Of a stretch of 64,000 nucleotides of DNA, positions 1 to 64,000 are shown one piece after another. The notes under the pieces are model-generated. The model was not told the DNA's origin. It ran no database searches and was given only the letters and a program-made list of their open reading frames with translations. The translations under genes and the position numbers were made by a program. Numbering within the stretch: the stretch's first letter is position 1; every line of letters begins with the position of its first letter. The stretch is from assembly GCF_000018605.1 (NCBI RefSeq), contig NC_010003.1:906501-970500 (forward strand), written 5' to 3'. The DNA comes from Petrotoga mobilis SJ95. GTDB lineage: Bacteria > Thermotogota > Thermotogae > Petrotogales > Petrotogaceae.

Positions 1-836
1 TGTAATATTTGTTCTTTGGTTTTTTCTAGTCTGTCGATTTCACTTTTTACCCTTTTTTCTAAATCCCTTTTTATTTCCAATAATCGTGATTGATCAGCCT
101 TCTCTTGGAAGACTTTGAGCAGTGCTTGAGATGGTTTTAATTCCTCGTATTTAAAATTATTCGGGGTTATTGCGGAGAAATCATATGAGTTACCCTCTTT
201 GAAGTAGAAAAGATAAGGCTTTTTGAGGTCTTGCACGGCTCTTTGGATCCCTATTTCTTTCAAAAACCCTATTGATTTTTTAGAAAACCCCATCAATCTA
301 TCATAATCAATATTTTCAATATTTTCTAAGTCTTCTTTCAATATATTTGTTTGAGAATCATCGTAGTAAGGTAGGTATTTAACCCCTGGAATTATGGGTC
401 TAAATTCATCATAAACCCTTTTTAAAGATTCTTCTACTTTATTATCTTCGTTAACGAGTATTAAGTTGGAATTTCTTCCCATTAATTCGAAAAATAGCTT
501 ATATTTTCGCATAGTGGAAGTTTCTTGATCGTAGCTTTCAATTTCAAAGTAACCTATCCTATCTAAACCTAACTGCTCAACATTTACCACCCTTCCGTTT
601 CTTATCTTTTTTCGTAAAAACTGTGAAAAGTTTGCTGGTTGTATCGGTACGTTCGGTTTTTGAGAAAGTAAAATAACATAAGAAGGGCTTATTAAAGAAA
701 GAAGCACAAAATTTTGAGAAAATTGTATTAACACTTGGGATTTGATAGGTTGATAAATATTTTTAATTCTATCCCCCATGATGTTGTCTTTTATTTCTTT
801 TAAAACTTTATGTAATACCAAACCATCAAAAGGCAA
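1..836 (-). CDS. rqcH: RqcH/NFACT-family protein, N-terminal part (cut by window edge)
   Basis: The minus strand reads open from a TTG at 836-834 to the window edge, giving about 278 residues that begin MPFDGLVLHKVLKEI. This is the N-terminal NFACT domain of the RqcH/Rqc2 (FbpA, fibronectin-binding-like) family. The stretch around FSQFLRKKIRNGRV and the segment ending in a charged coiled coil (RLLEIKRDLEKRVKSEIDRLEK) are typical. Family members bind 60S/50S subunits carrying stalled peptidyl-tRNA and add C-terminal alanine tails for ribosome rescue. The TTG start is chosen because GAGGTG lies just upstream on this strand and the family begins M-(A/P)-F-D-G. The C-terminal half is outside the window. 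A GC-rich repeat lies about 30 bp upstream of the start. Confidence 0.85.
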   Translation of the reverse strand, partial: MPFDGLVLHKVLKEIKDNIMGDRIKNIYQPIKSQVLIQFSQNFVLLSLISPSYVILLSQKPNVPIQPANFSQFLRKKIRNGRVVNVEQLGLDRIGYFEIESYDQETSTMRKYKLFFELMGRNSNLILVNEDNKVEESLKRVYDEFRPIIPGVKYLPYYDDSQTNILKEDLENIENIDYDRLMGFSKKSIGFLKEIGIQRAVQDLKKPYLFYFKEGNSYDFSAITPNNFKYEELKPSQALLKVFQEKADQSRLLEIKRDLEKRVKSEIDRLEKTKEQIL

Positions 837-864
837 GTAAGACACCTCGTTTATAAAATATAGA

Positions 865-936
865 TATAGCGCCCCTTCGCCCCGCTCCCCACCCATAATC
901 TTTAAGGGGCGAAGCCCCTTAAGAACCCCAAATTCA
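865..936. repeat. GC-rich dispersed repeat, unit A, copy 1
   Basis: This GC-rich block stands out in AT-rich sequence. It reads TATAGCGCCCCTTCGCCCCG followed by CTCCCCACCCATAATC, then a hairpin core TTTAAGGGGC-GAA-GCCCCTTAAG, then AACCCCAAATTC. The first part recurs at 19303-19333 and, inverted, at 61657-61691. A diverged inverted copy of the whole unit lies at 46796-46856. Here and at 46 kb it is joined to the tandem palindrome array, so it seems to be one module of a composite element. Confidence 0.75.
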
Positions 937-947
937 AAATCAAAGTT

Positions 948-1297
948 TTTTGCATAGATCTGAAACATGATACGTCATTTGCTTCGCAAATGAGAATTTG
1001 GAAATTATTTCAAATGCATTATGAATAAGACGTTTTGCATAGAGCCGCAAAATGTTTCACAAATGAGAATATGGAAATTGTTTCTAAGGCATTATGAACA
1101 AGGTGTTTTGCATAAAACGGCAAAAGCGTAGCAAACGAGATTTTGGAAAACATTTCTAAAGCATTGCAAACAAACCATTTTGCACAAATCAGCAACAAGC
1201 GTTTTACATAAAACGGCAAAAGCTAAGCAAATGAGATTAGGAAAGTTATTCAAAAACATTACGAAAAAAGACCTTTTTGCACAAGGCTGCAATAAGA
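948..1297. repeat. Tandem array of ~73-bp units carrying TTTTGC-N8-GCAAAA palindromes (unit B)
   Basis: Imperfect units repeat with starts at 948, 1033, 1106, 1178, 1202 and 1275. Steps are 73, 72 and 73 bp for most, 85 bp for the first (it holds an extra CATTTGC-TTC-GCAAATG hairpin) and 24 bp for one. Each unit starts with a 20-bp imperfect palindrome TTTTGC-N8-GCAAAA and continues with a body like GTAGCAAACGAGATTTTGGA and an AAGCATTNTGAACAA tail. The unit body and the same order of palindromes (including a TTTTAC variant) recur inverted at 46665-46790, and two palindromes recur at 30345-30395. I see no convincing gene in it; the short ORFs are translations of the repeat. Confidence 0.8.
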
Positions 1298-1335
1298 ACA
1301 CAAAAGAGGCAAAACAATCTATGCCTCTTTTGTGT
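1298..1335. terminator. Bidirectional rho-independent terminator
   Basis: A perfect 14-bp stem (ACACAAAAGAGGCA at 1298-1311, complement at 1322-1335) surrounds a 10-nt loop. The A-rich 5' side and T-rich 3' side let it act on either strand. It lies 28 bp downstream of the minus-strand small membrane gene and separates it from the repeat array. Confidence 0.75.
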
Positions 1336-1362
1336 TTTGTAAAAATCTATGAAATTAAAATT

Positions 1363-1533
1363 CTACGCTGCTGATCCTTTCTTTCCTTTATCCATAAAAG
1401 CAACTATCAAAGCAATTAAACCAAGTATAATGTCTATTGTTCCGCGCCACGCTGGCATTTGCCCCACTGTAAGGGCAACAATTGCCATAAGTACGATATA
1501 AATTCCCACTACCATCAACCAAGGTTTAGACAT
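1363..1533 (-). CDS. Small two-segment membrane protein, 56 residues, unknown function
   Basis: On the minus strand an AGGAGGGG ribosome-binding site lies 7 nt before an ATG at 1533-1531. The reading frame gives 56 residues ending GKKGSAA and a TAG stop. The protein starts MSKPWLMVVGIYIVLMAIVA and has two hydrophobic segments (about residues 5-24 and 33-47), separated by GQMPAWRG and followed by a lysine-rich tail (MDKGKKG). The tail is predicted cytoplasmic by the positive-inside rule. It has a plausible promoter upstream (TTGTTT and TAAATT, 17-bp spacer) and a strong terminator downstream, so it looks like an independent transcription unit. I do not recognise the family; it resembles the small conserved inner-membrane proteins common in genomes but rarely annotated. 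Confidence 0.7.
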   Translation of the reverse strand: MSKPWLMVVGIYIVLMAIVALTVGQMPAWRGTIDIILGLIALIVAFMDKGKKGSAA

Positions 1534-1572
1534 ACTATCCCCTCCTTATACACTCAACTTTACACAAAATTA

Positions 1573-1629
1573 GCCGATAAATTTAAAAATAACCTCGTTA
1601 GAAAACAAAAGTTGAACAAATTTATCGGC
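1573..1629 (-). promoter_or_regulatory. Promoter for the small membrane gene flanked by an inverted repeat
   Basis: On the minus strand TTGTTT (1608-1603) and TAAATT (1585-1580) are spaced by 17 bp. Perfect 12-bp inverted-repeat arms, GCCGATAAATTT (1573-1584) and AAATTTATCGGC (1618-1629), bracket the promoter, the inner arm covering the -10. This looks like a repressor site or a 33-nt-loop hairpin in the leader. The match is by eye. Confidence 0.45.
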
Positions 1630-1736
1630 CTAAACACTAACAAAATGATAAGATATATATGTTACGAATATAAAAACATTTAAATAATTTTAATTTAACA
1701 ACGAAAATTATTCTACTTTTAAAGTCTTCTTATTTG

Positions 1737-1745
1737 TGATACAAT
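1737..1745 (+). promoter_or_regulatory. Extended -10 promoter for the HD-GYP receptor gene
   Basis: TG-A-TACAAT (extended -10) lies about 55 bp before the GTG at 1801. The wider string TTTGTGATACAAT is repeated exactly upstream of the minus-strand histidine kinase at 17292-17300. The -35 match (TTTTAA, 17-bp spacer) is weak, as expected for an extended -10 promoter. Confidence 0.5.
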
Positions 1746-1800
1746 ATCAAAGTAGTATAAAAATGCAAATCTGATCTCATTATATTTAGGAGGTCCACTT

Positions 1801-4142
1801 GTGAAAAATTATAATAAAGTTCTTTTTTTGTTTTTACTATTTATCTTGTCTGGGATTTATTCTTTAGCTTCTACTGTCCTAATTTTAAATTCGTATAATC
1901 CAGGCTTGTCTTGGTCAGATAAGGAATTAGAAGGGATATATTCAGTTTTAGAAAATGAAGAAAGTATAAATATATATGTAGAATATCTTGATAGCAAAAG
2001 GTTTGGCGATGATAATAGCCTAAACATATTCAAAGAATATTTTGAAAAAAATTTAGTAATTTTACATTTGATGTCGTTATTGCGTTGGATAATAACGCGC
2101 TTGATTTTGTTTTATCAAATTATGATTCACTTTTTTTGGAAACTCCTATTGTGTATGCGGGGATCAACTACTATCAAGAATACGATTTGAGTGAATTAGA
2201 ATTTGTCAGTGGCGTTGTAGAGATTCATGATATAAAAGAAACGTTAGAATTAGCACTAAATCTCCATCCAGCCACAGAGAATGTTTATGTAATTGTTGAT
2301 AATCAGACTAAAACCGGGGAACTTTTCAAGCAAGAAGTGGAAAATGATGTAGTACCTAATTTTGAGAATACTAATTTTATCTTTTTAAGCGATTCATTGG
2401 ATCAAATAAAGCAAGAGCTCGATGCACCATTACAAAACTCAATAGTGCTCCTTTTGGCTTTTAGTAAAGATATTTATGGAAATTTTTATGATTATACACA
2501 AGTAGAACAATATATGGGACAATTTGATAAACTTCCTATTTATACTACATCAAGCGTGTATATGGGCAATAACGTTGTAGGAGGTAAAATTACCAGTGCA
2601 TACGATCAAGGACGTAAAGCTGGGGAGATAGCAATAAACTTATTAAGTGGAGTTGATATTACAGAGCTGCCAAGAACTTACTTCCCTGATAATAAATACG
2701 TTTTTAACTTTCCTGCCTTGGAAAGATTTGGTATTTCAATCAATAGACTACCAGCAGATTCAATAATCCAGAACAAACCTCCTTCTTTTTATGAAAATTA
2801 CCCTGTTATTTTTTGGATAATAATGATTCTAGTACCTTTTTCTATTGTATTTATATATGTTCTAAGGGAAGAAAATTTAAAACTTCACTCTCTTTTGAGT
2901 GAATTAAATGATGCAAAGGAAGAGGCCCAAAGTTATAATGAAGAACTTACCGCAGCAAATGAACAATTAACTTCCTACAACGAAGAGTTAATAGCACAAA
3001 ATGAGGAAATAGAAAGTAATTATCAGGAAATAGAACAACTGAATAATAAAATAATTCATCTGTTGGAAATTATATCCGAAGTTGAAAATGAAGAAGTAAA
3101 AGAGGAAGATTTCTTCCAGAAATTTTTAAATACTTTAATCATAGAAATCCCAGAAGCTGATTATGGCAGTGTTTCTATAATAGAGGGAGATAGTTGGAGA
3201 TTTTTAGTAACGTTGGGTCATGATATTAATGGTCTAAAAAGTTTAAATCTTAAAAAAAGTTATGCTTTTATTGCTGAAAAATCGATGGTACTTGATAACG
3301 TAATTTCATTGGATGAAGAAAAAATGCCTAAAGATGTAGCAAATTTAATGTACAAATTTACCAAACCGATAAAATCCTCTCTACTGAAAACAATAAAAAT
3401 AGATGAAAATCGGTATTTAGATATTTCACTTGATATTAAAAAGGATAGCGATGAGAATTTTTCTGAAGAATCCGTTAGATTTTTTGATTCATTGTTAAAT
3501 GTGGCAAAAATGTTTTTTGTCAACAGATTAAGAACGCAAGAGGTAAAAAATGCTTATGCAACCTTTGCAAGTAAACTTTCTATATTGGCAGAATCACACG
3601 ATGAAAACAGTAAGAAACATATCTACCGTGTAAGTGAATTATCTGCATTTTTTGCAGAAAAATTAGGTTTCCCCAAAGAACACGTTGAAAAAATAAGAGA
3701 TTTTTCTCCACTTCACGATGTGGGGAAACTTTTTATTCCTGCCGAGATTCTTAATAAACCTGGTAAACTTAATGAACAAGAATGGGAAGAAGTGAGGAAA
3801 CATCCACTATATGCCGATAATTTGTTGGATGATCCATATTTTGAAACAGCAAGAAAAATTGCCCTTTACCATCACGAACATTACGATGGCTCTGGGTATC
3901 CCTTTAGATTAAGGGGTGAGCTGATTCCCATTGAGGCTCAGATCGTTGGCTTGGTAGATGTATACGATGCATTAAGATCAAAAAGAAGTTATAAAGCAGC
4001 TTTTTCACATAGGGAAGCCATTGACATATTGTTAAATGGGGATCACAGGACAAAACCAGATCATTTTAACCCAAGACTCTTAGAAATCTTGAAAAAATAC
4101 GAAAAAGAAATAGAGGAAATGTATAAAAAATATGAAGAATAA
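1801..4142 (+). CDS. Membrane receptor: periplasmic ABC-substrate-binding-like domain + GAF-like + HD-GYP; reading frame broken at 2045-2051
   Basis: The two halves of one gene are in different frames. From the GTG at 1801 (AGGAGG site upstream) comes a signal peptide and STVLILNSYNPGLSWSDKEL, typical of the ABC_sub_bind-like sensor domain. The frame leaves homology after FKEYFEK. The rest (KFSNFTFDVVIALDNNALDF onward) continues in the -1 frame to 4142. The break sits on an A7 run (2045-2051); eight A would restore one protein of about 780 residues. After the sensor domain come a membrane segment (around PVIFWIIMILVPFSIVFIYV), a coiled coil, a GAF-like domain and a C-terminal HD-GYP domain with HDVGK and HHEHYDGSGYP, the metal and substrate signature of c-di-GMP phosphodiesterases. 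The product would sense a periplasmic ligand and degrade c-di-GMP. The gene may be a pseudogene, a sequencing error, or decoded by slippage on the A run. Confidence 0.85.
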
Positions 4143-4170
4143 AAAACAAATTTTAATTGGAGGCCCTAAA

Positions 4171-5052
4171 ATGGAAAACTCAAAAATAGACTCAAAAACA
4201 AAAAAACATTTATTAAATTTCCAAAAGGCTGAGTTAACGGAACATATGATTTATAAGAGATTAGCTGATTCTACTAAAGATACTAAAAATAAAAAAGTCC
4301 TAGAAAGCATAGCAAACGAAGAGTTAAAACACCACGATTTTTGGAAAAGTTATACGAACGAAGATGTGAAACCAAATTACATAAAAGTCTTGTTCTATTT
4401 CATTCTTTCTAAAATACTTGGGTTAACCTTCAGTTTGAAGCTCATGGAAAATGGTGAAGAAAGGGCTCAGATTTCCTATGAGGATATTTCCAGTGTAGTC
4501 CCCGAAGCAAAACAAATTGAAGAAGAAGAAGATAAGCATGAACGAGAACTTTTAGGAATGATAGAAGAAGAAAGACTGAATTACGTGGGGTCGATTGTGC
4601 TTGGTTTAAACGATGCGTTAGTCGAATTGACTGGTGCATTAGCAGGTTTGACTTTTGCCCTTCAAAACGGAATAATAATAGCTACATCTGGATTAATAAC
4701 TGGGATAGCCGCATCATTGTCAATGGCGGCATCCGAGTATCTATCAAAAAGAGCCGAAAACGATGAAAGAGCATTAAAATCAGCAGCTTACACAGGAATC
4801 GCATATATAATCACGGTATTTTTTTTAATCCTTCCTTATTTGTTAATGCCCAATAATTATTTTTTAAGTTTAATTATAACTTTACTAACAGCTGTTATAA
4901 TAATATTGATTTTCAATTTTTATATTTCTGTTGCCAAAGATTTAAGCTTCAAAAGTAGATTTCTTGAAATGGCGGGTATAAGTTTGGGTGTTGCAGGATT
5001 AACGTTTTTTATAGGTTTCCTAGTTAGAATCACCTTGGGCGTTTCAATTTAA
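4171..5052 (+). CDS. Ferritin-like/rubrerythrin domain fused to a VIT1/CCC1-type membrane domain
   Basis: The 293-residue product starts at the ATG at 4171, which follows GGAGG; an in-frame upstream ATG at 4132 lacks an SD and overlaps the previous gene. Residues about 1-130 form a rubrerythrin-like four-helix domain with E..Y and EELKHHDFW iron-ligand motifs. Residues about 145-293 are a VIT1/CCC1 domain beginning [20 protein letters not shown], with about five membrane segments and the [13 protein letters not shown] motif. VIT-family proteins move Fe2+ or Mn2+ across membranes, and fusions with a ferritin-like domain (MbfA type) are known iron exporters. It probably exports or detoxifies iron and may be co-transcribed with the receptor upstream. 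Confidence 0.82.
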
Positions 5053-5083
5053 TTCGATACATATTTTAAAGGGGGAGTTTGCA

Positions 5084-7153
5084 TTGAAAAGAATCAGTAC
5101 CAAGATTATTTTATCTTCTGCTTTGTTAGTGATTGCAGTGGTAACCGTTATAAGTCTTGTATCAATTTTCAGATCCACTGCTCTTTTAGAAGAATATTCA
5201 CTAAACGGAGTGGAAAATTTAACTGCGAGCGTTGCATCTGATCTAGGTTCACAAATAAGTATTATTGAAATAGTAGTGGATAATTATAGCGATTCTGCCT
5301 TTTTGGGATTTGATCCTTTTATAGCGAGTTTTTCAAATGCTGAAGTGATAAAGTTTTTAGATAGAGCTAAGGATGTACCCCAAAATTTTTCGCAAAAAAT
5401 AGAAGGTAATGCAACTTCTTTTATAGTTTTCAATCCAGATATGTTAAGGACAAAAGAATTGTATTCCCTTTACTACATTGAGGGTGAAGATAAAAGTTTA
5501 GAAAATGAATATATAAAATTAGACGATACTTTTAACCCAGAAAATAAAAAATATCAGTGGTTTTTTGAAGCAAGAGACAAAGGTGAAGGTGTTTGGACCG
5601 ATATATACTTTGATGAATATTTACAGACAAATGTAATCACTTATTCTGTTCCTTATTACGATCCAGAAGATGGAACTTTTGTTGGTGTTGCTGGGATGAG
5701 TTTTCCCTTGGAATATTTTGCCAACCTCATTCAAGAAGATTTAGGATACCAAAAAGCATATGCGTACTTAGTGGATGATAATTTTAATGTAATTTTCCAT
5801 CCTCTTTATGACTCTGGAAAGAGTATAGAAGATGAAATAACGGATTACTTAGAAACCATAAGCTCAATTACAGAAGGGACTTTTGTAGAAAGATTAAATG
5901 GTGAAGGGTTCTTAACGAGTTATTCTAAGCTATCCAATGGCTGGATTTTGTTCCTAAATTTACCCGAGAGTGAAATATACAGTGAGATAAATAGTTTAAC
6001 GCTTCTTATAATCCTAATAACCGTTGTGGGAGTTGTTATAGCAATTGTAGTTGCCTACTTTGTTGGAAAAGGTATCTCAAAACCAATAAAAGATTTTTCA
6101 AACGTATTATTGAAATTCGGAGAAGGGAATTTGGATGTAGAATTCGAAAGTAAATCCAAAGACGAAGTGGGAGAAATGGCTAAATCGTTTAGTAAGATGC
6201 GAGATAACTTAAAAGAAACGATTGAAAGTATAAAAGATGTTTCTGAAAGAGTTGAAACATCTTCAAAGGAATTAAAAGAAGCCTCACAAAAATTCAAAAA
6301 GTCGGCAGAAGAAGTTCTCGACGAAGCAAAAAATATAGAGTTAATTTCGGAAGATAGTGCCTCATCTGTCGAAGAGATCACATCCGGTATTGAAGAAATT
6401 GCCTCTTCAGCACAAAGTTTATCTTCTGCTGCACAAGAGTTATCCAATTCAGCTGAAATGACACAAAGCCAAGCTAACAAAGGAATGGAAAGTATTCACA
6501 ATATAGTAAAGAAAATAGAAGTTGGTGTAGAGCAATCCAAAGAAGCAGAAGAAAATGTTTCAAAACTTTTGGAAAAAGCAGAAAATATTGGAAATATTAT
6601 TCAAACTATAAATTCCATAACTGAACAGACGAATCTGTTAGCACTGAACGCAGCAATAGAAGCAGCAAGAGCGGGAGAAGCGGGAAGAGGATTTGCCGTT
6701 GTAGCCGATGAAATAAGAAAATTAGCAGAAGAAAGCGGTAAAGCAACGGACGAAATCGGCAACATTTTAGAGGATCTGAAAAAAAGTACCAACAATGTAA
6801 ACGACGTAACCAATAAAACCGTAAATACTATTGCAGAAATAAACGATGAAGCCCTCAAGGTTCGAGAACAATTTGAAGGCATATTAAATGAGATAAATGG
6901 AATGATTTCAGGGGTGGAAAACGTAACTGCTAGTTCGCAAGAACAAAGTGCAAGTACGCAAGAAATGAGTTCTTCAATGGAAAGAATAGCTAGAACAGTG
7001 AATGAAACCAGCGAAAAAATTAAAGAAATTAAGATGTTGATGCAAAATCAGTCTGAAAACGCTGGCTCACTTAGTGAAAGAGCTCAAGAATTAGAAAAAC
7101 TTTCTCAAAATCTCAATTCAGCCATTTCAAAATTCAAAATAAGTGTTGAATAA
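5084..7153 (+). CDS. Methyl-accepting chemotaxis protein with periplasmic Cache sensor
   Basis: The 689-residue protein starts at TTG 5084 after GGGGGAG. It has an N-terminal membrane anchor ([20 protein letters not shown]), a periplasmic double-Cache region (about 40-300; [20 protein letters not shown] is typical of dCache_1) and a second membrane segment near 310-330. A HAMP linker follows, then a cytoplasmic signalling coiled coil. The hairpin tip, [20 protein letters not shown], is the conserved CheA/CheW contact region. It should signal small-molecule binding to the chemotaxis kinase. The C-terminus ends SKFKISVE and lacks a CheR-tethering pentapeptide. Confidence 0.93.
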
Positions 7154-7168
7154 TAGGGAGGAAATAAA

Positions 7169-8410
7169 ATAAAGAAGTTATCAATTATCCTCATCTTTTT
7201 GATTTTAATTGCATTATTCACCTTTGGAGAAACAACGATAGGGATAAAAAGTCCTTTAGCTGTTTATACTGAAATCTATGAAACGGTACCTTTTTATCGA
7301 TTTGTAAACTCAACTGAAGGGATAGGGCAAGATTATATCAAAGAATTACTTTCAACGACATTAGAATCTACAAATACAAACATTCAAAATTTTTTAAATG
7401 CTCCGATGGTATTTTATTCGGATAAAGACTATTCGTTCGGCGAATTATTTAATCCGAACTATTTTAACCTTTTATTTGACCTGATGGTTAATTCGAAAAG
7501 TATCGCCATATACTCTACCGAATATGACGTCTTCAATGAGATTTTTACAAAGATTTTTGGTGCTAATAAAGTGAGCAATGATCTATACACCTTAGAAGAA
7601 AAAAATTTTGCTATTCAAAAAAATGAAGTGGGTATCTTTTTGAACATGGAACCGACAACCTATGATAACAATTCAAATGCTTTAGTATCGGGGTCTCTAG
7701 AAAATGTTTTAAATGAAAATAACCTTTGGGATTTTTACGTTACCGTTGATTCTAGAACCTTAAAGGCAACATTTGAGTCTAAAGATTACAGAGGTGCCCA
7801 GAAAAATTTTGATTTGACACTTTTGGAAAACAAGAAATTGTTTGGAGAAGTTTTGAACATACAAAAGTTAGACAAAACCAATTTCCCATCGTATTTTGAA
7901 AATTTTTTAACCCCTTTGGACGATGAAAGCAAAAATGTTATAGGATTTATAGTCAATAGTATCAAAGAAGAGGAGTTTATAGCCGTTAGTTCACAAAGTA
8001 TAAGTAATAATGAGCTTAACTTATTCTTTGAAGCATCGATTGATACTTATAAACTCAGAGAATTTGCAGAAGCAAGAAATATGGAAGAAGGAAATATTGG
8101 AACTTACAATTATTATCTTTGGTCTAATCAAAGTGTGGAAAACCAAGTTTACCTTTATTTTATAGAAGATGAATTCATATTTTCAAACGTTTTACCCGAT
8201 AAGATGAATGTGTATTTGTCAGAAATACAACGATTCAAAAACACTAAATATTATGAAGAAATTGAAAGAAAAGAAAGTCTCAACAGTCTGTTAATTTTAG
8301 ATATTTCAAATTACTTATCAGTAAATTTTTATAGTTCGTTAGATAGTTGGGTAATAAAGGAAGAATACGATAATAACGGATTGTATACAGTAGAAATAAA
8401 AATAAAGTAA
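7169..8410 (+). CDS. Exported protein of unknown function, apparent ATA start
   Basis: The reading frame carries a signal peptide only if translation starts at ATA 7169. GGGAGG (7156-7161) is followed by 7 nt and then ATA AAG AAG, giving M-KKLSIILIFLILIALFTFG. The first canonical start in frame, TTG 7199, lies inside the hydrophobic core and has no SD. The mature protein of about 390 residues shows no domain I recognise. It is rich in Asn, Phe and Glu and looks like a periplasmic or surface protein. It lies 15 bp after the chemotaxis receptor gene and 43 bp before secA, and may be co-transcribed with either. The family is not identified. Confidence 0.7.
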   Translation: MKKLSIILIFLILIALFTFGETTIGIKSPLAVYTEIYETVPFYRFVNSTEGIGQDYIKELLSTTLESTNTNIQNFLNAPMVFYSDKDYSFGELFNPNYFNLLFDLMVNSKSIAIYSTEYDVFNEIFTKIFGANKVSNDLYTLEEKNFAIQKNEVGIFLNMEPTTYDNNSNALVSGSLENVLNENNLWDFYVTVDSRTLKATFESKDYRGAQKNFDLTLLENKKLFGEVLNIQKLDKTNFPSYFENFLTPLDDESKNVIGFIVNSIKEEEFIAVSSQSISNNELNLFFEASIDTYKLREFAEARNMEEGNIGTYNYYLWSNQSVENQVYLYFIEDEFIFSNVLPDKMNVYLSEIQRFKNTKYYEEIERKESLNSLLILDISNYLSVNFYSSLDSWVIKEEYDNNGLYTVEIKIK

Positions 8411-8453
8411 AATTAAAGCTTAGAAATTTTGATTCGAAAGGAGTGCATTATTT

Positions 8454-10928
8454 ATGCTTTTTGGACTGATAGACAAGAATAAAAGTTTATTAAAAAAATA
8501 TTCAAAGATGGCAAATAAAATAAATGAATTAGAAGAAAGTATGAAATCTCTCAGCGACACTGAACTATCTGGAAAGACCTTAGAATATAAAAAAAGGTTA
8601 CAACAAGGTGAGGGTTTGGACGATATTTTACCCGAAGCCTTTGCTGCTGTAAGAGAAGCCTCACGAAGAACTATAGGCATGCGGCATTTCGATGTCCAGT
8701 TAATGGGAGGTATCGCTTTACATGAGGGTAAGATAACGGAGATGAAAACTGGGGAAGGAAAGACTTTAGTTGCAACCCTTCCAATTTATCTAAACGCCTT
8801 AACAGGGAAAAATGTTCATCTGGCTACCCATAACGATTATTTGGCTAAAAGAGACGCAAATTGGATGGGACCGATATACGAGTATCTAGGTTTGAGTGTA
8901 GGATACATTCAAGCCAACATGGACAAAGAAGATAGAAAAAAAGCATATCAAGCGGATATAACTTACGGAACTGCAAATGAGTTTGGATTTGATTATTTAA
9001 GGGACAATTTAGTTTACGAAAATACCGACAAAGTACAAAGAGGCCATTACTTTGCAATAGTTGATGAAGCTGACTCCATTTTGATAGATGAAGCTAGGAC
9101 ACCTTTAATCATTTCGGGTCCTTCGGATACTCCTTCCGAACTTTACAGAAGATTTGCCTCTCTGGCGAAGAAATTTATAGTTGAAAAAGATTACACTATA
9201 GATGAAAAACAAAAGACTCTAGCGTTAACAGAAGAAGGAATAAGCAAAGCAGAGAAACTGTTATCTGTCGATAATTTATACGATCCGAGCAACATTAAGT
9301 ATTTGTTCCATCTTTTGAACGCCTTAAAAGCGATAAATTTTTTCAAAAGAGATAAAGATTACATCGTTCGCGATGGAGAAGTTGTCATCGTTGATGAATT
9401 TACAGGAAGATTGTTAGCTGGAAGAAGGTATTCCGAAGGATTGCACCAGGCTATCGAAGCAAAAGAAGGAGTAAAAATCAAAGAAGAGAGTGTAACCTTT
9501 GCAACAATAACTTTCCAAAATTATTTTAGAATGTATGAAAAATTATCAGGTATGACTGGAACTGCGAAAACTGAGGAAGATGAATTCAAAGCGATCTACA
9601 ACACAGAAGTTATTGTTATCCCTACCAACGAACCTGTTATTCGGGAAGACAAAAATGATTTAATTTTTAAAACCGAAAAAGAAAAATATCAAGCAATAAT
9701 TGATGAGATTGCAAAACGTAATCAAAAAGGACAACCCGTATTGGTGGGAACAACATCCATTGAAAATAGCGAAACCATAAGTGAGATGCTGAAAAAAAGA
9801 GGAATAAAACATGAAGTTTTGAATGCCAAATACCACGAAAGGGAAGCAGAAATTATCGCTCAGGCAGGGGAAAAAAATGCCGTTACCATAGCCACGAATA
9901 TGGCTGGTAGAGGTACCGATATTAAATTGGGAGAAGGGGTCAAAGAGCTTGGAGGGCTTTTTGTTTTAGGTACCGAAAGGCATGAAAGCAGAAGAATAGA
10001 CAACCAATTGATCGGAAGATCTGGTAGGCAAGGCGATCCCGGCGAATCAAGATTTATTATCTCTTTTGAGGACGACGTTTTACGATTGTTTGGTGGGGAA
10101 AGAATGAAAAACATGATGACTGCATTAAAAATAGAAGAAGGTCAGCCCATAGAACATAAAATGCTCAGCAGAGTCATTCGGGATGCTCAAAAGAAAATCG
10201 AAGGGATACACTTCTCGATAAGAAAAAGATTGTACGAATTTGACTCTGTAATGGACAAACAAAGATCTGTAATATACAATCATAGGGATTGGATCCTTGA
10301 ACAAGGTAACTATGATGATCATATAAAAGAGATCTTTATGGATGTTGTGGAAAGAATTGTGGAATCCTCGTGGGATGAAGTGGAAGAAAAATACGATAAA
10401 AGTAGTATTTCAGAAAAGTTGAAACAATATTTGATAATTTCTGAAATAAAGGGAAACACTCGTGAGGAAATAGAAAATGAAATTTTTGAGCTACTTTGGA
10501 AGAGATATCAATACAAAAAAGAAGAGTTTGGAGAAGATTTTAATAAAGTCGCAAAATTCGTTATGTTAAGAATAATAGACGAGAAATGGAGACACCATTT
10601 AGATGCTATTGAAGCGTTAAAAGAAGCTGTCGGATTAAGATCCTATGGTCAAAAAGACCCAGTTATGGAATTTAAAAAAGAATCTTACCTTCTTTTCGAT
10701 CAGATGGTTGACAGTATATACGATGATATAGTCAGTTATTTAATGAGAATAGCAAAAGTAGTTCCAGAAAAAGAAGAAAGGGAAGCAAAAAAAATATATG
10801 CCAGTTTGAACTTTGTACATAACAACGTATCAGCGGTCGATGAATCGAATGATGGTGGAGAAGCTAAAAGTAAAAATACCGCTAAACAAGCCAACAAGAT
10901 TAAAAAAAGGTATAAAGTTAAGAGATAA
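8454..10928 (+). CDS. secA: Preprotein translocase ATPase SecA
   Basis: The 824-residue product starts at ATG 8454 behind AAAGGAG. SecA drives proteins through SecYEG with ATP. Seen directly: Walker A GEGKT at residues 100-104, Walker B VDEADSILIDEAR, the preprotein cross-linking region, the second motor domain with TNMAGRGTDIKLG and QLIGRSGRQGDPG, and the helical scaffold/wing. The protein ends KIKKRYKVKR and lacks the C-terminal zinc-binding CxCxSGK tail of proteobacterial SecA. It is followed after 30 bp by prfB, a common bacterial neighbour. It is slightly shorter than most SecAs, but no key motor motif is missing. Confidence 0.97.
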   Translation: MLFGLIDKNKSLLKKYSKMANKINELEESMKSLSDTELSGKTLEYKKRLQQGEGLDDILPEAFAAVREASRRTIGMRHFDVQLMGGIALHEGKITEMKTGEGKTLVATLPIYLNALTGKNVHLATHNDYLAKRDANWMGPIYEYLGLSVGYIQANMDKEDRKKAYQADITYGTANEFGFDYLRDNLVYENTDKVQRGHYFAIVDEADSILIDEARTPLIISGPSDTPSELYRRFASLAKKFIVEKDYTIDEKQKTLALTEEGISKAEKLLSVDNLYDPSNIKYLFHLLNALKAINFFKRDKDYIVRDGEVVIVDEFTGRLLAGRRYSEGLHQAIEAKEGVKIKEESVTFATITFQNYFRMYEKLSGMTGTAKTEEDEFKAIYNTEVIVIPTNEPVIREDKNDLIFKTEKEKYQAIIDEIAKRNQKGQPVLVGTTSIENSETISEMLKKRGIKHEVLNAKYHEREAEIIAQAGEKNAVTIATNMAGRGTDIKLGEGVKELGGLFVLGTERHESRRIDNQLIGRSGRQGDPGESRFIISFEDDVLRLFGGERMKNMMTALKIEEGQPIEHKMLSRVIRDAQKKIEGIHFSIRKRLYEFDSVMDKQRSVIYNHRDWILEQGNYDDHIKEIFMDVVERIVESSWDEVEEKYDKSSISEKLKQYLIISEIKGNTREEIENEIFELLWKRYQYKKEEFGEDFNKVAKFVMLRIIDEKWRHHLDAIEALKEAVGLRSYGQKDPVMEFKKESYLLFDQMVDSIYDDIVSYLMRIAKVVPEKEEREAKKIYASLNFVHNNVSAVDESNDGGEAKSKNTAKQANKIKKRYKVKR

Positions 10929-10958
10929 TAATTGAAACCATTTTTAAGAGGTGATCAG

Positions 10959-12059
10959 ATGATAGAATACGAAACGAAAGTAAAAATAGACGAATTAAAA
11001 GAAAATTTTGAAGATTTAAAAGACGTTTTTAATATAGATAAAGTAGAAGAAGAAGTCAAAAAACTCGACAAAGAAATGATGGAACCAAACTTTTGGAACG
11101 ATCAAAATAGAGCTAAAAAGATCTCCAAAATGGCACAAAATTTAAAAGATGAAATAGATGAATTTAAAAAATTGGAGAACGACTTTGAGGAATTAGAAAT
11201 AGCTGTTGAATTATCAGAGGATGATCCATCAATGACCGCCCAAGTTGAAGCAATTTTAAAAGTTATTGAAAAAAAGATCGGTTCTTTTCGATTAAGAATG
11301 CTTTTATCAGAAGAATACGATGATGCAAATGCATTTCTGAGTCTACATCCGGGTGCGGGAGGAACAGAATCACAGGATTGGGCATCTATGCTATTGAGAA
11401 TGTACACTCGTTGGGCAGATAAAAATAATTATGACATTGAAACGATAGACTTTCAAGAAGGAGACGAAGCGGGAATAAAAAGTGCAACCATAAAAATTTC
11501 AGGCCCCTATGCTTACGGTAAATTAAAATATGAAAGCGGTGTACATCGACTAGTAAGAATTTCTCCATTTGACGCCAATGGAAGAAGGCACACTTCTTTC
11601 GCCTCAATATCTGTGATGCCTGAATTTGATGAAAATGTTGAGATAGAAATAAATCCAGACGATCTGAAAATAGACACGTACAGATCAGGTGGAGCAGGTG
11701 GACAGCATGTCAATAAAACCGATTCTGCGGTTAGGATTACTCATTTACCAACAGGTATAGTTGTAGCTGTACAAAACGAGCGTTCACAACATCAAAACAA
11801 AGCCACTGCTTTAAAAATATTAAAGGCTAAATTATATGAGTTAGAACATCAAAAAAAGTTAGAAGAAAAGTTAAGATTACGTGGTGAGGTAAAAGATATT
11901 TCATGGGGAAATCAGATTAGATCATATGTTTTGTATCCATATACCTTAGTTAAAGATCTAAGAACAGAGTATGAAACCTCTAATGCTCAAGCAGTCTTGG
12001 ATGGAGAAATAGACGAATTCATAGAAGAAGAACTGTTATTCTTTGCGAAATATAAGTAA
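10959..12059 (+). CDS. prfB: Peptide chain release factor 2
   Basis: The 366-residue RF2 reads UGA and UAA stops and triggers peptide release. The SPF anticodon-like tripeptide (about residues 202-204, ISPFDANGRRH) marks it as RF2 rather than RF1. The GGQ motif sits in RSGGAGGQHVNKTDSAVRIT (about 247-249). The ATG at 10959 is preferred over the in-frame TTG at 10932 because AGAGGTGAT lies just upstream. The programmed UGA frameshift used for autoregulation in many bacteria is absent: the N-terminal region (DLKDVFNIDKVEEEVKKLDK) is open in one frame. Confidence 0.96.
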   Translation: MIEYETKVKIDELKENFEDLKDVFNIDKVEEEVKKLDKEMMEPNFWNDQNRAKKISKMAQNLKDEIDEFKKLENDFEELEIAVELSEDDPSMTAQVEAILKVIEKKIGSFRLRMLLSEEYDDANAFLSLHPGAGGTESQDWASMLLRMYTRWADKNNYDIETIDFQEGDEAGIKSATIKISGPYAYGKLKYESGVHRLVRISPFDANGRRHTSFASISVMPEFDENVEIEINPDDLKIDTYRSGGAGGQHVNKTDSAVRITHLPTGIVVAVQNERSQHQNKATALKILKAKLYELEHQKKLEEKLRLRGEVKDISWGNQIRSYVLYPYTLVKDLRTEYETSNAQAVLDGEIDEFIEEELLFFAKYK

Positions 12060-12098
12060 AAAAATTAATTTGTTTTTCTGCAAAAGAGGTGTATAATA

Positions 12099-12995
12099 AT
12101 AGTAAGAAAATACGACGATTTTCATAAAAGTGTAATGGTTGAGGAAGTCTTATCCTATATGATAACCAACAAAGACGGCATTTATGTGGATTGTACCGCA
12201 GGCGAAGGTGGACATATAAAAGCTATTTTAGGATACACCAACAATAAAGCTAAGGTAATCGGTGTAGATGTTGACTACGAAGTATTGGAAATCGCAGAAG
12301 AAAGGTTAAAGGATTTATCGGATAACGTGGTATTGATTAAATCATCTTATAAAAATATAGATATGGTTTTGAGAGGCTTAGGTATTGACAAAGTTGACGG
12401 TTTTTTAATGGATTTAGGAGTTTCTACCTTTCAGTTAAAAGGTGAAAATAGGGGATTTTCTTTTACTAAAGACGAACCTTTAGATATGAGAATGGATGTT
12501 CAATCGGAAAAAGATGCAGCATACATAGTCAACAATTATTCACAAGAAGACCTTAGGCGTATCATTTTTGAATATGGAGAAGAAAAAAGGTTTGCTCACA
12601 GCATTTCAAAAAGCATTGTAAAAAACAGACCTATAAATACTACACAAGAGTTAGTAGACGCCATTAGAAAAGGGTTACCTGCTTCGCAAGTTCACGAAAG
12701 GCACAGACATTTTGCCACCAAAACTTTCCAAGCCCTCAGAATAGAAGTTAATGAAGAATTAAAAAACATCGAAGAAACCCTTTCTAAATTTGAAAGCTTT
12801 TTAAAGGTAAAGGCAAGGGTAGCTGTAATAACTTTTCATTCTCTGGAAGACAGGATCGTTAAAAATTTTTTCAAAAATAATGAAAGATATAATTTTCTTA
12901 CTCCCAAACCTATTTTACCTACGCAAGAAGAAATAAAACACAATCCAAGAAGTAGAAGTGCAAAATTGAGAGTGGTTGAGTATTTAGGGGCTTAA
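12099..12995 (+). CDS. rsmH: 16S rRNA m4C1402 methyltransferase RsmH, apparent ATA start
   Basis: RsmH (MraW) methylates N4 of C1402 in the 16S rRNA decoding centre using SAM. The SAM site VDCTAGEGGH, the motif DGFLMDLGVSTFQLKGENRG, RHFATKTFQALRI and FHSLEDRIVK are all present. The only canonical start (ATG 12135) lies downstream of the conserved RKYxxFHKSVMVEEVL N-terminus and has no SD. AGAGGTG (12085-12091) is followed by 7 nt and ATA at 12099 (then GTA AGA AAA TAC), which aligns with the MRKY start I recall for Thermotoga RsmH. An ATA (less likely GTA) start is inferred, giving about 298 residues. It heads a small division cluster (rsmH, ftsL-like, ftsI-like). Confidence 0.92.
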   Translation: MVRKYDDFHKSVMVEEVLSYMITNKDGIYVDCTAGEGGHIKAILGYTNNKAKVIGVDVDYEVLEIAEERLKDLSDNVVLIKSSYKNIDMVLRGLGIDKVDGFLMDLGVSTFQLKGENRGFSFTKDEPLDMRMDVQSEKDAAYIVNNYSQEDLRRIIFEYGEEKRFAHSISKSIVKNRPINTTQELVDAIRKGLPASQVHERHRHFATKTFQALRIEVNEELKNIEETLSKFESFLKVKARVAVITFHSLEDRIVKNFFKNNERYNFLTPKPILPTQEEIKHNPRSRSAKLRVVEYLGA

Positions 12996-13023
12996 AGAAT
13001 GATAAGAGTTAGGGGGAGTTTTT

Positions 13024-13299
13024 ATGGAAAGAAATGTGTACGCAAAAAGCAAAGCGATAGAAAAGACTAAATCTAAAGTCAAATCTCTCGATATTGTTAT
13101 AATCATTTTAGTTTTTTTAGCATTTTTAACCGTTAGCATTTGGCTTACCATCTTTCTTAACTTTGGCAAAAATATTGAAAATTATAAATCCATAATAGAC
13201 CAATCTCAGATGGAACTTAATAATATGGAATCACAGATATCTGCCTTAGATAACCAAATCGACAGATACATAGAGATCTTAAATATCATGGAGAAATAA
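13024..13299 (+). CDS. FtsL-like single-pass division protein
   Basis: This 91-residue protein starts at ATG 13024 after GGGGG. It has a basic cytoplasmic head (about 1-22), one membrane segment (SLDIVIIILVFLAFLTVSIW, about 23-45) and an extracytoplasmic coiled coil (SQMELNNMESQISALDNQID). Size, topology and location between rsmH and the class B penicillin-binding protein gene match FtsL, which diverges too fast to be assigned by sequence alone. FtsL works with FtsB and FtsQ to activate septal peptidoglycan synthesis. The stop is only 7 nt before the next start, so the genes are translated from one message. Confidence 0.65.
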   Translation: MERNVYAKSKAIEKTKSKVKSLDIVIIILVFLAFLTVSIWLTIFLNFGKNIENYKSIIDQSQMELNNMESQISALDNQIDRYIEILNIMEK

Positions 13300-13306
13300 T
13301 GGAGCC

Positions 13307-14998
13307 ATGAAACACAAATGGTTAATTTTCACCTTCCTTTTTCTTTCAGGATATGTTTTTCTGATTATCCTCACTTTTGTGTATAATAACCCTTTGGCAA
13401 AGGACTTTAAAGAATTTTCAACTTCATTAGAAAATAACAAATATTCAGAACTTGTTGATTCCAATGGCAATATGATTGTATATAACCAACAAAAATATGA
13501 AGCTTGGATCGATTTAGGCTTTATGAGATTACAAAACGACTTTAAAAAAAATAAATATATACTGAATCAAAGGTTTAGTGATGAACAAATAGAAAACGTA
13601 AAATTTTTAAAATGGGGCACTTATGATACTTATGAAGAAGCGTATATAGATCTCGGAATTTTAAACAAATACTCAAGAATATATCCTGTTACCCAACGTG
13701 TTTACAATGAATTATTTTCTCTTGATTTACTAGTTGGAAAAGCAAATGAAACCTCCTATGGAATCGAACCTTTTTTATTAGATAATGCGATTTTAAACAG
13801 TCAAAAAACGATAAGTTTAAGTATAGATTTGAAGATGCAACAAATTGCATATGAAGAACTTCTAAATACTGTAAAAAAAGAATCCGCAGAAGGCGGAATT
13901 ATTGTCGTTATGGAGAGTAAAACAGGTAAAATTAAATCGAGTGTTTCACTTTATCCCTGGAATATTGCTTATATGGGGTATATAGAACCGGGTTCCACAC
14001 TTAAACCATTATTAATTTCTACAGCACTAGATGAACATATAATTAATCCTAATGATAAATTTTATTCAGGATACGAATACTACCCTACAGGCAAAAAAAA
14101 CTTCAAGGTGACCGAATCTCAAGGTTATGGAATGGGAGAAATCGGGCTCAAAGAAACTCTAACATATTCCTCAAATATTGCGATAGCGCAGATGATGGAA
14201 AAAATCCTCGAAGAATTTTCTAATCAATGGCTCTATCAAAAACTTTTAACCTATGGTTTTGGGAAAAAAACGGGGGTAGAATTCAAAGGAGAAATCAATG
14301 GGGTAGTGCCTTATCCAGATGATTGGTATGAAATAACTCCTTTTCAGATTGCTCTGGGGCAAGGGATAGGGATCACACCAATACAGTTAGTATCAGCTTT
14401 TAACATAATTCCCAATGGTGGTACGTATTTACAACCAACTTTTTTAGAAGAAAAGGAAATCTCAGAAAGACAAGTTATATCTGAACCTATCGCTAATATG
14501 GTGAAAGAGTGGTTGAGTTATACAGTCATAGAAGGAACCGCCCAAAAAGCCTATAAGGAAGGTTTAAGAATAGGAGGGAAAACCGGTACTGCCCAAAAGG
14601 CGGAGAGTGGCATAGGATACGTTGAAGGTAGCTATTATTCATTGTTTGTTGGCTTTTATCCAGTTGTTGATCCCATATATACTGCTGTAGTTATAATAGA
14701 TAATCCTAAAGAAGAATTTTACGGTGGAGAAGTAGCTGCACCTGTATTAACCAACATTTTTTATAGATATGCCAAAGAAAGTAACATACTCCAAGATCAA
14801 AAAGTTTTTTATCAAGATATTATGCCTGATTTGACTGGTTATCCTATAACTGAAGCTTACAACGTCCTGTTGAACTTAGGAATAAAAGAAAAAAACGTAA
14901 TAATCACTGGTAATGGCGACACTGTTGTTTCACAATCTATTCCACCAGATAAATTCCTAAAAGATCACGAAATCATTCAACTTCACACAATCGATTGA
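13307..14998 (+). CDS. Class B penicillin-binding protein (FtsI/PBP3-like) with C-terminal PASTA domain
   Basis: The 563-residue transpeptidase has an N-terminal anchor (KWLIFTFLFLSGYVFLIILT) and a shortened dimerisation region. The transpeptidase domain carries catalytic S230-T-L-K233 (EPGSTLKP), SSN 288-290 and KTGT 425-428. A PASTA-like domain (about 505-560) begins MPDLTGYPITEAYNVLLNLG. It cross-links peptidoglycan in the periplasm. Because it follows rsmH and the ftsL-like gene, it is most likely the division enzyme. There is no transglycosylase domain. PASTA domains are usual in Gram-positive homologues and also occur in Thermotogae. Confidence 0.9.
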   Translation: MKHKWLIFTFLFLSGYVFLIILTFVYNNPLAKDFKEFSTSLENNKYSELVDSNGNMIVYNQQKYEAWIDLGFMRLQNDFKKNKYILNQRFSDEQIENVKFLKWGTYDTYEEAYIDLGILNKYSRIYPVTQRVYNELFSLDLLVGKANETSYGIEPFLLDNAILNSQKTISLSIDLKMQQIAYEELLNTVKKESAEGGIIVVMESKTGKIKSSVSLYPWNIAYMGYIEPGSTLKPLLISTALDEHIINPNDKFYSGYEYYPTGKKNFKVTESQGYGMGEIGLKETLTYSSNIAIAQMMEKILEEFSNQWLYQKLLTYGFGKKTGVEFKGEINGVVPYPDDWYEITPFQIALGQGIGITPIQLVSAFNIIPNGGTYLQPTFLEEKEISERQVISEPIANMVKEWLSYTVIEGTAQKAYKEGLRIGGKTGTAQKAESGIGYVEGSYYSLFVGFYPVVDPIYTAVVIIDNPKEEFYGGEVAAPVLTNIFYRYAKESNILQDQKVFYQDIMPDLTGYPITEAYNVLLNLGIKEKNVIITGNGDTVVSQSIPPDKFLKDHEIIQLHTID

Positions 14999-15011
14999 AG
15001 GAGAGTTGACT

Positions 15012-15995
15012 TTGCAAAAAATATTAATTTTGGGAAATTCAACTATTCAAAAAAGAATCAGAATCGAAGAAATTATCGAAAAATTCCCAAATGCTGAAAT
15101 AGTTACGTTATCGCCAGGAAATTATGTAGATGAAGAGATCAACAATATTTTCACCATGGGAAATATCTTTTTCACAAACAGAATCATAATAATTTCAGAT
15201 TTTGATTCTTTCAAAATTCCCTATCAAGAAAAGATATCTACATTACTGAAACATTATGAAAAAGCCTTTGAAGGCACACTCATTTTGGATATTCAAAAAG
15301 AAAATAAATATCTAAAAGAAATAAATTTCGATAAAAAAATAGAGGCAATGATTCCTCCCCCATGGAAAGATGAACTGTGGATAGAAATGCTTAAGGATTT
15401 TGCAAGCAAGTTAAACAAACATTTAGGTGATGAAACCGCTGAGAAAATAATACAATTTGTGGGGAAAAATGAGGATTTGTTGTATGAGGAAGTTAAGAAG
15501 CTTTCTATATACTCCGATGCGGAGATTATATCCCTAAAAGACGTTGAAGATGTTTCTACTTATTTTTCTACTGCTAATTATGAAGAACTTTGCTATGATT
15601 TAGTAACAAAGAAATTATCAAATTCACTAATAAAACTGCATTCTATTGTAAAATCTTCTTCATTCTCCCCAATTGCTCTAGCAAATTATTTATATAAGTA
15701 CTTTTTGGATCTATATTCGGTAATATTAAATGGAGAAAGAAAGGCCAATTACAATTGGTCTGAAGTCATGAAAATCAGCAAAGATAGCATGGTTTCACAA
15801 CAACGAGTAGCTTCCTTCTTAGGATTCAATTTTAAAAACGACAAAGTAAAAAAAATCAACGTTGAGAAACTCTACTCCCCTACTTCTATAGAAAAAATAA
15901 TAATAGATATAGAAGAATTGGATAGATCCTTAAAAACAGGTGGTGAACCAAAAGTACTCTTCCCAAAATTATTTGAAGAAATATGTTCAGCGTAA
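15012..15995 (+). CDS. holA: DNA polymerase III delta subunit
   Basis: The ~327-residue protein resembles HolA, the clamp-loader delta subunit that opens the beta sliding clamp. The N-terminal domain begins QKILILGNSTIQKRIRIEEI. The middle shows the LLYEEVKKLSIY helix typical of the lid-like domain, and the C-terminal collar follows (SFSPIALANYLYKYFLDL). There is no P-loop, as in the delta family. I choose TTG 15012 because AAGGAGAG ends at 15005, 6 nt before it; TTG 15006 would touch the SD. The gene ends 6 bp before the convergent histidine kinase gene. Confidence 0.78.
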   Translation: MQKILILGNSTIQKRIRIEEIIEKFPNAEIVTLSPGNYVDEEINNIFTMGNIFFTNRIIIISDFDSFKIPYQEKISTLLKHYEKAFEGTLILDIQKENKYLKEINFDKKIEAMIPPPWKDELWIEMLKDFASKLNKHLGDETAEKIIQFVGKNEDLLYEEVKKLSIYSDAEIISLKDVEDVSTYFSTANYEELCYDLVTKKLSNSLIKLHSIVKSSSFSPIALANYLYKYFLDLYSVILNGERKANYNWSEVMKISKDSMVSQQRVASFLGFNFKNDKVKKINVEKLYSPTSIEKIIIDIEELDRSLKTGGEPKVLFPKLFEEICSA

Positions 15996-16001
15996 CTATT
16001 A

Positions 16002-17243
16002 TTAACACTTATCTACAATACCACTTATTGATTGGGGTATTTTTATCAGGAATGTAGTCCCTTTGCCTATTTTTGATTTTACCTCTACACTTCCTTTGAG
16101 CATTTCAAGATTCTTTTTTACTATTGCTAGACCTAATCCACTTCCAGGTTTATCTTTAGAAACTCTAAAAAATGGCCTAAATATGTCTTTTAATTTATCT
16201 TCTGGAATCCCAGATCCCGTATCTTTTACCTCGATTAGAAAATGTTTTGTATGACTTTCGTAACCTACACGGATATCTATTGAACCTTCTGTGGTGTATT
16301 TCATTGCGTTCCCTATTACGTTTACAAGGACTTGATTTAATTTAGTCTCATCTGTTTCAATATCTACTGGTATATCAACGGGAAAATCAAGATTTATTTC
16401 AACATCAGGGGATGCTGTCGGCTCTAACATCGATAAAACCTCATATAATAACTTTTTTAAATTTAATTTTTCTAAATTCAATCTCTTCTCTCTATTTAAT
16501 TTGTTGAAAGTTGAAATATCGTCTAAGAGTGAGTTCATGTGTTTAGCAGAAAATAGTATCTTTCTTATGATACTTTTTATCTCATCTTTTTTTAAATCCT
16601 CATTGTTCAATATTGTTTCGGCAAATCCTATAATTGAAGTCAAAGGTGTTCTCAATTCATGACTAATAAAACTCAAATAATTAGAATTTGTTTCTACTGT
16701 TTCTTTTTCTGAATCCCGTAGGATTTTCAAAGTCAAAAATATAGATGCTAAATTACTGAACATTCTAAGCATTTTTTTTGAATTATCATCGAAAGAGTCA
16801 ACATGGTAGCTGTCAATATATATATGCCCAATTACATTGTCTTTATTTTTTAAAGCTGAAATCAAAGTCACCATTTGATTAGTTTCTTTGTGTAATTTTT
16901 TACTGATTTTGTACAAATCGGTTTCAGGGGAATTGTAATCCAAAATATTTTGAACCTCTATTAAATCTTTATCCATATGGTTACTCACATATGATTCGTT
17001 GAAGGGAACAACCATTTCTTTAATTAAATCTTCATCGTAACCAATTCCAACTATGGCTTCATATAATGCTCCCCTAATTAACCAAATAGAACCGTATTCT
17101 GCTTCGGGTATGATCTTTATAGCAATTTTTAAAAGCTTTGTTAGAAAATCATTCTCACTTTCGTCCCAATTTATTTCCTGCAAAAGATCTACCATTTCTT
17201 GAAAAGTTTCCATAAAAGATTCTTTATCTATTTCTTTTTGCAT
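16002..17243 (-). CDS. Soluble sensor histidine kinase with N-terminal GAF domain
   Basis: The ~413-residue kinase has no membrane segment. A GAF-like domain (about 35-175, KIIPEAEYGSIWLIRGALYE) precedes HisKA with the phosphorylated His about 195 in SHELRTPL. The ATPase domain has the N box (NVIGNAMKYT), G1 (DTGSGIPEDKL) and G2 (GSGLGLAIVKK). The start is the ATG at 17243-17241, preceded by a GGGGGGGG run that can serve as SD; an in-frame ATG at 17264 contains that run in its codons. The GAF domain resembles that of the HD-GYP receptor at 1801, and both share the promoter string TTTGTGATACAAT. No response regulator is adjacent, so this is an orphan kinase. Confidence 0.9.
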   Translation of the reverse strand: MQKEIDKESFMETFQEMVDLLQEINWDESENDFLTKLLKIAIKIIPEAEYGSIWLIRGALYEAIVGIGYDEDLIKEMVVPFNESYVSNHMDKDLIEVQNILDYNSPETDLYKISKKLHKETNQMVTLISALKNKDNVIGHIYIDSYHVDSFDDNSKKMLRMFSNLASIFLTLKILRDSEKETVETNSNYLSFISHELRTPLTSIIGFAETILNNEDLKKDEIKSIIRKILFSAKHMNSLLDDISTFNKLNREKRLNLEKLNLKKLLYEVLSMLEPTASPDVEINLDFPVDIPVDIETDETKLNQVLVNVIGNAMKYTTEGSIDIRVGYESHTKHFLIEVKDTGSGIPEDKLKDIFRPFFRVSKDKPGSGLGLAIVKKNLEMLKGSVEVKSKIGKGTTFLIKIPQSISGIVDKC

Positions 17244-17291
17244 TTTAGTATAATCCCCCCCCATTAATTTTGTAAATCTTCTGTCACTTCT

Positions 17292-17300
17292 ATTGTATCA
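17292..17300 (-). promoter_or_regulatory. Extended -10 promoter of the orphan histidine kinase
   Basis: On the minus strand TG-A-TACAAT lies about 50 bp before the kinase start, in the same string TTTGTGATACAAT as upstream of the HD-GYP gene. No good -35 is visible. Confidence 0.5.
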
Positions 17301-17368
17301 CAAATTAAACAAATAGAGTATTAATTGTTCAAAAATAACAATATGCCCTAAACTTTAAAAATAACTTA

Positions 17369-17402
17369 AAAAAAGGCGAACGTTTAACGTTCGCCTTTTT
17401 AA
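17369..17402 (-). terminator. Terminator after tRNA-Asp
   Basis: AAAAGGCGAACGT (17371-17383) pairs perfectly with 17387-17399 around a 3-nt loop, with runs of A and T on the two sides. It sits directly downstream of the minus-strand tRNA and upstream of the kinase promoter. Confidence 0.85.
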
Positions 17403-17405
17403 AAT

Positions 17406-17482
17406 TGGCGGGGACGACGGGACTCGAACCCGCGGCCACCGGTGTGACAGACCGGCATGATAACCAGCTTCACCACGTCCCC
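17406..17482 (-). tRNA. tRNA-Asp (GTC anticodon)
   Basis: Minus strand, 77 nt. The acceptor stem is GGGGACG/CGTCCCC, the anticodon arm CCGGT-CTGTCAC-ACCGG gives GTC (Asp), and the T arm is GCGGG-TTCGAGT-CCCGT. The discriminator G and an encoded CCA follow. A good promoter lies upstream and a strong terminator follows immediately. Confidence 0.97.
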
Positions 17483-17497
17483 ATCTTCTGCTCAATT

Positions 17498-17526
17498 ATT
17501 TTATCACAAAATTTTTACTTTGTAAA
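17498..17526 (-). promoter_or_regulatory. Promoter of tRNA-Asp
   Basis: On the minus strand TTTACA (17526-17521) and TAAAAT (17503-17498) are spaced by exactly 17 bp, with TG-A before the -10. Transcription would begin a few bases before the tRNA 5' end. Confidence 0.7.
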
Positions 17527-17547
17527 GCCCCCACAAAAAACACTTTT

Positions 17548-18570
17548 TTATGTATATCTTCCTCTGAAATACTGCCTTGCTATAATATCTCTATCCTTAA
17601 GCTCATGGGCTGCATATACTGGCCAGTAAGGCTGCCTCAAAAGCACTCTCCCCAGTGCAACCATATCCGCCCTTTCGTTCCCTATTATCTCTTCCGCCAT
17701 TTCTGGACTGGTTATTAAACCCACAGCCACAGATGGTACCCCTGTTTCTCTTTTTACAGCTTCTGCATAAATTATCTGATAGCCTGGATAAAAATCTATT
17801 CTCGGTGATAAGAGACCACCCGAACTGCAATCCACAATATCTACAAGGTCTTTCACAAGTTTTACTATCTCTATCGTTTCTTTTATGTCGATGCCTCCGT
17901 CCACAAAGTCAGTGGCGGATATACGCATAAAAACCGGCATATCATCGGGTATATTTTTCTTTACCTCAATTAATACGTCCCGCAAAAATCTTACTCTGTT
18001 CTCTATTTTGCCTCCATATTCATCACTTCTTTTGTTAGAAAGTGGTGATAAAAATTCATGAATGAGATAACCATGAGCTGCGTGGACTTCTACAGTGTCA
18101 TATCCAACTTTAACGGCTCTTGCCGCCGCAGTACCAAAAGCTCTAATTATATCTTTAATCTCATTTTTAGTAAGCTCTGATGGAATGGGATATTCGTCAC
18201 TCCACTTAATACTCGAAGGAGCAACAACCTTTTCGTTTTTCACCTTACACTTTCTCCCTGCATGGGCTAACTGAACACCGATTTTGCCTCCTACAGAATG
18301 CACAAAATCTACCATTTTTTTCAGAGGCTCGATTTGACTATCATCCCACAACCCTAAATCATTGCCAGTAATTCTACCTCGCCTTTCCACGGCTGTAGCC
18401 TCTTGCATGATAAGGCCTACACCTCCCACTGCCCTCGTACCATAATGGACAAAGTGCCAGTCGGTTGGCTTGCCGTCATCACCAGCAGAATACATGCACA
18501 TGGGCGACATCATGATACGATTGTTAACTTCAAGGTCCTTTAGTTTAAATGGAGTGAAAAGTTTCCTCAT
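17548..18570 (-). CDS. Old yellow enzyme-type NADH:flavin oxidoreductase (YqjM/NamA-like)
   Basis: The ~340-residue FMN enzyme belongs to the OYE family and reduces activated C=C bonds with NAD(P)H. It starts at the ATG at 18570 (MRKLFTPFKLKDLEVNNR) behind GCAGAGGTG. The longer ORF upstream has no SD. Seen: SPMCMYS with the FMN-tuning Cys of the YqjM class, HAAHG with the two active-site His, and FLSPLSNKRSDEYGGKIENR. It ends YFRGRYT. Length matches YqjM (about 338). It lies 99 bp downstream of a membrane-protein gene on the same strand, and the pair is bracketed by two tRNA genes. This suggests a horizontally gained cassette. The physiological substrate cannot be inferred. Confidence 0.92.
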   Translation of the reverse strand: MRKLFTPFKLKDLEVNNRIMMSPMCMYSAGDDGKPTDWHFVHYGTRAVGGVGLIMQEATAVERRGRITGNDLGLWDDSQIEPLKKMVDFVHSVGGKIGVQLAHAGRKCKVKNEKVVAPSSIKWSDEYPIPSELTKNEIKDIIRAFGTAAARAVKVGYDTVEVHAAHGYLIHEFLSPLSNKRSDEYGGKIENRVRFLRDVLIEVKKNIPDDMPVFMRISATDFVDGGIDIKETIEIVKLVKDLVDIVDCSSGGLLSPRIDFYPGYQIIYAEAVKRETGVPSVAVGLITSPEMAEEIIGNERADMVALGRVLLRQPYWPVYAAHELKDRDIIARQYFRGRYT

Positions 18571-18669
18571 ACCAACACCTCTGCATATATTATTTGCCTT
18601 TTTGTATCTTTTTAAAATACTAAAGAACTCATACATAAAAAGCTGTGAGCGGGGCAAGTTCCATTTATG

Positions 18670-19113
18670 CTAACCTAAAGGATATGGGAAGGATCCAAGC
18701 GAAGCAATATGTGCTATTATCAGCAGTACCAGTACAATAACAAACATATACCATTTTGCATGAAAGATCCTAAGGGTCTTTTTAAACTTTAGACTTGCCT
18801 TTGTAAACCTCATGGTAAAACCTGCAAACACCATCCACGCCATCACAGCTATAAGTACCCCGTGAAATACCGAAGCATACTGCAGCATTAAAACACCATG
18901 TACTAAAGCTGCAATAAATGCGGCGGCATTTCCTAAATAATGCACATAGTGCCATCTATTTCTCATTTTGTCTAGCCATTTCCAGTGCTTTTTTGGTGAA
19001 ACCAATTGATTAATAAGATGAAAAAATACATAAAGATTAGCGATGAAAAAAAGTGCCGCTGCAATCGTTCCCATGGTTAAACCCAATGATATATTTGCTG
19101 GAATCTCTTGCAT
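18670..19113 (-). CDS. Four-helix membrane protein, possibly cytochrome-b/ferric-reductase-like
   Basis: The 147-residue integral membrane protein begins MQEIPANISLGLTMGT at 19113, with GGGGGTAG before it; the upstream in-frame ATG encodes that SD in its codons. There are four hydrophobic segments (about 6-30, 52-75, 78-97 and 118-140). Histidines lie near the helix ends (NRWHYVHYLGNAAAF, ALVHGVLM, FHAKWYMF, IIAHIASLG), a spacing seen in haem b-binding ferric-reductase-like and cytochrome b561-like proteins. Haem binding is an inference. It precedes the old-yellow-enzyme gene and may form a redox pair with it. The leader carries a possible attenuator. Confidence 0.65.
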   Translation of the reverse strand: MQEIPANISLGLTMGTIAAALFFIANLYVFFHLINQLVSPKKHWKWLDKMRNRWHYVHYLGNAAAFIAALVHGVLMLQYASVFHGVLIAVMAWMVFAGFTMRFTKASLKFKKTLRIFHAKWYMFVIVLVLLIIAHIASLGSFPYPLG

Positions 19114-19190
19114 ATATCTACTACCCCCTATTTTCAAATTTATTTTTGAAGCTCATATTCATTATTTATTCAATACTTTGGCAAATATTC

Positions 19191-19231
19191 AAAAAAAGCG
19201 CTTCCTTCCAACCTCATGGAGGAAGTGCTTT
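19191..19231 (-). terminator. Leader terminator/attenuator before the membrane-protein gene
   Basis: Minus-strand hairpin with arms AAGCACTTCCTCCA and TGGAAGGAAGCGCTT (one bulge, one G-U pair), followed by seven U. It lies between the extended -10 promoter (19245-19253) and the start codon (19113), so it would stop transcription in the leader unless it is prevented from forming. Confidence 0.55.
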
Positions 19232-19244
19232 CATTGATAATTTG

Positions 19245-19253
19245 ATTATACCA
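19245..19253 (-). promoter_or_regulatory. Extended -10 promoter of the membrane protein/OYE operon
   Basis: Minus strand ATATGGTATAAT contains TG-G-TATAAT. The same 12-mer occurs before the M23 peptidase gene (32793-32801). No clear -35 is present. Confidence 0.6.
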
Positions 19254-19302
19254 TATCTTTTGGAAGATGTGTTATCTTATCACACAACTCCTGTATAATG
19301 AG

Positions 19303-19333
19303 TTTTAGCGCTCCTTTGCCCCGCAGCCCACCC
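19303..19333. repeat. GC-rich dispersed repeat, unit A, copy 2 (short)
   Basis: TTTTAGCGCTCCTTTGCCCC followed by GCAGCCCACCC matches the first part of unit A at 865-900 with a few changes. It carries no hairpin core or tandem array. It lies just upstream of the promoter for the candidate structured RNA. Confidence 0.7.
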
Positions 19334-19362
19334 AAAAAAGGAAATGGGACCTCTGCGCACAG

Positions 19363-19391
19363 TTGACATTTTTGAAATTATATAGTAAAAT
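19363..19391 (+). promoter_or_regulatory. Strong sigma-70-type promoter for the candidate small RNA
   Basis: Perfect -35 TTGACA (19363-19368), 17-bp spacer, -10 TAAAAT (19386-19391). It is among the best promoter matches in the window. No protein gene follows; the transcript enters a 12-bp-closed RNA structure. Confidence 0.8.
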
Positions 19392-19395
19392 AAGC

Positions 19396-19530
19396 AATGG
19401 AGGGCCTAAAGAATCTCGTGCACGTAATGGTGCTTGGCACTTTAATAGTGCGAAATTCCGCATTAAGTCGGATATTATATTTTTTTGATAACCAGGCCCT
19501 CCATTTTTGACCCCAAAATTGGGGTTTTTT
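19396..19530 (+). ncRNA. Candidate structured small RNA with 12-bp closing stem and terminator
   Basis: Downstream of a strong promoter, AATGGAGGGCCT (19396-19407) pairs perfectly with AGGCCCTCCATT (19494-19505). Inside lie short hairpins, including GCACT-TTAAT-AGTGC (19437-19451), GTGC-TTG-GCAC as an alternative, and TCCG...CGGA near 19457-19472. A terminator, CCCCAAAATTGGGG plus six T, ends the unit at 19530. No plus-strand ORF fits. It is too short for tmRNA or RNase P RNA and lacks the SRP GGAAG..AGC tip. The closed-stem form recalls 6S RNA, but I cannot confirm that. tRNA-Thr starts 28 bp downstream. Confidence 0.6.
19509..19530 (+). terminator. Terminator of the candidate small RNA
   Basis: ACCCC-AAAATT-GGGGT followed by a T6 run, placed directly after the 12-bp closing stem. 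Confidence 0.8.
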
Positions 19531-19557
19531 GTATGTATTCTCATAACGAAATCAATT

Positions 19558-19632
19558 GCCGGTGTAGCTCAACGGTAGAGCGGCTCATTCGTAATGAGTA
19601 GGTTGGGGGTTCAAATCCCTTCACCGGCTCCA
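19558..19632 (+). tRNA. tRNA-Thr (CGT anticodon)
   Basis: 75 nt with encoded CCA. The acceptor stem is GCCGGTG/CACCGGC, the D arm GCTC-AACGGTA-GAGC, and the anticodon arm GCTCA-TTCGTAA-TGAGT gives CGT, which reads ACG (Thr). The T arm is GGGGG-TTCAAAT-CCCTT. It lies between the small RNA and tilS. Confidence 0.97.
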
Positions 19633-19651
19633 CCATATTTTTAGTAGTCAA

Positions 19652-19676
19652 AGCGTCTTGAGACGCTGTTTTGTTT
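19652..19676 (+). terminator. Terminator after tRNA-Thr
   Basis: AGCGTC-TTGA-GACGCT followed by GTTTTGTTTTT, 20 bp after the tRNA. Confidence 0.8.
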
Positions 19677-19718
19677 TTCTAGGCACTGTCAGAGTGTTAA
19701 CTGAAAGGAGAAGAGGAA

Positions 19719-20654
19719 GTGATACTCCAAGATTTTGAGAAAAAAATATTTAAATTTATAAGAGACTATAAAATTTTTAACAAATATGATAAAATTCTAT
19801 TAGGAGTTTCCGGTGGAAAAGATTCAATGTCTTTGCTTCATGTGATGTCAAAATTATCGAAAACTATGGGATTTGAAATATCTGTAGCCCATTTAAATCA
19901 TTGTATGAGAGAAGAAGCTGATAATGACGAAGCTTTTGTGAGACAAGCTTGTTGGAAACTAAAGATACCCTTTTTTTCGAAAAAAGTGGATGTTTTTACA
20001 TACTCAAAAAAAAACAAGGTAGGCGTTGAAGTAGCGGGAAGAAAATTAAGATATGAATTTTTTTATGAAACATTAAGAAGATTAAGTTATAATAAAATAG
20101 CAACCGCCCATCATATGGATGATTTATTTGAAACAATGATTTACAGAATTTTGAGAGGGACCGGAATATATGGATTAGGCGGTCTAATTCCTATAGAAGA
20201 AGAAATAACAAAACCAATGTTATGTGTTGACTTGGAAGAAATCAAAAATTATGTTACAATTAATAATATAGAGTATGTGGAAGATAAGTACAATTATTCT
20301 TTAGATTATGCTAGAAATAAAATAAGATATGAAATCACTCCTTTATTTAAGAAGATCAACCCAAGGTACAAGGAAAGTTTCTTCCGACTTGCAAAAATCA
20401 TTTGGAGTTACAGGGAAGAAGTTAAAAGGAAATTTGAAGAAAGAAGTGAGATCAGTAAAGACTCATTAAAATTAAGATTAGAAAATGACTTTTTCGATGG
20501 CGAAATAATAAGAATTGCCTTTTTGAAGTTTGGTAAATATCCTCCAAATATGGAGGAAACAGAGAAAATCATAAAAATGCGCAAGGGTGGAGTAAGAAAG
20601 ATAAATGGGTTAAGTATAACAAAAAAAAGTGATTCTCTGCTAGTTAAAATTTAA
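19719..20654 (+). CDS. tilS: tRNA(Ile)-lysidine synthase
   Basis: TilS modifies C34 of the minor tRNA-Ile(CAU) to lysidine with ATP and lysine, so that it reads AUA. The PP-loop SGGKDS is at residues 31-36 after KILLGV. VAHLNHCMREEADNDEAFVR and IATAHHMDDLFETMIYRILRGTG are family signatures, and the C-terminal half (about 215-311) is degenerate, as in short TilS. The GTG at 19719 follows GGAGAAGAGGAA. The gene is next to ftsH, a widely conserved arrangement. TilS is relevant to the two apparent ATA start codons in this window only in that AUA is a regular Ile codon here. Confidence 0.93.
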   Translation: MILQDFEKKIFKFIRDYKIFNKYDKILLGVSGGKDSMSLLHVMSKLSKTMGFEISVAHLNHCMREEADNDEAFVRQACWKLKIPFFSKKVDVFTYSKKNKVGVEVAGRKLRYEFFYETLRRLSYNKIATAHHMDDLFETMIYRILRGTGIYGLGGLIPIEEEITKPMLCVDLEEIKNYVTINNIEYVEDKYNYSLDYARNKIRYEITPLFKKINPRYKESFFRLAKIIWSYREEVKRKFEERSEISKDSLKLRLENDFFDGEIIRIAFLKFGKYPPNMEETEKIIKMRKGGVRKINGLSITKKSDSLLVKI

Positions 20655-20690
20655 TAAACTTATAGAATTGAGAAAAGAGGAGGTCTAGTC

Positions 20691-22628
20691 TTGCAAAATA
20701 AAAGAAACCAATCTAGAGTTCTTTGGCTATTATTAATATATATAACAATAGGTATTTTTATATATGTTGGAGTTAACAGCCTTATCGGTACTCCAGATGT
20801 TTCGAAAATAGAATATAGTGAGTTAGTTCAAATGTTGGAAGATAAAAAGATTGTCTCTCTAGAAATAGAAGATTCTGGCTATGCCAGAGCAAGAGATAAT
20901 AGAGGACTTTATTATGAAACATATGCCCCAACTCTTTTATCAGACCAACAATATGTTTATGGACTTGCAAATCAAGGAATAGAGATTAAATATGTCAGAA
21001 GCTTAGAAAACAGTTGGTGGATCTCTATTTTAACGTTTCTTTTGCCTGTTTTCTTACTTATTTTTCTTTTCACCTTTTTGTTTCGATCAAGCGGGGGTGG
21101 AGCAAATCAAGGTATGAATTTTATAAAAAGTCCTGCTAAAAAATATGACCCCAAAAAAACCCGCACCACTTTTAATGACGTTGCAGGGGTTAAGGAAGCG
21201 AAAGAAGAATTAACAGACGTAGTAAAATTTTTGAAAGATCCAAAGGTTTTTAATAGGCTAGGCGCTAGAATGCCAAAGGGTGTGCTTTTAGTAGGGGAAC
21301 CAGGCACAGGTAAAACTTTACTTGCTAGAGCAGTGGCTGGAGAGGCAGGCGTACCATTTTTTTATATTAGTGGTTCTGATTTTGTGGAACTTTTTGTTGG
21401 GGTAGGAGCCGCAAGAGTTCGAGATCTTTTCAATCAAGCTAAGGCAAACGCACCTGCTATCATTTTTATTGATGAAATAGATGCAGTTGGTAGGCAAAGA
21501 GGATCGGGTCTTGGAGGAGGTCATGATGAAAGGGAGCAAACCCTTAACTCCATATTAGTAGAAATGGATGGATTCGATCCAAGTATTGGAATAATAGTTA
21601 TGGCAGCTACAAATAGGCCTGATGTTCTAGACAAAGCTTTGCTAAGACCTGGAAGATTTGATAAAAAAGTGGTAATTGATAGACCTGATGCCGAAGGAAG
21701 GAAGGATATATTAAAGATTCACTTTAGAGGCAAGAAAATAGCCCCCGATGTTGATTTAGAGGTGTTAGCCAGAGCTACTCCTGGATTTGTTGGAGCAGAT
21801 TTAGAAAATTTAGTCAACGAAGCGGCGCTTTTGGCAGCAAGAAACGGGGAAAAGTTCATAACAATGAAGGATTGCGAAGAAGCTATCGAAAGGGTTATAG
21901 TTGGTCCCGAGAGGAAAACGAGAGTGCTTTCCGAACAAGAAAAAGAAGTCGTTGCATATCATGAACTAGGTCATGCTATTTTAGGAACTATCTTACCAAA
22001 TGCTGACCCTGTACACAAAGTAACAATTATTCCTAGAGGTTACGCGGCCTTAGGGTACACCTTACAGTTACCTTCTGAAGACAGGTATCTGATGAATAAA
22101 TCTGAAATACTCGATGATATTGCGGTAATGTTAGCTGGTAGAGCCGCAGAAGAAATAATATTCGATGAAATTACCAGCGGAGCCGAAAATGATTTAAAGC
22201 GAGCTACAGAAATGGCAAGAAGGATGGTAGAAAGTTTTGGTATGAGCGAAAAAATAGGTCCTGTAGCTTGGGCTAGCGAAAGTGAAGAAACGTTTTTAGC
22301 ACGTGAACTATTTAGAGAAAAAAACTATTCGGATGAAACTGCAAAAGAACTGGATTCTGAGGTAAAGCAAATAATAAATAAAAGCTATGAAAAGGCTAAA
22401 TCAGTGTTGTTAGAGAACAAGGAGAAGCTACAATTCATTGCTCAATATCTTTTAAAAAAGGAAACTATCTCAGGACAGGAACTAAGAGACTTATTACAGA
22501 AAGATACAGATGACCTAAAGGAATATGTTGAAAATCTTGGAGTATCCTCAACTCAAGAAGAAGCAAAGGTGGTAAACTATGAGTACCTTTCTAGAGAAAA
22601 TAATCTCATTGAAAGGAAAGGAATTTAA
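20691..22628 (+). CDS. ftsH: ATP-dependent membrane zinc protease FtsH
   Basis: The 645-residue AAA+ protease degrades membrane and short-lived cytosolic proteins. It starts at TTG 20691 behind GAGGAGG. Two membrane segments (about 9-29 and 110-131) flank a small periplasmic domain. The AAA module has Walker A GEPGTGKT (202-209), Walker [16 protein letters not shown] and the second region of homology ([19 protein letters not shown]). The zinc site is HELGH at 424-428 (HEAGH in most FtsHs). The C-terminus is a coiled coil, and its last 50 nt overlap the next gene. Confidence 0.97.
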
Positions 22629-23034
22629 TTACTCCTTTAAAGTAAAAGATGAAAGTTATTTATGGTCAGAAGATAACGAAGTTATAAGTTTTCATGCTTT
22701 AAGCACCTCTTCTCTTTTAGAAGAAATACATAAATGTACGTATAATATTTTAAAAGATCTTTTGGAAAAAGATCAAGTTTCTGTAGTTTCACATAGTTGC
22801 ATAGACCATCTGTCCTCTACACCTTATTCTTTTAAGGTATTCATAAAGTTAAAAATAACAGATGTTTCCTACAACAAAGTGCATTTTCAGGGAGAAGCCT
22901 TTGATGAAATTAACAAAATCGCAACTTTTGAATTAACTCGAAATATTGTTTCTAAAAAGATCCTGAGAAAAAACTTAAATCAAAAAATGGAGAGTATAAA
23001 TTTGTCAGGACAAATTTCTGAGCGTTACACATGA
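22579..23034 (+). CDS. Hotdog-fold thioesterase-like protein (FlK-type)
   Basis: The 151-residue protein has the layout of FlK-like hotdog thioesterases. [21 protein letters not shown] resembles the family's STPALVALME helix, followed by [20 protein letters not shown] and the strand [21 protein letters not shown]. Such enzymes hydrolyse acyl-CoA thioesters in the cytosol; the substrate is unknown. The ATG at 22579 follows AAAGGTGGTAAACT and lies 50 nt inside the end of ftsH. This is a long overlap that implies translational coupling. An AT-rich 58-bp gap with AAAGGGGGG then leads to the response regulator gene. Confidence 0.6.
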
Positions 23035-23092
23035 AGATGAGTCTTAGTTAAATAAGTTAACCAAAAAAATATCCCAAAGGGGGGAAAGAAAA

Positions 23093-23821
23093 GTGGCAAA
23101 AAAAAGTATTATGATAGTAGAAGACGATCCGGCGATCTCTGAAATGTTATCTTTGAACTTGACCAAAGAAGGTTACGAAGTAATAACGGCTGTGTCTGCT
23201 GATGAGGCTTTAAAGAAATTAGAGGAAAAAGATACCGACTTTTTCATAGTGGATATTATGTTACCAGGTTCAATGGATGGATTTGATTTAATTAGAATCT
23301 TGAAATCCAGCGAAGATTATCGCAATACGCCCGTACTCATATTGAGTGCCAAAGATGATGCTGCTGATAAAGTAGCTGGGTTAGAACTTGGTAGCGATGA
23401 TTATGTCACTAAACCTTTTAATGTAAGAGAACTAATTGCAAGAATTAAAAGCATATTTAGGAGACAAGCTGCATCAGCTCAAATGAAAGAAGAAGGACCC
23501 AAAAAAATTACAGCTAAAGATTTAATTATCGACACTGAAAGATTAGAAGTTTGGGTAGGGGGAAATCCAGTCAGCCTTACCCCGTTGGAGTTCGATTTGT
23601 TAGTTTTTCTTGCTAAAAATGAAGGAAAAGTCTTTAGTCGAGATGTATTGTTGGATAAATTGTGGGGTTATGACTACTACGGAGATACAAGAACAGTAGA
23701 CGTTCATATCAGAAGGTTGAGAACAAAGATCGAAGAAGATCCTTCTAATCCAAAATACATAATTACAGTAAGAGGGAAAGGATACAAATTCAGAGATCCT
23801 GGAAAGGAAAGAAACTACTAA
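23093..23821 (+). CDS. OmpR/PhoB-family response regulator
   Basis: The 242-residue regulator starts at GTG 23093 after AAAGGGGGG. The receiver domain has acidic D11-D12, phospho-acceptor D54 (FFIVDIMLPG), S85 and K107 (YVTKPF). The winged-helix output domain (about 140-237) includes GNPVSLTPLEFDLLVFLAKN and TRTVDVHIRRLRTKIEEDP. When phosphorylated, it should bind tandem DNA repeats and recruit RNA polymerase. The downstream kinase, beyond a terminator, is the likely partner. Phased repeats at 44691-44740 could suit this class of regulator, but no link is shown. Confidence 0.94.
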   Translation: MAKKSIMIVEDDPAISEMLSLNLTKEGYEVITAVSADEALKKLEEKDTDFFIVDIMLPGSMDGFDLIRILKSSEDYRNTPVLILSAKDDAADKVAGLELGSDDYVTKPFNVRELIARIKSIFRRQAASAQMKEEGPKKITAKDLIIDTERLEVWVGGNPVSLTPLEFDLLVFLAKNEGKVFSRDVLLDKLWGYDYYGDTRTVDVHIRRLRTKIEEDPSNPKYIITVRGKGYKFRDPGKERNY

Positions 23822-23830
23822 ATATTCAAT

Positions 23831-23858
23831 GGCAGAGGGTAATACCTCTGCCTTTTTT
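23831..23858 (+). terminator. Terminator between response regulator and histidine kinase
   Basis: GGCAGAGG-GTAATA-CCTCTGCC followed by six T, 10 bp after the regulator stop. It would lower kinase transcription relative to its partner unless read-through or a separate promoter is used. Confidence 0.85.
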
Positions 23859-23893
23859 CCAATTGGATTTTATTAATAAACTAGGTGAAAATA

Positions 23894-25174
23894 TTGGTCA
23901 ATATATATATTATCGTTATTTTATTGCTTATTATCACAAATATTTTATTTATATATGCTTATTCAAAAAAGAGAAAAGAAGAAAAGGCTCATCAACGGTT
24001 TAAAAATGAGATTGCAAAAAGCATAAATATAAATATAAAAAATCCTGTTGATGATTTTCTTTTGCATCAACTAACTTTGTATATTAAAAATTTAGAAGAA
24101 AAATACAAATCCGAAAAATACAAAAGAAGGAACATATTTTCGATTCTAGATACCCTTTCCGAAGGAATAATATTGGTTTCTTATAATCAAAATGAAATTA
24201 TCAGGGTGGATTTCGCTAATTCTTTTGCCAAAAATATTTTCACAACAGAAAATTTTGTCGGTAGGTCATTAACAGAGGTAGTTGACAATCACAATCTCAT
24301 TGAATTGACTTTAAAAAGTTTTAAAACTAATAAAGATTTGGAAGAAGAAACTTCATTCTATTATCCAGAAAAAAAATACTTCAGATGTCAAGTTAAATCA
24401 ATAAATGTTGAAAATTATAGAGTTATTATTTTGTTAGATATCACGAAAGAAAAAAATTTAGAAGATCTAAGAAGGGAATTCTTAACCATCATGTCGCATG
24501 AAATGCGGACACCTTTATCTGTTATAAGTGGATACTTAGAAACGATATTGCACGAACCTAATTTAGACCTAGAAATTTATCAACCACTAAAAAAAATAGA
24601 AGAAGAAATATCGAGATTAACCAGAATGTTTAACGATCTTTTAGATATAGAGAGATTGGAAAAAAATATAGGCGAAGAAAAAAGATTTGTATATTTCAAT
24701 TTTTCTAATACGGTAAAGAGAGCCTTTGATTTCTTTAAAATTGTTGCTGATAAGATGTCCATTGAGTTTGAAGAACAAATAGAAGATGATCTATACGTTT
24801 TCGGTAATGAAGATAGACTCCTTCAGGTAGTGTATAATATTTTAGACAATTCTTTTAAATTCACAGCTTTAAAGGAAAAAGGCGAAAAGAAAGTATGGTT
24901 AAGATTGTACGAAAATGACAATACTATAATTTTGGAAATTGAAGATACAGGAATAGGCATACCTTCAAAAGAATTAAAAAGGATTTTCGATCTATTTTAC
25001 AGAGTAGACAAATCGAGAAGCAGGCAAGTACCAGGCTTGGGGATTGGTTTGTACATAGTCAAAACTGTTTTGGATAACCACAATGCAAGAATATATTTAG
25101 ACAGTGAAGAAAACAACGGTACATTGTTTCAAGTCATCCTTCCTATCAAAACAAATAATGAAACGGAGGTTTAA
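23894..25174 (+). CDS. PhoR-like membrane sensor histidine kinase
   Basis: The ~426-residue kinase has one N-terminal membrane segment (IVILLLIITNILFIYAY), a PAS-like domain (about 80-185) and HisKA with the phosphorylated His about 202 in MSHEMRTPL. The ATPase domain has YNILDNSFKF, DTGIGIPSKELKRIFD and PGLGIGLYIVK. The topology is nearly cytoplasmic, with little extracellular part. TTG 23894 has AGGTGA 5 nt upstream; GTG 23885 is an alternative three codons earlier. It probably phosphorylates the regulator at 23093. The stop is 2 bp before pyrimidine-nucleoside phosphorylase, suggesting one message. Confidence 0.92.
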   Translation: MVNIYIIVILLLIITNILFIYAYSKKRKEEKAHQRFKNEIAKSININIKNPVDDFLLHQLTLYIKNLEEKYKSEKYKRRNIFSILDTLSEGIILVSYNQNEIIRVDFANSFAKNIFTTENFVGRSLTEVVDNHNLIELTLKSFKTNKDLEEETSFYYPEKKYFRCQVKSINVENYRVIILLDITKEKNLEDLRREFLTIMSHEMRTPLSVISGYLETILHEPNLDLEIYQPLKKIEEEISRLTRMFNDLLDIERLEKNIGEEKRFVYFNFSNTVKRAFDFFKIVADKMSIEFEEQIEDDLYVFGNEDRLLQVVYNILDNSFKFTALKEKGEKKVWLRLYENDNTIILEIEDTGIGIPSKELKRIFDLFYRVDKSRSRQVPGLGIGLYIVKTVLDNHNARIYLDSEENNGTLFQVILPIKTNNETEV

Positions 25175-25176
25175 AG

Positions 25177-26502
25177 TTGAGAGCATACGATATTATAAAA
25201 AATAAAAGAGATGCTAAAGAAAATACAAGAGAAGAAATAGAATTTATGATCAATGGCTATTTAGAAAACCGTATTCCAGACTATCAAGTTTCTTCCTGGT
25301 TAATGGCTATTTTCTTCAACCATTTAACAGAGGAAGAAAGTTATAATCTAACGGATGTAATGCTTAAAAGTGGAGATATTATAGACTTATCAAGGATCAC
25401 AGGTAAAAAAATCGACAAACACTCTACTGGAGGCGTTGGTGACAAAACTACAATAGCCATAGCACCTATGGTTGCTTCATTAGGGGTTAAAATAGCCAAA
25501 TTATCGGGCAGATCTTTAGGGCACACTGGAGGAACTATAGACAAGCTTGAATCTATTCCTGGTTTTAAAACCTCTCTAACCACTGAAGAATTCTTTGAAA
25601 TAGCGAACAACGTAGGGATTGTTGTGGCTGGACAGACTGGAAATATTGCCCCAGCAGATAAAAAATTGTATTCCTTAAGGGATTCTACCGCAACTGTTGA
25701 GGAATTATCCTTAATAGCTTCAAGTATAATGAGTAAAAAACTCGCCATAAATAGTGACGGAATCCTTTTGGACATCAAAGTGGGTTCAGGGGCGTTCATG
25801 AAAAACATTGAAGATGCCAAAGAGTTAGGTAGAATCATGCTAAAAATCGCAAAAAGATACGATAAAAATACTGTTGCTTTAATTACCAATATGGATCAAC
25901 CTTTGGGAGATAACGTTGGAAACGCTTTGGAGGTAATGGAAGCAATAGATACAGTCAAAGGAAAAGGCCCAAAAGATTTTTCTGAGTTATGTTTAGAAAT
26001 CTCTTCTTATATGGCTTCCTTATCTGGTATAATAACCTATGAAGAAGCGAAGAAAAAATTAATAGAAAACATAGAACGCGGTATAGTAAAAGAAAAAATG
26101 AAAGAATGGATAAAAGCTCAGGGCGGAAAAGAAGAAGTAGTTGATGATCCCAGTAAGTATCTTAATATATCCTCAAAAACTTTAGAATTCAAGGCAAAAG
26201 AACAAGGGTATATAACCTTTATTGATACCGAAAAAATAGGTTTAGCATCAATGGTATTAGGAGCCGGCAGACAAAAAAAAGAAGATATTATCGATAAAAG
26301 TGTTGGTTTAACAATTAACAAAAAACTTGGTGATAAAGTTGAAGAAGGGGAGACAATAGCTAAGTTGTTTGTCAGTGACAACAGCGACGTTGATGCCTCT
26401 CTAAACCTTTTAAATGCTGCTTACAACATTAGTAAAGAAAAGCCTAAAAACATAAATAAAAATGTAATTCTTGATGTCTTATTTTCCAATGAGAAAAGTT
26501 GA
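25177..26502 (+). CDS. pdp: Pyrimidine-nucleoside (thymidine) phosphorylase
   Basis: The 441-residue enzyme cleaves thymidine, deoxyuridine or uridine with phosphate to give base and (deoxy)ribose-1-phosphate. Family signatures are KHSTGGVGDKTTIAIAP (phosphate loop), KLSGRSLGHTGGTIDKLESI and KVGSGAFMKN. The C-terminal alpha/beta domain (about 340-440) includes IGLASMVLGAGRQKKEDIID. The TTG start follows ACGGAGG. By sequence it could be named either pdp or deoA; the Gram-positive-like Pdp is broader in substrate. It lies directly behind the histidine kinase. Confidence 0.93.
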   Translation: MRAYDIIKNKRDAKENTREEIEFMINGYLENRIPDYQVSSWLMAIFFNHLTEEESYNLTDVMLKSGDIIDLSRITGKKIDKHSTGGVGDKTTIAIAPMVASLGVKIAKLSGRSLGHTGGTIDKLESIPGFKTSLTTEEFFEIANNVGIVVAGQTGNIAPADKKLYSLRDSTATVEELSLIASSIMSKKLAINSDGILLDIKVGSGAFMKNIEDAKELGRIMLKIAKRYDKNTVALITNMDQPLGDNVGNALEVMEAIDTVKGKGPKDFSELCLEISSYMASLSGIITYEEAKKKLIENIERGIVKEKMKEWIKAQGGKEEVVDDPSKYLNISSKTLEFKAKEQGYITFIDTEKIGLASMVLGAGRQKKEDIIDKSVGLTINKKLGDKVEEGETIAKLFVSDNSDVDASLNLLNAAYNISKEKPKNINKNVILDVLFSNEKS

Positions 26503-26524
26503 TTGGATGGAGGATCATTCATTG

Positions 26525-28210
26525 ATGAAAAAGCTTATCTTTCTCTTCTTGCTAATAATTCTAGCAATAAATTTATTTTCTGAAGAAGCTATTTTTATAT
26601 CTCAAAAAAATCCTCCTGTGAATATGGAAGCTATCAAAAATCAAGATTATTTTTATATTAATGTTGATTATCTTTCCAAATATGATAGCATGGTAATGAA
26701 TCGCACTTCCAGAATAATGTATATAATATACAATAAAAATGTTTTAGAAATTAGTTTGAACGATTATTACTCTAAAATTAACTTTATAAACAAATACAAT
26801 AATTCCGTACTTATTATCGATGAAAATGTATACATAAGGGAAGATGTCTTATCTACATTCTTACAATTGAATAATTTTAAAGATATTGACAATATTTTCT
26901 TCTACTCAGAAATTCCTAAAATAACTACCTGTAATGTTAGTACAAGTGAAATCAAAATTGAATTTAATTCATATCTCTCAGAAGATTCGATAACTTTGAC
27001 TAGAATAACAAAAGATGGAGATTACTTATTAAGCATAAAACCTGTTGCACCTATGGAAAGTATTCCAAATAATCTCGACTATTCATACTCAAACAATACC
27101 GCTTACTTAAAGTTCAAAAGTGATTTCAACTATGAAGTTAATTTAAATGGGAAAAATTTATCTATTATCATCGATAAAAAAGCTATTTCAAACATTACTG
27201 ATACAGATAAATCCACATCTGAAAATGAAGGGCTTCAATACATTGAAAAAACCGAAGAATTAAACGGACAAAGGTTAAAAATTTACCAATTAATCGTCGA
27301 TCCAAAAATATATCAAATAAAAGTCGATTTGAATAATTTAGGAACACGCTCCGATGTATATTCTTTTTTAAAAGAGAAAAATCCGATCTTTTCTGTTAAC
27401 GCTTCTTTTTTCGATCCTCAAACTTTGGAACCAGTGGGAAATATCATATCCGACGGCGCATTATTACATTTGAGCTCTTATTCTCGGCCTGCATTAATTA
27501 TAGGAACAAATTTTCTAGACATCGACTATATTAAATTAGAATACCAATTAAATATTGATAATCTGCTTTTTTGGATAAAATCCATTAATTCTACCTGGAA
27601 AGGAGACGTTAAATTATATACTCATCATTATAAGGGAAACATAACGGAAACAGAAGAGAATTATGTTTTTTTCTTAATTGATGAAAATAACCGAATTATA
27701 TCAAAAAATAAAACAACTCCTTCTGAAGGTGAAAAATTAATACTTGTAGATAAAAAATACGAAAAATATCTAGAAAATATATCTTTGGGAACAAAAGTCG
27801 ATTTCACACTTAATAAAAGCGAAAATTTGACAAACGATCCTACTTTACTTTTAGAGGGTGGGCCCATATTGATACATTCCAAATATACGCAAGAACAACT
27901 AGATGCAGAAAAGAAAAGTTACTCCAATGGAATAATTTATGGTAAAGCCCCTAGAACTGTAGTAGCTATAGATAAAGAACAAAATATCAATTTAATGGTA
28001 ATTGAAGGACTTGATAATCCGGAAACAGGTCTTACATACGACGAAACAAGAAACCTGCTATTTAAAATTGGTGAGTTTGAAGTTGCGATGATGCTAGATG
28101 GTGGTAGTTCTTCTATAGTTTATTACGAGGGTGAAATACAAAATTTCAAAAACGAAAAAACTCGTAATTATATTCCCGTGCTTCTAAGTGTTTATAAAAA
28201 AATCCCGTAG
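26525..28210 (+). CDS. Exported phosphodiester glycosidase-like protein (NAGPA domain)
   Basis: The ~561-residue protein starts at ATG 26525 (TTG 26522 is also possible), with GGAGG at 26509-26513, and carries a signal peptide (MKKLIFLFLLIILAINLFS). The N-terminal half resembles the substrate-contacting beta domains of copper-amine-oxidase-N-like exported proteins. The C-terminal half is a phosphodiester glycosidase domain (PF09992, NAGPA/exopolysaccharide type) with NASFFDP, LLLEGGPILI, APRTVVAID and the conserved end MMLDGGSSSIVYYEGEIQNF. It probably acts on phosphodiester-linked glycans outside the cell membrane. The substrate is not predictable. Confidence 0.82.
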   Translation: MKKLIFLFLLIILAINLFSEEAIFISQKNPPVNMEAIKNQDYFYINVDYLSKYDSMVMNRTSRIMYIIYNKNVLEISLNDYYSKINFINKYNNSVLIIDENVYIREDVLSTFLQLNNFKDIDNIFFYSEIPKITTCNVSTSEIKIEFNSYLSEDSITLTRITKDGDYLLSIKPVAPMESIPNNLDYSYSNNTAYLKFKSDFNYEVNLNGKNLSIIIDKKAISNITDTDKSTSENEGLQYIEKTEELNGQRLKIYQLIVDPKIYQIKVDLNNLGTRSDVYSFLKEKNPIFSVNASFFDPQTLEPVGNIISDGALLHLSSYSRPALIIGTNFLDIDYIKLEYQLNIDNLLFWIKSINSTWKGDVKLYTHHYKGNITETEENYVFFLIDENNRIISKNKTTPSEGEKLILVDKKYEKYLENISLGTKVDFTLNKSENLTNDPTLLLEGGPILIHSKYTQEQLDAEKKSYSNGIIYGKAPRTVVAIDKEQNINLMVIEGLDNPETGLTYDETRNLLFKIGEFEVAMMLDGGSSSIVYYEGEIQNFKNEKTRNYIPVLLSVYKKIP

Positions 28211-28242
28211 TTAAGAAATAGATTTAGAATGGAGGGGTAATA

Positions 28243-30315
28243 GTGAGTGAATATAACGCTGAAAAAAAGAGGATCATAGGATTCTTTGGACATCATGGAT
28301 GTGGCAAAACTACCCTTATGGACGATGTCCTTGTAAATCTTGGATTAACTGATAGAATAGGTCAAAGACATTTAGACAAGGATCCTGTTGAAAAAGAAAA
28401 AGGAGCAACCTTTTCTAACCACATTTTCTCGTTCGATTTAGATGATTCAAGAATGTACTTTTTTGATACACCGGGATCTTTAGACTTTATAGGAGATATA
28501 CAAATAGCTTTAAACGCTGTGGACAACGTAGTTATTGTAATAAACGCTTCTGCTGGTGTAGAAGTGACAACAGAAAGAATTTGGAATATGGCGAGAGAAT
28601 TAAACAAGCCTATCGTATTTTATGTAAACCAAATGGATAAAGAAGAAGTTAACTTCGGAAACTTAATGCAAGAACTCAAAGAAAGTTTTGAGGAAGAAAT
28701 AAGAATAGTTCCTTTCCAGGTTCCCATAGGTGAAGGCTCAGATTTTAAAGGAGTTATAAATCTTTTATCAAATGACGTATTTATATATGAAGAAGGGACA
28801 GGCAAATCCTCCAAACAGAGTGAAATCCCTGATAATGCTAAAGATTATTTGGAAAGATTTCATTCTGAAATAATAGAAGATATTGTTGAAACCAACGAAG
28901 AACTAATGGAAAAATATTTTGAATCCGGCGAAGAAGGATTAAGTCAAGAAGAATTGATTTCCTCACTTCATAAAGCGTATGATGAAGATAAAATAATTCC
29001 TGTATTCATTGGATCTGCTTTAAAAAACATTGGTTTTGATCAATTGATAAAGGCTTTAATGAGTTTCGGAATGACCCCCCTTGAAAGAAAGTTTCACACT
29101 GAAGAAGGCACTGAGATTTTTTCCCAAGAAGATGGTCAGTTTTTAGGTATCATCGTTAAAAATGAAGTAGACCCGTTCGTTGGAAAACTCACCTATCTAA
29201 GGGTTATTAGCGGTTCTTTAAAAGCCGGTTCTAGTATCTATATTGTTGAAGAATCCACAAGAGAAAAGATTTCCCATATCAACATACCTAGATTTGATAA
29301 GAACGAAGAAGTCGAAGTCGCTGGTGTTGGCGATATCTTAGTTATACCTAAGCTAAAATCGAGTAAAATAAATCAAACCGTATCCAGTGAAGAAACGTCA
29401 AATAGGCTGAAATTACCAGAATTTCCAGAACCGATGATATCTAAGTCTATCGCCCCTAATTCTAAAAATGAAATAGACAAAATTACTGAATCGTTGGCAA
29501 AAATTGCAGAGTCAGACCCAACATTTAAATGGGAATTCGATGCGGAAACTGGAGAAACGGTCATAAGTGGAATGGGAACCATTCACTTAGAAATAATGAT
29601 AGAGAAATTGAAGAAGAATTTCGGCATTGATTTTGAGGTAGGAAAACCAAAAATTGCTTACAAAGAAACCATAAGAAGCAAAACACAGGCGGAGTACAAA
29701 CACAAGAAACAAACTGGAGGTCATGGTCAATACGGTCACGTTAAAATAGAAATTGAACCGCTAGAAAGAGGAAAAGGCTATGAATTTGTTGATAAAATCG
29801 TTGGAGGAGTCATCCCAAAAAATTTCATACCATCCGTAGACAAAGGTATCAGAGAAGCTATCAAAAAAGGTGTTTTGGCTGGTTTTCCTGTTGTTGATAT
29901 TAGGGTCACTCTTTTTGATGGCTCTTACCATGAAGTTGACTCTTCAGATATTTCATTTCAAATAGCTGCAAGGCACGCATTTAAAATAGCTATGGAAAGC
30001 GACACCCCGGTTATTTTAGAACCAATTATGCATGTTGAAATATTCTTACCCACTGAAAACACAGGAGATGTTATCGGTGAAGTTACAGCTAAAAGGGGAA
30101 GGCCTTTAGGAATGGAATCAGCCGGGAAAGGATACGATAAGATAGTGGCTGAAATTCCATTGGCTGAAATGCTGGATTTTTCACCTCGTCTCAGTTCTAT
30201 CTCCTCAGGAAAGGGTTATTTTACCATGAAATTTTCCCATTATTCAGAAGTCAGCCCTGATATACAAAACAAAATAATAGAAGAAAGAAGAAGGGAAGAA
30301 GAATTACAAAAATAA
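28243..30315 (+). CDS. EF-G-like translational GTPase (EF-G2 type)
   Basis: The 690-residue protein has all five EF-G domains but is a paralogue, not the main fusA product. The P-loop is GHHGCGKTTL instead of AHVDAGKTT, and G3 is DTPGSLDF. The NKMD box is NQMDK. Domain IV carries HKKQTGGHGQYGHVKIEIEP, and the C-terminal end is SSGKGYFTMKFSHYSEVSP. In canonical EF-G the G3 residue after DTPG is the catalytic His; here it is Ser, consistent with slower or altered GTP hydrolysis. EF-G2 proteins of other bacteria also deviate at this position. It starts at GTG 28243 after GGAGGGG. A terminator follows. Confidence 0.9.
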   Translation: MSEYNAEKKRIIGFFGHHGCGKTTLMDDVLVNLGLTDRIGQRHLDKDPVEKEKGATFSNHIFSFDLDDSRMYFFDTPGSLDFIGDIQIALNAVDNVVIVINASAGVEVTTERIWNMARELNKPIVFYVNQMDKEEVNFGNLMQELKESFEEEIRIVPFQVPIGEGSDFKGVINLLSNDVFIYEEGTGKSSKQSEIPDNAKDYLERFHSEIIEDIVETNEELMEKYFESGEEGLSQEELISSLHKAYDEDKIIPVFIGSALKNIGFDQLIKALMSFGMTPLERKFHTEEGTEIFSQEDGQFLGIIVKNEVDPFVGKLTYLRVISGSLKAGSSIYIVEESTREKISHINIPRFDKNEEVEVAGVGDILVIPKLKSSKINQTVSSEETSNRLKLPEFPEPMISKSIAPNSKNEIDKITESLAKIAESDPTFKWEFDAETGETVISGMGTIHLEIMIEKLKKNFGIDFEVGKPKIAYKETIRSKTQAEYKHKKQTGGHGQYGHVKIEIEPLERGKGYEFVDKIVGGVIPKNFIPSVDKGIREAIKKGVLAGFPVVDIRVTLFDGSYHEVDSSDISFQIAARHAFKIAMESDTPVILEPIMHVEIFLPTENTGDVIGEVTAKRGRPLGMESAGKGYDKIVAEIPLAEMLDFSPRLSSISSGKGYFTMKFSHYSEVSPDIQNKIIEERRREEELQK

Positions 30316-30337
30316 AATGGGGCTATGCCCCATTTTT
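30315..30337 (+). terminator. Terminator after the EF-G-like gene
   Basis: AAATGGGGC-TAT-GCCCCATTT followed by more T, overlapping the stop codon by one base. Confidence 0.85.
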
Positions 30338-30344
30338 ATATATC

Positions 30345-30395
30345 TTTTGCAGCTTTGTGCAAAATGGTTTTTTAAGTTTGCCGCATTGTGCAAAC
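30345..30395. repeat. Two TTTTGC-N8-GCAAAA-type palindromes (unit B fragment)
   Basis: TTTTGC-AGCTTTGT-GCAAAA (30345-30364) and GTTTGC-CGCATTGT-GCAAAC (30376-30395) are 31 bp apart and share the 8-nt spacer. The first is nearly identical to 46716-46735. They lie in the gap between the EF-G-like gene and cobalamin adenosyltransferase. The unit bodies are missing. Confidence 0.7.
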
Positions 30396-30465
30396 TGTGG
30401 CACTTCAAAACTAAGATTTTCATTTTAAAAGGGTCACAGGACAAATAAATAAAAAGGAGAGATGT

Positions 30466-30996
30466 ATGGTGTCTATTACAACAAAAACAGGTGATAAGGG
30501 TGAAACTTCTCTTTGGAGTGGAGAAAGAGTATCAAAAGACGACCTAAGGGTTGAAGCCTACGGTACCGTAGATGAATTAAACTCATTCCTTTCCGAAGCA
30601 AGCCACTATTTAAAATCTCATGAAGTAAAAAAAATAATTAACGAAGTACAGAATAATTTATTTAAAGTAGCAGGAGAATTAGCTTCCAAAAGTCAAACAT
30701 ATAAATATCCCATTCAAGAAGAAGATGCCCTTAAAATTACGAATTATGTTTATGAATTTGAAAACAGGTTAGATTTAAAGGGATTTGTAATACCCGGAAG
30801 AACTTTGCAATCTGCAAAGTTAGATATTTGTAGAACTATAGCTCGAAGAGCAGAAAGACGAATTATCGCTTTAGACAAAAAAGAACCTGTATCAGAGCCA
30901 TTAAAAAAATATGCAAATAGATTATCTGATCTGTTATTTGTATTAGCTCGTTTTGAAGAGTACATAGAAGATAAAATTGAATTCAAAAAATGGTGA
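30466..30996 (+). CDS. ATP:cob(I)alamin adenosyltransferase (PduO type)
   Basis: The 176-residue enzyme makes adenosylcobalamin from cob(I)alamin and ATP. The signatures are ITTKTGDKGETSLWSGERVS (ATP loop), DLRVEAYGTVDELNSFLSEA and CRTIARRAERRI with the conserved Arg-rich catalytic helix. It starts at ATG 30466 behind AAGGAGAG. The coenzyme product serves ribonucleotide reductase and other radical enzymes. It overlaps no neighbour but is followed 10 bp later by a DUF503 gene. Confidence 0.93.
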   Translation: MVSITTKTGDKGETSLWSGERVSKDDLRVEAYGTVDELNSFLSEASHYLKSHEVKKIINEVQNNLFKVAGELASKSQTYKYPIQEEDALKITNYVYEFENRLDLKGFVIPGRTLQSAKLDICRTIARRAERRIIALDKKEPVSEPLKKYANRLSDLLFVLARFEEYIEDKIEFKKW

Positions 30997-31006
30997 GGGA
31001 ATTAAA

Positions 31007-31288
31007 ATGTTCTGCATCAAATTAGAATTGAAAATTAGGTTGTTTGGAATTGGTTCTTTGAAAGACAAAAGATCGGTAGTGAAAACACTTATAAACTCAC
31101 TTAGAAAAAAGTACAATGTGTGTGCTCTAGAAGGGAATTATAACGACTCGAAAAATTACTTGGGAATATTCGTATCGTCGTTAAGTCAAAGCAGAGATTA
31201 TTTACTAAACCTTATTGAACAGATTGAGGATGACATCGAACTTAATTATGGTTTAGAAGTTGAAAGGGAAGATTACACAATTTTTTAA
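31007..31288 (+). CDS. DUF503 (YlxP-like) protein
   Basis: The 93-residue protein has the DUF503 core: MFCIKLELKIRLFGIGSLKDKRSVVKTLINSL, then ALEGNYNDSKNYLGIFVSS. YlxP-type members are found beside infB and rbfA in other bacteria and are linked to ribosome assembly, but their biochemical role is not settled. The ATG at 31007 matches the family's 92-95 residue length; the in-frame codons upstream are extra. The function is left open. Confidence 0.8.
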   Translation: MFCIKLELKIRLFGIGSLKDKRSVVKTLINSLRKKYNVCALEGNYNDSKNYLGIFVSSLSQSRDYLLNLIEQIEDDIELNYGLEVEREDYTIF

Positions 31289-31322
31289 TTGTTATATGAC
31301 CGCATAGTTAGGAGGTTATAAT

Positions 31323-31895
31323 TTGGATTTAACCAGAATTATAGAAGAATTAAAAATGTATTTAAAAGCAACTATTAAATCTAAAAAAAGATTAGAACAT
31401 ATCTACAACGTTGTCAATTTCTCCATAAAATTAGCCCAAATCCACAAACTTCCAGAAAGAAAAGTGGAAGTCGCCTCGTTAGGACACGATTTGTTTCGAG
31501 ATGTAGATCCAGGCAGGTTAATCAAATTGGCGGAGTTTTATAAAATTCCACTTGATAAATTCGATAAAAATCGCCCCATTCTCTTGCATGGAAAAGTAAG
31601 TGCGGAATTTTTGGCAAGGAAATTCCTTATTGACGATGATATATACCAAGCGATATATTATCACACGAGCGGTTATGAAAAAATGGGAGATATAGGAAAA
31701 GCGCTTTTTATTTCCGATTCAGCAGGAGATGACAGGAATTTTGAAGGCGTTGAAGAACTAAGAAAGGTATCAATCATATCTTTGAATGAAGGGTACAAAT
31801 TAGCGATTAAAAACAAAATAAGCTATGCATTAGCTAAAGAGAGATACATATTGGAAGATACATATAAGACATGGAACGCACTGTGTCAAATTTGA
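31323..31895 (+). CDS. yqeK: YqeK-like HD-domain Ap4A hydrolase
   Basis: The 190-residue protein is YqeK-like: an HD domain with HIYNVV, GHDLFRDV, LLHGKVSAEFL and the YHTSGYEKMGDIGKALFISD motif characteristic of YqeK. B. subtilis YqeK hydrolyses Ap4A symmetrically to two ADP. It usually pairs with nadD, which is not adjacent here. The TTG start follows GGAGG at spacing 8. It ends 9 bp before the convergent M23 peptidase gene, with no terminator visible between. Confidence 0.85.
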   Translation: MDLTRIIEELKMYLKATIKSKKRLEHIYNVVNFSIKLAQIHKLPERKVEVASLGHDLFRDVDPGRLIKLAEFYKIPLDKFDKNRPILLHGKVSAEFLARKFLIDDDIYQAIYYHTSGYEKMGDIGKALFISDSAGDDRNFEGVEELRKVSIISLNEGYKLAIKNKISYALAKERYILEDTYKTWNALCQI

Positions 31896-31904
31896 GGATT
31901 TGTA

Positions 31905-32741
31905 TCAATTTCCACCTAAGCCATATTCGTTTTCTGTATTATTCAACACATAAATTCTATTACTGGAAGGCAAAAATACTAACGGGTCGTAATTTGTATC
32001 GGACTTTTTAACTTCGAAGTGAAGGTGAGGACCTGTACTTAAACCTGTATTTCCCACTCTTGCTATCATTTCGCCTTTTTCGACATATTGACCCTCATAC
32101 ACATTTATTTGAGAAAGATGACCGTAAACATAAGAACCATTGGAAGATTCTATTTCAACCATCAAACCATATCCGCCATTTTCGCCAACGAATTTTACTT
32201 TCCCAGCTTCAACACAAAAAACGGGTGTGTCGATGGGTGCCGCAAGGTCGATCCCTTCATGAAAAGAAGGCTCTTTAGTAATAGGGTGAATCCTATATCC
32301 ATAAAGAGAAGAAATCGTACCATAAACCGGCCATATTATACTTCTTTCGTTATTAAAAGCTTTTCCTACAACACTTTTAGGGATAAAAAGTTTTTGATTA
32401 ACAAAAATAGTTGTTGTAGCAAGATTGTTCGCTTTAACTATATCAGAAACGCTTGTGAAAAACAATTTAGCGATATAAGTTAGATTATCTCCCTTTTTGA
32501 CTTCATAGATATACCCTTCCGGTTGAGGAATCGATATTACTTGCCCAATTTTTAAATTGTTTGGAGATAAATTAGGATTCCAATCTAAAATAGTTGAAAT
32601 GGATAGGTTGTATTCAATTGATATACTATACAATGTTTCATTACTTTTAATTTGATGTTCAACGATAGAATAAGACGAAAAGGCTACTACAGCCAAAATT
32701 GAGAAAGTAAAAAATACAGCCGCTCTTTTAAGACTGCCCAA
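31905..32741 (-). CDS. Exported LysM + M23 peptidoglycan endopeptidase
   Basis: The 278-residue protein has a signal peptide (FFTFSILAVVAFSSYS), two LysM repeats (EHQIKSNETLYSISIEYNLS, and YEVKKGDNLTYIAKLFFTS) and a C-terminal M23 (LytM-like) domain. The metal and catalytic motifs are HEGIDLAAP (HxxxD), and HLHFEV (HxH), after GRIGNTGLSTGP-type sequence (ARVGNTGLSTGPHLHFE). It cleaves peptide cross-links in the envelope, or acts as an amidase activator if catalytically modified; no such loss is seen. The start is TTG 32741 after GGGGGAAG. An extended -10 lies upstream. Confidence 0.88.
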   Translation of the reverse strand: MGSLKRAAVFFTFSILAVVAFSSYSIVEHQIKSNETLYSISIEYNLSISTILDWNPNLSPNNLKIGQVISIPQPEGYIYEVKKGDNLTYIAKLFFTSVSDIVKANNLATTTIFVNQKLFIPKSVVGKAFNNERSIIWPVYGTISSLYGYRIHPITKEPSFHEGIDLAAPIDTPVFCVEAGKVKFVGENGGYGLMVEIESSNGSYVYGHLSQINVYEGQYVEKGEMIARVGNTGLSTGPHLHFEVKKSDTNYDPLVFLPSSNRIYVLNNTENEYGLGGN

Positions 32742-32792
32742 AAGTTGTCTTCCCCCTTACTGATTCAACAGGTTAATAAAGAATACGAATTT

Positions 32793-32801
32793 ATTATACC
32801 A
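32793..32801 (-). promoter_or_regulatory. Extended -10 promoter of the M23 peptidase
   Basis: Minus strand ATATGGTATAAT (TG-G-TATAAT), identical to the promoter at 19245-19253. Confidence 0.6.
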
Positions 32802-32878
32802 TATGATAATCTTTATCGAGTAAAAAAATAATTAACAATTCCTAAATTTACTTTCTCTTATTTTGATTTTTCTAATCA

Positions 32879-32907
32879 TTGACATCTATTAAAATTGGTG
32901 TTAGAAT
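32879..32907 (+). promoter_or_regulatory. Sigma-70-type promoter of the phosphate permease
   Basis: Perfect -35 TTGACA (32879-32884), 17-bp spacer, -10 TAGAAT (32902-32907), about 95 bp before the permease start. Confidence 0.75.
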
Positions 32908-33005
32908 AGAAAAATCTCTTCTGAGAAAAGCCTATGATTGCCACTATGGTAAAAATGGGCTTTAATTTTTTAAATATCTTCCTAAAATGGGGGAATATTT
33001 TTAAT

Positions 33006-33938
33006 ATGAATCTATTTTATTTAATCCCAGCTATATTGTTAGGATGGTCTTTAGGTTCCAACAATTCTTCCAATGTATTTGGACCAGCTGTGGCTTCTGG
33101 ATTAGTTCCATACAAAAAAGCTATTATAGTATCTGCATTTTTTGTTTTTGTCGGCTCTGTAGTTGGGGGGAGAAATGGGTTAAACACCTTGGGGGCTTTG
33201 ACTAATTTAAGTGTTGAACTACTATCATTAGCCTTATTTTGTGCTTTTTTAACGATGATTTTTATGAGTTTGATTGGGCTTCCTGCATCTGCTACCCAGG
33301 CTGTTGTGGGCTCCCTGATTGGTTTAAGTATTCTAAAAGGAACGTTCAATTCAGCCATTTTAACAAGAATTTTTATTTCGTGGATACTTACTCCTATTGG
33401 TGCCTTGGTTTTCGCTTTTATATTATATAGACTTTTAGCCCTAATATTTAGAAAATTTTTGGGGATCACAGCCCAAGATAGATTCTTAAAAGTACTAACA
33501 TGGCTCGCTATTTGTTATAGTGCCTACTCATTAGGGGCTAACAACGTTGCAAACGTTACTGGAGTATTTGCAAACGTTTTATTTACCCCTTTCCTTTTAC
33601 TCATTATAGGTGGTTTAGCAATAGCGGTTGGAATTTTATCCACAAACAAAAAGGTTTTGTATACGGTAGGGAAAGGAATTATGGAATTGGATCATTTTTC
33701 CTCATCCGTATCAATTTTGGGGGCAGGGGTTACCTTGTGGGTCTACTCTTTAATTGGTATCCCTGTCAGTGCCGCACAGGCTACAATAGGTGCCATTATA
33801 GGTGTTGGATTAGCAACAGGTACTAGAACTTTTGATACTAATACGATAATGAAAGTAATATTTGGTTGGATAGGAACACCTATGATTTCTGGACTTATTT
33901 CTCTTATAGTATTATTACTAATTCAATTATTATATTAA
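33006..33938 (+). CDS. pit: PiT-family inorganic phosphate permease
   Basis: The 310-residue membrane protein is a PiT transporter (phosphate/cation symport). The family's duplicated GANDVAN-type motif is seen as GSNNSSNVFGPAVASG near the N-terminus and as GANNVANVTGVFA in the second half, with IPVSAAQATIGAIIGVGL matching LPVSTTH. About ten membrane segments span the rest. The start is ATG 33006 behind GGGGGA; an in-frame ATG at 32934 has no SD and is not part of the family. It has its own promoter and a strong bidirectional terminator shared with the mbx operon. Confidence 0.9.
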   Translation: MNLFYLIPAILLGWSLGSNNSSNVFGPAVASGLVPYKKAIIVSAFFVFVGSVVGGRNGLNTLGALTNLSVELLSLALFCAFLTMIFMSLIGLPASATQAVVGSLIGLSILKGTFNSAILTRIFISWILTPIGALVFAFILYRLLALIFRKFLGITAQDRFLKVLTWLAICYSAYSLGANNVANVTGVFANVLFTPFLLLIIGGLAIAVGILSTNKKVLYTVGKGIMELDHFSSSVSILGAGVTLWVYSLIGIPVSAAQATIGAIIGVGLATGTRTFDTNTIMKVIFGWIGTPMISGLISLIVLLLIQLLY

Positions 33939-33941
33939 GAA

Positions 33942-33972
33942 GAGGGGAGTTACCAAGCTCCCCTCTATTTTT
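33942..33972. terminator. Bidirectional terminator between pit and mbx
   Basis: AGAGGGGAG-TTACCAAG-CTCCCCTCT with T-rich flanks on both strands. It ends both convergent units. Confidence 0.9.
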
Positions 33973-35820
33973 TTATTTTGAAAATTTTTTCTCCATAATG
34001 TATTGGTCTATTCCTTGAGCAGCTTTGTGTCCGTCTGCAACTCCGTGAATTACATCTGGTCCATGTACTATATCTCCACCTGCAAATAGCCATGGTACAC
34101 CTTCCACTTGACCGTACTCGTTTGTTTTTATCTTTCCTCTTTCTATCTTCATGTTCTTTTGGATCTCTTCCGGCAGATAGCTGTAATCTGGAGCCTGCCC
34201 AACAGTCATTACGACCATATCTGCATTTACCGTAATAGTGTTACTTTCATCGTATTTTGGATTGAATCTTCCGTCCTCATCGAATACTTCCACACATTTC
34301 CTAAATAACACACCTTTCACTTCTCCATTTTCAACTATCACCTTCACGGGACCCCATCCTGGATGGAAATTTACCCCTTCTTCTTTACCTTCAACTATCT
34401 CGTCTTCATCAGCAGGCATTTCATCAAAGCTTCTCTCTAAACTCAGAACATGCACTTCGGATTTTTTATATTCTAGGTTTTGGAGTCTAAGCATGGACCT
34501 TGCAACGTCCATGGCAACATTTCCTCCTCCTATTACCACAAGGGATTTAGGTATATATGGTTTTGGGCCTTCTCCTCTGACATAATTTTTCATTTCTTCT
34601 AAAATTGTTAAAGAGTCAAAGACATTTTCATGGTCAGATCCTTCAATGGGAAGCTTTCTACCCTTGTTGAATCCAGTTGAAACAAATATTACATCGTTTT
34701 TTGCTTTTAATTCTTCTAAAGTGATATCCTTTCCAACTTTTGTATTCGTTATTATCTTTACTCCCAGTGACTTTATGTAATTTACATCTTGCTCAAAAGC
34801 TGTGTCTGGAAGCCTATAAGAAGGGCCTCCGTAATTAAGAACACCACCAGGCCTATTCTTTTCTTCATAAACAGTGATTTCATATCCCATTAAAGATAAG
34901 AAATAAGCTGCAGAAAGTCCGGCAGGTCCGGCTCCAACGATGGCAACCTTAGCGTTAGCCTTTTTTATAACTTCCTGATCTAAAATTTCTGGGTATTTAT
35001 CCTGTGGGACGTTATCCACTATATATCTTTTCAACCATCTTATGGCTATAGGTTCTCCTCTGTGACCTATGGTACAAACTGTCTCACATTTGTGAGTACA
35101 CATTCTCCCACATACAGCAGGCAAAGGATTCGTTTTATAAAGATCTTTCAATCCTGTTTGAAGATCATCCGTGTATATATCCGTTATGTAGTCTGCAATG
35201 TTCATATGGGCTGGACATGTCTTTTCACAAATACTACACCCTACACATCTTGAAGCCTCTTTAACAGCCTGTTCTTTTGAAAATCCTTTAACCATCTCTA
35301 TGAATGATGTTTTTCTGATTTCTGGTGGATCAATTTCCATCTCTTCTCTTTCTAAGTCAAGTAGGTCTGAATTTTCATCTCTAACATAACCTAATGGTTT
35401 TCTAATTCCATGGATTCCTTCCTCTGTGGGTATAAAAAAGAAGGTGTTCGGATCTTTAGATATATGTAAATATTCTTTGGTCATCTGCAATGAACCAGTG
35501 GTACATATATCCACACACAAACCACAAAAGCTGCATCTTCCATAATCTATAGAAGGCCTTTGGGGTTTAGAGCCTTCCACATCCGAAAGTTCTTCGATCT
35601 CTATCATAGTTATAGCATCTGTTGGGCATATTTTTGAACAAGTACCGCAACCGATACATTTTTCCCAGTCGTTTATATGAAAACCTCTATATCTATCTGA
35701 AGCCTCTCGAGGTGTTATTAGAATATTTTCCATAGGAACGGTAACAGGCTTTTTAGTAAGGTATTTCCAAGCTCTTGCTGGAGCAAAAAAACTTTTTTCA
35801 GGAGTATTCACCGTATTCAC
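33973..35820 (-). CDS. MbxN-like ferredoxin fused to GltD/NfnL-like FAD-NAD(P) oxidoreductase
   Basis: The 615-residue subunit is a fusion. Residues about 1-110 are an MbxN/NuoI-like domain (FFAPARAWKYLTKKPVT, RYRGFHINDWEKC) with two 4Fe-4S motifs (Cys 55/58/61/65 and 96/99/102/106). Residues about 185-255 hold two further Cys groups (192/195/198/202 and 237/241/245/249), as in the GltD N-terminus. From about 290 the FAD domain (VAIVGAGPAGLSAAYF) and an NAD(P) domain (VVIGGGNVAMDVARSM) follow, ending FAGGDIVHGPDVIHGVADGH. It should pass electrons between the Mbx membrane arm and NAD(P)H or another acceptor. It is the last gene of the operon. Confidence 0.9.
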   Translation of the reverse strand: MNTVNTPEKSFFAPARAWKYLTKKPVTVPMENILITPREASDRYRGFHINDWEKCIGCGTCSKICPTDAITMIEIEELSDVEGSKPQRPSIDYGRCSFCGLCVDICTTGSLQMTKEYLHISKDPNTFFFIPTEEGIHGIRKPLGYVRDENSDLLDLEREEMEIDPPEIRKTSFIEMVKGFSKEQAVKEASRCVGCSICEKTCPAHMNIADYITDIYTDDLQTGLKDLYKTNPLPAVCGRMCTHKCETVCTIGHRGEPIAIRWLKRYIVDNVPQDKYPEILDQEVIKKANAKVAIVGAGPAGLSAAYFLSLMGYEITVYEEKNRPGGVLNYGGPSYRLPDTAFEQDVNYIKSLGVKIITNTKVGKDITLEELKAKNDVIFVSTGFNKGRKLPIEGSDHENVFDSLTILEEMKNYVRGEGPKPYIPKSLVVIGGGNVAMDVARSMLRLQNLEYKKSEVHVLSLERSFDEMPADEDEIVEGKEEGVNFHPGWGPVKVIVENGEVKGVLFRKCVEVFDEDGRFNPKYDESNTITVNADMVVMTVGQAPDYSYLPEEIQKNMKIERGKIKTNEYGQVEGVPWLFAGGDIVHGPDVIHGVADGHKAAQGIDQYIMEKKFSK

Positions 35821-35835
35821 CTCTTCCTTTATTTT

Positions 35836-36945
35836 TTATCTATCTATTTCAGGAGGGCATACCCCCATTGTATCCATCCAAAGCGCTGCATCTTCTATCC
35901 TTGTACCGGGCAAATATTTCTCTACACCCAACAAACCTTGTGGATAGGACGCTCCTCTAACAGCAACTCTATAGGGTTTATCTTCTCCTTCTGAAACCAT
36001 ATAATATCCGTACTCTCCCCTTGCGCATTCGACATGTGTGTAAACTTGCCCCTTTGGAACACGCCATCGTAAGGCACTTCCGTTAGATATTTTGTTCCAT
36101 ACCTTCCCTTTTTGGGGCATTTTTTCAAGTACCTGCCTTATTATTTTTATACTCTGATAGGTTTCGAGGTATTTGAAATAAACCCTTGTATATCCATCTG
36201 AGTAATTGGCCGTGGGGACGTAAAATTCTACTTGGTCATACCTTGCGTATGGGTCTACTTTTCTAATATCGTATGCTTCTCCCACAGCTGATCTCATACC
36301 TATTCCAGTAACTCCCAACTCCCAAACAACCTCGGCAGGTAACAGCAACTTATCTTTGGTTCTTCTTTGAAAGAGGGAGTTCTTGAGAATCAAATCTTCG
36401 TATTCTGGAAGTCTATTTTCTAAGTAATCGAGAAAACTCTTTATCTTTTCAATAGTTTCCTCTCTCAAATCCTTTCTTACGCCACCTGGTACTATATACA
36501 TATGATAGATTCTTGCTCCGGTTATCTCTTCAAAGATATCCAGTATAAGATCTCTATCTGCGAGTCCCCAATTGGGGCCAGTGTATAGTCCAACTGGTCC
36601 TCCTATTCCTCCAAGGGACATTAGATGGTTTGCGATTCTTGCTAGCTCTAAGATTATCATCCTTATCCAATGAGCCTTTTCAGGGACTTCGATTCCTGTC
36701 AACTCCTCTATCGCCATGGCGTACACCATCTCATTGATATCAGGTTCTGGAACGCAAATCCTTGGTATAAGGGCGAGGTTATTCATCCAAAGTCTTCTTT
36801 CCATAAGTTTTTCAAATCCTCTATGCAACATGCCAGGCATAGGTCTTGCCCTGACGATGGTATCTCCATCAACGTACATATGTACACTGAAATTCCCGTG
36901 CATTCCGGGATGATTTGGCCCCAAGTATAATTTAAGTTCTTTCAT
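35836..36945 (-). CDS. mbxL: MbxL, NuoD/hydrogenase-large-like subunit
   Basis: The 369-residue protein is homologous to NuoD/NiFe-hydrogenase large subunits (GPNHPGMHG, GMLHRGFEKLMERRLW, and the Q-site region). A hydrogenase has four Cys that bind NiFe. Here only C64 (PRICVPEP) and C363 (DTMGVCPPEIDR) remain. This matches the Mbs/Mbx class, which reduces polysulfide or other acceptors rather than protons. It starts at ATG 36945, overlapping the mbxK end by 14 bp. Confidence 0.92.
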   Translation of the reverse strand: MKELKLYLGPNHPGMHGNFSVHMYVDGDTIVRARPMPGMLHRGFEKLMERRLWMNNLALIPRICVPEPDINEMVYAMAIEELTGIEVPEKAHWIRMIILELARIANHLMSLGGIGGPVGLYTGPNWGLADRDLILDIFEEITGARIYHMYIVPGGVRKDLREETIEKIKSFLDYLENRLPEYEDLILKNSLFQRRTKDKLLLPAEVVWELGVTGIGMRSAVGEAYDIRKVDPYARYDQVEFYVPTANYSDGYTRVYFKYLETYQSIKIIRQVLEKMPQKGKVWNKISNGSALRWRVPKGQVYTHVECARGEYGYYMVSEGEDKPYRVAVRGASYPQGLLGVEKYLPGTRIEDAALWMDTMGVCPPEIDR

Positions 36946-37486
36946 TTATTCCACCTTCTTTTATGGCTTCTTTTACTGCGTTTTTGGAAAATTCCACATC
37001 ATACTTTCTATCAGGAAATTTACGTTTAGAATACTCTAACGGATCAAAATCTTTTCTCATAGGAGGTTTATCATCCCATAATTCTAAGAAAAGCGGTTTT
37101 TCAGAATCCGAATTACCTTCAAATTTTACTCCGAAGAACTCATGGATATCCCTTTCGTAGTATCTGGCTCCAGGGAAAATATCTATGATGCTGATATATT
37201 CCGGGTTTTCTCTCTCTATTTTTGTTTTTACTACAAAAGTAATTCCATTTGCCCAATTGAACAGAACATAAACTAATTCAAATTTGTTTTCTTTAATCCA
37301 ATCGACGCAGGTTATCAAGCTTAACTGTTTCCAACCTTTGTCCTTTAAATAAGTTAATATTGTTGGCAAATTGTTTTGTTCAACAACTATACTTATTTCA
37401 TTTTTCTTTGGTGTGGTGAAATCTTTTATATCGAAACTTTTTTCAAGAATGTTTATCAATTCTTTGGCATCATTCGTGGAATTCAT
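36932..37486 (-). CDS. mbxK: MbxK, NuoC-like subunit
   Basis: The 184-residue protein corresponds to the NuoC/30-kDa subunit. VYVLFNWANGITFVVKTKIE and the family signature ERDIHEFFGVKFEGN are seen. It is a peripheral structural subunit that contacts the NuoD-like subunit. It has no cofactor motif. The ATG at 37486 overlaps the end of mbxJ, and its own end overlaps mbxL. Confidence 0.9.
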   Translation of the reverse strand: MNSTNDAKELINILEKSFDIKDFTTPKKNEISIVVEQNNLPTILTYLKDKGWKQLSLITCVDWIKENKFELVYVLFNWANGITFVVKTKIERENPEYISIIDIFPGARYYERDIHEFFGVKFEGNSDSEKPLFLELWDDKPPMRKDFDPLEYSKRKFPDRKYDVEFSKNAVKEAIKEGGINERT

Positions 37487-38057
37487 CCTTTACATACACC
37501 TCCCCTAAGGAACGAATTTGATTATTTCGATACCAATCGTAATTCTCTACATATTTCTTCCATCCATTGGCTTCCCCTTTTGTAATCATGTTTTCAAGCG
37601 TTTTAAAAGTATTCATTATAGCTTCAGGTCTTGGCATACATCCGGCAACGTATAGATCAACAGGAAGATAATAATCCAATCGGTTGATCACCGCATAAGA
37701 ATCATAGTATATTCCACCGTTTATAGTACAAGATCCAAAACCTACAAGATATTTTGGAGTCATCATTTGTTCATAAGTGTATATAACTCTCCTTAAAGTT
37801 TTAACGCTCAGATAACCTGTTATCAGCAGAACATCCGCTTGACGAGGTGTAGCCATTGGTCCCATACCCAATCTTTCCATGTCGAATCTTGCTGTCATTG
37901 TTGGCGGAAGTTCTACGGCACCACAGCCTGTGCAATAATGAAGCATCCATAAAGATTTTCCTCTGAAGATATTCTTTATCTTTTCCCAAAAAGTTATCGT
38001 ATCGTTTAGATCTTCTTCAAAGATATTCATCTGTTCTATTTTTTCTTCATTTGTCAT
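37470..38057 (-). CDS. mbxJ: MbxJ, NuoB-like iron-sulfur subunit
   Basis: The 195-residue subunit carries the N2-like 4Fe-4S site: C42 and C45 (LHYCTGCGAVEL), C110 (VGFGSCTINGGIY) and C140 (VAGCMPRPEA), the NuoB arrangement. It hands electrons to the large-subunit active site. It overlaps mbxM by 4 bp and mbxK by 17 bp. Confidence 0.93.
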   Translation of the reverse strand: MTNEEKIEQMNIFEEDLNDTITFWEKIKNIFRGKSLWMLHYCTGCGAVELPPTMTARFDMERLGMGPMATPRQADVLLITGYLSVKTLRRVIYTYEQMMTPKYLVGFGSCTINGGIYYDSYAVINRLDYYLPVDLYVAGCMPRPEAIMNTFKTLENMITKGEANGWKKYVENYDWYRNNQIRSLGEVYVKDEFHE

Positions 38058-38956
38058 ACGTTCACCCCCAGTCCTGTAAAAATTACTATCGCTGTTTGAA
38101 CAAGTGATAATACTATTGGAACTCCATAGAAGTATGTTACAACATTCTCTATTCTAAAACGAGCCGAAACGGCATATATCAGTGTAACTAAGGTATAAAC
38201 AAAAAAGTATTTTATTAAGTATTCAATTAAATTTCCTCCTCCTAAAAATAGGCTCACGAACAAACCAACTTCCACTAAAGTTGCGAACTCGTGTTGTAAG
38301 ATCAACATACCGAAATGTTTTCCTCCATACTCAACCATAGGTCCCGAAGCTATTTCTGTCGGTGCTATGGGGGTATCAAATGGAACTTTGTTAAGCATAC
38401 CAAGTAAGGATATGAAAGCTACTATAGCTCCTAGTGGCATAGTAAAAATGTGCCATCCGAAAATCCCATTCATTTGTTGTACATGAGCTAGTTCAGTAAG
38501 TGAAGAAGTACCATATACGTGTATCATACCGAATACAACTATCATAAATGGGACTTCATAAGCTAACATCTGAGTTAATGCCCTCATAATACCTATTCCT
38601 GCCCAAGCGTTTCCAGATCCAGAAGCACTCATGGCCATCCCAAGAGAACCAATTGCTAACAAATAGACAACAACAAAGAAATTATCAAGGCCATTGAAAG
38701 CAACAATATTGCCAAAAGGTAGGAACATAAAAGTGGCTATCGTTCCTCCCAAGGCCATCATCACACCAAAATCGTAAATAAAACCATGTGTTATAGATGA
38801 TTTTGTTAGAGCTTTGAAAATATCCATAAAAGTTTGATACCATGGAGGTCCCACTCTTCTGTGAACCTTAGCCGTAACTTTTCTTTGAATACCATCAAGA
38901 GATACTTGCCATAAAAATCCAATGAAAACTATCATCAAGGCTATCAAATAACTCAT
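38054..38956 (-). CDS. mbxM: MbxM, NuoH-like membrane subunit
   Basis: The 300-residue membrane protein has about eight helices. RKVTAKVHRRVGPPWYQTFMD and APTEIASGPMVEYGG are NuoH hallmarks. It joins the peripheral arm to the antiporter arm and carries the quinone/ion-coupling region. It overlaps the next gene by 4 bp. Confidence 0.93.
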   Translation of the reverse strand: MSYLIALMIVFIGFLWQVSLDGIQRKVTAKVHRRVGPPWYQTFMDIFKALTKSSITHGFIYDFGVMMALGGTIATFMFLPFGNIVAFNGLDNFFVVVYLLAIGSLGMAMSASGSGNAWAGIGIMRALTQMLAYEVPFMIVVFGMIHVYGTSSLTELAHVQQMNGIFGWHIFTMPLGAIVAFISLLGMLNKVPFDTPIAPTEIASGPMVEYGGKHFGMLILQHEFATLVEVGLFVSLFLGGGNLIEYLIKYFFVYTLVTLIYAVSARFRIENVVTYFYGVPIVLSLVQTAIVIFTGLGVNV

Positions 38957-40794
38957 ATTTTATCACCCCAGAAAAAGGCTATTGTTATTATCACAGAGAT
39001 CCAAAACACCCCTACAGAAGCGTTTGAAGAAAAGAACCAACTTCTGACAAGACGGCCAAACTCGTTTACTCTTAAAGCTATGGCATCGTAAAATTTTTCT
39101 ACTGATGGATGATTCTTATACAATCTTTCAAAAGGAGCGTAATAGTTTTTGGCGTAATGATACGATTCAGGATCGTATATAAATTCGCCAGCAGTGTAAG
39201 TGTTCATTTGATCAACGGGCTGAGCCTTTTTATGTGTGTAAAAAATTAACGCGGCTATAATGAAACCTATTACGAAGACCGCCGTAATTACTAAAGAATC
39301 CCACATGCCACTGAAGGAATATATCTTAGAACCTTCCACACTGATTGGAACAATATTCAAAGAAGCTTGAATTTTTGAAATAAATCCTAACATTTGAGAA
39401 GGGAATACACCAAAATATATTGTCAGTAAAGACATGACAAGCATTGGAATCTGCATCATAAACGGGACTTCTTTCACATCGTTGTGCTTAGGTGATAATT
39501 GACCTAAAAACACTGTAGCAAGAGGTCTAAAAACGTACATGAAAGATCCTATACTTCCAAAAAAGGTGGCAAAAGCTATGAACATAAGCCCTTTACTGGC
39601 TAAACCTTGGAAGATCAACCACTTTGATGCGAATCCACTGGTGGGTGGTATCCCGGCAATAGAAATTATGGCAACTAAATAAGCAGCAAAGGTTACAGGC
39701 ATCTTTTTAATCATCCCACCCAGTTCGCTCATATTTGTGGTACCCGTTCTATAAGCAACCGCTCCAATAGTTAAAAACATAGCGGCTGATGCCATTGCGT
39801 GATTGAAAATATGCATCATTCCACCCGCGAATCCCACTTGATCCAAAAGTGAGATACCGATCAATATGTATCCTCCATTTGCAACGGTGGAATAAGCTAT
39901 CAATCTTTTAGCATCTTCTTGTTTTATTGCCATAAGGGTTCCAACAATAATGCTTATTGCACCTAAAACCATAATTATATAATTTTCATAAGGGACCCCG
40001 ATTATATGAATATGGTTAGAAAAGATCTGTGAAGTAGGGATAATTGCGCTAACCAACAAGGCTATAAATGCCCCCATTTTAACTAATCCTCCCGAAAGAA
40101 CCGGAGAAAAAGTGTGAGGAGCGTTCCCGTGGGCAATGGGGAGCCATGTGTGAAACGGAAAAATTCCTAGTTTTGCAAGTCCCGCAATAATAATTACAAA
40201 ATAAGCCATCACGGCTGTATTGGGGCTGCTAATTAAATTCTGTGAAATACTTTCTATATCAAAGGTTTGAAACAATGAGTATAAATACATTATTGCAAAA
40301 AACATAGAGAAAGAACCAATCGTACTTATAGTGTAATAAACTACAGAGGCCTTCCTTGATTTACCAAGGGGAATTATAAACAAAGAAGACCAAACTACCA
40401 TCTCCCAAAATATGAATAACGTTAGAAAATCCTTGGCAAAGAAAACCCCCAATGTAGAAATTACAGAAAACACGTAAAGCATGTTGTATGAAGCAGGATT
40501 AACCATTTTTTCTACCCAATATGGATTAAAAAAGGACACAAGAAAATAAGTTAAAACCATTATTATGGAAAAAAACCAACCATAATTAGAGCTCACCAAC
40601 TGCAATGAAAATCCTCCAAAAGACCACAGGTTAAATACTGTTCCAACATCGTTCATATATCCAAACAAAAATATCAGCACAAACAACGTTGAAAAAATGG
40701 TAAAGTAACTACCTAACTTTTTGTTTATCTTTGTTAAGAAAAAAGTCAAAACCGATAACAGCAAACCTGTAATTAACAGAGAGTTTAACGCCAT
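38953..40794 (-). CDS. mbxH': MbxH', second NuoL/MrpD-like antiporter subunit
   Basis: The 613-residue membrane protein has about 14-16 helices with the antiporter core (FWEMVVWSSLFIIPLG, FPFHTWLPIAHGNAPHTFSP, IKQEDAKRLIAYSTVANGGY). A long C-terminal extension follows; a second antiporter-like subunit is a mark of Mbs/Mbx as against Mbh hydrogenases. It lies 4 bp before mbxM in translational order and directly after mbxH (1-bp gap). Confidence 0.92.
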   Translation of the reverse strand: MALNSLLITGLLLSVLTFFLTKINKKLGSYFTIFSTLFVLIFLFGYMNDVGTVFNLWSFGGFSLQLVSSNYGWFFSIIMVLTYFLVSFFNPYWVEKMVNPASYNMLYVFSVISTLGVFFAKDFLTLFIFWEMVVWSSLFIIPLGKSRKASVVYYTISTIGSFSMFFAIMYLYSLFQTFDIESISQNLISSPNTAVMAYFVIIIAGLAKLGIFPFHTWLPIAHGNAPHTFSPVLSGGLVKMGAFIALLVSAIIPTSQIFSNHIHIIGVPYENYIIMVLGAISIIVGTLMAIKQEDAKRLIAYSTVANGGYILIGISLLDQVGFAGGMMHIFNHAMASAAMFLTIGAVAYRTGTTNMSELGGMIKKMPVTFAAYLVAIISIAGIPPTSGFASKWLIFQGLASKGLMFIAFATFFGSIGSFMYVFRPLATVFLGQLSPKHNDVKEVPFMMQIPMLVMSLLTIYFGVFPSQMLGFISKIQASLNIVPISVEGSKIYSFSGMWDSLVITAVFVIGFIIAALIFYTHKKAQPVDQMNTYTAGEFIYDPESYHYAKNYYAPFERLYKNHPSVEKFYDAIALRVNEFGRLVRSWFFSSNASVGVFWISVIITIAFFWGDKI

Positions 40795-42216
40795 CTACAT
40801 CACTCCCATTGACAAATAAGATAAGGAATCCTTCAAAGGTGTTGATACGTTCTGTACAAAATCTCCGAATAGTTCTGGGTAAATTCCTCCCACAATGAAT
40901 AAGAACCCAACAACTACCGATACGACACTTATAACAAATAACTTGTTCATAGAAAATTTGGTTGTCAACTTTTCAGTAGTTTCCTCATGCTCTTCACCTG
41001 GTACCCATAGTTTAACTAGCATCCTTATATAATAAACACCTTCCAACAAACTTCCCAACAATATTACTAATGGAATAATCCAGTTGGTATTGAAAGCAGT
41101 GTTTATAATATTGAATTTCGCATAAAAACCGAAGAACAAAGGAAGACCTATCAAAGACAAAGCAGAAACAGTAAATCCAAAACCTATTAGAGGATACTTT
41201 CTAAATATCCCCGCAGCCTGATCAATAGAATCACTTGAATTATTCTCATAAACGTTCGCGGCAGTAGAAAACATAACTATCTTAGCAAAAGCATTGTTTA
41301 TAATTTGTAAAATTGCTGCGTACCCCCCACCTATTAAAAATAGTCCAGTGATCAATCCTGCCTGTCCAATACTTGAGAAAGTAAGTATCTCTCTCATATT
41401 CTTTGTGGCGGTCGCAGAAGCTTCGGCAAATATAAAGGTGATGAAAGTAATCGCGATAAAAATATTAAACAAAGGCCCACTAATGGTAATTAAATTGGAA
41501 AAGAACCTTCCAAATACCAAAAAAACTGTTGACGCATAAACAGCAGAAAATAATGGGGCAGTCAAGGTGTTCACATTAGAATAAATACCTCTAACCCAAC
41601 TATTAAAAGGTATAAGTTTTGCCTCAACCGCTAAACCTGAAAAAATTAAAATGGAAACTATCAGTTGAATATTTGCTGAAAGTTCCGAAAAATGCATGGA
41701 CAAATCAGACATGTTAAGACTTCCAACAACGGCGTATACAATAATTATTCCAAGTAAATACAAACTAGATCCCACGGAACCTAAAACCAAATAATTAAAC
41801 GTATGATGGTACTTTCCATGTAACGTTGATATTATATAAGCTGAAATAGTGGCTATTTCAAAGAAAACGTAGAAGTTGAATAAATCATTAGTTAACACCA
41901 TTCCATTTAAACCGGCTAAAGATATTAACAGAGGCAATGAATATTTTTCAATCTTCCTTATTCCAATCAGAGAGGAAACGAGAAACAAAACATTAATTAA
42001 TACTATCCCAAATAAAGAATAATTATCCACCAACAAGTTAATACCAAATGGCGGTTGCCAGCCTCCAAGTTCGTAACTTCCTTTTTGTACAAAAAAAGCA
42101 AAGATGGTGTTTAAAATCAACCCAAAAAACAAAAGAGATTTTGAAAGGTTTTTAAACATTACCCCAACGAACGCTAGAAGTAGAGGGATAACTATTAAAA
42201 GTACTGGATTAATCAT
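40795..42216 (-). CDS. mbxH: MbxH, MrpD-like antiporter subunit
   Basis: The ~473-residue antiporter subunit resembles MrpD/NuoN: NFYVFFEIATISAYIISTLHG, VEAKLIPFNSWVRGIYSNVN and the TFSSIGQAGLITG region carry the conserved Glu, Lys and related charged sites for ion translocation. I take ATG 42216 (MINPVLLIV) because GAGGTGG lies just upstream; the ATG at 42237 has no SD. The start overlaps the mbxG stop. Confidence 0.93.
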   Translation of the reverse strand: MINPVLLIVIPLLLAFVGVMFKNLSKSLLFFGLILNTIFAFFVQKGSYELGGWQPPFGINLLVDNYSLFGIVLINVLFLVSSLIGIRKIEKYSLPLLISLAGLNGMVLTNDLFNFYVFFEIATISAYIISTLHGKYHHTFNYLVLGSVGSSLYLLGIIIVYAVVGSLNMSDLSMHFSELSANIQLIVSILIFSGLAVEAKLIPFNSWVRGIYSNVNTLTAPLFSAVYASTVFLVFGRFFSNLITISGPLFNIFIAITFITFIFAEASATATKNMREILTFSSIGQAGLITGLFLIGGGYAAILQIINNAFAKIVMFSTAANVYENNSSDSIDQAAGIFRKYPLIGFGFTVSALSLIGLPLFFGFYAKFNIINTAFNTNWIIPLVILLGSLLEGVYYIRMLVKLWVPGEEHEETTEKLTTKFSMNKLFVISVVSVVVGFLFIVGGIYPELFGDFVQNVSTPLKDSLSYLSMGVM

Positions 42217-42544
42217 CTGAACCACCTCTAATTTCATCTATTTCGATAGAACCCTTTTCAAAGTATACCTTTCTAATAAAAGCCAAGCCTAAAGCGGTAG
42301 TCCCAAAACCGATAACAATGGCTGTTAATACCAACGCTTGAGGGAGTGGATCAACATAATTTGAAACAGATTCAGGAGTTATAATCGGTGCGTTACCACC
42401 TTTAATGTATCCAACAGATATAATGAAAAGATTCAAACCTAATTCTAAAAGGTTCAGTGAAATAAGCATCTTAATCAAATTCTTCGATGAGAGTAAGCCG
42501 TAGATTCCAACAAAAAACAGTGCTAAAAATAAATACTGAATCAT
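42209..42544 (-). CDS. mbxG: MbxG, MrpC/NuoK-like subunit
   Basis: 111-residue protein with three membrane segments and the NuoK/MrpC features ISLNLLELGLNLFIISVGY and the C-terminal PLPQALVLTAIVIGFGTTAL. It sits in the ion-pumping arm. It overlaps both neighbours (4 and 8 bp). Confidence 0.92.
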   Translation of the reverse strand: MIQYLFLALFFVGIYGLLSSKNLIKMLISLNLLELGLNLFIISVGYIKGGNAPIITPESVSNYVDPLPQALVLTAIVIGFGTTALGLAFIRKVYFEKGSIEIDEIRGGSDD

Positions 42545-43266
42545 TCTTCTCCCCCCCGTGTTAAAAAGTTGCCTATGATATTTGACAATTCAGAACCAAC
42601 TTTTAAACCTATTAACACGTATAGTATAGGTGTTAATCCTGCGCTGAAAAGTTGACCAATCTCTCCCGAAGGCAAAAAGTTGTATAAAAATGAATTAAAA
42701 GCAAAAAGTCCTATTAACCCTAAGACTATAACCAAAACTCCCGAGGTGCCTTCAAGTACATTGAAGGCTTTCATCTTCTCTTTAAATTTATCATCGCTTA
42801 TGTACATCAATAAAACCGATGAGGCTATCATTGCACCACCCGGGAATCCTCCACCTGGGGTTAGATGACCGTGAACGAAGATATAAATCCCAACGATCAA
42901 TATAATGCCTGTTATAATTCGAACACCAGCTTTGAGAATGAAATTTGGTTTTACTCGAAAGATAATCCTTTCTTTCCCTACATTTAAAAGCAAGGCTACC
43001 CCCATTGCTGAAATAAAAAGGACTGTTAATTCTCCTAAGGTATCAAATCCTCTGTAATTAACAACTACAGAGGTAACAATATTAGCCGATCCTGTTTCCG
43101 GATAAGGTCTGGTTTCATCGACGTTTTTCTCTATGTATCCTTGTGAAACGGTGTTATTTAAATCTCTTTCACCGTACTTTGGAAAGAAACTTTCTGAATC
43201 GTACAATAATGAAAAAATAAAAAAAGCAAGGGCAAGCGTCATTAAAGCTGAAATAAACTTCTTCAT
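42541..43266 (-). CDS. MbxE-MbxF fusion: MrpA-C/MrpB-like subunit
   Basis: The 241-residue protein combines what are separate small subunits in Mbh/Mbs: an N-terminal MrpA-C-terminal-like part (TSVVVNYRGFDTLGELTVLF, about 65-95) and an MrpB/MnhB domain (HGHLTPGGGFPGGAMIASSV, about 130-235). About six membrane segments. It belongs to the antiporter arm. Whether this is called mbxE, mbxF or a fusion depends on the reference. Confidence 0.88.
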   Translation of the reverse strand: MKKFISALMTLALAFFIFSLLYDSESFFPKYGERDLNNTVSQGYIEKNVDETRPYPETGSANIVTSVVVNYRGFDTLGELTVLFISAMGVALLLNVGKERIIFRVKPNFILKAGVRIITGIILIVGIYIFVHGHLTPGGGFPGGAMIASSVLLMYISDDKFKEKMKAFNVLEGTSGVLVIVLGLIGLFAFNSFLYNFLPSGEIGQLFSAGLTPILYVLIGLKVGSELSNIIGNFLTRGGEE

Positions 43267-43511
43267 TATTTTTCACCACTCTTTTTCATAGTCATCAAAG
43301 TAAAAACGAAGAGCGAGGTCATCAAACCCGAACCTATAACAGCTTGAGTTATAGCAACATCCGGAGCTTTCATGATTATGAATTCCACAACTGAGAGCAA
43401 AGACGTTATAGATAAAAAAACGATGGAATTCAACAACTTTTTCGATTCAATTGCCATCAAAGCGAAGAGAATCATTGTAAAACCAATGATTACAGCTATT
43501 ATTTCAATCAT
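43266..43511 (-). CDS. mbxD: MbxD, DUF4040/MrpA-C-terminal-like subunit
   Basis: 81-residue protein with three membrane segments; MKAPDVAITQAVIGSGLMTSL is the DUF4040/MrpA signature. In Mrp complexes this part is the C-terminus of MrpA; here it is a separate gene, as in Mbh/Mbs. It shares one base with the next gene. Confidence 0.9.
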   Translation of the reverse strand: MIEIIAVIIGFTMILFALMAIESKKLLNSIVFLSITSLLSVVEFIIMKAPDVAITQAVIGSGLMTSLFVFTLMTMKKSGEK

Positions 43512-43842
43512 CTTGGCTCATCTCCTCTTTCTCATACAAACTTTTTAAATCATCTTTTTGCAATTTTGCTATTTTTGCACCATGTAAGTAGGAGGCGCGA
43601 GCTAAAACGGAACTTCCAACGGGATTGGTGATAGTCATAAAAACGACTAAGATTAGTGACTTCAAAAACCACGTTGGGTTTAAAAATCCAACTCCTAAAA
43701 TTAAAGAAAACGCACCTAAAGTCGTGGCTTTCGTACCTGCCTGTATTCTATTGAAAACATCCGGCATTCTGAATATACCTAAACCTCCCAATAGATAGAA
43801 AATCCCTCCAATTATTATTAAAACGTCTCCGATCACCTTCAT
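43504..43842 (-). CDS. mbxC: MbxC, MrpG-like subunit
   Basis: 112-residue membrane protein with the MrpG/MnhG core: GLGIFRMPDVFNRIQAGTKA and FMTITNPVGSSVLARASYLH. Three membrane segments. It overlaps mbxD by 8 bp and mbxB by 4 bp. Confidence 0.92.
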   Translation of the reverse strand: MKVIGDVLIIIGGIFYLLGGLGIFRMPDVFNRIQAGTKATTLGAFSLILGVGFLNPTWFLKSLILVVFMTITNPVGSSVLARASYLHGAKIAKLQKDDLKSLYEKEEMSQDD

Positions 43843-44090
43843 TTTTTCGCCTCCAAATATCTGGAAAGAACAACCGTTTCCAAAAAGGACAGAACTCCGT
43901 AAACTATTGCAATATCCAAATAAATTTCATTTTTAAAAATATGCGACAGCAAAACAATAATTCCTGTGATCATTACGTTCATAGTATCCAAAGAGACGAT
44001 TCTATCTGTTACTTCAGGACCAATTATCATTCTCAAGATCGAAAAAAACACACCTATTCCAATGAGGCTAAATACGACAATCTCTATCAT
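43839..44090 (-). CDS. mbxB: MbxB, MrpF-like subunit
   Basis: 83-residue, three-helix membrane protein with the MrpF motif MIIGPEVTDRIVSLDTMNVM. It overlaps its neighbours by 4 bp on each side. Confidence 0.92.
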   Translation of the reverse strand: MIEIVVFSLIGIGVFFSILRMIIGPEVTDRIVSLDTMNVMITGIIVLLSHIFKNEIYLDIAIVYGVLSFLETVVLSRYLEAKK

Positions 44091-44572
44091 TTGTATATCC
44101 TCCCCAAAATTTTTTCGAAAGTCCCTGTAACATGCTTTTTGTAATCTTTTTCGTTTTCACCTTTTATATCTATCCAATGGATGTATAGGTTTTCATCATC
44201 AGCATCAATTGCTAGTGTCCCAGGGGTTAAAGTAACGGAATTGGCTAAAGTTAACTTACCAACATCTCCCTTCAAATCAATAGGAATTTTCACAAAACCT
44301 GGGTTTAAAGGTATTTTTGGTGTTAAAACCCTCCTTGCAACATCGATATTTGATAAAAACATTTTGTAGACGAAAACAGGTACGTATACAACCACAAACA
44401 AAGGTAGTTTGTAAACAATGGAAAGATCAAACTCATAATCCACAAGACCTGCAATGACTCCTGCTAAAACAATTGAAACTAAGAACCCTACGATCAATTC
44501 AGAAAGGTTAAAAGAAGTCAAAAACAGCCAAATTACTAGAAGAACAACAAAAGTTGAAACAAACTTCTTCAC
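44087..44572 (-). CDS. mbxA: MbxA, MrpE-like subunit, first gene of the mbx operon
   Basis: 161-residue membrane protein with the MrpE layout: a short N-terminal membrane region and KLTLANSVTLTPGTLAIDAD, the MrpE signature. It starts at GTG 44572 after GGAGGG. The transcript begins at a promoter around 44640 and runs through thirteen overlapping genes. The overlaps (mostly 4 bp, ATGA) point to strict co-translation. Confidence 0.92.
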   Translation of the reverse strand: MKKFVSTFVVLLVIWLFLTSFNLSELIVGFLVSIVLAGVIAGLVDYEFDLSIVYKLPLFVVVYVPVFVYKMFLSNIDVARRVLTPKIPLNPGFVKIPIDLKGDVGKLTLANSVTLTPGTLAIDADDENLYIHWIDIKGENEKDYKKHVTGTFEKILGRIYK

Positions 44573-44645
44573 AACAATCCCTCCACTTTATATAGTTTGT
44601 GAAAAAAAACTCATACTTGACACAATATAAATAATATACCCATAC

Positions 44646-44673
44646 ATTATACCAGTAATTGGTATAATTTCAA
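44646..44673 (-). promoter_or_regulatory. Promoter of the mbx operon inside a perfect palindrome
   Basis: Minus strand TTGAAA (44673-44668), 16-bp spacer, TATAAT (44651-44646) preceded by TGG. The block ATTATACCA-GTAAT-TGGTATAAT (44646-44668) is a perfect palindrome with 9-bp arms, so a second, plus-strand extended -10 (44660-44668) exists in the same site. A dimeric regulator could bind here and block the polymerase. Confidence 0.7.
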
Positions 44674-44690
44674 AATCAAAAAACAACTTT

Positions 44691-44740
44691 CTAATCGTTT
44701 TTAATCGTCCTTAATTACCTCTAATTATTCCTAATCGCTA
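44691..44740. repeat. Five helically phased 10-bp TAAT direct repeats
   Basis: TAAT begins at 44692, 44702, 44712, 44722 and 44732, exactly 10 bp apart. The units read (Y)TAATCGTTT, TAATCGTCC, TAATTACCT, TAATTATTC and TAATCGCTA. They lie upstream of both divergent promoters (mbx and the AKR-psu operon). This is the form of a regulator binding array on one face of the helix. Confidence 0.75.
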
Positions 44741-44764
44741 ATTTTCTATAGTATTTATTTTTTA

Positions 44765-44773
44765 TGGTATAAT
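44765..44773 (+). promoter_or_regulatory. Extended -10 promoter of the AKR-psu operon
   Basis: TG-G-TATAAT at 44765-44773, about 77 bp before the ATG at 44850. No clear -35 is visible; the TAAT repeats begin about 27 bp upstream. Confidence 0.6.
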
Positions 44774-44849
44774 TGAATATGCAATTTTTCATATCTTTTT
44801 TAAGTGTTGATCACCTTCCAGGGGGTACCATTGAAAGGAGGAACTAGAT

Positions 44850-45701
44850 ATGCAGAGAAGGATTTTGGGTAAGACACAAGAAGAACTCTCTATCATAGGT
44901 TTGGATTTGGAAAAGCTGCTGGTAAGCGAATATAATTATGAAATTAAAAGGTTTTTAGAAAAGTTTATTCTAGGTGGTGTAAATTTCTTTGAAATTTCGC
45001 CTACATTGGAACCTAAAGACGAAGCGACTATTTTTCCAATAAATTTGCATAGGGATAAACTTTTTATTGCGGGTAAGTCTTTCTCCAAAAGCAGTGATGA
45101 GATACAACTGGACATAAAAGAACTCTTAGCTAAATTCAATCTTCAATATCTAGACTTGATCCAAATTGTTGCAAATACCCAAGAGGATATTCATAGAATT
45201 CTAGGTCCTGAAGGCGCGTTAGAGGGATTCTTTGCCGCCAAAAATTTGGGCTTAGTAAAATACATAGGTTTTTCAACAAACAAAGAAAGCATAGCTTTAC
45301 AACTTTTAGAAAGTTATGATTTTGATTCGATTACCTTTCCCATAGATTGGATGAATTGGTACACTGGTTATGGAAGAAAAGTAATTTCTAAAGCCAAGGA
45401 AAAAGGAACTGGCGTAATAAGTAAACAAAATCTTATAAAAAAGATAACGAAGATAAATGCAGAAAAAGGGATATCGGACCTTCTTTATATTCCTTCTGAA
45501 AGTTATGAAGAAGTGAAGACAACGATAAGATTTTCTCTTACTAAGCCAATAACCTCTATATTATGCTCTAGCCACATAAACCTTTTAGAATGGTTAATAA
45601 AAGCAGCAGACGAATTCACACCACTTGATATTCAAGAAGAAGAAAATTTGCGAAAAAGTTGTGAAGATCTAGGAAAAGTTTTTAACCCTAAAAACATTTG
45701 A
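44850..45701 (+). CDS. Aldo/keto reductase-fold protein, probable pseudoenzyme
   Basis: The 283-residue protein is AKR-like (RRILGKTQEELSIIGLDLEK, LGLVKYIGFSTNKE). The catalytic Asp-Tyr-Lys-His set is largely gone: the FDT..Y region reads FFEISPTLEPKDE (Asp to Glu, no Tyr) and the QLH site reads LIQIVANTQ. Only the Lys (FIAGKSF) remains. Reductase activity is therefore unlikely, and a structural or regulatory role is possible. The start is ATG 44850 after GGAGG. It is the first gene of an operon with psuK, psuG and pdxK-like. Confidence 0.75.
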   Translation: MQRRILGKTQEELSIIGLDLEKLLVSEYNYEIKRFLEKFILGGVNFFEISPTLEPKDEATIFPINLHRDKLFIAGKSFSKSSDEIQLDIKELLAKFNLQYLDLIQIVANTQEDIHRILGPEGALEGFFAAKNLGLVKYIGFSTNKESIALQLLESYDFDSITFPIDWMNWYTGYGRKVISKAKEKGTGVISKQNLIKKITKINAEKGISDLLYIPSESYEEVKTTIRFSLTKPITSILCSSHINLLEWLIKAADEFTPLDIQEEENLRKSCEDLGKVFNPKNI

Positions 45702-45712
45702 GGAGAAATTTT

Positions 45713-46636
45713 ATGTATGTATCAGTAATAGGAGGAATAAATACAGATTTCAAAGGATCTTCTTACGAAAAATTATCTCTCAAGACTTCAAACCCTGGAC
45801 GTATCTTTTATTCTTCAGGAGGTGTAGCTCGGAATGTTGCCCACAATTTATGCAAATTAGAAGTCCCTGTTAATTTATTTGGAGCAGTTGGGAACGATGT
45901 ATTTGGTGAAATAATTTTAGCCGAATTAGATAATCTAAAGATAAATACTAATTTTATCAAGATTTGTGATAACCGTCGTACGGGTGTTTACCTGGCTATT
46001 TTAGACGAAAAAAAAGATATGTTTGTCTCTATATCAGACATGGATATTATTAATGAGATAAATATAAATTATATAAAAAAACACAAAGATACGTTACTCC
46101 AATCAAAAATTGTCTTTCTTGAAGCAAATTTAGAACCTCAGACGATAGAATATATACTTAAAATCCTTGAAAACACGAATGTTTACACAGTTTTTAACGC
46201 CGTATCAAATCTAAAAGTAAAAAAATTAAAAAATATAACTGGAAAAATAGATTATCTGACCCTAAACTTCTCAGAATTGAAATCCTTAAGAGAACAAGAA
46301 AACTTGAATTTTTTTGATTATAAAAGTATACAAAAGACTTTTCCAGAAAAATTCCCCAATATTTTTAATTTAATTGTAACAAACGGGGAAGAGGGGGTTC
46401 TCCTTTTAAACAATCGCTTTAAAAGAGCAGATTTCTTTTCTGTAGCTGAAGTCGAAGACTCTGAAATAGTCGATGCCAATGGTGCCGGAGATGCTTTCAC
46501 TGCTGGATTTATCTACGGCATTTACAAAGATGCTGATATAGAAAAAAGCATTGAATACGGAATAAAAGCCTCTCAAATTACCCTAAAAAGTCCAAAAACA
46601 GTGGCAGATGAGTTATCTTCTGAAATTTTTGGTTGA
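45713..46636 (+). CDS. psuK: PfkB-family kinase, pseudouridine kinase-like
   Basis: The 307-residue kinase has the PfkB N-terminal GGINTDFKGSS region, YSSGGVARNVAHNLCKLEV and the C-terminal signature VDANGAGDAFTAGFIYG, whose Asp is the catalytic base. Pairing with psuG in the same operon supports phosphorylation of pseudouridine to its 5'-phosphate. The start is ATG 45713, with GGAG upstream; it overlaps no gene. A repeat element separates it from psuG. Confidence 0.85.
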   Translation: MYVSVIGGINTDFKGSSYEKLSLKTSNPGRIFYSSGGVARNVAHNLCKLEVPVNLFGAVGNDVFGEIILAELDNLKINTNFIKICDNRRTGVYLAILDEKKDMFVSISDMDIINEININYIKKHKDTLLQSKIVFLEANLEPQTIEYILKILENTNVYTVFNAVSNLKVKKLKNITGKIDYLTLNFSELKSLREQENLNFFDYKSIQKTFPEKFPNIFNLIVTNGEEGVLLLNNRFKRADFFSVAEVEDSEIVDANGAGDAFTAGFIYGIYKDADIEKSIEYGIKASQITLKSPKTVADELSSEIFG

Positions 46637-46647
46637 CTAAAAGTCAA

Positions 46648-46856
46648 AAACAGGGCAAAGCCCTGTTTGCGCTACTGTGCAAACCATGTTTTTTTGCAGC
46701 TTTGTGTAAAAAGCCTTTTGCAGCTTTGTGCAAAATAGTTTGTTTGCAATGCTTTAGAAATGTTTTTCAAAATCTCGTTTGCTACGCTAATGATGTATTG
46801 AAATTGGGGATCTTAAGGGGTTTACTCCTTAACGTCCGGGCAAAGTGGCGCTATAG
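46648..46856. repeat. Composite repeat, units A and B, inverted copy between psuK and psuG
   Basis: From left: a 9-bp hairpin (AAACAGGGC-AAA-GCCCTGTTT), palindromes GTTTGC-N8-GCAAAC (46665-46684), TTTTGC-N8-GTAAAA (46692-46711) and TTTTGC-N8-GCAAAA (46716-46735), the body of a 73-bp unit (inverse of 1125-1190), then a diverged inverted unit A ending at TGGCGCTATAG. The order matches 865-1221 in reverse, including the 24-bp step and the TTTTAC variant. It has no convincing gene; the ORF across it is repeat translation. Confidence 0.8.
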
Positions 46857-46902
46857 AAAGTTTGTAAAACAATAAAAATACAGCTTTTGGAGGAAAACTA
46901 AT

Positions 46903-47823
46903 ATGAATACAACCCCATATTTAGAAATAAAAGAAGAAGTGTACCAAGCTTTAAAAGAAAATAGACCTATCGTTGCCTTGGAATCAACTATAATTTCTCA
47001 TGGAATGCCTTATCCACAAAATGTAGAAGTTGCAAAAAATGTAGAAGAAACAATAAGAGAAAGGGGAGCAGTTCCAGCAACTATCGCAATAATAGATGGC
47101 AAAATGAAAGTAGGATTATCAAAAGAAGAATTAGAATTCATGGCCACCTCCAAAAATATATTGAAAGCAAGCAGGATGGATCTCCCCGTTATCCTTGCAA
47201 AAGGTTTTAACGCCGCTACCACGGTTGCAGCAACTATGATAATAGCTGAACTTGCTGGAATAAAGGTTTTTGTAACAGGAGGAATAGGAGGTGTACATAG
47301 AAACGCTCAAGAAACTTTTGATATCTCCGCAGACCTGCAAGAGCTTGCCAAAACCAACGTGGCGGTGATATCTGCTGGACCTAAAGCTATATTAGATCTT
47401 CAATTAACCAAAGAATATCTAGAAACTTTCGGTGTCCCAGTGATTGGCTATCAAACAGACGAACTTCCATGCTTTTTTTCGAGGGAAAGTGGGATAAATG
47501 TACCTTATAGAGTTGAAACTCCTAAAGAAATCGCATCAATAATGAAGACAAAGTGGGACTTGGGCCTACAAGGGGGCATTTTTATTGCAAATCCTATTCC
47601 TAAAGAGTATTCACTGGATTTTGAGGAAATAGATAAAACAATAGAAAACGCAATAGAAGAGGCTAAAAAGCGAAAAATAAAAGGTAAGGAATTAACCCCC
47701 TTTCTACTTTCAAAAATAAACGAATTAACAAAAGGGGAAAGTTTAAAAGCAAATATTGAATTAGTCTACAACAATGCCCAACTTGGTGCAGAAATAGCAA
47801 AAGAGTTTAACATCCTATCTTAG
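46903..47823 (+). CDS. psuG: Pseudouridine-5'-phosphate glycosidase
   Basis: The 306-residue PsuG cleaves pseudouridine 5'-phosphate to uracil and ribose 5-phosphate. Signatures are ALESTIISHGMPYPQNVEVA, FVTGGIGGVHRNAQETFDIS and AGPKAILDLQLTKEYLETFG with the catalytic Lys. It starts at ATG 46903 behind TTGGAGG. The gene is co-directional with psuK. Confidence 0.95.
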   Translation: MNTTPYLEIKEEVYQALKENRPIVALESTIISHGMPYPQNVEVAKNVEETIRERGAVPATIAIIDGKMKVGLSKEELEFMATSKNILKASRMDLPVILAKGFNAATTVAATMIIAELAGIKVFVTGGIGGVHRNAQETFDISADLQELAKTNVAVISAGPKAILDLQLTKEYLETFGVPVIGYQTDELPCFFSRESGINVPYRVETPKEIASIMKTKWDLGLQGGIFIANPIPKEYSLDFEEIDKTIENAIEEAKKRKIKGKELTPFLLSKINELTKGESLKANIELVYNNAQLGAEIAKEFNILS

Positions 47824-47832
47824 GGGAAAGGA

Positions 47833-48717
47833 ATGATGTATTTGAAAGAGAAACCTATCAAAAGAGTTGCGGCAATTCACGATCTTTCAGGTTTTGGAAA
47901 AGCTTCTTTAACCGTTGTAATTCCTATATTATCTTCTATGGAGATTCAAGTCTGCCCACTTCCCACTGCCATACTATCAACCCATACAGGGGGGTTTGAG
48001 GATTACTCTTTTTTGGATCTAACAGACAATATGAAAGATATAATATCGCATTGGAAAAAATTAGACCTGAGTTTTGATGCCATTTATAGTGGTTTTTTAG
48101 GTTCAGAAAAACAGATCGATATTGTAATGGAATTTATACAATATTTTTCACAGAAAAATGAAACTCTAGTAGTCGTTGATCCAGTACTGGGCGATGACGG
48201 GAGACTTTACGCTACCATTACTGAAGGCATGGTCAAAGATATGAAAAAACTAGTTTCCAAGTCTCATGTAATAACACCAAATTTAACGGAAGCTTGTTTT
48301 CTTTTGGATGAAAAGTACGACCAAGATATTAGTGAAGAGATGTTGAAAAGCTGGTTAAAACGTTTGTCAGACATGGGCCCAGAAATCGTTATTATAACAA
48401 GTGTTCCTGATGAATCTAAATCAAAAATAGGGGTTTTAGCTTATGAAAGGACAAATAATAGGTTTTGGAAAATCACCAATAACTATATAAAAGCCTTATA
48501 CCCTGGTACAGGGGACTCCTTTGCAAGCGTTATCGTTGGTAGTCTTTTAAACGGAGACAGTGTACCGATGGCAATAGACAGGGCTACTCAATTCGTTTCT
48601 ACGTGTTTAAAAGCTAGTTATGGTTATAAATATCCCCAAAGGGAAGGCATACTTTTAGAAAAAGTGCTTGATACTTTGAACGCCCCAACACTTTTACAAA
48701 GCTATGAGATTTTTTAG
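47833..48717 (+). CDS. Pyridoxamine/pyridoxal kinase-like protein
   Basis: The 294-residue protein matches the pyridoxine/pyridoxal kinase family (PdxK/PdxY-like, related to ThiD): AAIHDLSGFGKASLTVVIPI, VVDPVLGDDGRLY, HVITPNLTEACFLL and YPGTGDSFASVIVGSLLNG. It should phosphorylate vitamin B6 vitamers. It starts at ATG 47833 (or the next codon), 9 bp after psuG, so it is probably part of that operon. A link to pseudouridine use is not obvious. Confidence 0.83.
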   Translation: MMYLKEKPIKRVAAIHDLSGFGKASLTVVIPILSSMEIQVCPLPTAILSTHTGGFEDYSFLDLTDNMKDIISHWKKLDLSFDAIYSGFLGSEKQIDIVMEFIQYFSQKNETLVVVDPVLGDDGRLYATITEGMVKDMKKLVSKSHVITPNLTEACFLLDEKYDQDISEEMLKSWLKRLSDMGPEIVIITSVPDESKSKIGVLAYERTNNRFWKITNNYIKALYPGTGDSFASVIVGSLLNGDSVPMAIDRATQFVSTCLKASYGYKYPQREGILLEKVLDTLNAPTLLQSYEIF

Positions 48718-48769
48718 AAGAGTTTTTGTTGTATAATATTAGAAAGGAAAAGGTTGGTGCTTAAAAGTC

Positions 48770-49990
48770 ATGAATTTATCTGTGTATTCAGAAATCGGAA
48801 AATTAGAAAAAATCCTTCTACATAGACCGGGAAAAGAGTTAGAAAATTTATCTCCTCATTATCTTTCTGATCTGTTATTTGACGATATTCCTTTTTTGTA
48901 TAAAGCGCAAGAAGAACATGATTACTTTGCAAATGTTTTAAGAGAGAATGGTGTAGAAGTTTTGTATCTTACTGAATTGTTGACGGAAACGCTTAATGAT
49001 TTGGATTTAAAAGAAAAATTTGTCAAAGAGTTTTTACAATTCTCAGAAATATACAATAGCTTCATTTATGCTCTTTTAAAAGATTATTTGTTTTCCCTAG
49101 ATACCAAAGAAATGGTGGATACTATAATATCGGGTATACGTTCTGATGAACTAGAAATTAACAGAAACATCTTCTCCTTGAGGGTTAGAAGAGCGGATAT
49201 AGAGTTACCTTTTTTCCTTCCACCTATGCCGAATCTATATTTTCAAAGGGATCCTGTGGCGATTTTGGGAAAAGGTGCCTGCGTGAACAGAATGAAAACC
49301 TCAGCAAGAAGAAGAGAAGTTATGCTTATGGAATATGTCATAAAATACAACACAAAATTTGAAGGCACCCCATTGTATTACGAGAAAGATTACCCTTATC
49401 CAATAGAGGGTGGGGATATCTTAGTGTTAAGCGAAAAAGTTTTAGCGGTAGGGATTTCTCAAAGAACCTCACCAGAAGCTGTTGAAATCCTAGCTAAGAA
49501 GTTTCTAAAAGAAAATAAAGATACCTTTGAGAAGATAATTGCTTTTATAATACCTGATAATAGGGCTTATATGCATTTAGACACCATATTCACAATGGTT
49601 GATTACGATAAATTTCTAGTACATGCAAATTTAAAAGAAGATATAGATACTTTCATTATTACTAAGTCTAAAGAGGGATTTGATTTTTATGAAGAAGAAG
49701 AAAGTTTGGAAAACATATTAAAAAAACATCTTAATTTAGATCATGTCGAAATTATTAAATGTGGAAACGCTGATATAATAGCATCACACAGGGAACAGTG
49801 GAATGATGGCTCCAACAGTTTGGCAATAGAACCTGGAAAGGTTATCACCTACGATCGAAATTACATCACCAACAGAGAATTAGAAAAATCGGGGATAGAA
49901 GTTTTAACCATACCGTCCAGTGAATTATCTAGAGGAAGGGGAGGCCCTAGGTGCGCTAGTATGCCACTTATAAGGAGGAGATACTCTTGA
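48770..49990 (+). CDS. arcA: Arginine deiminase
   Basis: The 406-residue enzyme hydrolyses arginine to citrulline and ammonia, the first step of the arginine deiminase ATP pathway. Signatures are FQRDPVAILGKGACVNRMKT, the guanidino-binding Asp region IEGGDILVLSEKVLAVGISQ, MHLDTIFTMVDYDKFLVH and the catalytic Cys395 in RGRGGPRCASMP. It starts at ATG 48770. TATAAT at 48732-48737 may be its -10. No arcB or arcC lies in the window. Its stop overlaps the next gene's start by 4 bp. Confidence 0.95.
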   Translation: MNLSVYSEIGKLEKILLHRPGKELENLSPHYLSDLLFDDIPFLYKAQEEHDYFANVLRENGVEVLYLTELLTETLNDLDLKEKFVKEFLQFSEIYNSFIYALLKDYLFSLDTKEMVDTIISGIRSDELEINRNIFSLRVRRADIELPFFLPPMPNLYFQRDPVAILGKGACVNRMKTSARRREVMLMEYVIKYNTKFEGTPLYYEKDYPYPIEGGDILVLSEKVLAVGISQRTSPEAVEILAKKFLKENKDTFEKIIAFIIPDNRAYMHLDTIFTMVDYDKFLVHANLKEDIDTFIITKSKEGFDFYEEEESLENILKKHLNLDHVEIIKCGNADIIASHREQWNDGSNSLAIEPGKVITYDRNYITNRELEKSGIEVLTIPSSELSRGRGGPRCASMPLIRRRYS

Positions 49991-51309
49991 GAAAAAAAGT
50001 TTTGATAATGGGAGCTGCAGGTAGAGATTTTCACAATTTCAACGTTTATTATCGCGATAATCCTGACTACGAAGTTGTTTGCTTCACAGCCACACAGATT
50101 CCTGATATCGAAGGAAGGCTTTATCCCAAAGAACTCGCTGGAGAGTTGTATCCCAATGGGATACCCATAGAATCAGAAGCAAACCTAGTCAATCTTATCA
50201 AAGAAAACAACATCGACGAAGTTGTGTTATCCTACAGCGATTTGCCGTTTTCGTATGTAATGGAAAAGGCTTCTTTGGTGCTTGCTAGTGGCGCGGATTT
50301 TAAACTTCTGGGCCCCAATAATTCTATGTTGAAATCCAAAAAACCTATTATCTCGATTTGTGCCGTTAGAACCGGTTCAGGGAAAAGTCAAACAACGAGG
50401 AGAGTTTTGGATATTCTAAAAAATAAAGGTTTGAAAGTTGTTTCAATCAGACACCCAATGCCATATGGGAACCTAGTAAAGCAAAAGGTACAAAGGTTTG
50501 CCACTTACGAAGATCTAGATAGACACGAATGTACAATTGAAGAAAGAGAAGAGTATGAACCTCATATTGATAGGAACTCTGTCATCTATGCAGGTGTTGA
50601 TTATGAAGAGATATTGAGACAGGCGGAAGAAGAAAATCCCGATGTTATATTATGGGATGGTGGAAACAACGATTTTTCATTCTATAAACCCGATTTATCT
50701 ATCGTTGTAGTCGATCCACACAGAGCCGGTCATGAAGTATCCTATTTCCCTGGAATGACGAATCTTATTATGGCAGATGTTCTAGTTATCAATAAAGAAG
50801 AAACAGCAACATTGGAAGGCATTGAAAAAGTAAGAGCAAATATAGAAAAATGGAATCCAAACGCAACAGTGATTGATGCCGCATCTCCTTTGTTCGTCAA
50901 AAATCCTTCTATTATAAGAGGAAAGAGATGCCTTGTTATTGAAGATGGTCCAACCTTAACTCACGGCGAAATGACCTATGGAGCCGGTTTCATAGCTGCC
51001 AAAAAGTTTGGAGCTTCTGAAATAATTGACCCAAGACCTTATGCAGTTGGTTCAATAGTAAATACTTATAAGAAATATACTCATCTTGATAAAATACTTC
51101 CCGCAATGGGTTATGGAAAAAAACAGATCAAAGAACTGGAAGAAAGCATCAATAAATCCGATGCCGAAGTTGTGGTTATAGGTACACCAATTGATCTAAC
51201 AAGAATTATGGACATAAAAAAACCTACAGTTAGGGTAACTTACGAGTTGCAAGAAATCGGTAAACCTGATTTAGAAGAAGTTTTAAGTAATTTTTTAGAA
51301 AATAAATAA
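49987..51309 (+). CDS. Cyclic 2,3-diphosphoglycerate synthetase-like P-loop protein (COG2403-like)
   Basis: The 440-residue protein belongs to the family of predicted GTPases/cyclic 2,3-diphosphoglycerate synthetases. It has an N-terminal Rossmann-like region (VLIMGAAGRDFHNFNVYY), a P-loop ICAVRTGSGKSQTTRRVL and an LVIEDGPTLTHGEMTYGAGF region. It begins at TTG 49987, within the arcA stop, behind GGAGGAG. Translational coupling to arginine deiminase suggests a related role, for example in handling citrulline or carbamoyl phosphate. The exact reaction is not known here. Confidence 0.7.
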   Translation: MRKKVLIMGAAGRDFHNFNVYYRDNPDYEVVCFTATQIPDIEGRLYPKELAGELYPNGIPIESEANLVNLIKENNIDEVVLSYSDLPFSYVMEKASLVLASGADFKLLGPNNSMLKSKKPIISICAVRTGSGKSQTTRRVLDILKNKGLKVVSIRHPMPYGNLVKQKVQRFATYEDLDRHECTIEEREEYEPHIDRNSVIYAGVDYEEILRQAEEENPDVILWDGGNNDFSFYKPDLSIVVVDPHRAGHEVSYFPGMTNLIMADVLVINKEETATLEGIEKVRANIEKWNPNATVIDAASPLFVKNPSIIRGKRCLVIEDGPTLTHGEMTYGAGFIAAKKFGASEIIDPRPYAVGSIVNTYKKYTHLDKILPAMGYGKKQIKELEESINKSDAEVVVIGTPIDLTRIMDIKKPTVRVTYELQEIGKPDLEEVLSNFLENK

Positions 51310-51316
51310 AATGATT

Positions 51317-51356
51317 GAGAGATGCTCATTGAGAGCATCTCTCGTTGATGTTTTTT
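51317..51356 (+). terminator. Hairpin terminator after the cDPG synthetase-like gene
   Basis: GAGAGATGCTC-ATTGA-GAGCATCTCTC is an 11-bp perfect stem; the T run follows after 7 bases, so its strength is uncertain. Confidence 0.65.
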
Positions 51357-51401
51357 AATTTCTAAATTATCTAAGGAATTCGCATGTTGGAGGTGTATTT
51401 T

Positions 51402-52112
51402 GTGGCAAATGTGTATGTTGGAGGAAAAAGAAAAAGAGGCAGAAGAATATGGCTTATCTTGATAATAATTATCGCTATAATCGCGGCTTTTTTAGGCTTC
51501 ATGTTATATAGATACAACCAATTCATCAACAATCCTGTAGCAGCATCGAGCAGTGTAACTTATACAGTATCTTATGACAATGGACTCTATTTTATAAGGG
51601 TTCTGAACGATAACAGAAAGATAATGATAGTCAAAGTAGAAGATGGAACTACATTTCCAGAGTCTTACATTACTCTATCTTCTGAAAATTTAGATAAAGT
51701 GACAAACGATTTTTTGGAGTTGTTTGATCTTAACTCAAATTTTAATTACTATTTCTACCTAAATGATGAAGTTGCCAACGAGTTTATAAGTAAATTAGGA
51801 GGCAGCACCTTAAAAGGTATAGATGGATTTTTTGACGCTTTGAAGAATAGTGAGATAAGATTTTGGCAAGTTTTCAGTTTGGAAGGATACGTAGATATAG
51901 TAAAAAATTACTATAGGTCGACCAATTTAGACGAAGAAGGTCTTTATGCCCTCATTGATGGCTTTTCAAAGTACTCTATTACCAATTACGATAAATTAAC
52001 CGTTCCACTCCTTTTAAATGAACCTATTCAAATCAATATAGCAAATCAAACAATCGAAAGAAAATACGCGGATGTAGAGGCTTTTGAAAGGGTCAAAGAG
52101 ATCGTGGAGTGA
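51402..52112 (+). CDS. Single-pass membrane protein of unknown function
   Basis: The 236-residue protein starts at GTG 51402 behind GGAGGTG. A Lys/Arg-rich N-terminus (KRKRGRR) and a membrane segment (IWLILIIIIAIIAAFLGFML) are followed by an extracytoplasmic domain of about 190 residues that I do not recognise. Its stop is 7 bp before the LCP gene, so the two are translated together. An envelope role with the LytR-CpsA-Psr protein is inferred from this pairing alone. Confidence 0.75.
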   Translation: MANVYVGGKRKRGRRIWLILIIIIAIIAAFLGFMLYRYNQFINNPVAASSSVTYTVSYDNGLYFIRVLNDNRKIMIVKVEDGTTFPESYITLSSENLDKVTNDFLELFDLNSNFNYYFYLNDEVANEFISKLGGSTLKGIDGFFDALKNSEIRFWQVFSLEGYVDIVKNYYRSTNLDEEGLYALIDGFSKYSITNYDKLTVPLLLNEPIQINIANQTIERKYADVEAFERVKEIVE

Positions 52113-52119
52113 TTATTAT

Positions 52120-53286
52120 TTGAAAATACATATCTTAAGAATATTATCTTTCATTTTTCTGATTTTTTTGACACTCAGTTTTATAATACCTTTACGTAAG
52201 AATATTCAATTAGATTTATCCCCCATAGAATTTCCTTACTATTTTTTGGTTCTAGGAAGAGATGAAAATATTGAAAGTTCAACCAGAACAGATGTGATAA
52301 TCTTAGGGGGAATCGATAAAGGGAAGATCATTTTTCTACCCATACCAAGGGATCTTTTGATCAGTATCGATCAAAGTGAAAGAAGAATTAACTCTGTTTA
52401 TGAGATTTATGGCATAGACAGGCTAAAAGAAGAGGTCGAAAAATTAAGCGGTGTTCAGATTTCAGATTATATAATTTTTGATTATTCTATATTTAAAAGT
52501 ATTGGTGATTTATTTGCTCCAATAGATATATACATAGAATCAGATATGAGTTACTCAGATTACCATCAAAATTTACACATAGATTTTAAAAAAGGGTATA
52601 ATAAGTTAAACGGTGAAGAATTGTTATATTATGTAAGGTATAGAGATACATCGGGAGATTTAGGAAGGATGGAACGTCAAAAAAATGCTGTATTGGCTTT
52701 ATTGGATGAAGTTCAATCTGCTGGAATAAATAAACTCCTTGAAGCTATTAATATAGGTTTATCTGACACGATTAATTCTTTTGAAATCCAAGATCTACTT
52801 TTTTTGTATAACCAAGCGAAGGATGCCCAGATGGAATTTATCTCATTCCCCTATCTAATCAAAGATAGCTATGTAGTTGCTGATGAAAGTAAAATACCCC
52901 AAATTCAATACAAGTTGAAAACCTTTGAAACATATTCTGACCAAAGCAATGATAAACCAAAAATTCTGATAACCAAAAATTTTTCTAGTAAATTATATAA
53001 TTTTTATACATATGTTTTTGACGTATGGAAAAAACCGGGGTATCAGATTAAGGTTTTGGATGAAACCTTTGATGGTTTAAGTGACCAATATTCATATGTT
53101 TTTTTTAGGAACGTCGAAGAAGAAACTAAGGAAAAGATAAAGGCAGATTTGAAAGAGACGTTCGGAACAAATTTCATCGAAATAGAAGATAAGTACAAAT
53201 ATTTCCAGTTGATAGATTTTATTTCAGAAAATTTGATCGATCCAACGGATTACGATGCTCTGGTGGTTCTCAATGAAAGGTGGTAA
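52120..53286 (+). CDS. LytR-CpsA-Psr (LCP) family protein
   Basis: The ~388-residue protein has an N-terminal membrane anchor and an LCP domain: FLVLGRDENIESSTRTDVIIL, PIPRDLL, and the YVRYRDTSGDLGRMERQ region that binds polyprenyl phosphate and transfers it. LCP proteins attach glycopolymers to the cell wall. A C-terminal LytR_C-like region follows (about 290-385). TTG 52120 is chosen, with GGAGTGAT before it. The end overlaps the next gene. Confidence 0.88.
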   Translation: MKIHILRILSFIFLIFLTLSFIIPLRKNIQLDLSPIEFPYYFLVLGRDENIESSTRTDVIILGGIDKGKIIFLPIPRDLLISIDQSERRINSVYEIYGIDRLKEEVEKLSGVQISDYIIFDYSIFKSIGDLFAPIDIYIESDMSYSDYHQNLHIDFKKGYNKLNGEELLYYVRYRDTSGDLGRMERQKNAVLALLDEVQSAGINKLLEAINIGLSDTINSFEIQDLLFLYNQAKDAQMEFISFPYLIKDSYVVADESKIPQIQYKLKTFETYSDQSNDKPKILITKNFSSKLYNFYTYVFDVWKKPGYQIKVLDETFDGLSDQYSYVFFRNVEEETKEKIKADLKETFGTNFIEIEDKYKYFQLIDFISENLIDPTDYDALVVLNERW

Positions 53287-54361
53287 AAGAAATAATCCGG
53301 TTTTACTTTTGGCTATTTCTTTTTTCACAAGGTCGAAAAAAAACTTTAAATTCTCACTCATCGCTATGATAATAGGGGTATGGGGTATTATAGTAGTTAC
53401 TTCAATAATAAATGGTTTCGATAGCTTGTTAATAGATTCAATAACTAATTTTTATCCTCATCTAGTTGTTAGAGGAAATTACACTCAAAACTCATCAGAA
53501 ATAGACAAAATTGTAAATTTCAACATCTCCTCTGTAGCAGTTATAAACCAATCTAAAATTGCCTTCTCTCAGCTTATGGAATTGGATGATCTATCAATCT
53601 ATGAAGGATTTATAAATGAGGAAAAGGGTACCGAAGGCCTTATATTAGGAAATAAATTAGCAGATAATCTCAATGTTGAAATTGGTGATACCATAATAAC
53701 TGTTAGAACAAAGGGCCTATTACCGATTTTCCAAGAAAGTACCATTACAGGAATATTCGATTCTGGGGTATATTCGTACGATTCAACTTTCATATTGTCT
53801 CAAAATTCAAACTCAAAAGAATATACCGGCATTTTTTTAAAAAATCCAAACAAGGCTCAACAATTTAAAGAAAAATATCTTTCTAGTTACTCCGCCCTCA
53901 CTTGGGAAGAGTCCAATGAAACTTTGGCTAAGGCAGTCCAATTTGATAGCTTGATAGCTTTTATGATAACTTTTTTCATTCTTTTGATTTCTGGATTCAG
54001 TATATCAAACTCGGTTTCTTTCTCTGTCTTTACTAGAAAGAAAGAGATAGCTATTTTAAGGGCTCTTGGTTTTCAAAGAAGACAAGTAACTACTATTTTT
54101 ATCTTAGAAACTTTTTTAATATCTCTAGTAGGATTTGTACTTGGAGTTATTGCCGGTGTTTTAACCTGCTGGTTTCTAATTATTTTAAAGATCCCATTAC
54201 CCGAAGGCCTCTTTTATGTGGAATATTTACCCATTAAGATAACAGCCAGCTCTTTTTTGATAGCCTTTTTAATAAACAGTTTTGTATCCATTTTTTTTAG
54301 TTATGTCGCATCAAGGCGAGCAGCGAGCTTCAATATTGTCGAATCTTTAAAAGATGAATAG
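53273..54361 (+). CDS. LolC/FtsX-family ABC transporter permease
   Basis: The ~363-residue protein has four membrane segments. An N-terminal one precedes a MacB-PCD-like periplasmic domain (about 40-210), and three follow at the C-terminal FtsX domain (SVFTRKKEIAILRALGFQRRQV). LolC/E and MacB-type permeases move lipoproteins or lipids out of the membrane with a separate ATPase, which is not adjacent. The start is ATG 53273 with GGTGG upstream, 14 bp inside the LCP gene. Confidence 0.85.
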   Translation: MKGGKRNNPVLLLAISFFTRSKKNFKFSLIAMIIGVWGIIVVTSIINGFDSLLIDSITNFYPHLVVRGNYTQNSSEIDKIVNFNISSVAVINQSKIAFSQLMELDDLSIYEGFINEEKGTEGLILGNKLADNLNVEIGDTIITVRTKGLLPIFQESTITGIFDSGVYSYDSTFILSQNSNSKEYTGIFLKNPNKAQQFKEKYLSSYSALTWEESNETLAKAVQFDSLIAFMITFFILLISGFSISNSVSFSVFTRKKEIAILRALGFQRRQVTTIFILETFLISLVGFVLGVIAGVLTCWFLIILKIPLPEGLFYVEYLPIKITASSFLIAFLINSFVSIFFSYVASRRAASFNIVESLKDE

Positions 54362-54376
54362 AAGGGGGAGCTTAAT

Positions 54377-54823
54377 TTGGCGGAAAAAGCATTTGTGATG
54401 ATAAAACCTAACGCTGTTAAAAGAGGACTAATTGGTGAAATAATCAAAAGATATGAACAAAAAGGCCTAAAAGTAGTTGCTATGAAGATGATAAAGATGA
54501 AAAAAGCACAAGCTGAAGAGCTCTACAAAGTACACCAAGGTAAGGATTTTTATCAACCATTGATAGAATTCATACTATCTGGACCTGTGGTTGTTATGAT
54601 TATAGAAGGCCCAAGGGTTATTGAAGCTGTTAGAAGTATAAACGGTGAAACGGATCCCCTAAAAGCTCAAGCAGGAAGCATTCGTGGAGAATTTGGGATA
54701 AGTGTCAGAAAGAACATTGTACATGCCTCAGATTCGATTCAAAGTGCTGAACAAGAGTGGAAAATTTTCTTTGAAGAAAATGAGATTTTTGAATATCTAT
54801 GCGGGTTTGAAAACGAGTTGTAA
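54377..54823 (+). CDS. ndk: Nucleoside diphosphate kinase
   Basis: The 148-residue Ndk transfers gamma-phosphate between nucleotides. KAFVMIKPNAVKRGLIGEII and the catalytic His in NIVHASDSIQSAEQE are conserved. It starts at TTG 54377 behind GGGGGAG and follows the permease by 15 bp. Confidence 0.96.
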   Translation: MAEKAFVMIKPNAVKRGLIGEIIKRYEQKGLKVVAMKMIKMKKAQAEELYKVHQGKDFYQPLIEFILSGPVVVMIIEGPRVIEAVRSINGETDPLKAQAGSIRGEFGISVRKNIVHASDSIQSAEQEWKIFFEENEIFEYLCGFENEL

Positions 54824-54843
54824 ACATCAAAGAGGTGAGGTTT

Positions 54844-55965
54844 ATGAGGGTTGTAGGTCTTATTCTTTCTGGATCCACCAAAGATAATTTAGATAAATTA
54901 ACTTTAAAAAGAACTAGCGCAGCCGTTCCTGTTTTTGGTAAGTACAGAGCAATAGATTTTACGTTAAGTAATATGGTAAATTCTGGCATCACAAACGTAG
55001 GAGTATTTACTCAATACAATCCTAGGTCTCTCATGGATCATTTGGGAAGCGGTAAAGAATGGAACTTGGATAGAAAAAGAGGGGGATTATTCATACTTCA
55101 GCCATTTATAAGCCCTCAAAGTCATAAAATGTACTATGAAGGAACAGCGGATGCAATATTTCAAAATTTGACCTTTTTGAGAAGATCATACGAAGATTTT
55201 GTTTTAATTGGTTCTGGAGATCATATATATAATATTGATTTTAGACCGCTTTTTAAATACCATGTAAAAAACGGCGCAGATATTACGTTGCTAACAAAAA
55301 CTGTAGAAGAGGGAGTAAATTTTAGCCAATATGGACAAGTCATTACAGACGAAAATAACAGAATCACACAAATCTATGAAAAGGACTCCCAATATCGCTC
55401 TGATAAGATTTTTTTGGGTGTTTATTTTATAAACAAAGCATTTTTGATGGAAATTCTATATGCCAACGTATCAAACGGTAAATTCGATCTATTAAAAGAT
55501 ATAATCATTCCCAATTTATCCAGGATGAGAGTTTTTTCTTACGATTTTGATGGTTATTGGAAAAATATAAAAAAATCTGTGGAAGATTATTATAATATTA
55601 ATATGGATATTCTAAAAGAAGAGGTCAGAAATGAATTGTTTTATTCACCAGAAAGAAAAATATATACTAAGCTCAAAGATTCGGTCCCACCGAAGATTAA
55701 CGTTAACGCCGAAGTCTCCAATTCATTTATATCTGATGGTTGTATAATAAATGGAGTTGTTAGAAATTCTGTCCTTTCTAGGGATGTGTACGTTGGAGCG
55801 GGTTCAGTAATAGAAAATTGTATAGTACTTCAAGGAAGTTATTTAGAGGAAGGAAGTGTAATTAGAAAGACAATAATTGATAAAAACGTAAGGATAAGAT
55901 CAGGGAGAAAGTTGGAAGGCATAGGTAACGAGATCAACGTTATAGAAAAAGGGGCTGTTCTATAA
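54844..55965 (+). CDS. glgD: GlgD, ADP-glucose pyrophosphorylase subunit
   Basis: The 373-residue GlgD subunit regulates or supports glucose-1-phosphate adenylyltransferase. It has the family N-terminus ([20 protein letters not shown]) in place of LAGGQGTRL, and a left-handed beta-helix C-terminus ([20 protein letters not shown]). The loop change fits the catalytically weak GlgD class. Start at ATG 54844 behind AGAGGTGAGG. It is followed by glgC after 13 bp. Confidence 0.94.
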
Positions 55966-55978
55966 AGGAGGCATTGAA

Positions 55979-57235
55979 ATGCGTGTTTTAGCTATCATTT
56001 TAGCTGGAGGTCAAGGAACAAGACTTGGGGTAATTACAAACAATTTAGCAAAGCCCGCCGTACCCTTCGGTGGAAAATATCGTATGATCGATTTCACTTT
56101 AAGTAATTGCGTTAATTCAAATATAAATACAGTAGGTGTTGTCACTCAATATATGCCACATAGGCTAGTAGAACATTTGGGGATAGGAAAACCCTGGGAC
56201 TTGGACATAAAAGGCGGAGGTTTACATATTTTGCCCCCTTATCTAAGCAGATCAGGAACTTCTTGGTACCAAGGAACAGCCGATGCGGTTTATCAAAACA
56301 TAGAATTCATAGAAAGGTATAAACCTGATTTTGTGTTACTGTTGTCAGGGGATCATGTATATAAAATGGATTACAACGATATAATAGATTATCATATAGA
56401 AAAAGATGCCGATGGTACTATAGCCTGTATGGAAGTACCAGTGAGCGAAGCACATAGATTTGGTATAATGGTCACTGACCCTTTCGATAGAATAATCGAA
56501 TTTCAAGAAAAGCCCAAAGAACCAAGAGGAACCTTGGCTTCTTTGGGTATATATGTATTCAAATGGAATTTTCTAAAAGATGCTCTAATAAGAGATGCCA
56601 AAGATAATACTTCTGAACATGATTTTGGAAAAAATATTATTCCCAAATCGCTAGTAGAAAATTCTCAACTGTATGCTTTCAACTTTGAAGGGTATTGGAG
56701 AGACGTTGGAACTTTAGAATCTTATCTTGACTGTAATCTTGAGATAATTTCTCCCTTGCCTCCGTTAGACCTTCATGATGAAAATTGGAAAATATACACT
56801 CAATCGGAAGAGTTACCACCTGCTTTCATTGCAAAGGGATCTAGTGTAATAAAAAGCTTTGTTAGTGAAGGATCAGAAATATATGGTACAGTTGAAAATT
56901 CAGTAATTTTCCAGGGGGTAACCGTTTCAGAGGGAACTTATGTAAAAGATTCCATAATAATGAATAACGTATTTATCGGCAAAAATTCGTATATAGAAAA
57001 AACAATTATTGCTGAAAACACTATTATCGGTGATTCGGTTGAGATAGGAAAAGGCAAATTTTCAGAATCAAAAGTCGATAAAAAGATCTATAATTCAGAT
57101 ATAACTGTAATAGGCTTCAACTCGAAGATAAAAGACAAGATGATAATAGGGAAAAATTGTGTAATAGACAACGAGATAGATTTAAATGATTATGATGTGG
57201 AAGAAATAAAAAGTGGGGAAGGAATATCAAAGTGA
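55979..57235 (+). CDS. glgC: GlgC, glucose-1-phosphate adenylyltransferase
   Basis: The 418-residue catalytic subunit makes ADP-glucose for glycogen. [35 protein letters not shown] and [20 protein letters not shown] are the catalytic and substrate signatures. The C-terminal half is a beta-helix domain. The ATG follows AAAGGAGG. It works with GlgD, the gene upstream. Confidence 0.96.
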
Positions 57236-57283
57236 ACAAAAAATTTTTAGAAAAAACGTATATTCAAGAAAAGGGGAAAAAAT

Positions 57284-58255
57284 ATGGACTTTTATGCATT
57301 AAAATTTTTAGCAACCTCAAATTTAACTGGTGAAACGTATGTGGGATATATGTTTGGTAAAAAGGCTCAAACCCCCTATTTTAATGTTCTTTTGTTGAGT
57401 AGGGCTCAACTTAGAGAAATAGATCTTCCTGATATAACAAAAGATTATCTCGATTTTAAATCAGACATCGATATGCTGTATTATCAATTGTCTAAGGAAA
57501 AAAATAATAACCTTTTAACTCAGTTCAAAGCCTACTTCTACAGCATGCTAAAAAAAATGAAATTCGAGGTCACAGGGACAAAAATCTTTATGGCTATAGA
57601 AGATGAAGATGTTTATGTTTTAAAATCAATCTTGAACGATATTTTAAGTGAATGGGCTGGAGATACAAAGATCAGATTGGTAGCCCAAAAATTTGATTAT
57701 AAAGATCTAACCTGGATAACCGCTGTAAAAGAGAAAGGAGAAGAAGGTTTAAAAGAATACTTAACTAGAGAAGACGTTAAAAATGCAACCGAAATCTATC
57801 CAATAATAGACCCCATAGAAGGTTATTCCGTTTCTAAATTGGATATAGGTGAACCTATAATAGTTTTACCAATTGAAAATAAAAATGAAGGCGAAAAAAA
57901 AATGGGAGAAGTAGTCGAGGGAAAAATTATATCTAAAGAGTTGATTCCTTCAAGCGACTATATATTTTTAAAAGTAGATCTAGGGAATGGGGTTTTGGGT
58001 AAAGCGGTAGTTCATAGAGAGTTAAAGGTTTCAGTAGACCAAAATCGACTTCAAATTTTAAGAAAGTCTCAAGAAAAAACTGAACACGAAAACGAAACAA
58101 AAACTATCGGAGATTTATACGTCCAAATGAAAAATGATAAAAGTATACCTATTGATAAAAAAATAGGTTCATTAGATGTACTGATAATAGCTGGTTTCTC
58201 AATAATAGGTATACTTTTGATAATTTTAATTATTATACTTCTGGGGTCGTTCTAA
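57284..58255 (+). CDS. Unknown protein with C-terminal membrane anchor
   Basis: The 323-residue protein starts at ATG 57284 behind AAGGGG. Residues about 1-200 form a soluble domain with charged helices (KDYLDFKSDIDMLYYQLSKE). A conserved-looking small beta region follows (about 210-255), then a C-terminal hydrophobic segment (LDVLIIAGFSIIGILLIILI) anchors it, with the bulk in the cytoplasm by topology. I do not recognise the family; it may be one of the Thermotogae-specific DUFs. It is followed within 2 bp by another membrane protein, so the two probably act together. Confidence 0.7.
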   Translation: MDFYALKFLATSNLTGETYVGYMFGKKAQTPYFNVLLLSRAQLREIDLPDITKDYLDFKSDIDMLYYQLSKEKNNNLLTQFKAYFYSMLKKMKFEVTGTKIFMAIEDEDVYVLKSILNDILSEWAGDTKIRLVAQKFDYKDLTWITAVKEKGEEGLKEYLTREDVKNATEIYPIIDPIEGYSVSKLDIGEPIIVLPIENKNEGEKKMGEVVEGKIISKELIPSSDYIFLKVDLGNGVLGKAVVHRELKVSVDQNRLQILRKSQEKTEHENETKTIGDLYVQMKNDKSIPIDKKIGSLDVLIIAGFSIIGILLIILIIILLGSF

Positions 58256-58256
58256 T

Positions 58257-58544
58257 TTGAAAGTAGTGTTGACTTTTGTTATTATGATCCCAACGTTGAT
58301 CTTTTCTGTGCTTTCATATGAATATGCCTATCGGATCCTTGAATACAGAAATTTGAAAGAAAAGGAAATCACAGAAGCCTTTGAATTAATAAATGAAGTG
58401 GAAGAAATCTTTGCGTTAACGCCTCAAGAGTTTTTGAATAGTTATGAAATTAAACAAACAATATCGACAACAACGAAAGAAGCGACTATTCATGTTTTTG
58501 AATATAAGGGATATGACTTCGTATACATCGAAAATACACGCTAA
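58257..58544 (+). CDS. Small membrane-anchored protein of unknown function
   Basis: The 95-residue protein starts at TTG 58257, one base after the previous stop. An N-terminal membrane segment (VVLTFVIMIPTLIFSVLSYE) is followed by a helix rich in Glu and Lys and a small C-terminal domain. It is not recognised. Its pairing with the preceding gene suggests a shared complex. Confidence 0.65.
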   Translation: MKVVLTFVIMIPTLIFSVLSYEYAYRILEYRNLKEKEITEAFELINEVEEIFALTPQEFLNSYEIKQTISTTTKEATIHVFEYKGYDFVYIENTR

Positions 58545-58589
58545 GTAACAAATATATCGAAACAATAGGTGAATGGAGGAATATTTAAA

Positions 58590-59477
58590 TTGCGTTTATC
58601 CTATGCTACAGCTGTAGAACTCGGTTTAAAAAAAGGAAAAATTGACTTTCCAAACTACACAGCTTATCTCATGATCGGGGAAAAGTGCCTTTTCAACTGT
58701 TCTTATTGTGCACAAGCCAGGAATGCTCAAAGTAACACAGATCTATTATCAAGAATTAAATGGCCTGAAATATCTGTAGAAACTTTTAAAAATATCTTCA
58801 TCCCAACAAAATTCAAACGTATATGTATCCAAGTTGTTTCTTCTTTAGATTATTGGAACGAATTAAACGAATTATTATCTTTCTTGGAAGAAACAGAAAT
58901 ACCTATCTCTGTTTCTATAAGGCCAAGAAATATTGAAGAAGTTAGAACCTTGTTTAAAAAGTACAACGTTGATAGGGTTGGAATGGCTATAGATGTAGCA
59001 AACAAAGAACTTTTCTCAAAAATCAGAGGCGGTAGATACGAAGTCTATGAAAATATGCTCATAAACGCTTCAAATGATTTCCCCAACAGAATTACAACAC
59101 ATATAATCGTTGGATTGGGAGAAACAGACGAAAATATTATAGAGTTTTTATTAAAAATGAAAAAGTTTAAGATATTGGTAAGTTTATTTTCTTTAACCCC
59201 CATAAAGGGGACAAGGTTTGAAAACCTTTTACCACCTTCTTTATCTAGGTACAGAAAAATCCAGATCGCTAGAGAAATCATCTTACAACACGATGTAGAA
59301 AAAACCGATTTTCTCTTTGATTCAAATGGTAACCTTGAAAAATTGCCAGAAGCGGAGATAGATATGGAAGAAGCTAAAAAAACCTCGGGATGTCCATGGT
59401 GCACCCGTCCTTTTTACAATGAAAAACCAACAAAAGAACCATATAACATCCCCATACCTCGACACATCAATCTCTAA
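58590..59477 (+). CDS. Radical SAM protein, biotin-synthase-like
   Basis: The ~295-residue enzyme has the radical SAM cluster motif CLFNCSYC after TAYLMIGEK and a TIM-barrel core (VGMAIDVANKELFSKIRGGR). The C-terminus has SGCPWCTRPFYNE, whose CxxC could bind an auxiliary cluster. It is similar to BioB-like and LipS-like proteins; lipoyl or biotin insertion is possible but not shown. TTG 58590 is chosen because GGAGG lies 9 nt before it. Its stop overlaps the convergent GDPD stop. Confidence 0.78.
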   Translation: MRLSYATAVELGLKKGKIDFPNYTAYLMIGEKCLFNCSYCAQARNAQSNTDLLSRIKWPEISVETFKNIFIPTKFKRICIQVVSSLDYWNELNELLSFLEETEIPISVSIRPRNIEEVRTLFKKYNVDRVGMAIDVANKELFSKIRGGRYEVYENMLINASNDFPNRITTHIIVGLGETDENIIEFLLKMKKFKILVSLFSLTPIKGTRFENLLPPSLSRYRKIQIAREIILQHDVEKTDFLFDSNGNLEKLPEAEIDMEEAKKTSGCPWCTRPFYNEKPTKEPYNIPIPRHINL

Positions 59478-60184
59478 AGTTTCTCTTTTGCGATTTGTCT
59501 CCTTACTTCTACTATTTTTTCAACCTCATCGGTAATTATACCATCGTACAAACCCTTGAATGTGTGCAAATATTTAGGATCGTTGACCGTCCATAAAAAT
59601 ATCTTCAAACCCTTTTCTTTCCATTTATGCAAGAGTTCTTTAGAAAGTTCTATATCATCTTTTAAAGCGTCTATCCAAAGATTCAAAGAATAAAGACCGA
59701 TCTCGTTATTCAATTCATCTACGTATTTTAAAGTATTATATTCACTGAGTAATCCAACTTTTGCACTTTTATCTAAACTTCTGACCTTTCTCAAAGCGTC
59801 AATTTTGAAAGAAGAAAATAGGGTTCTATCAACTGCATTTATTCTTTTAGTTATTTCGTAGGAAGGAACAGCCGCCTCAACCTCTTTGATTTCTAAATTA
59901 AGAATAGCTCGCTCATCTAAATTAAAGATAACTTCTTCGACTGTTGGAACGGTCTCTCCATTTTTAAAATGTATTTGTTTTAACTCATAGTAAGTTAGTT
60001 CCTTCAACTTTCTGTTTTCAATACTATCGTCGTGAAGAACAACTAACGTCCCATCTTTAGTTAATCTCGAGTCATACTCAATACCATCGGCACCATATTC
60101 TCTGGCTTTTTTAAAGGCTTCGATCGTATTTTCGACAAATTTTGCCCTGTAACCCCTATGCCCTAAAATTACAAATTCATTCAT
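59474..60184 (-). CDS. Glycerophosphodiester phosphodiesterase
   Basis: The 236-residue GDPD hydrolyses glycerophosphodiesters to glycerol-3-phosphate and an alcohol. HRGYRAKFVENTIEAF and GIEYDSRLTKDGTLVVLHD carry the metal and catalytic residues. It is UgpQ-like, cytoplasmic with no signal peptide. ATG 60184 follows AGGAGGATG. It has an extended -10 at 60227-60235 facing the next gene's promoter. Confidence 0.92.
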   Translation of the reverse strand: MNEFVILGHRGYRAKFVENTIEAFKKAREYGADGIEYDSRLTKDGTLVVLHDDSIENRKLKELTYYELKQIHFKNGETVPTVEEVIFNLDERAILNLEIKEVEAAVPSYEITKRINAVDRTLFSSFKIDALRKVRSLDKSAKVGLLSEYNTLKYVDELNNEIGLYSLNLWIDALKDDIELSKELLHKWKEKGLKIFLWTVNDPKYLHTFKGLYDGIITDEVEKIVEVRRQIAKEKL

Positions 60185-60216
60185 AATTTTTTAATCATCC
60201 TCCTAACCGACAGATG

Positions 60217-60235
60217 TGATAAAATAATTATATCA
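60217..60235. promoter_or_regulatory. Overlapping face-to-face promoters of the GDPD and ARH-family genes
   Basis: Plus strand TG-A-TAAAAT (60217-60225) and minus strand TG-A-TATAAT (60235-60227) are back to back within 19 bp. Each polymerase would cover the other's -10. Confidence 0.5.
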
Positions 60236-60271
60236 TTAGAGCTCCTCTTGTTTCAAGAAAGGAGAAAAATT

Positions 60272-61654
60272 ATGAAGGCATGGGTAAACGAATTTAATAG
60301 AAGAAGAAACGCCAAACCAAAAAAAGATCACATCGAAAAATGGGAAGATGTAGAAAAAATGAATGTTTTTCCAAAAGAGATATTGGTAACCCTTTGGGAT
60401 AGTAAAGTTCCAGGTTCTAACGCCCCGGAATCTCTCATCGTTGGTGCAGTCCAATCTGTAGAAAATATGGGTAAAAACGTAAACCAAGCGGAGTTATTGC
60501 TGGATAAAGGATTCGAAGCATTAAAAAATAAAGATTACTCTAAATTAAAGGCTATAACTTCAGAAATTTTCTTTTCTCTTTCTAAAGCCGATTCATTGGA
60601 CAATAACGCATACGAAAAGTATGATAGACCTTTGGACTGGGAAGATATCTCTAACTCTTTTCCTAAGCAAAAATTTAACAATATTGATAATCTAAAAGAC
60701 AAGATTCATGGTGGTTGGTTAGGCCAACTTGCAGGTGGATCTATGGGAACCAAACTTGAAGGGTATACCCACGATGCGTTGGAAGAAACATATTCTGACC
60801 AATTGGGTACTTACATAGGTGAGGTTTCAACGATCAACGACGATGTCACCTATGAATTAATTTTTCTCAAAACTTACGAAGAGAAGTGGGGAAGGATCAC
60901 TTCAAAGGATTTAGCAAAAAATTGGATATCGTACATACCATTTGGATGGAGTGCTGAGTTGATAGCCCTTGAAAATATTAAAAGAGGAATATTCCCACCC
61001 GAATCAGGATTTTTTAATAACCCATTTCAAGAATGGATAGGAGCACAGATGAGATGCATGGTTCATGGTTTATTGCAACCTGGCGATCCATATAATGCCG
61101 CAAAGTTATCGTTTATCGATTCACAAGTATCCCATAGTGGTAACGGTATATACGGCGGCATACATAGTGCGGTTATGACATCTTTGGCTTTTTCTGAAAA
61201 AGATCCAAGAAAAATAATAGAAAAGTCATTGGATTATATCCCCAAAAATACCGAATTTAAAAAAGTCGTAGATAATGTAGTAAAATATTGTCAAGCAAAT
61301 AATGATTGGATCAACGTCCTTAGAAAAACAGAGGACAATTTCCAAAGGTATAATTGGGTTCATCTGTATCCCAATACCGCCTCGGTTTTAACTTCTCTGT
61401 GGTTTGGGGAAGGGGATTTTGATAAAACGATGAAGATCGTATCTTCTTTCGGTTATGACGTTGATTGTAATGCTGGTGAGGTAGGTACGATATTGGGGAT
61501 CATGTATGGTGCAAACGATTTCCCTTCTTATTGGTCAGACCCTTTGAAAGACACGTTGGAAACCTATTTACCAGATTTTTCAAAGATAAAAATATCCACT
61601 TTAGCAGAATGGACATTTAAATTAAGTACCCAAAATGGAATTAATAGATCGTAA
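60272..61654 (+). CDS. ADP-ribosylglycohydrolase-family protein
   Basis: The 460-residue protein begins at ATG 60272 behind AAGGAG. A helical N-terminal extension (about 1-150) precedes the ARH domain: KIHGGWLGQLAGGSMGTKLE, STINDDVTYELIFLKTYEEK (metal Asp pair) and GYDVDCNAGEVGTILGIMYG (second metal site). Family members remove ADP-ribose from proteins or act on related compounds. The large N-terminal addition is unusual and I cannot assign it. Substrate unknown. Confidence 0.82.
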   Translation: MKAWVNEFNRRRNAKPKKDHIEKWEDVEKMNVFPKEILVTLWDSKVPGSNAPESLIVGAVQSVENMGKNVNQAELLLDKGFEALKNKDYSKLKAITSEIFFSLSKADSLDNNAYEKYDRPLDWEDISNSFPKQKFNNIDNLKDKIHGGWLGQLAGGSMGTKLEGYTHDALEETYSDQLGTYIGEVSTINDDVTYELIFLKTYEEKWGRITSKDLAKNWISYIPFGWSAELIALENIKRGIFPPESGFFNNPFQEWIGAQMRCMVHGLLQPGDPYNAAKLSFIDSQVSHSGNGIYGGIHSAVMTSLAFSEKDPRKIIEKSLDYIPKNTEFKKVVDNVVKYCQANNDWINVLRKTEDNFQRYNWVHLYPNTASVLTSLWFGEGDFDKTMKIVSSFGYDVDCNAGEVGTILGIMYGANDFPSYWSDPLKDTLETYLPDFSKIKISTLAEWTFKLSTQNGINRS

Positions 61655-61656
61655 AC

Positions 61657-61691
61657 ATTATGGGGTGGGGAGCGGGGCGAAGGGCGCTAAA
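61657..61691. repeat. GC-rich dispersed repeat, unit A, inverted copy
   Basis: ATTATGGGGTGGGGAGCGGG followed by GCGAAGGGCGCTAAA is the reverse complement of the first part of unit A (865-900) with few changes. It lies between the ARH-family gene and the BMP gene, about 57 bp before the latter. Confidence 0.8.
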
Positions 61692-61747
61692 GCAGATTGC
61701 AAAGTTCATAAAAATAGTATAATAAATCGTATGGGGAGGTGTAAAAT

Positions 61748-62743
61748 ATGAAAAGATTCACATTTTTTGTGTTTATTGTTATTCTCTTTTCTTTCACAGC
61801 TTTTGCCGTACCACAAAAGGTAGCATACGTAATAAACGGTTCCCTTGGAGATCAATCCTTTTATGACTCCGGTTACGCTGGCATAAAACAGCTGGAAACT
61901 GATTATGGGGTTCAAACAAGGGTAATTGAATGCAACTTTGATCCTTCGCTCTATTATCCAAGTTTACTTACAGCTGCAAATTGGGCAGATGTTATATTCG
62001 TAATCTCTTATGGTTTTGAAGAAGAATTAAAAACCATAGCAACACAATTTCCCAATAAGATATTCGTTAATATTGACACCGTAGTTGAAGATGAACAGGG
62101 TATAATATCAAACGTTGATTACGTTGAAGAAGAAGGGGCTTTCATGGCTGGAGTTGTAGCAGGTATCGTTACAACAATGACGGAATTGGAAGGGATAAAT
62201 CCCCAAAAACTAATAGGAGCAGTAGGCGGAGATGACGATATAGTCATCAGATCCTTTGTGTATGGTTATGAACAAGGGGCACATTACATAGATCCGGAAA
62301 TTGAAGTAAGAACGATATACGTGGGAAGTTGGGATGACCCTGCAAAAGGGAAACAAGCCGCTTTACAACTTTATTCTCAGGGTGTGGATGTAATATTTCA
62401 AATCGCAAGTTTAACCGGTACTGGTGTATTACAAGCCGCCCAGGAAGTAGGGAAATATGCCATTGGCGTAGATTCGAATCAAAACGGTCTTGCCCCGGGT
62501 CACGTGATCACCAGCGATCTTAAAGAAGTTGGAAAATCCATTGAACTAGTTTTTAAAGACATAGTAGAGGGGAGATATGAACCCGGTACGTTGTACAAAC
62601 TCGGATTAAAAGCCGGAGCAGTAGGATTGGCTATCGATGAATACACATATCAGATTCTTCCTCAAGAAACTGTAGAAAAAATATTACAGATCCAGAAAGA
62701 TGTTGCGGATGGTAAGATTGTGGTCAAAGAGTATAGAGAATAA
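61748..62743 (+). CDS. BMP-family nucleoside ABC transporter substrate-binding protein
   Basis: The 331-residue protein has a signal peptide (FTFFVFIVILFSFTAFA), no lipobox Cys, and the BMP domain: GSLGDQSFYDSGYAGIKQLE, YVEEEGAFMAGVVAGIVTTM and ASLTGTGVLQAAQEVGKYAI. BMP proteins bind purine nucleosides or related ligands outside the membrane. It starts at ATG 61748 behind GGGGAGGTG. A TATAAT at 61719-61724 is a possible -10. The ATP-binding gene follows, supporting a nucleoside transporter. Confidence 0.9.
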   Translation: MKRFTFFVFIVILFSFTAFAVPQKVAYVINGSLGDQSFYDSGYAGIKQLETDYGVQTRVIECNFDPSLYYPSLLTAANWADVIFVISYGFEEELKTIATQFPNKIFVNIDTVVEDEQGIISNVDYVEEEGAFMAGVVAGIVTTMTELEGINPQKLIGAVGGDDDIVIRSFVYGYEQGAHYIDPEIEVRTIYVGSWDDPAKGKQAALQLYSQGVDVIFQIASLTGTGVLQAAQEVGKYAIGVDSNQNGLAPGHVITSDLKEVGKSIELVFKDIVEGRYEPGTLYKLGLKAGAVGLAIDEYTYQILPQETVEKILQIQKDVADGKIVVKEYRE

Positions 62744-62763
62744 TCATCCATAGGTGGTTCTAA

Positions 62764-64000
62764 ATGTCTTATATACAAATAAGAAATATATATAAAGTAT
62801 ACCCACCTGATGTTTTAGCCTTGGAAGGAGTGAATTTCTCCTTAGAAAAAGGAGAAATTCACTCTATTATAGGCGAAAACGGAGCCGGAAAAAGCACGTT
62901 GATGAAGATCTTATACGGTATGGTGCCTCCATCCAGTGGGGAGATCTTTATCAATAGTCAAGAACAAAAAATAACTAACCCAAACGTAGCTATTAAACTT
63001 GGTATAGGTATGGTTCACCAAGAATTTATGCTCGTTCCTTCTTTTAAGGTATACGAGAACGTTGTTTTGGGTATGGAAAAGACAAAAAATTTCGGCTTCC
63101 TAGATAAAGAAAAAATATTAAATGAGTTAGAAGAGATTACCAAAAAGTTTAGTTTGGCTGTTGATTTACAAGCAACTACTTCCAACCTCTCTGTCGCAGC
63201 CCAACAAAAAGTGGAAATTCTAAAATTGCTGTACAGAAAGGTTGACACGTTGATTTTTGATGAACCAACAGCGGTATTAACACCTCAAGAAACTCAACAA
63301 CTATTCAAAGAGATCAGAAATATTAGAGATACCGGTAAAACCATTGTTTTTATCAGTCATAAATTGGAAGAAGTATTGGAAATCTCAGATATCATAACAG
63401 TTATGAGAAGGGGAAAAATTATCTCAACTTTAAAGAACGAAAACCTTTCAAAAGGCGAATTGGCTAAAATGATGGTAGGCAAAGAGGTTATGCTCACTGT
63501 AAAGAAGGTACCAAAAGAACCAGGTAAAGAGGTTTTTAAATGTGAAAATTTGACCGTTGCTTCGAATAAAACAAAGATAAACCTATTGTCAAACATCAAT
63601 ATTGTTATTAGATCAGGTGAGATAGTTGGTTTAGCAGGTGTTGAAGGCAACGGCCAATACGAGATCGTACAAACAATAATCGGTGAAATTTATCCGAATC
63701 ACGGAAAAATTTTTATAGAAGATCAAAATATCACAGAGCTCCCCATCAGAAAAAGAAGAAGACTAATTAGTTATATCCCTGCCGATAGAAAAAGATATGG
63801 ATTAGCTTTGAACGCTGTTTTAACAGAAAATCTTGCCATGACTCACCACTTAGGTGAAAAATTATCAAAATTCAAATATATCATGGATTGGAAAAAGGCT
63901 AAAAAATTTGCGAAAGATTTGATCAATCAATACAACATCCTTTCAAGAAGTATAAACGATGTTCCTAAAAGCCTCTCAGGAGGTAATCAGCAGAAATTAA
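62764..64000 (+). CDS. ABC transporter ATP-binding protein (nucleoside/sugar class), cut by window end
   Basis: The first 412 residues of a two-domain ATPase of the RbsA/YufO class are present. The first domain has Walker A GENGAGKST and the signature LSVAAQQKVEI, and Walker B TLIFDEPTAVL with a switch His (FISHKLEEV). The second starts near 255 (VGLAGVEGNGQYEIVQTII) and the window ends in its signature SGGNQQK. It starts at ATG 62764 behind TAGGTGG and should energise nucleoside uptake with the BMP protein upstream. A 14-bp inverted repeat lies in codons about 22-34. Confidence 0.93.
   Translation, partial: MSYIQIRNIYKVYPPDVLALEGVNFSLEKGEIHSIIGENGAGKSTLMKILYGMVPPSSGEIFINSQEQKITNPNVAIKLGIGMVHQEFMLVPSFKVYENVVLGMEKTKNFGFLDKEKILNELEEITKKFSLAVDLQATTSNLSVAAQQKVEILKLLYRKVDTLIFDEPTAVLTPQETQQLFKEIRNIRDTGKTIVFISHKLEEVLEISDIITVMRRGKIISTLKNENLSKGELAKMMVGKEVMLTVKKVPKEPGKEVFKCENLTVASNKTKINLLSNINIVIRSGEIVGLAGVEGNGQYEIVQTIIGEIYPNHGKIFIEDQNITELPIRKRRRLISYIPADRKRYGLALNAVLTENLAMTHHLGEKLSKFKYIMDWKKAKKFAKDLINQYNILSRSINDVPKSLSGGNQQKL

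Follow-up and report, generated by a model that had tools for sequence, protein, structure and literature searches.

Five TAAT motifs stand at regular intervals in the gap between the divergent mbx and psu operons of Petrotoga mobilis SJ95, and they raise the question of whether this array is a site peculiar to the two operons or one copy of a more general element, and what might read it. Within the 64,000-nt stretch of DNA that was analysed (the window), the motifs start at 44692, 44702, 44712, 44722 and 44732. These are exact 10-bp steps without drift, as a sequence-only reading of the window had described; an extra TAAT at 44739 is out of step with the array.

The array between the mbx and psu operons

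Chance and low complexity were ruled out as the origin of the array. A chain of four or five such motifs arose in none of 20,000 second-order Markov simulations of the 277-bp, 73% A+T gap and in none of 100 dinucleotide shuffles of the window. Moreover, in 464 kb of sequence from the same genome, triplets of TAAWY occurred 15 times at period 10 versus zero to three times at any of the other periods between 7 and 15.

The repeat unit is longer than TAAT: its genome consensus is TAAWYGNCTW, and an A-rich box lies upstream in the same register. In the window, five 10-bp units (TAATCGTTTT, TAATCGTCCT, TAATTACCTC, TAATTATTCC and TAATCGCTAA) occupy positions 44692 to 44741 on the plus strand and match the array model R1 (see below) with an E-value of 7.4e-9. 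The A-rich upstream part of the composite covers 44665 to 44691 (plus strand), keeps the 10-bp register and, judging from the profile and from an R3 alignment with orthologues, is the counterpart of the AAAA-GAGA box seen elsewhere; where that box has its conserved G, the window copy has an A, and the relatives L122 and L123 have G. Downstream, a putative extended -10 (TGG TATAAT) of a psu-side promoter is recognisable at 44765 to 44773 (plus strand) and is conserved in relatives. This sequence, TGGTATAAT, begins 36 bp after the last TAAT start and is not accompanied by a good -35. The window copy is a full composite (44665–44773) but a non-canonical one: it and a few others fall outside the usual helical phase. 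Its shortened 36-bp spacing is also kept in relatives, and the same 36-bp, extended -10 form occurs at one other promoter (genome position 1942653).

The operon faced by the array opens with an aldo/keto-reductase-like gene (44850–45701, plus strand; a weak match to PF00248, below its cut-off). It continues, according to Pfam, with genes for a PfkB kinase, a PsuG-like protein of the Indigoidine_A family, a pyridoxal-kinase-like protein and an arginine deiminase (45698–49990, plus strand). On the other side, the mrpE-like first gene of the mbx/Mrp operon (44087–44572, minus strand; PF01899 MNHE) reads away from the array. A putative mbx-side promoter can be read at 44646 to 44673 on the minus strand, with a -35 TTGAAA at 44673–44668, a 16-bp spacer and a -10 TATAAT at 44651–44646, the latter conserved in relatives. 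The array is accordingly flanked by two divergent promoters, both predicted, as had been proposed. The -35 on the mbx side is overlapped by the upstream end of the composite, so crosstalk is possible; the polarity of the array points at the psu side only.

An RNA element was rejected as an explanation, since an Rfam search of 44300–45200 gave no family match at E ≤ 1 and the predicted start is located downstream of the array. Two further features of the region were observed. A palindrome, ATTATACC-AGTAATT-GGTATAAT, spans the putative mbx promoter at 44646–44668, is largely conserved in the genus and is a possible operator. Open reading frame stretches with repeated FAALCK-like residues, found in or beside intergenic DNA at window positions 46633–46875 and at L050 4891–6132, may reflect a repeated DNA element translated as though it were coding.

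Copies and promoter geometry across the genome

The genome scan suggested by the sequence-only reading recovered about 40 such arrays in 2,169,548 bp, many of them in front of promoters. A sequence model made from 23 arrays (R1) had 39 matches in this genome at E ≤ 0.01, versus two for a control with the columns of the same alignment reversed (R2; reversal verified), and a composite model (R3) had 44 composite matches at the same threshold. This number of copies rules out a site unique to the mbx and psu operons. The earlier proposal that the repeats link the energy-conserving complex to nucleoside breakdown is left unsupported, because the module is generic and faces only one of the two operons. 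A copied mobile element or a tandem duplication was also rejected: beyond the consensus, both the units and the flanking sequences differ.

Among 43 arrays examined, 37 are intergenic and point at a downstream gene on the same strand, and 20 of these gene-facing arrays sit in divergent gaps; those that fall inside open reading frames (genome positions 96473 and 1082094) are probably spurious. Before several arrays, AAAA-GAGA is replaced by another upstream box, ATGAAATTTTTTTCAT. Boxes of this type were seen at G000:C1 1583574, 336680, 1668702 and 1724326, and also at L159 and L316.

The arrays hold a constant position relative to the promoter. A sigma70-type promoter was assigned for 34 of them by a search blind to phase, and about one fifth of the arrays found have no assignable promoter. 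For 29 of the 34, the TAAT of the last unit starts 32, 42 or 52 bp before the -10 (Rayleigh p ~3e-11), which places TAAT at 2 mod 10, a single helical phase. When these 29 promoters are aligned on the -10 alone, TAAW recurs at -82, -72, -62, -52, -42 and -32, followed by YG and C, in a profile that is cleaner than the full set because its members were selected by phase. The same profile has TTG at -23 and, in 23 of the 29, a G at -94 in the A-rich/GAGA box (positions are counted from the first base of the -10, and -94 corresponds to about -106 from the start site). The units are polar: 99 of 116 read TAA and none reads TTA, and YG follows in 64 versus CR preceding in five. Generic TATAAT sites have no such phase, which rules out a general feature of all TATAAT promoters. 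The array is absent from both rRNA operon promoters examined.

A search of open-access papers returned no earlier description of the element, and an account in a subscription journal is possible. For a subset of promoters, a map of Thermotoga maritima records only that A+T content rises some 75 bp upstream (PMC3636130), and a 2017 survey of spaced motifs that includes P. mobilis gives ATTATA(N)18GTCAA for this species (PMC5217627). In our reading, the latter motif is the -35/-10 pair seen from the opposite strand and does not represent the array.

Readings of the array

We consider it somewhat probable (roughly 0.55) that the array forms the middle section of a promoter-upstream element with fixed geometry, found in Thermotogota and bound head-to-tail by an activator protein that recruits polymerase. 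The position of the array suggests an activating role, and its polarity, near-fixed number of units, fixed distance and separate upstream box argue for a sequence-specific protein that assembles head-to-tail and contacts polymerase. Such a protein would read the polar unit TAAWYGNCTW with one protomer per helical turn, and would oligomerise along some six units, spanning the DNA between the -35 edge and the GAGA/A-rich box near -94. Protomers on the same face of the helix could then recruit RNA polymerase and raise promoter strength, and gene-specific repressors would act on top of this activation. Local repressor-like sites do follow the start at several targets, for example HrcA-type repeats at groESL; the array therefore resembles a general-purpose activation module, with control exerted locally. 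At the window locus, the action would be on the psu-side operon, across the non-standard spacing to the extended -10.

The nearest analogues are sites of the ArcA/OmpR/PhoB type. ArcA sites consist of three to five repeats, 11 bp from centre to centre and plastic in number and position; they resemble the array in having several directly repeated, polar units at intervals of roughly one helical turn, and many global targets (PMC3798270). The array differs in its 10-bp spacing, about six units, fixed distance from the -10, separate upstream box and core. With regard to the OmpR/PhoB type in general, spacing (exactly 10 bp) and strict polarity agree; to our knowledge, the core TAAWYG is unlike the consensus sequences of that family. 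MraZ boxes are likewise 10-bp direct repeats near a promoter, but they have a TGGG core, whereas the array has TAAWYG and tens of unrelated targets.

Cooperative tandem binding, as the sequence-only reading had envisaged, is in keeping with the one-turn spacing, the head-to-tail polarity and the proximity to promoters; nothing ties the regulator encoded at window position 23093, which it had put forward as a candidate, to the array. This regulator is of a plausible type: it is a full-length OmpR/PhoB-type response regulator, and its family binds tandem 10–11-bp repeats (PMC3798270). However, a search of the window detected no array at the operon of the regulator, whose closest solved relatives are RegX3, MtrA and PhoP, and nothing connects the regulator with the array targets. 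The sites of this group, as far as we know, do not resemble TAAWYG, and we regard this regulator as a highly improbable binder.

Other readings do without a dedicated activator. The array could be an extended UP element, with the C-terminal domains of the RNA polymerase alpha subunit (alpha-CTDs) binding the A/T part of each turn. Like a UP element, it lies upstream of the -35, in phase with polymerase, and has an A/T-rich core in each turn; relative to the start site, its TAAT centres lie near -42, -52 and -62, where alpha-CTDs classically bind. The alpha-CTD (PF03118) is present in all four genomes examined, its DNA-contacting Arg/Asn motif was seen in G098 and G049, and UP elements have been proposed for some T. 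maritima promoters (PMC3636130). On the other hand, the units are strictly polar, with YG and C conserved outside the A/T core; the element is about 100 bp long, and two alpha-CTDs would be too few for six units and a fixed cap. A UP element would also be expected at the rRNA promoters, which lack the array. We find this reading unlikely. Alternatively, phased A/T, with G/C half a turn away, could form curved or easily wrapped DNA that bends around polymerase or HU without any sequence-specific protein. The array has in common with phased A-tract activating sequences the 10-bp phasing and the dependence on rotational position, and its A/T periodicity, which spans about 90 bp, stays in a fixed phase relative to the promoter. 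The mean bend predicted from wedge values is 49 versus 36–37 degrees in controls, with a wide spread. This increase is only modest, however, and bending is indifferent to strand, yet reversed units number zero; curvature alone does not require strand-polar units, and this reading is decidedly unlikely. Polarity, composition and the rRNA promoters together mean that UP-element and curvature models explain the array poorly.

It is very unlikely that the array serves to repress or insulate divergent promoters, as an operator or as a binding site for a nucleoid protein. The divergent gaps noted above, and the overlap of the upstream end of the element with the putative mbx -35 in the window, would suit such a role, but the units end at the -35, leave the facing promoter free and keep a constant phase, which is the layout of an activator site.

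Distribution in the phylum and target genes

Retention in relatives, on which the sequence-only reading had made its proposal depend, was found: in each of the five other genomes of the genus the psu locus still carries the element, array included, and even the degenerate copy of the most distant one can be recognised. Across these five genomes R1 had 25 to 48 matches, and in G011 it had 25, versus zero to three for R2. Thus all six genomes of the genus carry the array element, and it is sparser through the phylum: of 103 Thermotogota genomes, 65 have a match to the array model versus nine with the reversed control. Matches to R3 at E ≤ 0.001 occur in 30 of 38 genera; these E-values are rough, as control genomes from other phyla, chosen for holding the pattern, gave about one weak match each, so isolated weak matches in distant genera need caution. 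Independent of the E-values is the repeated groESL context, with the element preceding groESL in families f1, f5, f8, f10 and f11; in f11 genomes it also stands before sugar-transporter and ROK genes. In G098, an mbx-type operon headed by an mrpE-like gene has an array pointing at it (near position 2,500 of L148), whereas the array in the window faces away from mbx. A scan of all genomes with TAAWYGx4 returned, among the matches listed, scattered and apparently chance occurrences, uninformative on other phyla. A match in Caldisericaceae (L318) was rejected as an array, being a near-perfect tandem repeat and a different thing.

More tentatively, and at somewhat less than even odds, the binder may be a so far undescribed, phylum-wide global activator or architectural protein of Thermotogota that covers a rigid 100-bp promoter element with a polar oligomer of fixed length, made up of some six protomers and a cap. 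A study of the sugar regulons of T. maritima concluded that Thermotoga uses no global regulators (PMC3750489); if true, our proposal would join carbon, nitrogen and chaperone genes of this lineage in a common promoter class. A rigid composite at about 40 promoters here, and at groESL in five families, points to a shared activation mechanism absent from the two T. maritima studies cited, and would supply ready-made promoters for a thermophile group of biotechnological use.

The first genes behind the arrays in P. mobilis are diverse. According to Pfam, they encode extracellular solute-binding proteins and LacI, ROK and GntR regulators; glutamate dehydrogenase, glutamine synthetase, aminotransferases and an aromatic amino acid (histidine-type) lyase; glycine cleavage T, prephenate dehydratase, 2,4-diaminopentanoate dehydrogenase and a ferredoxin-like protein; and H+-pyrophosphatase, fructose bisphosphatase, alpha-amylase and beta-galactosidase. 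The groESL operon, recognised from its sequence, is also among the targets. One array (192113, minus strand; L052, G000:C1 ~191,930–192,080) faces a stretch of about 110 nt that ends in a terminator, GGGCCTTATTAAGGCCC. This stretch holds no same-strand open reading frame and has no convincing Rfam match, and may be considered a candidate small RNA. Arrays very similar to that of L052 were seen in G001, G002, G004 and G005. At L053 (G000:C1 252239–252438), divergent lyase (hutH-like) and peptide-transporter operons each have an array of their own, and the two arrays point in opposite directions.
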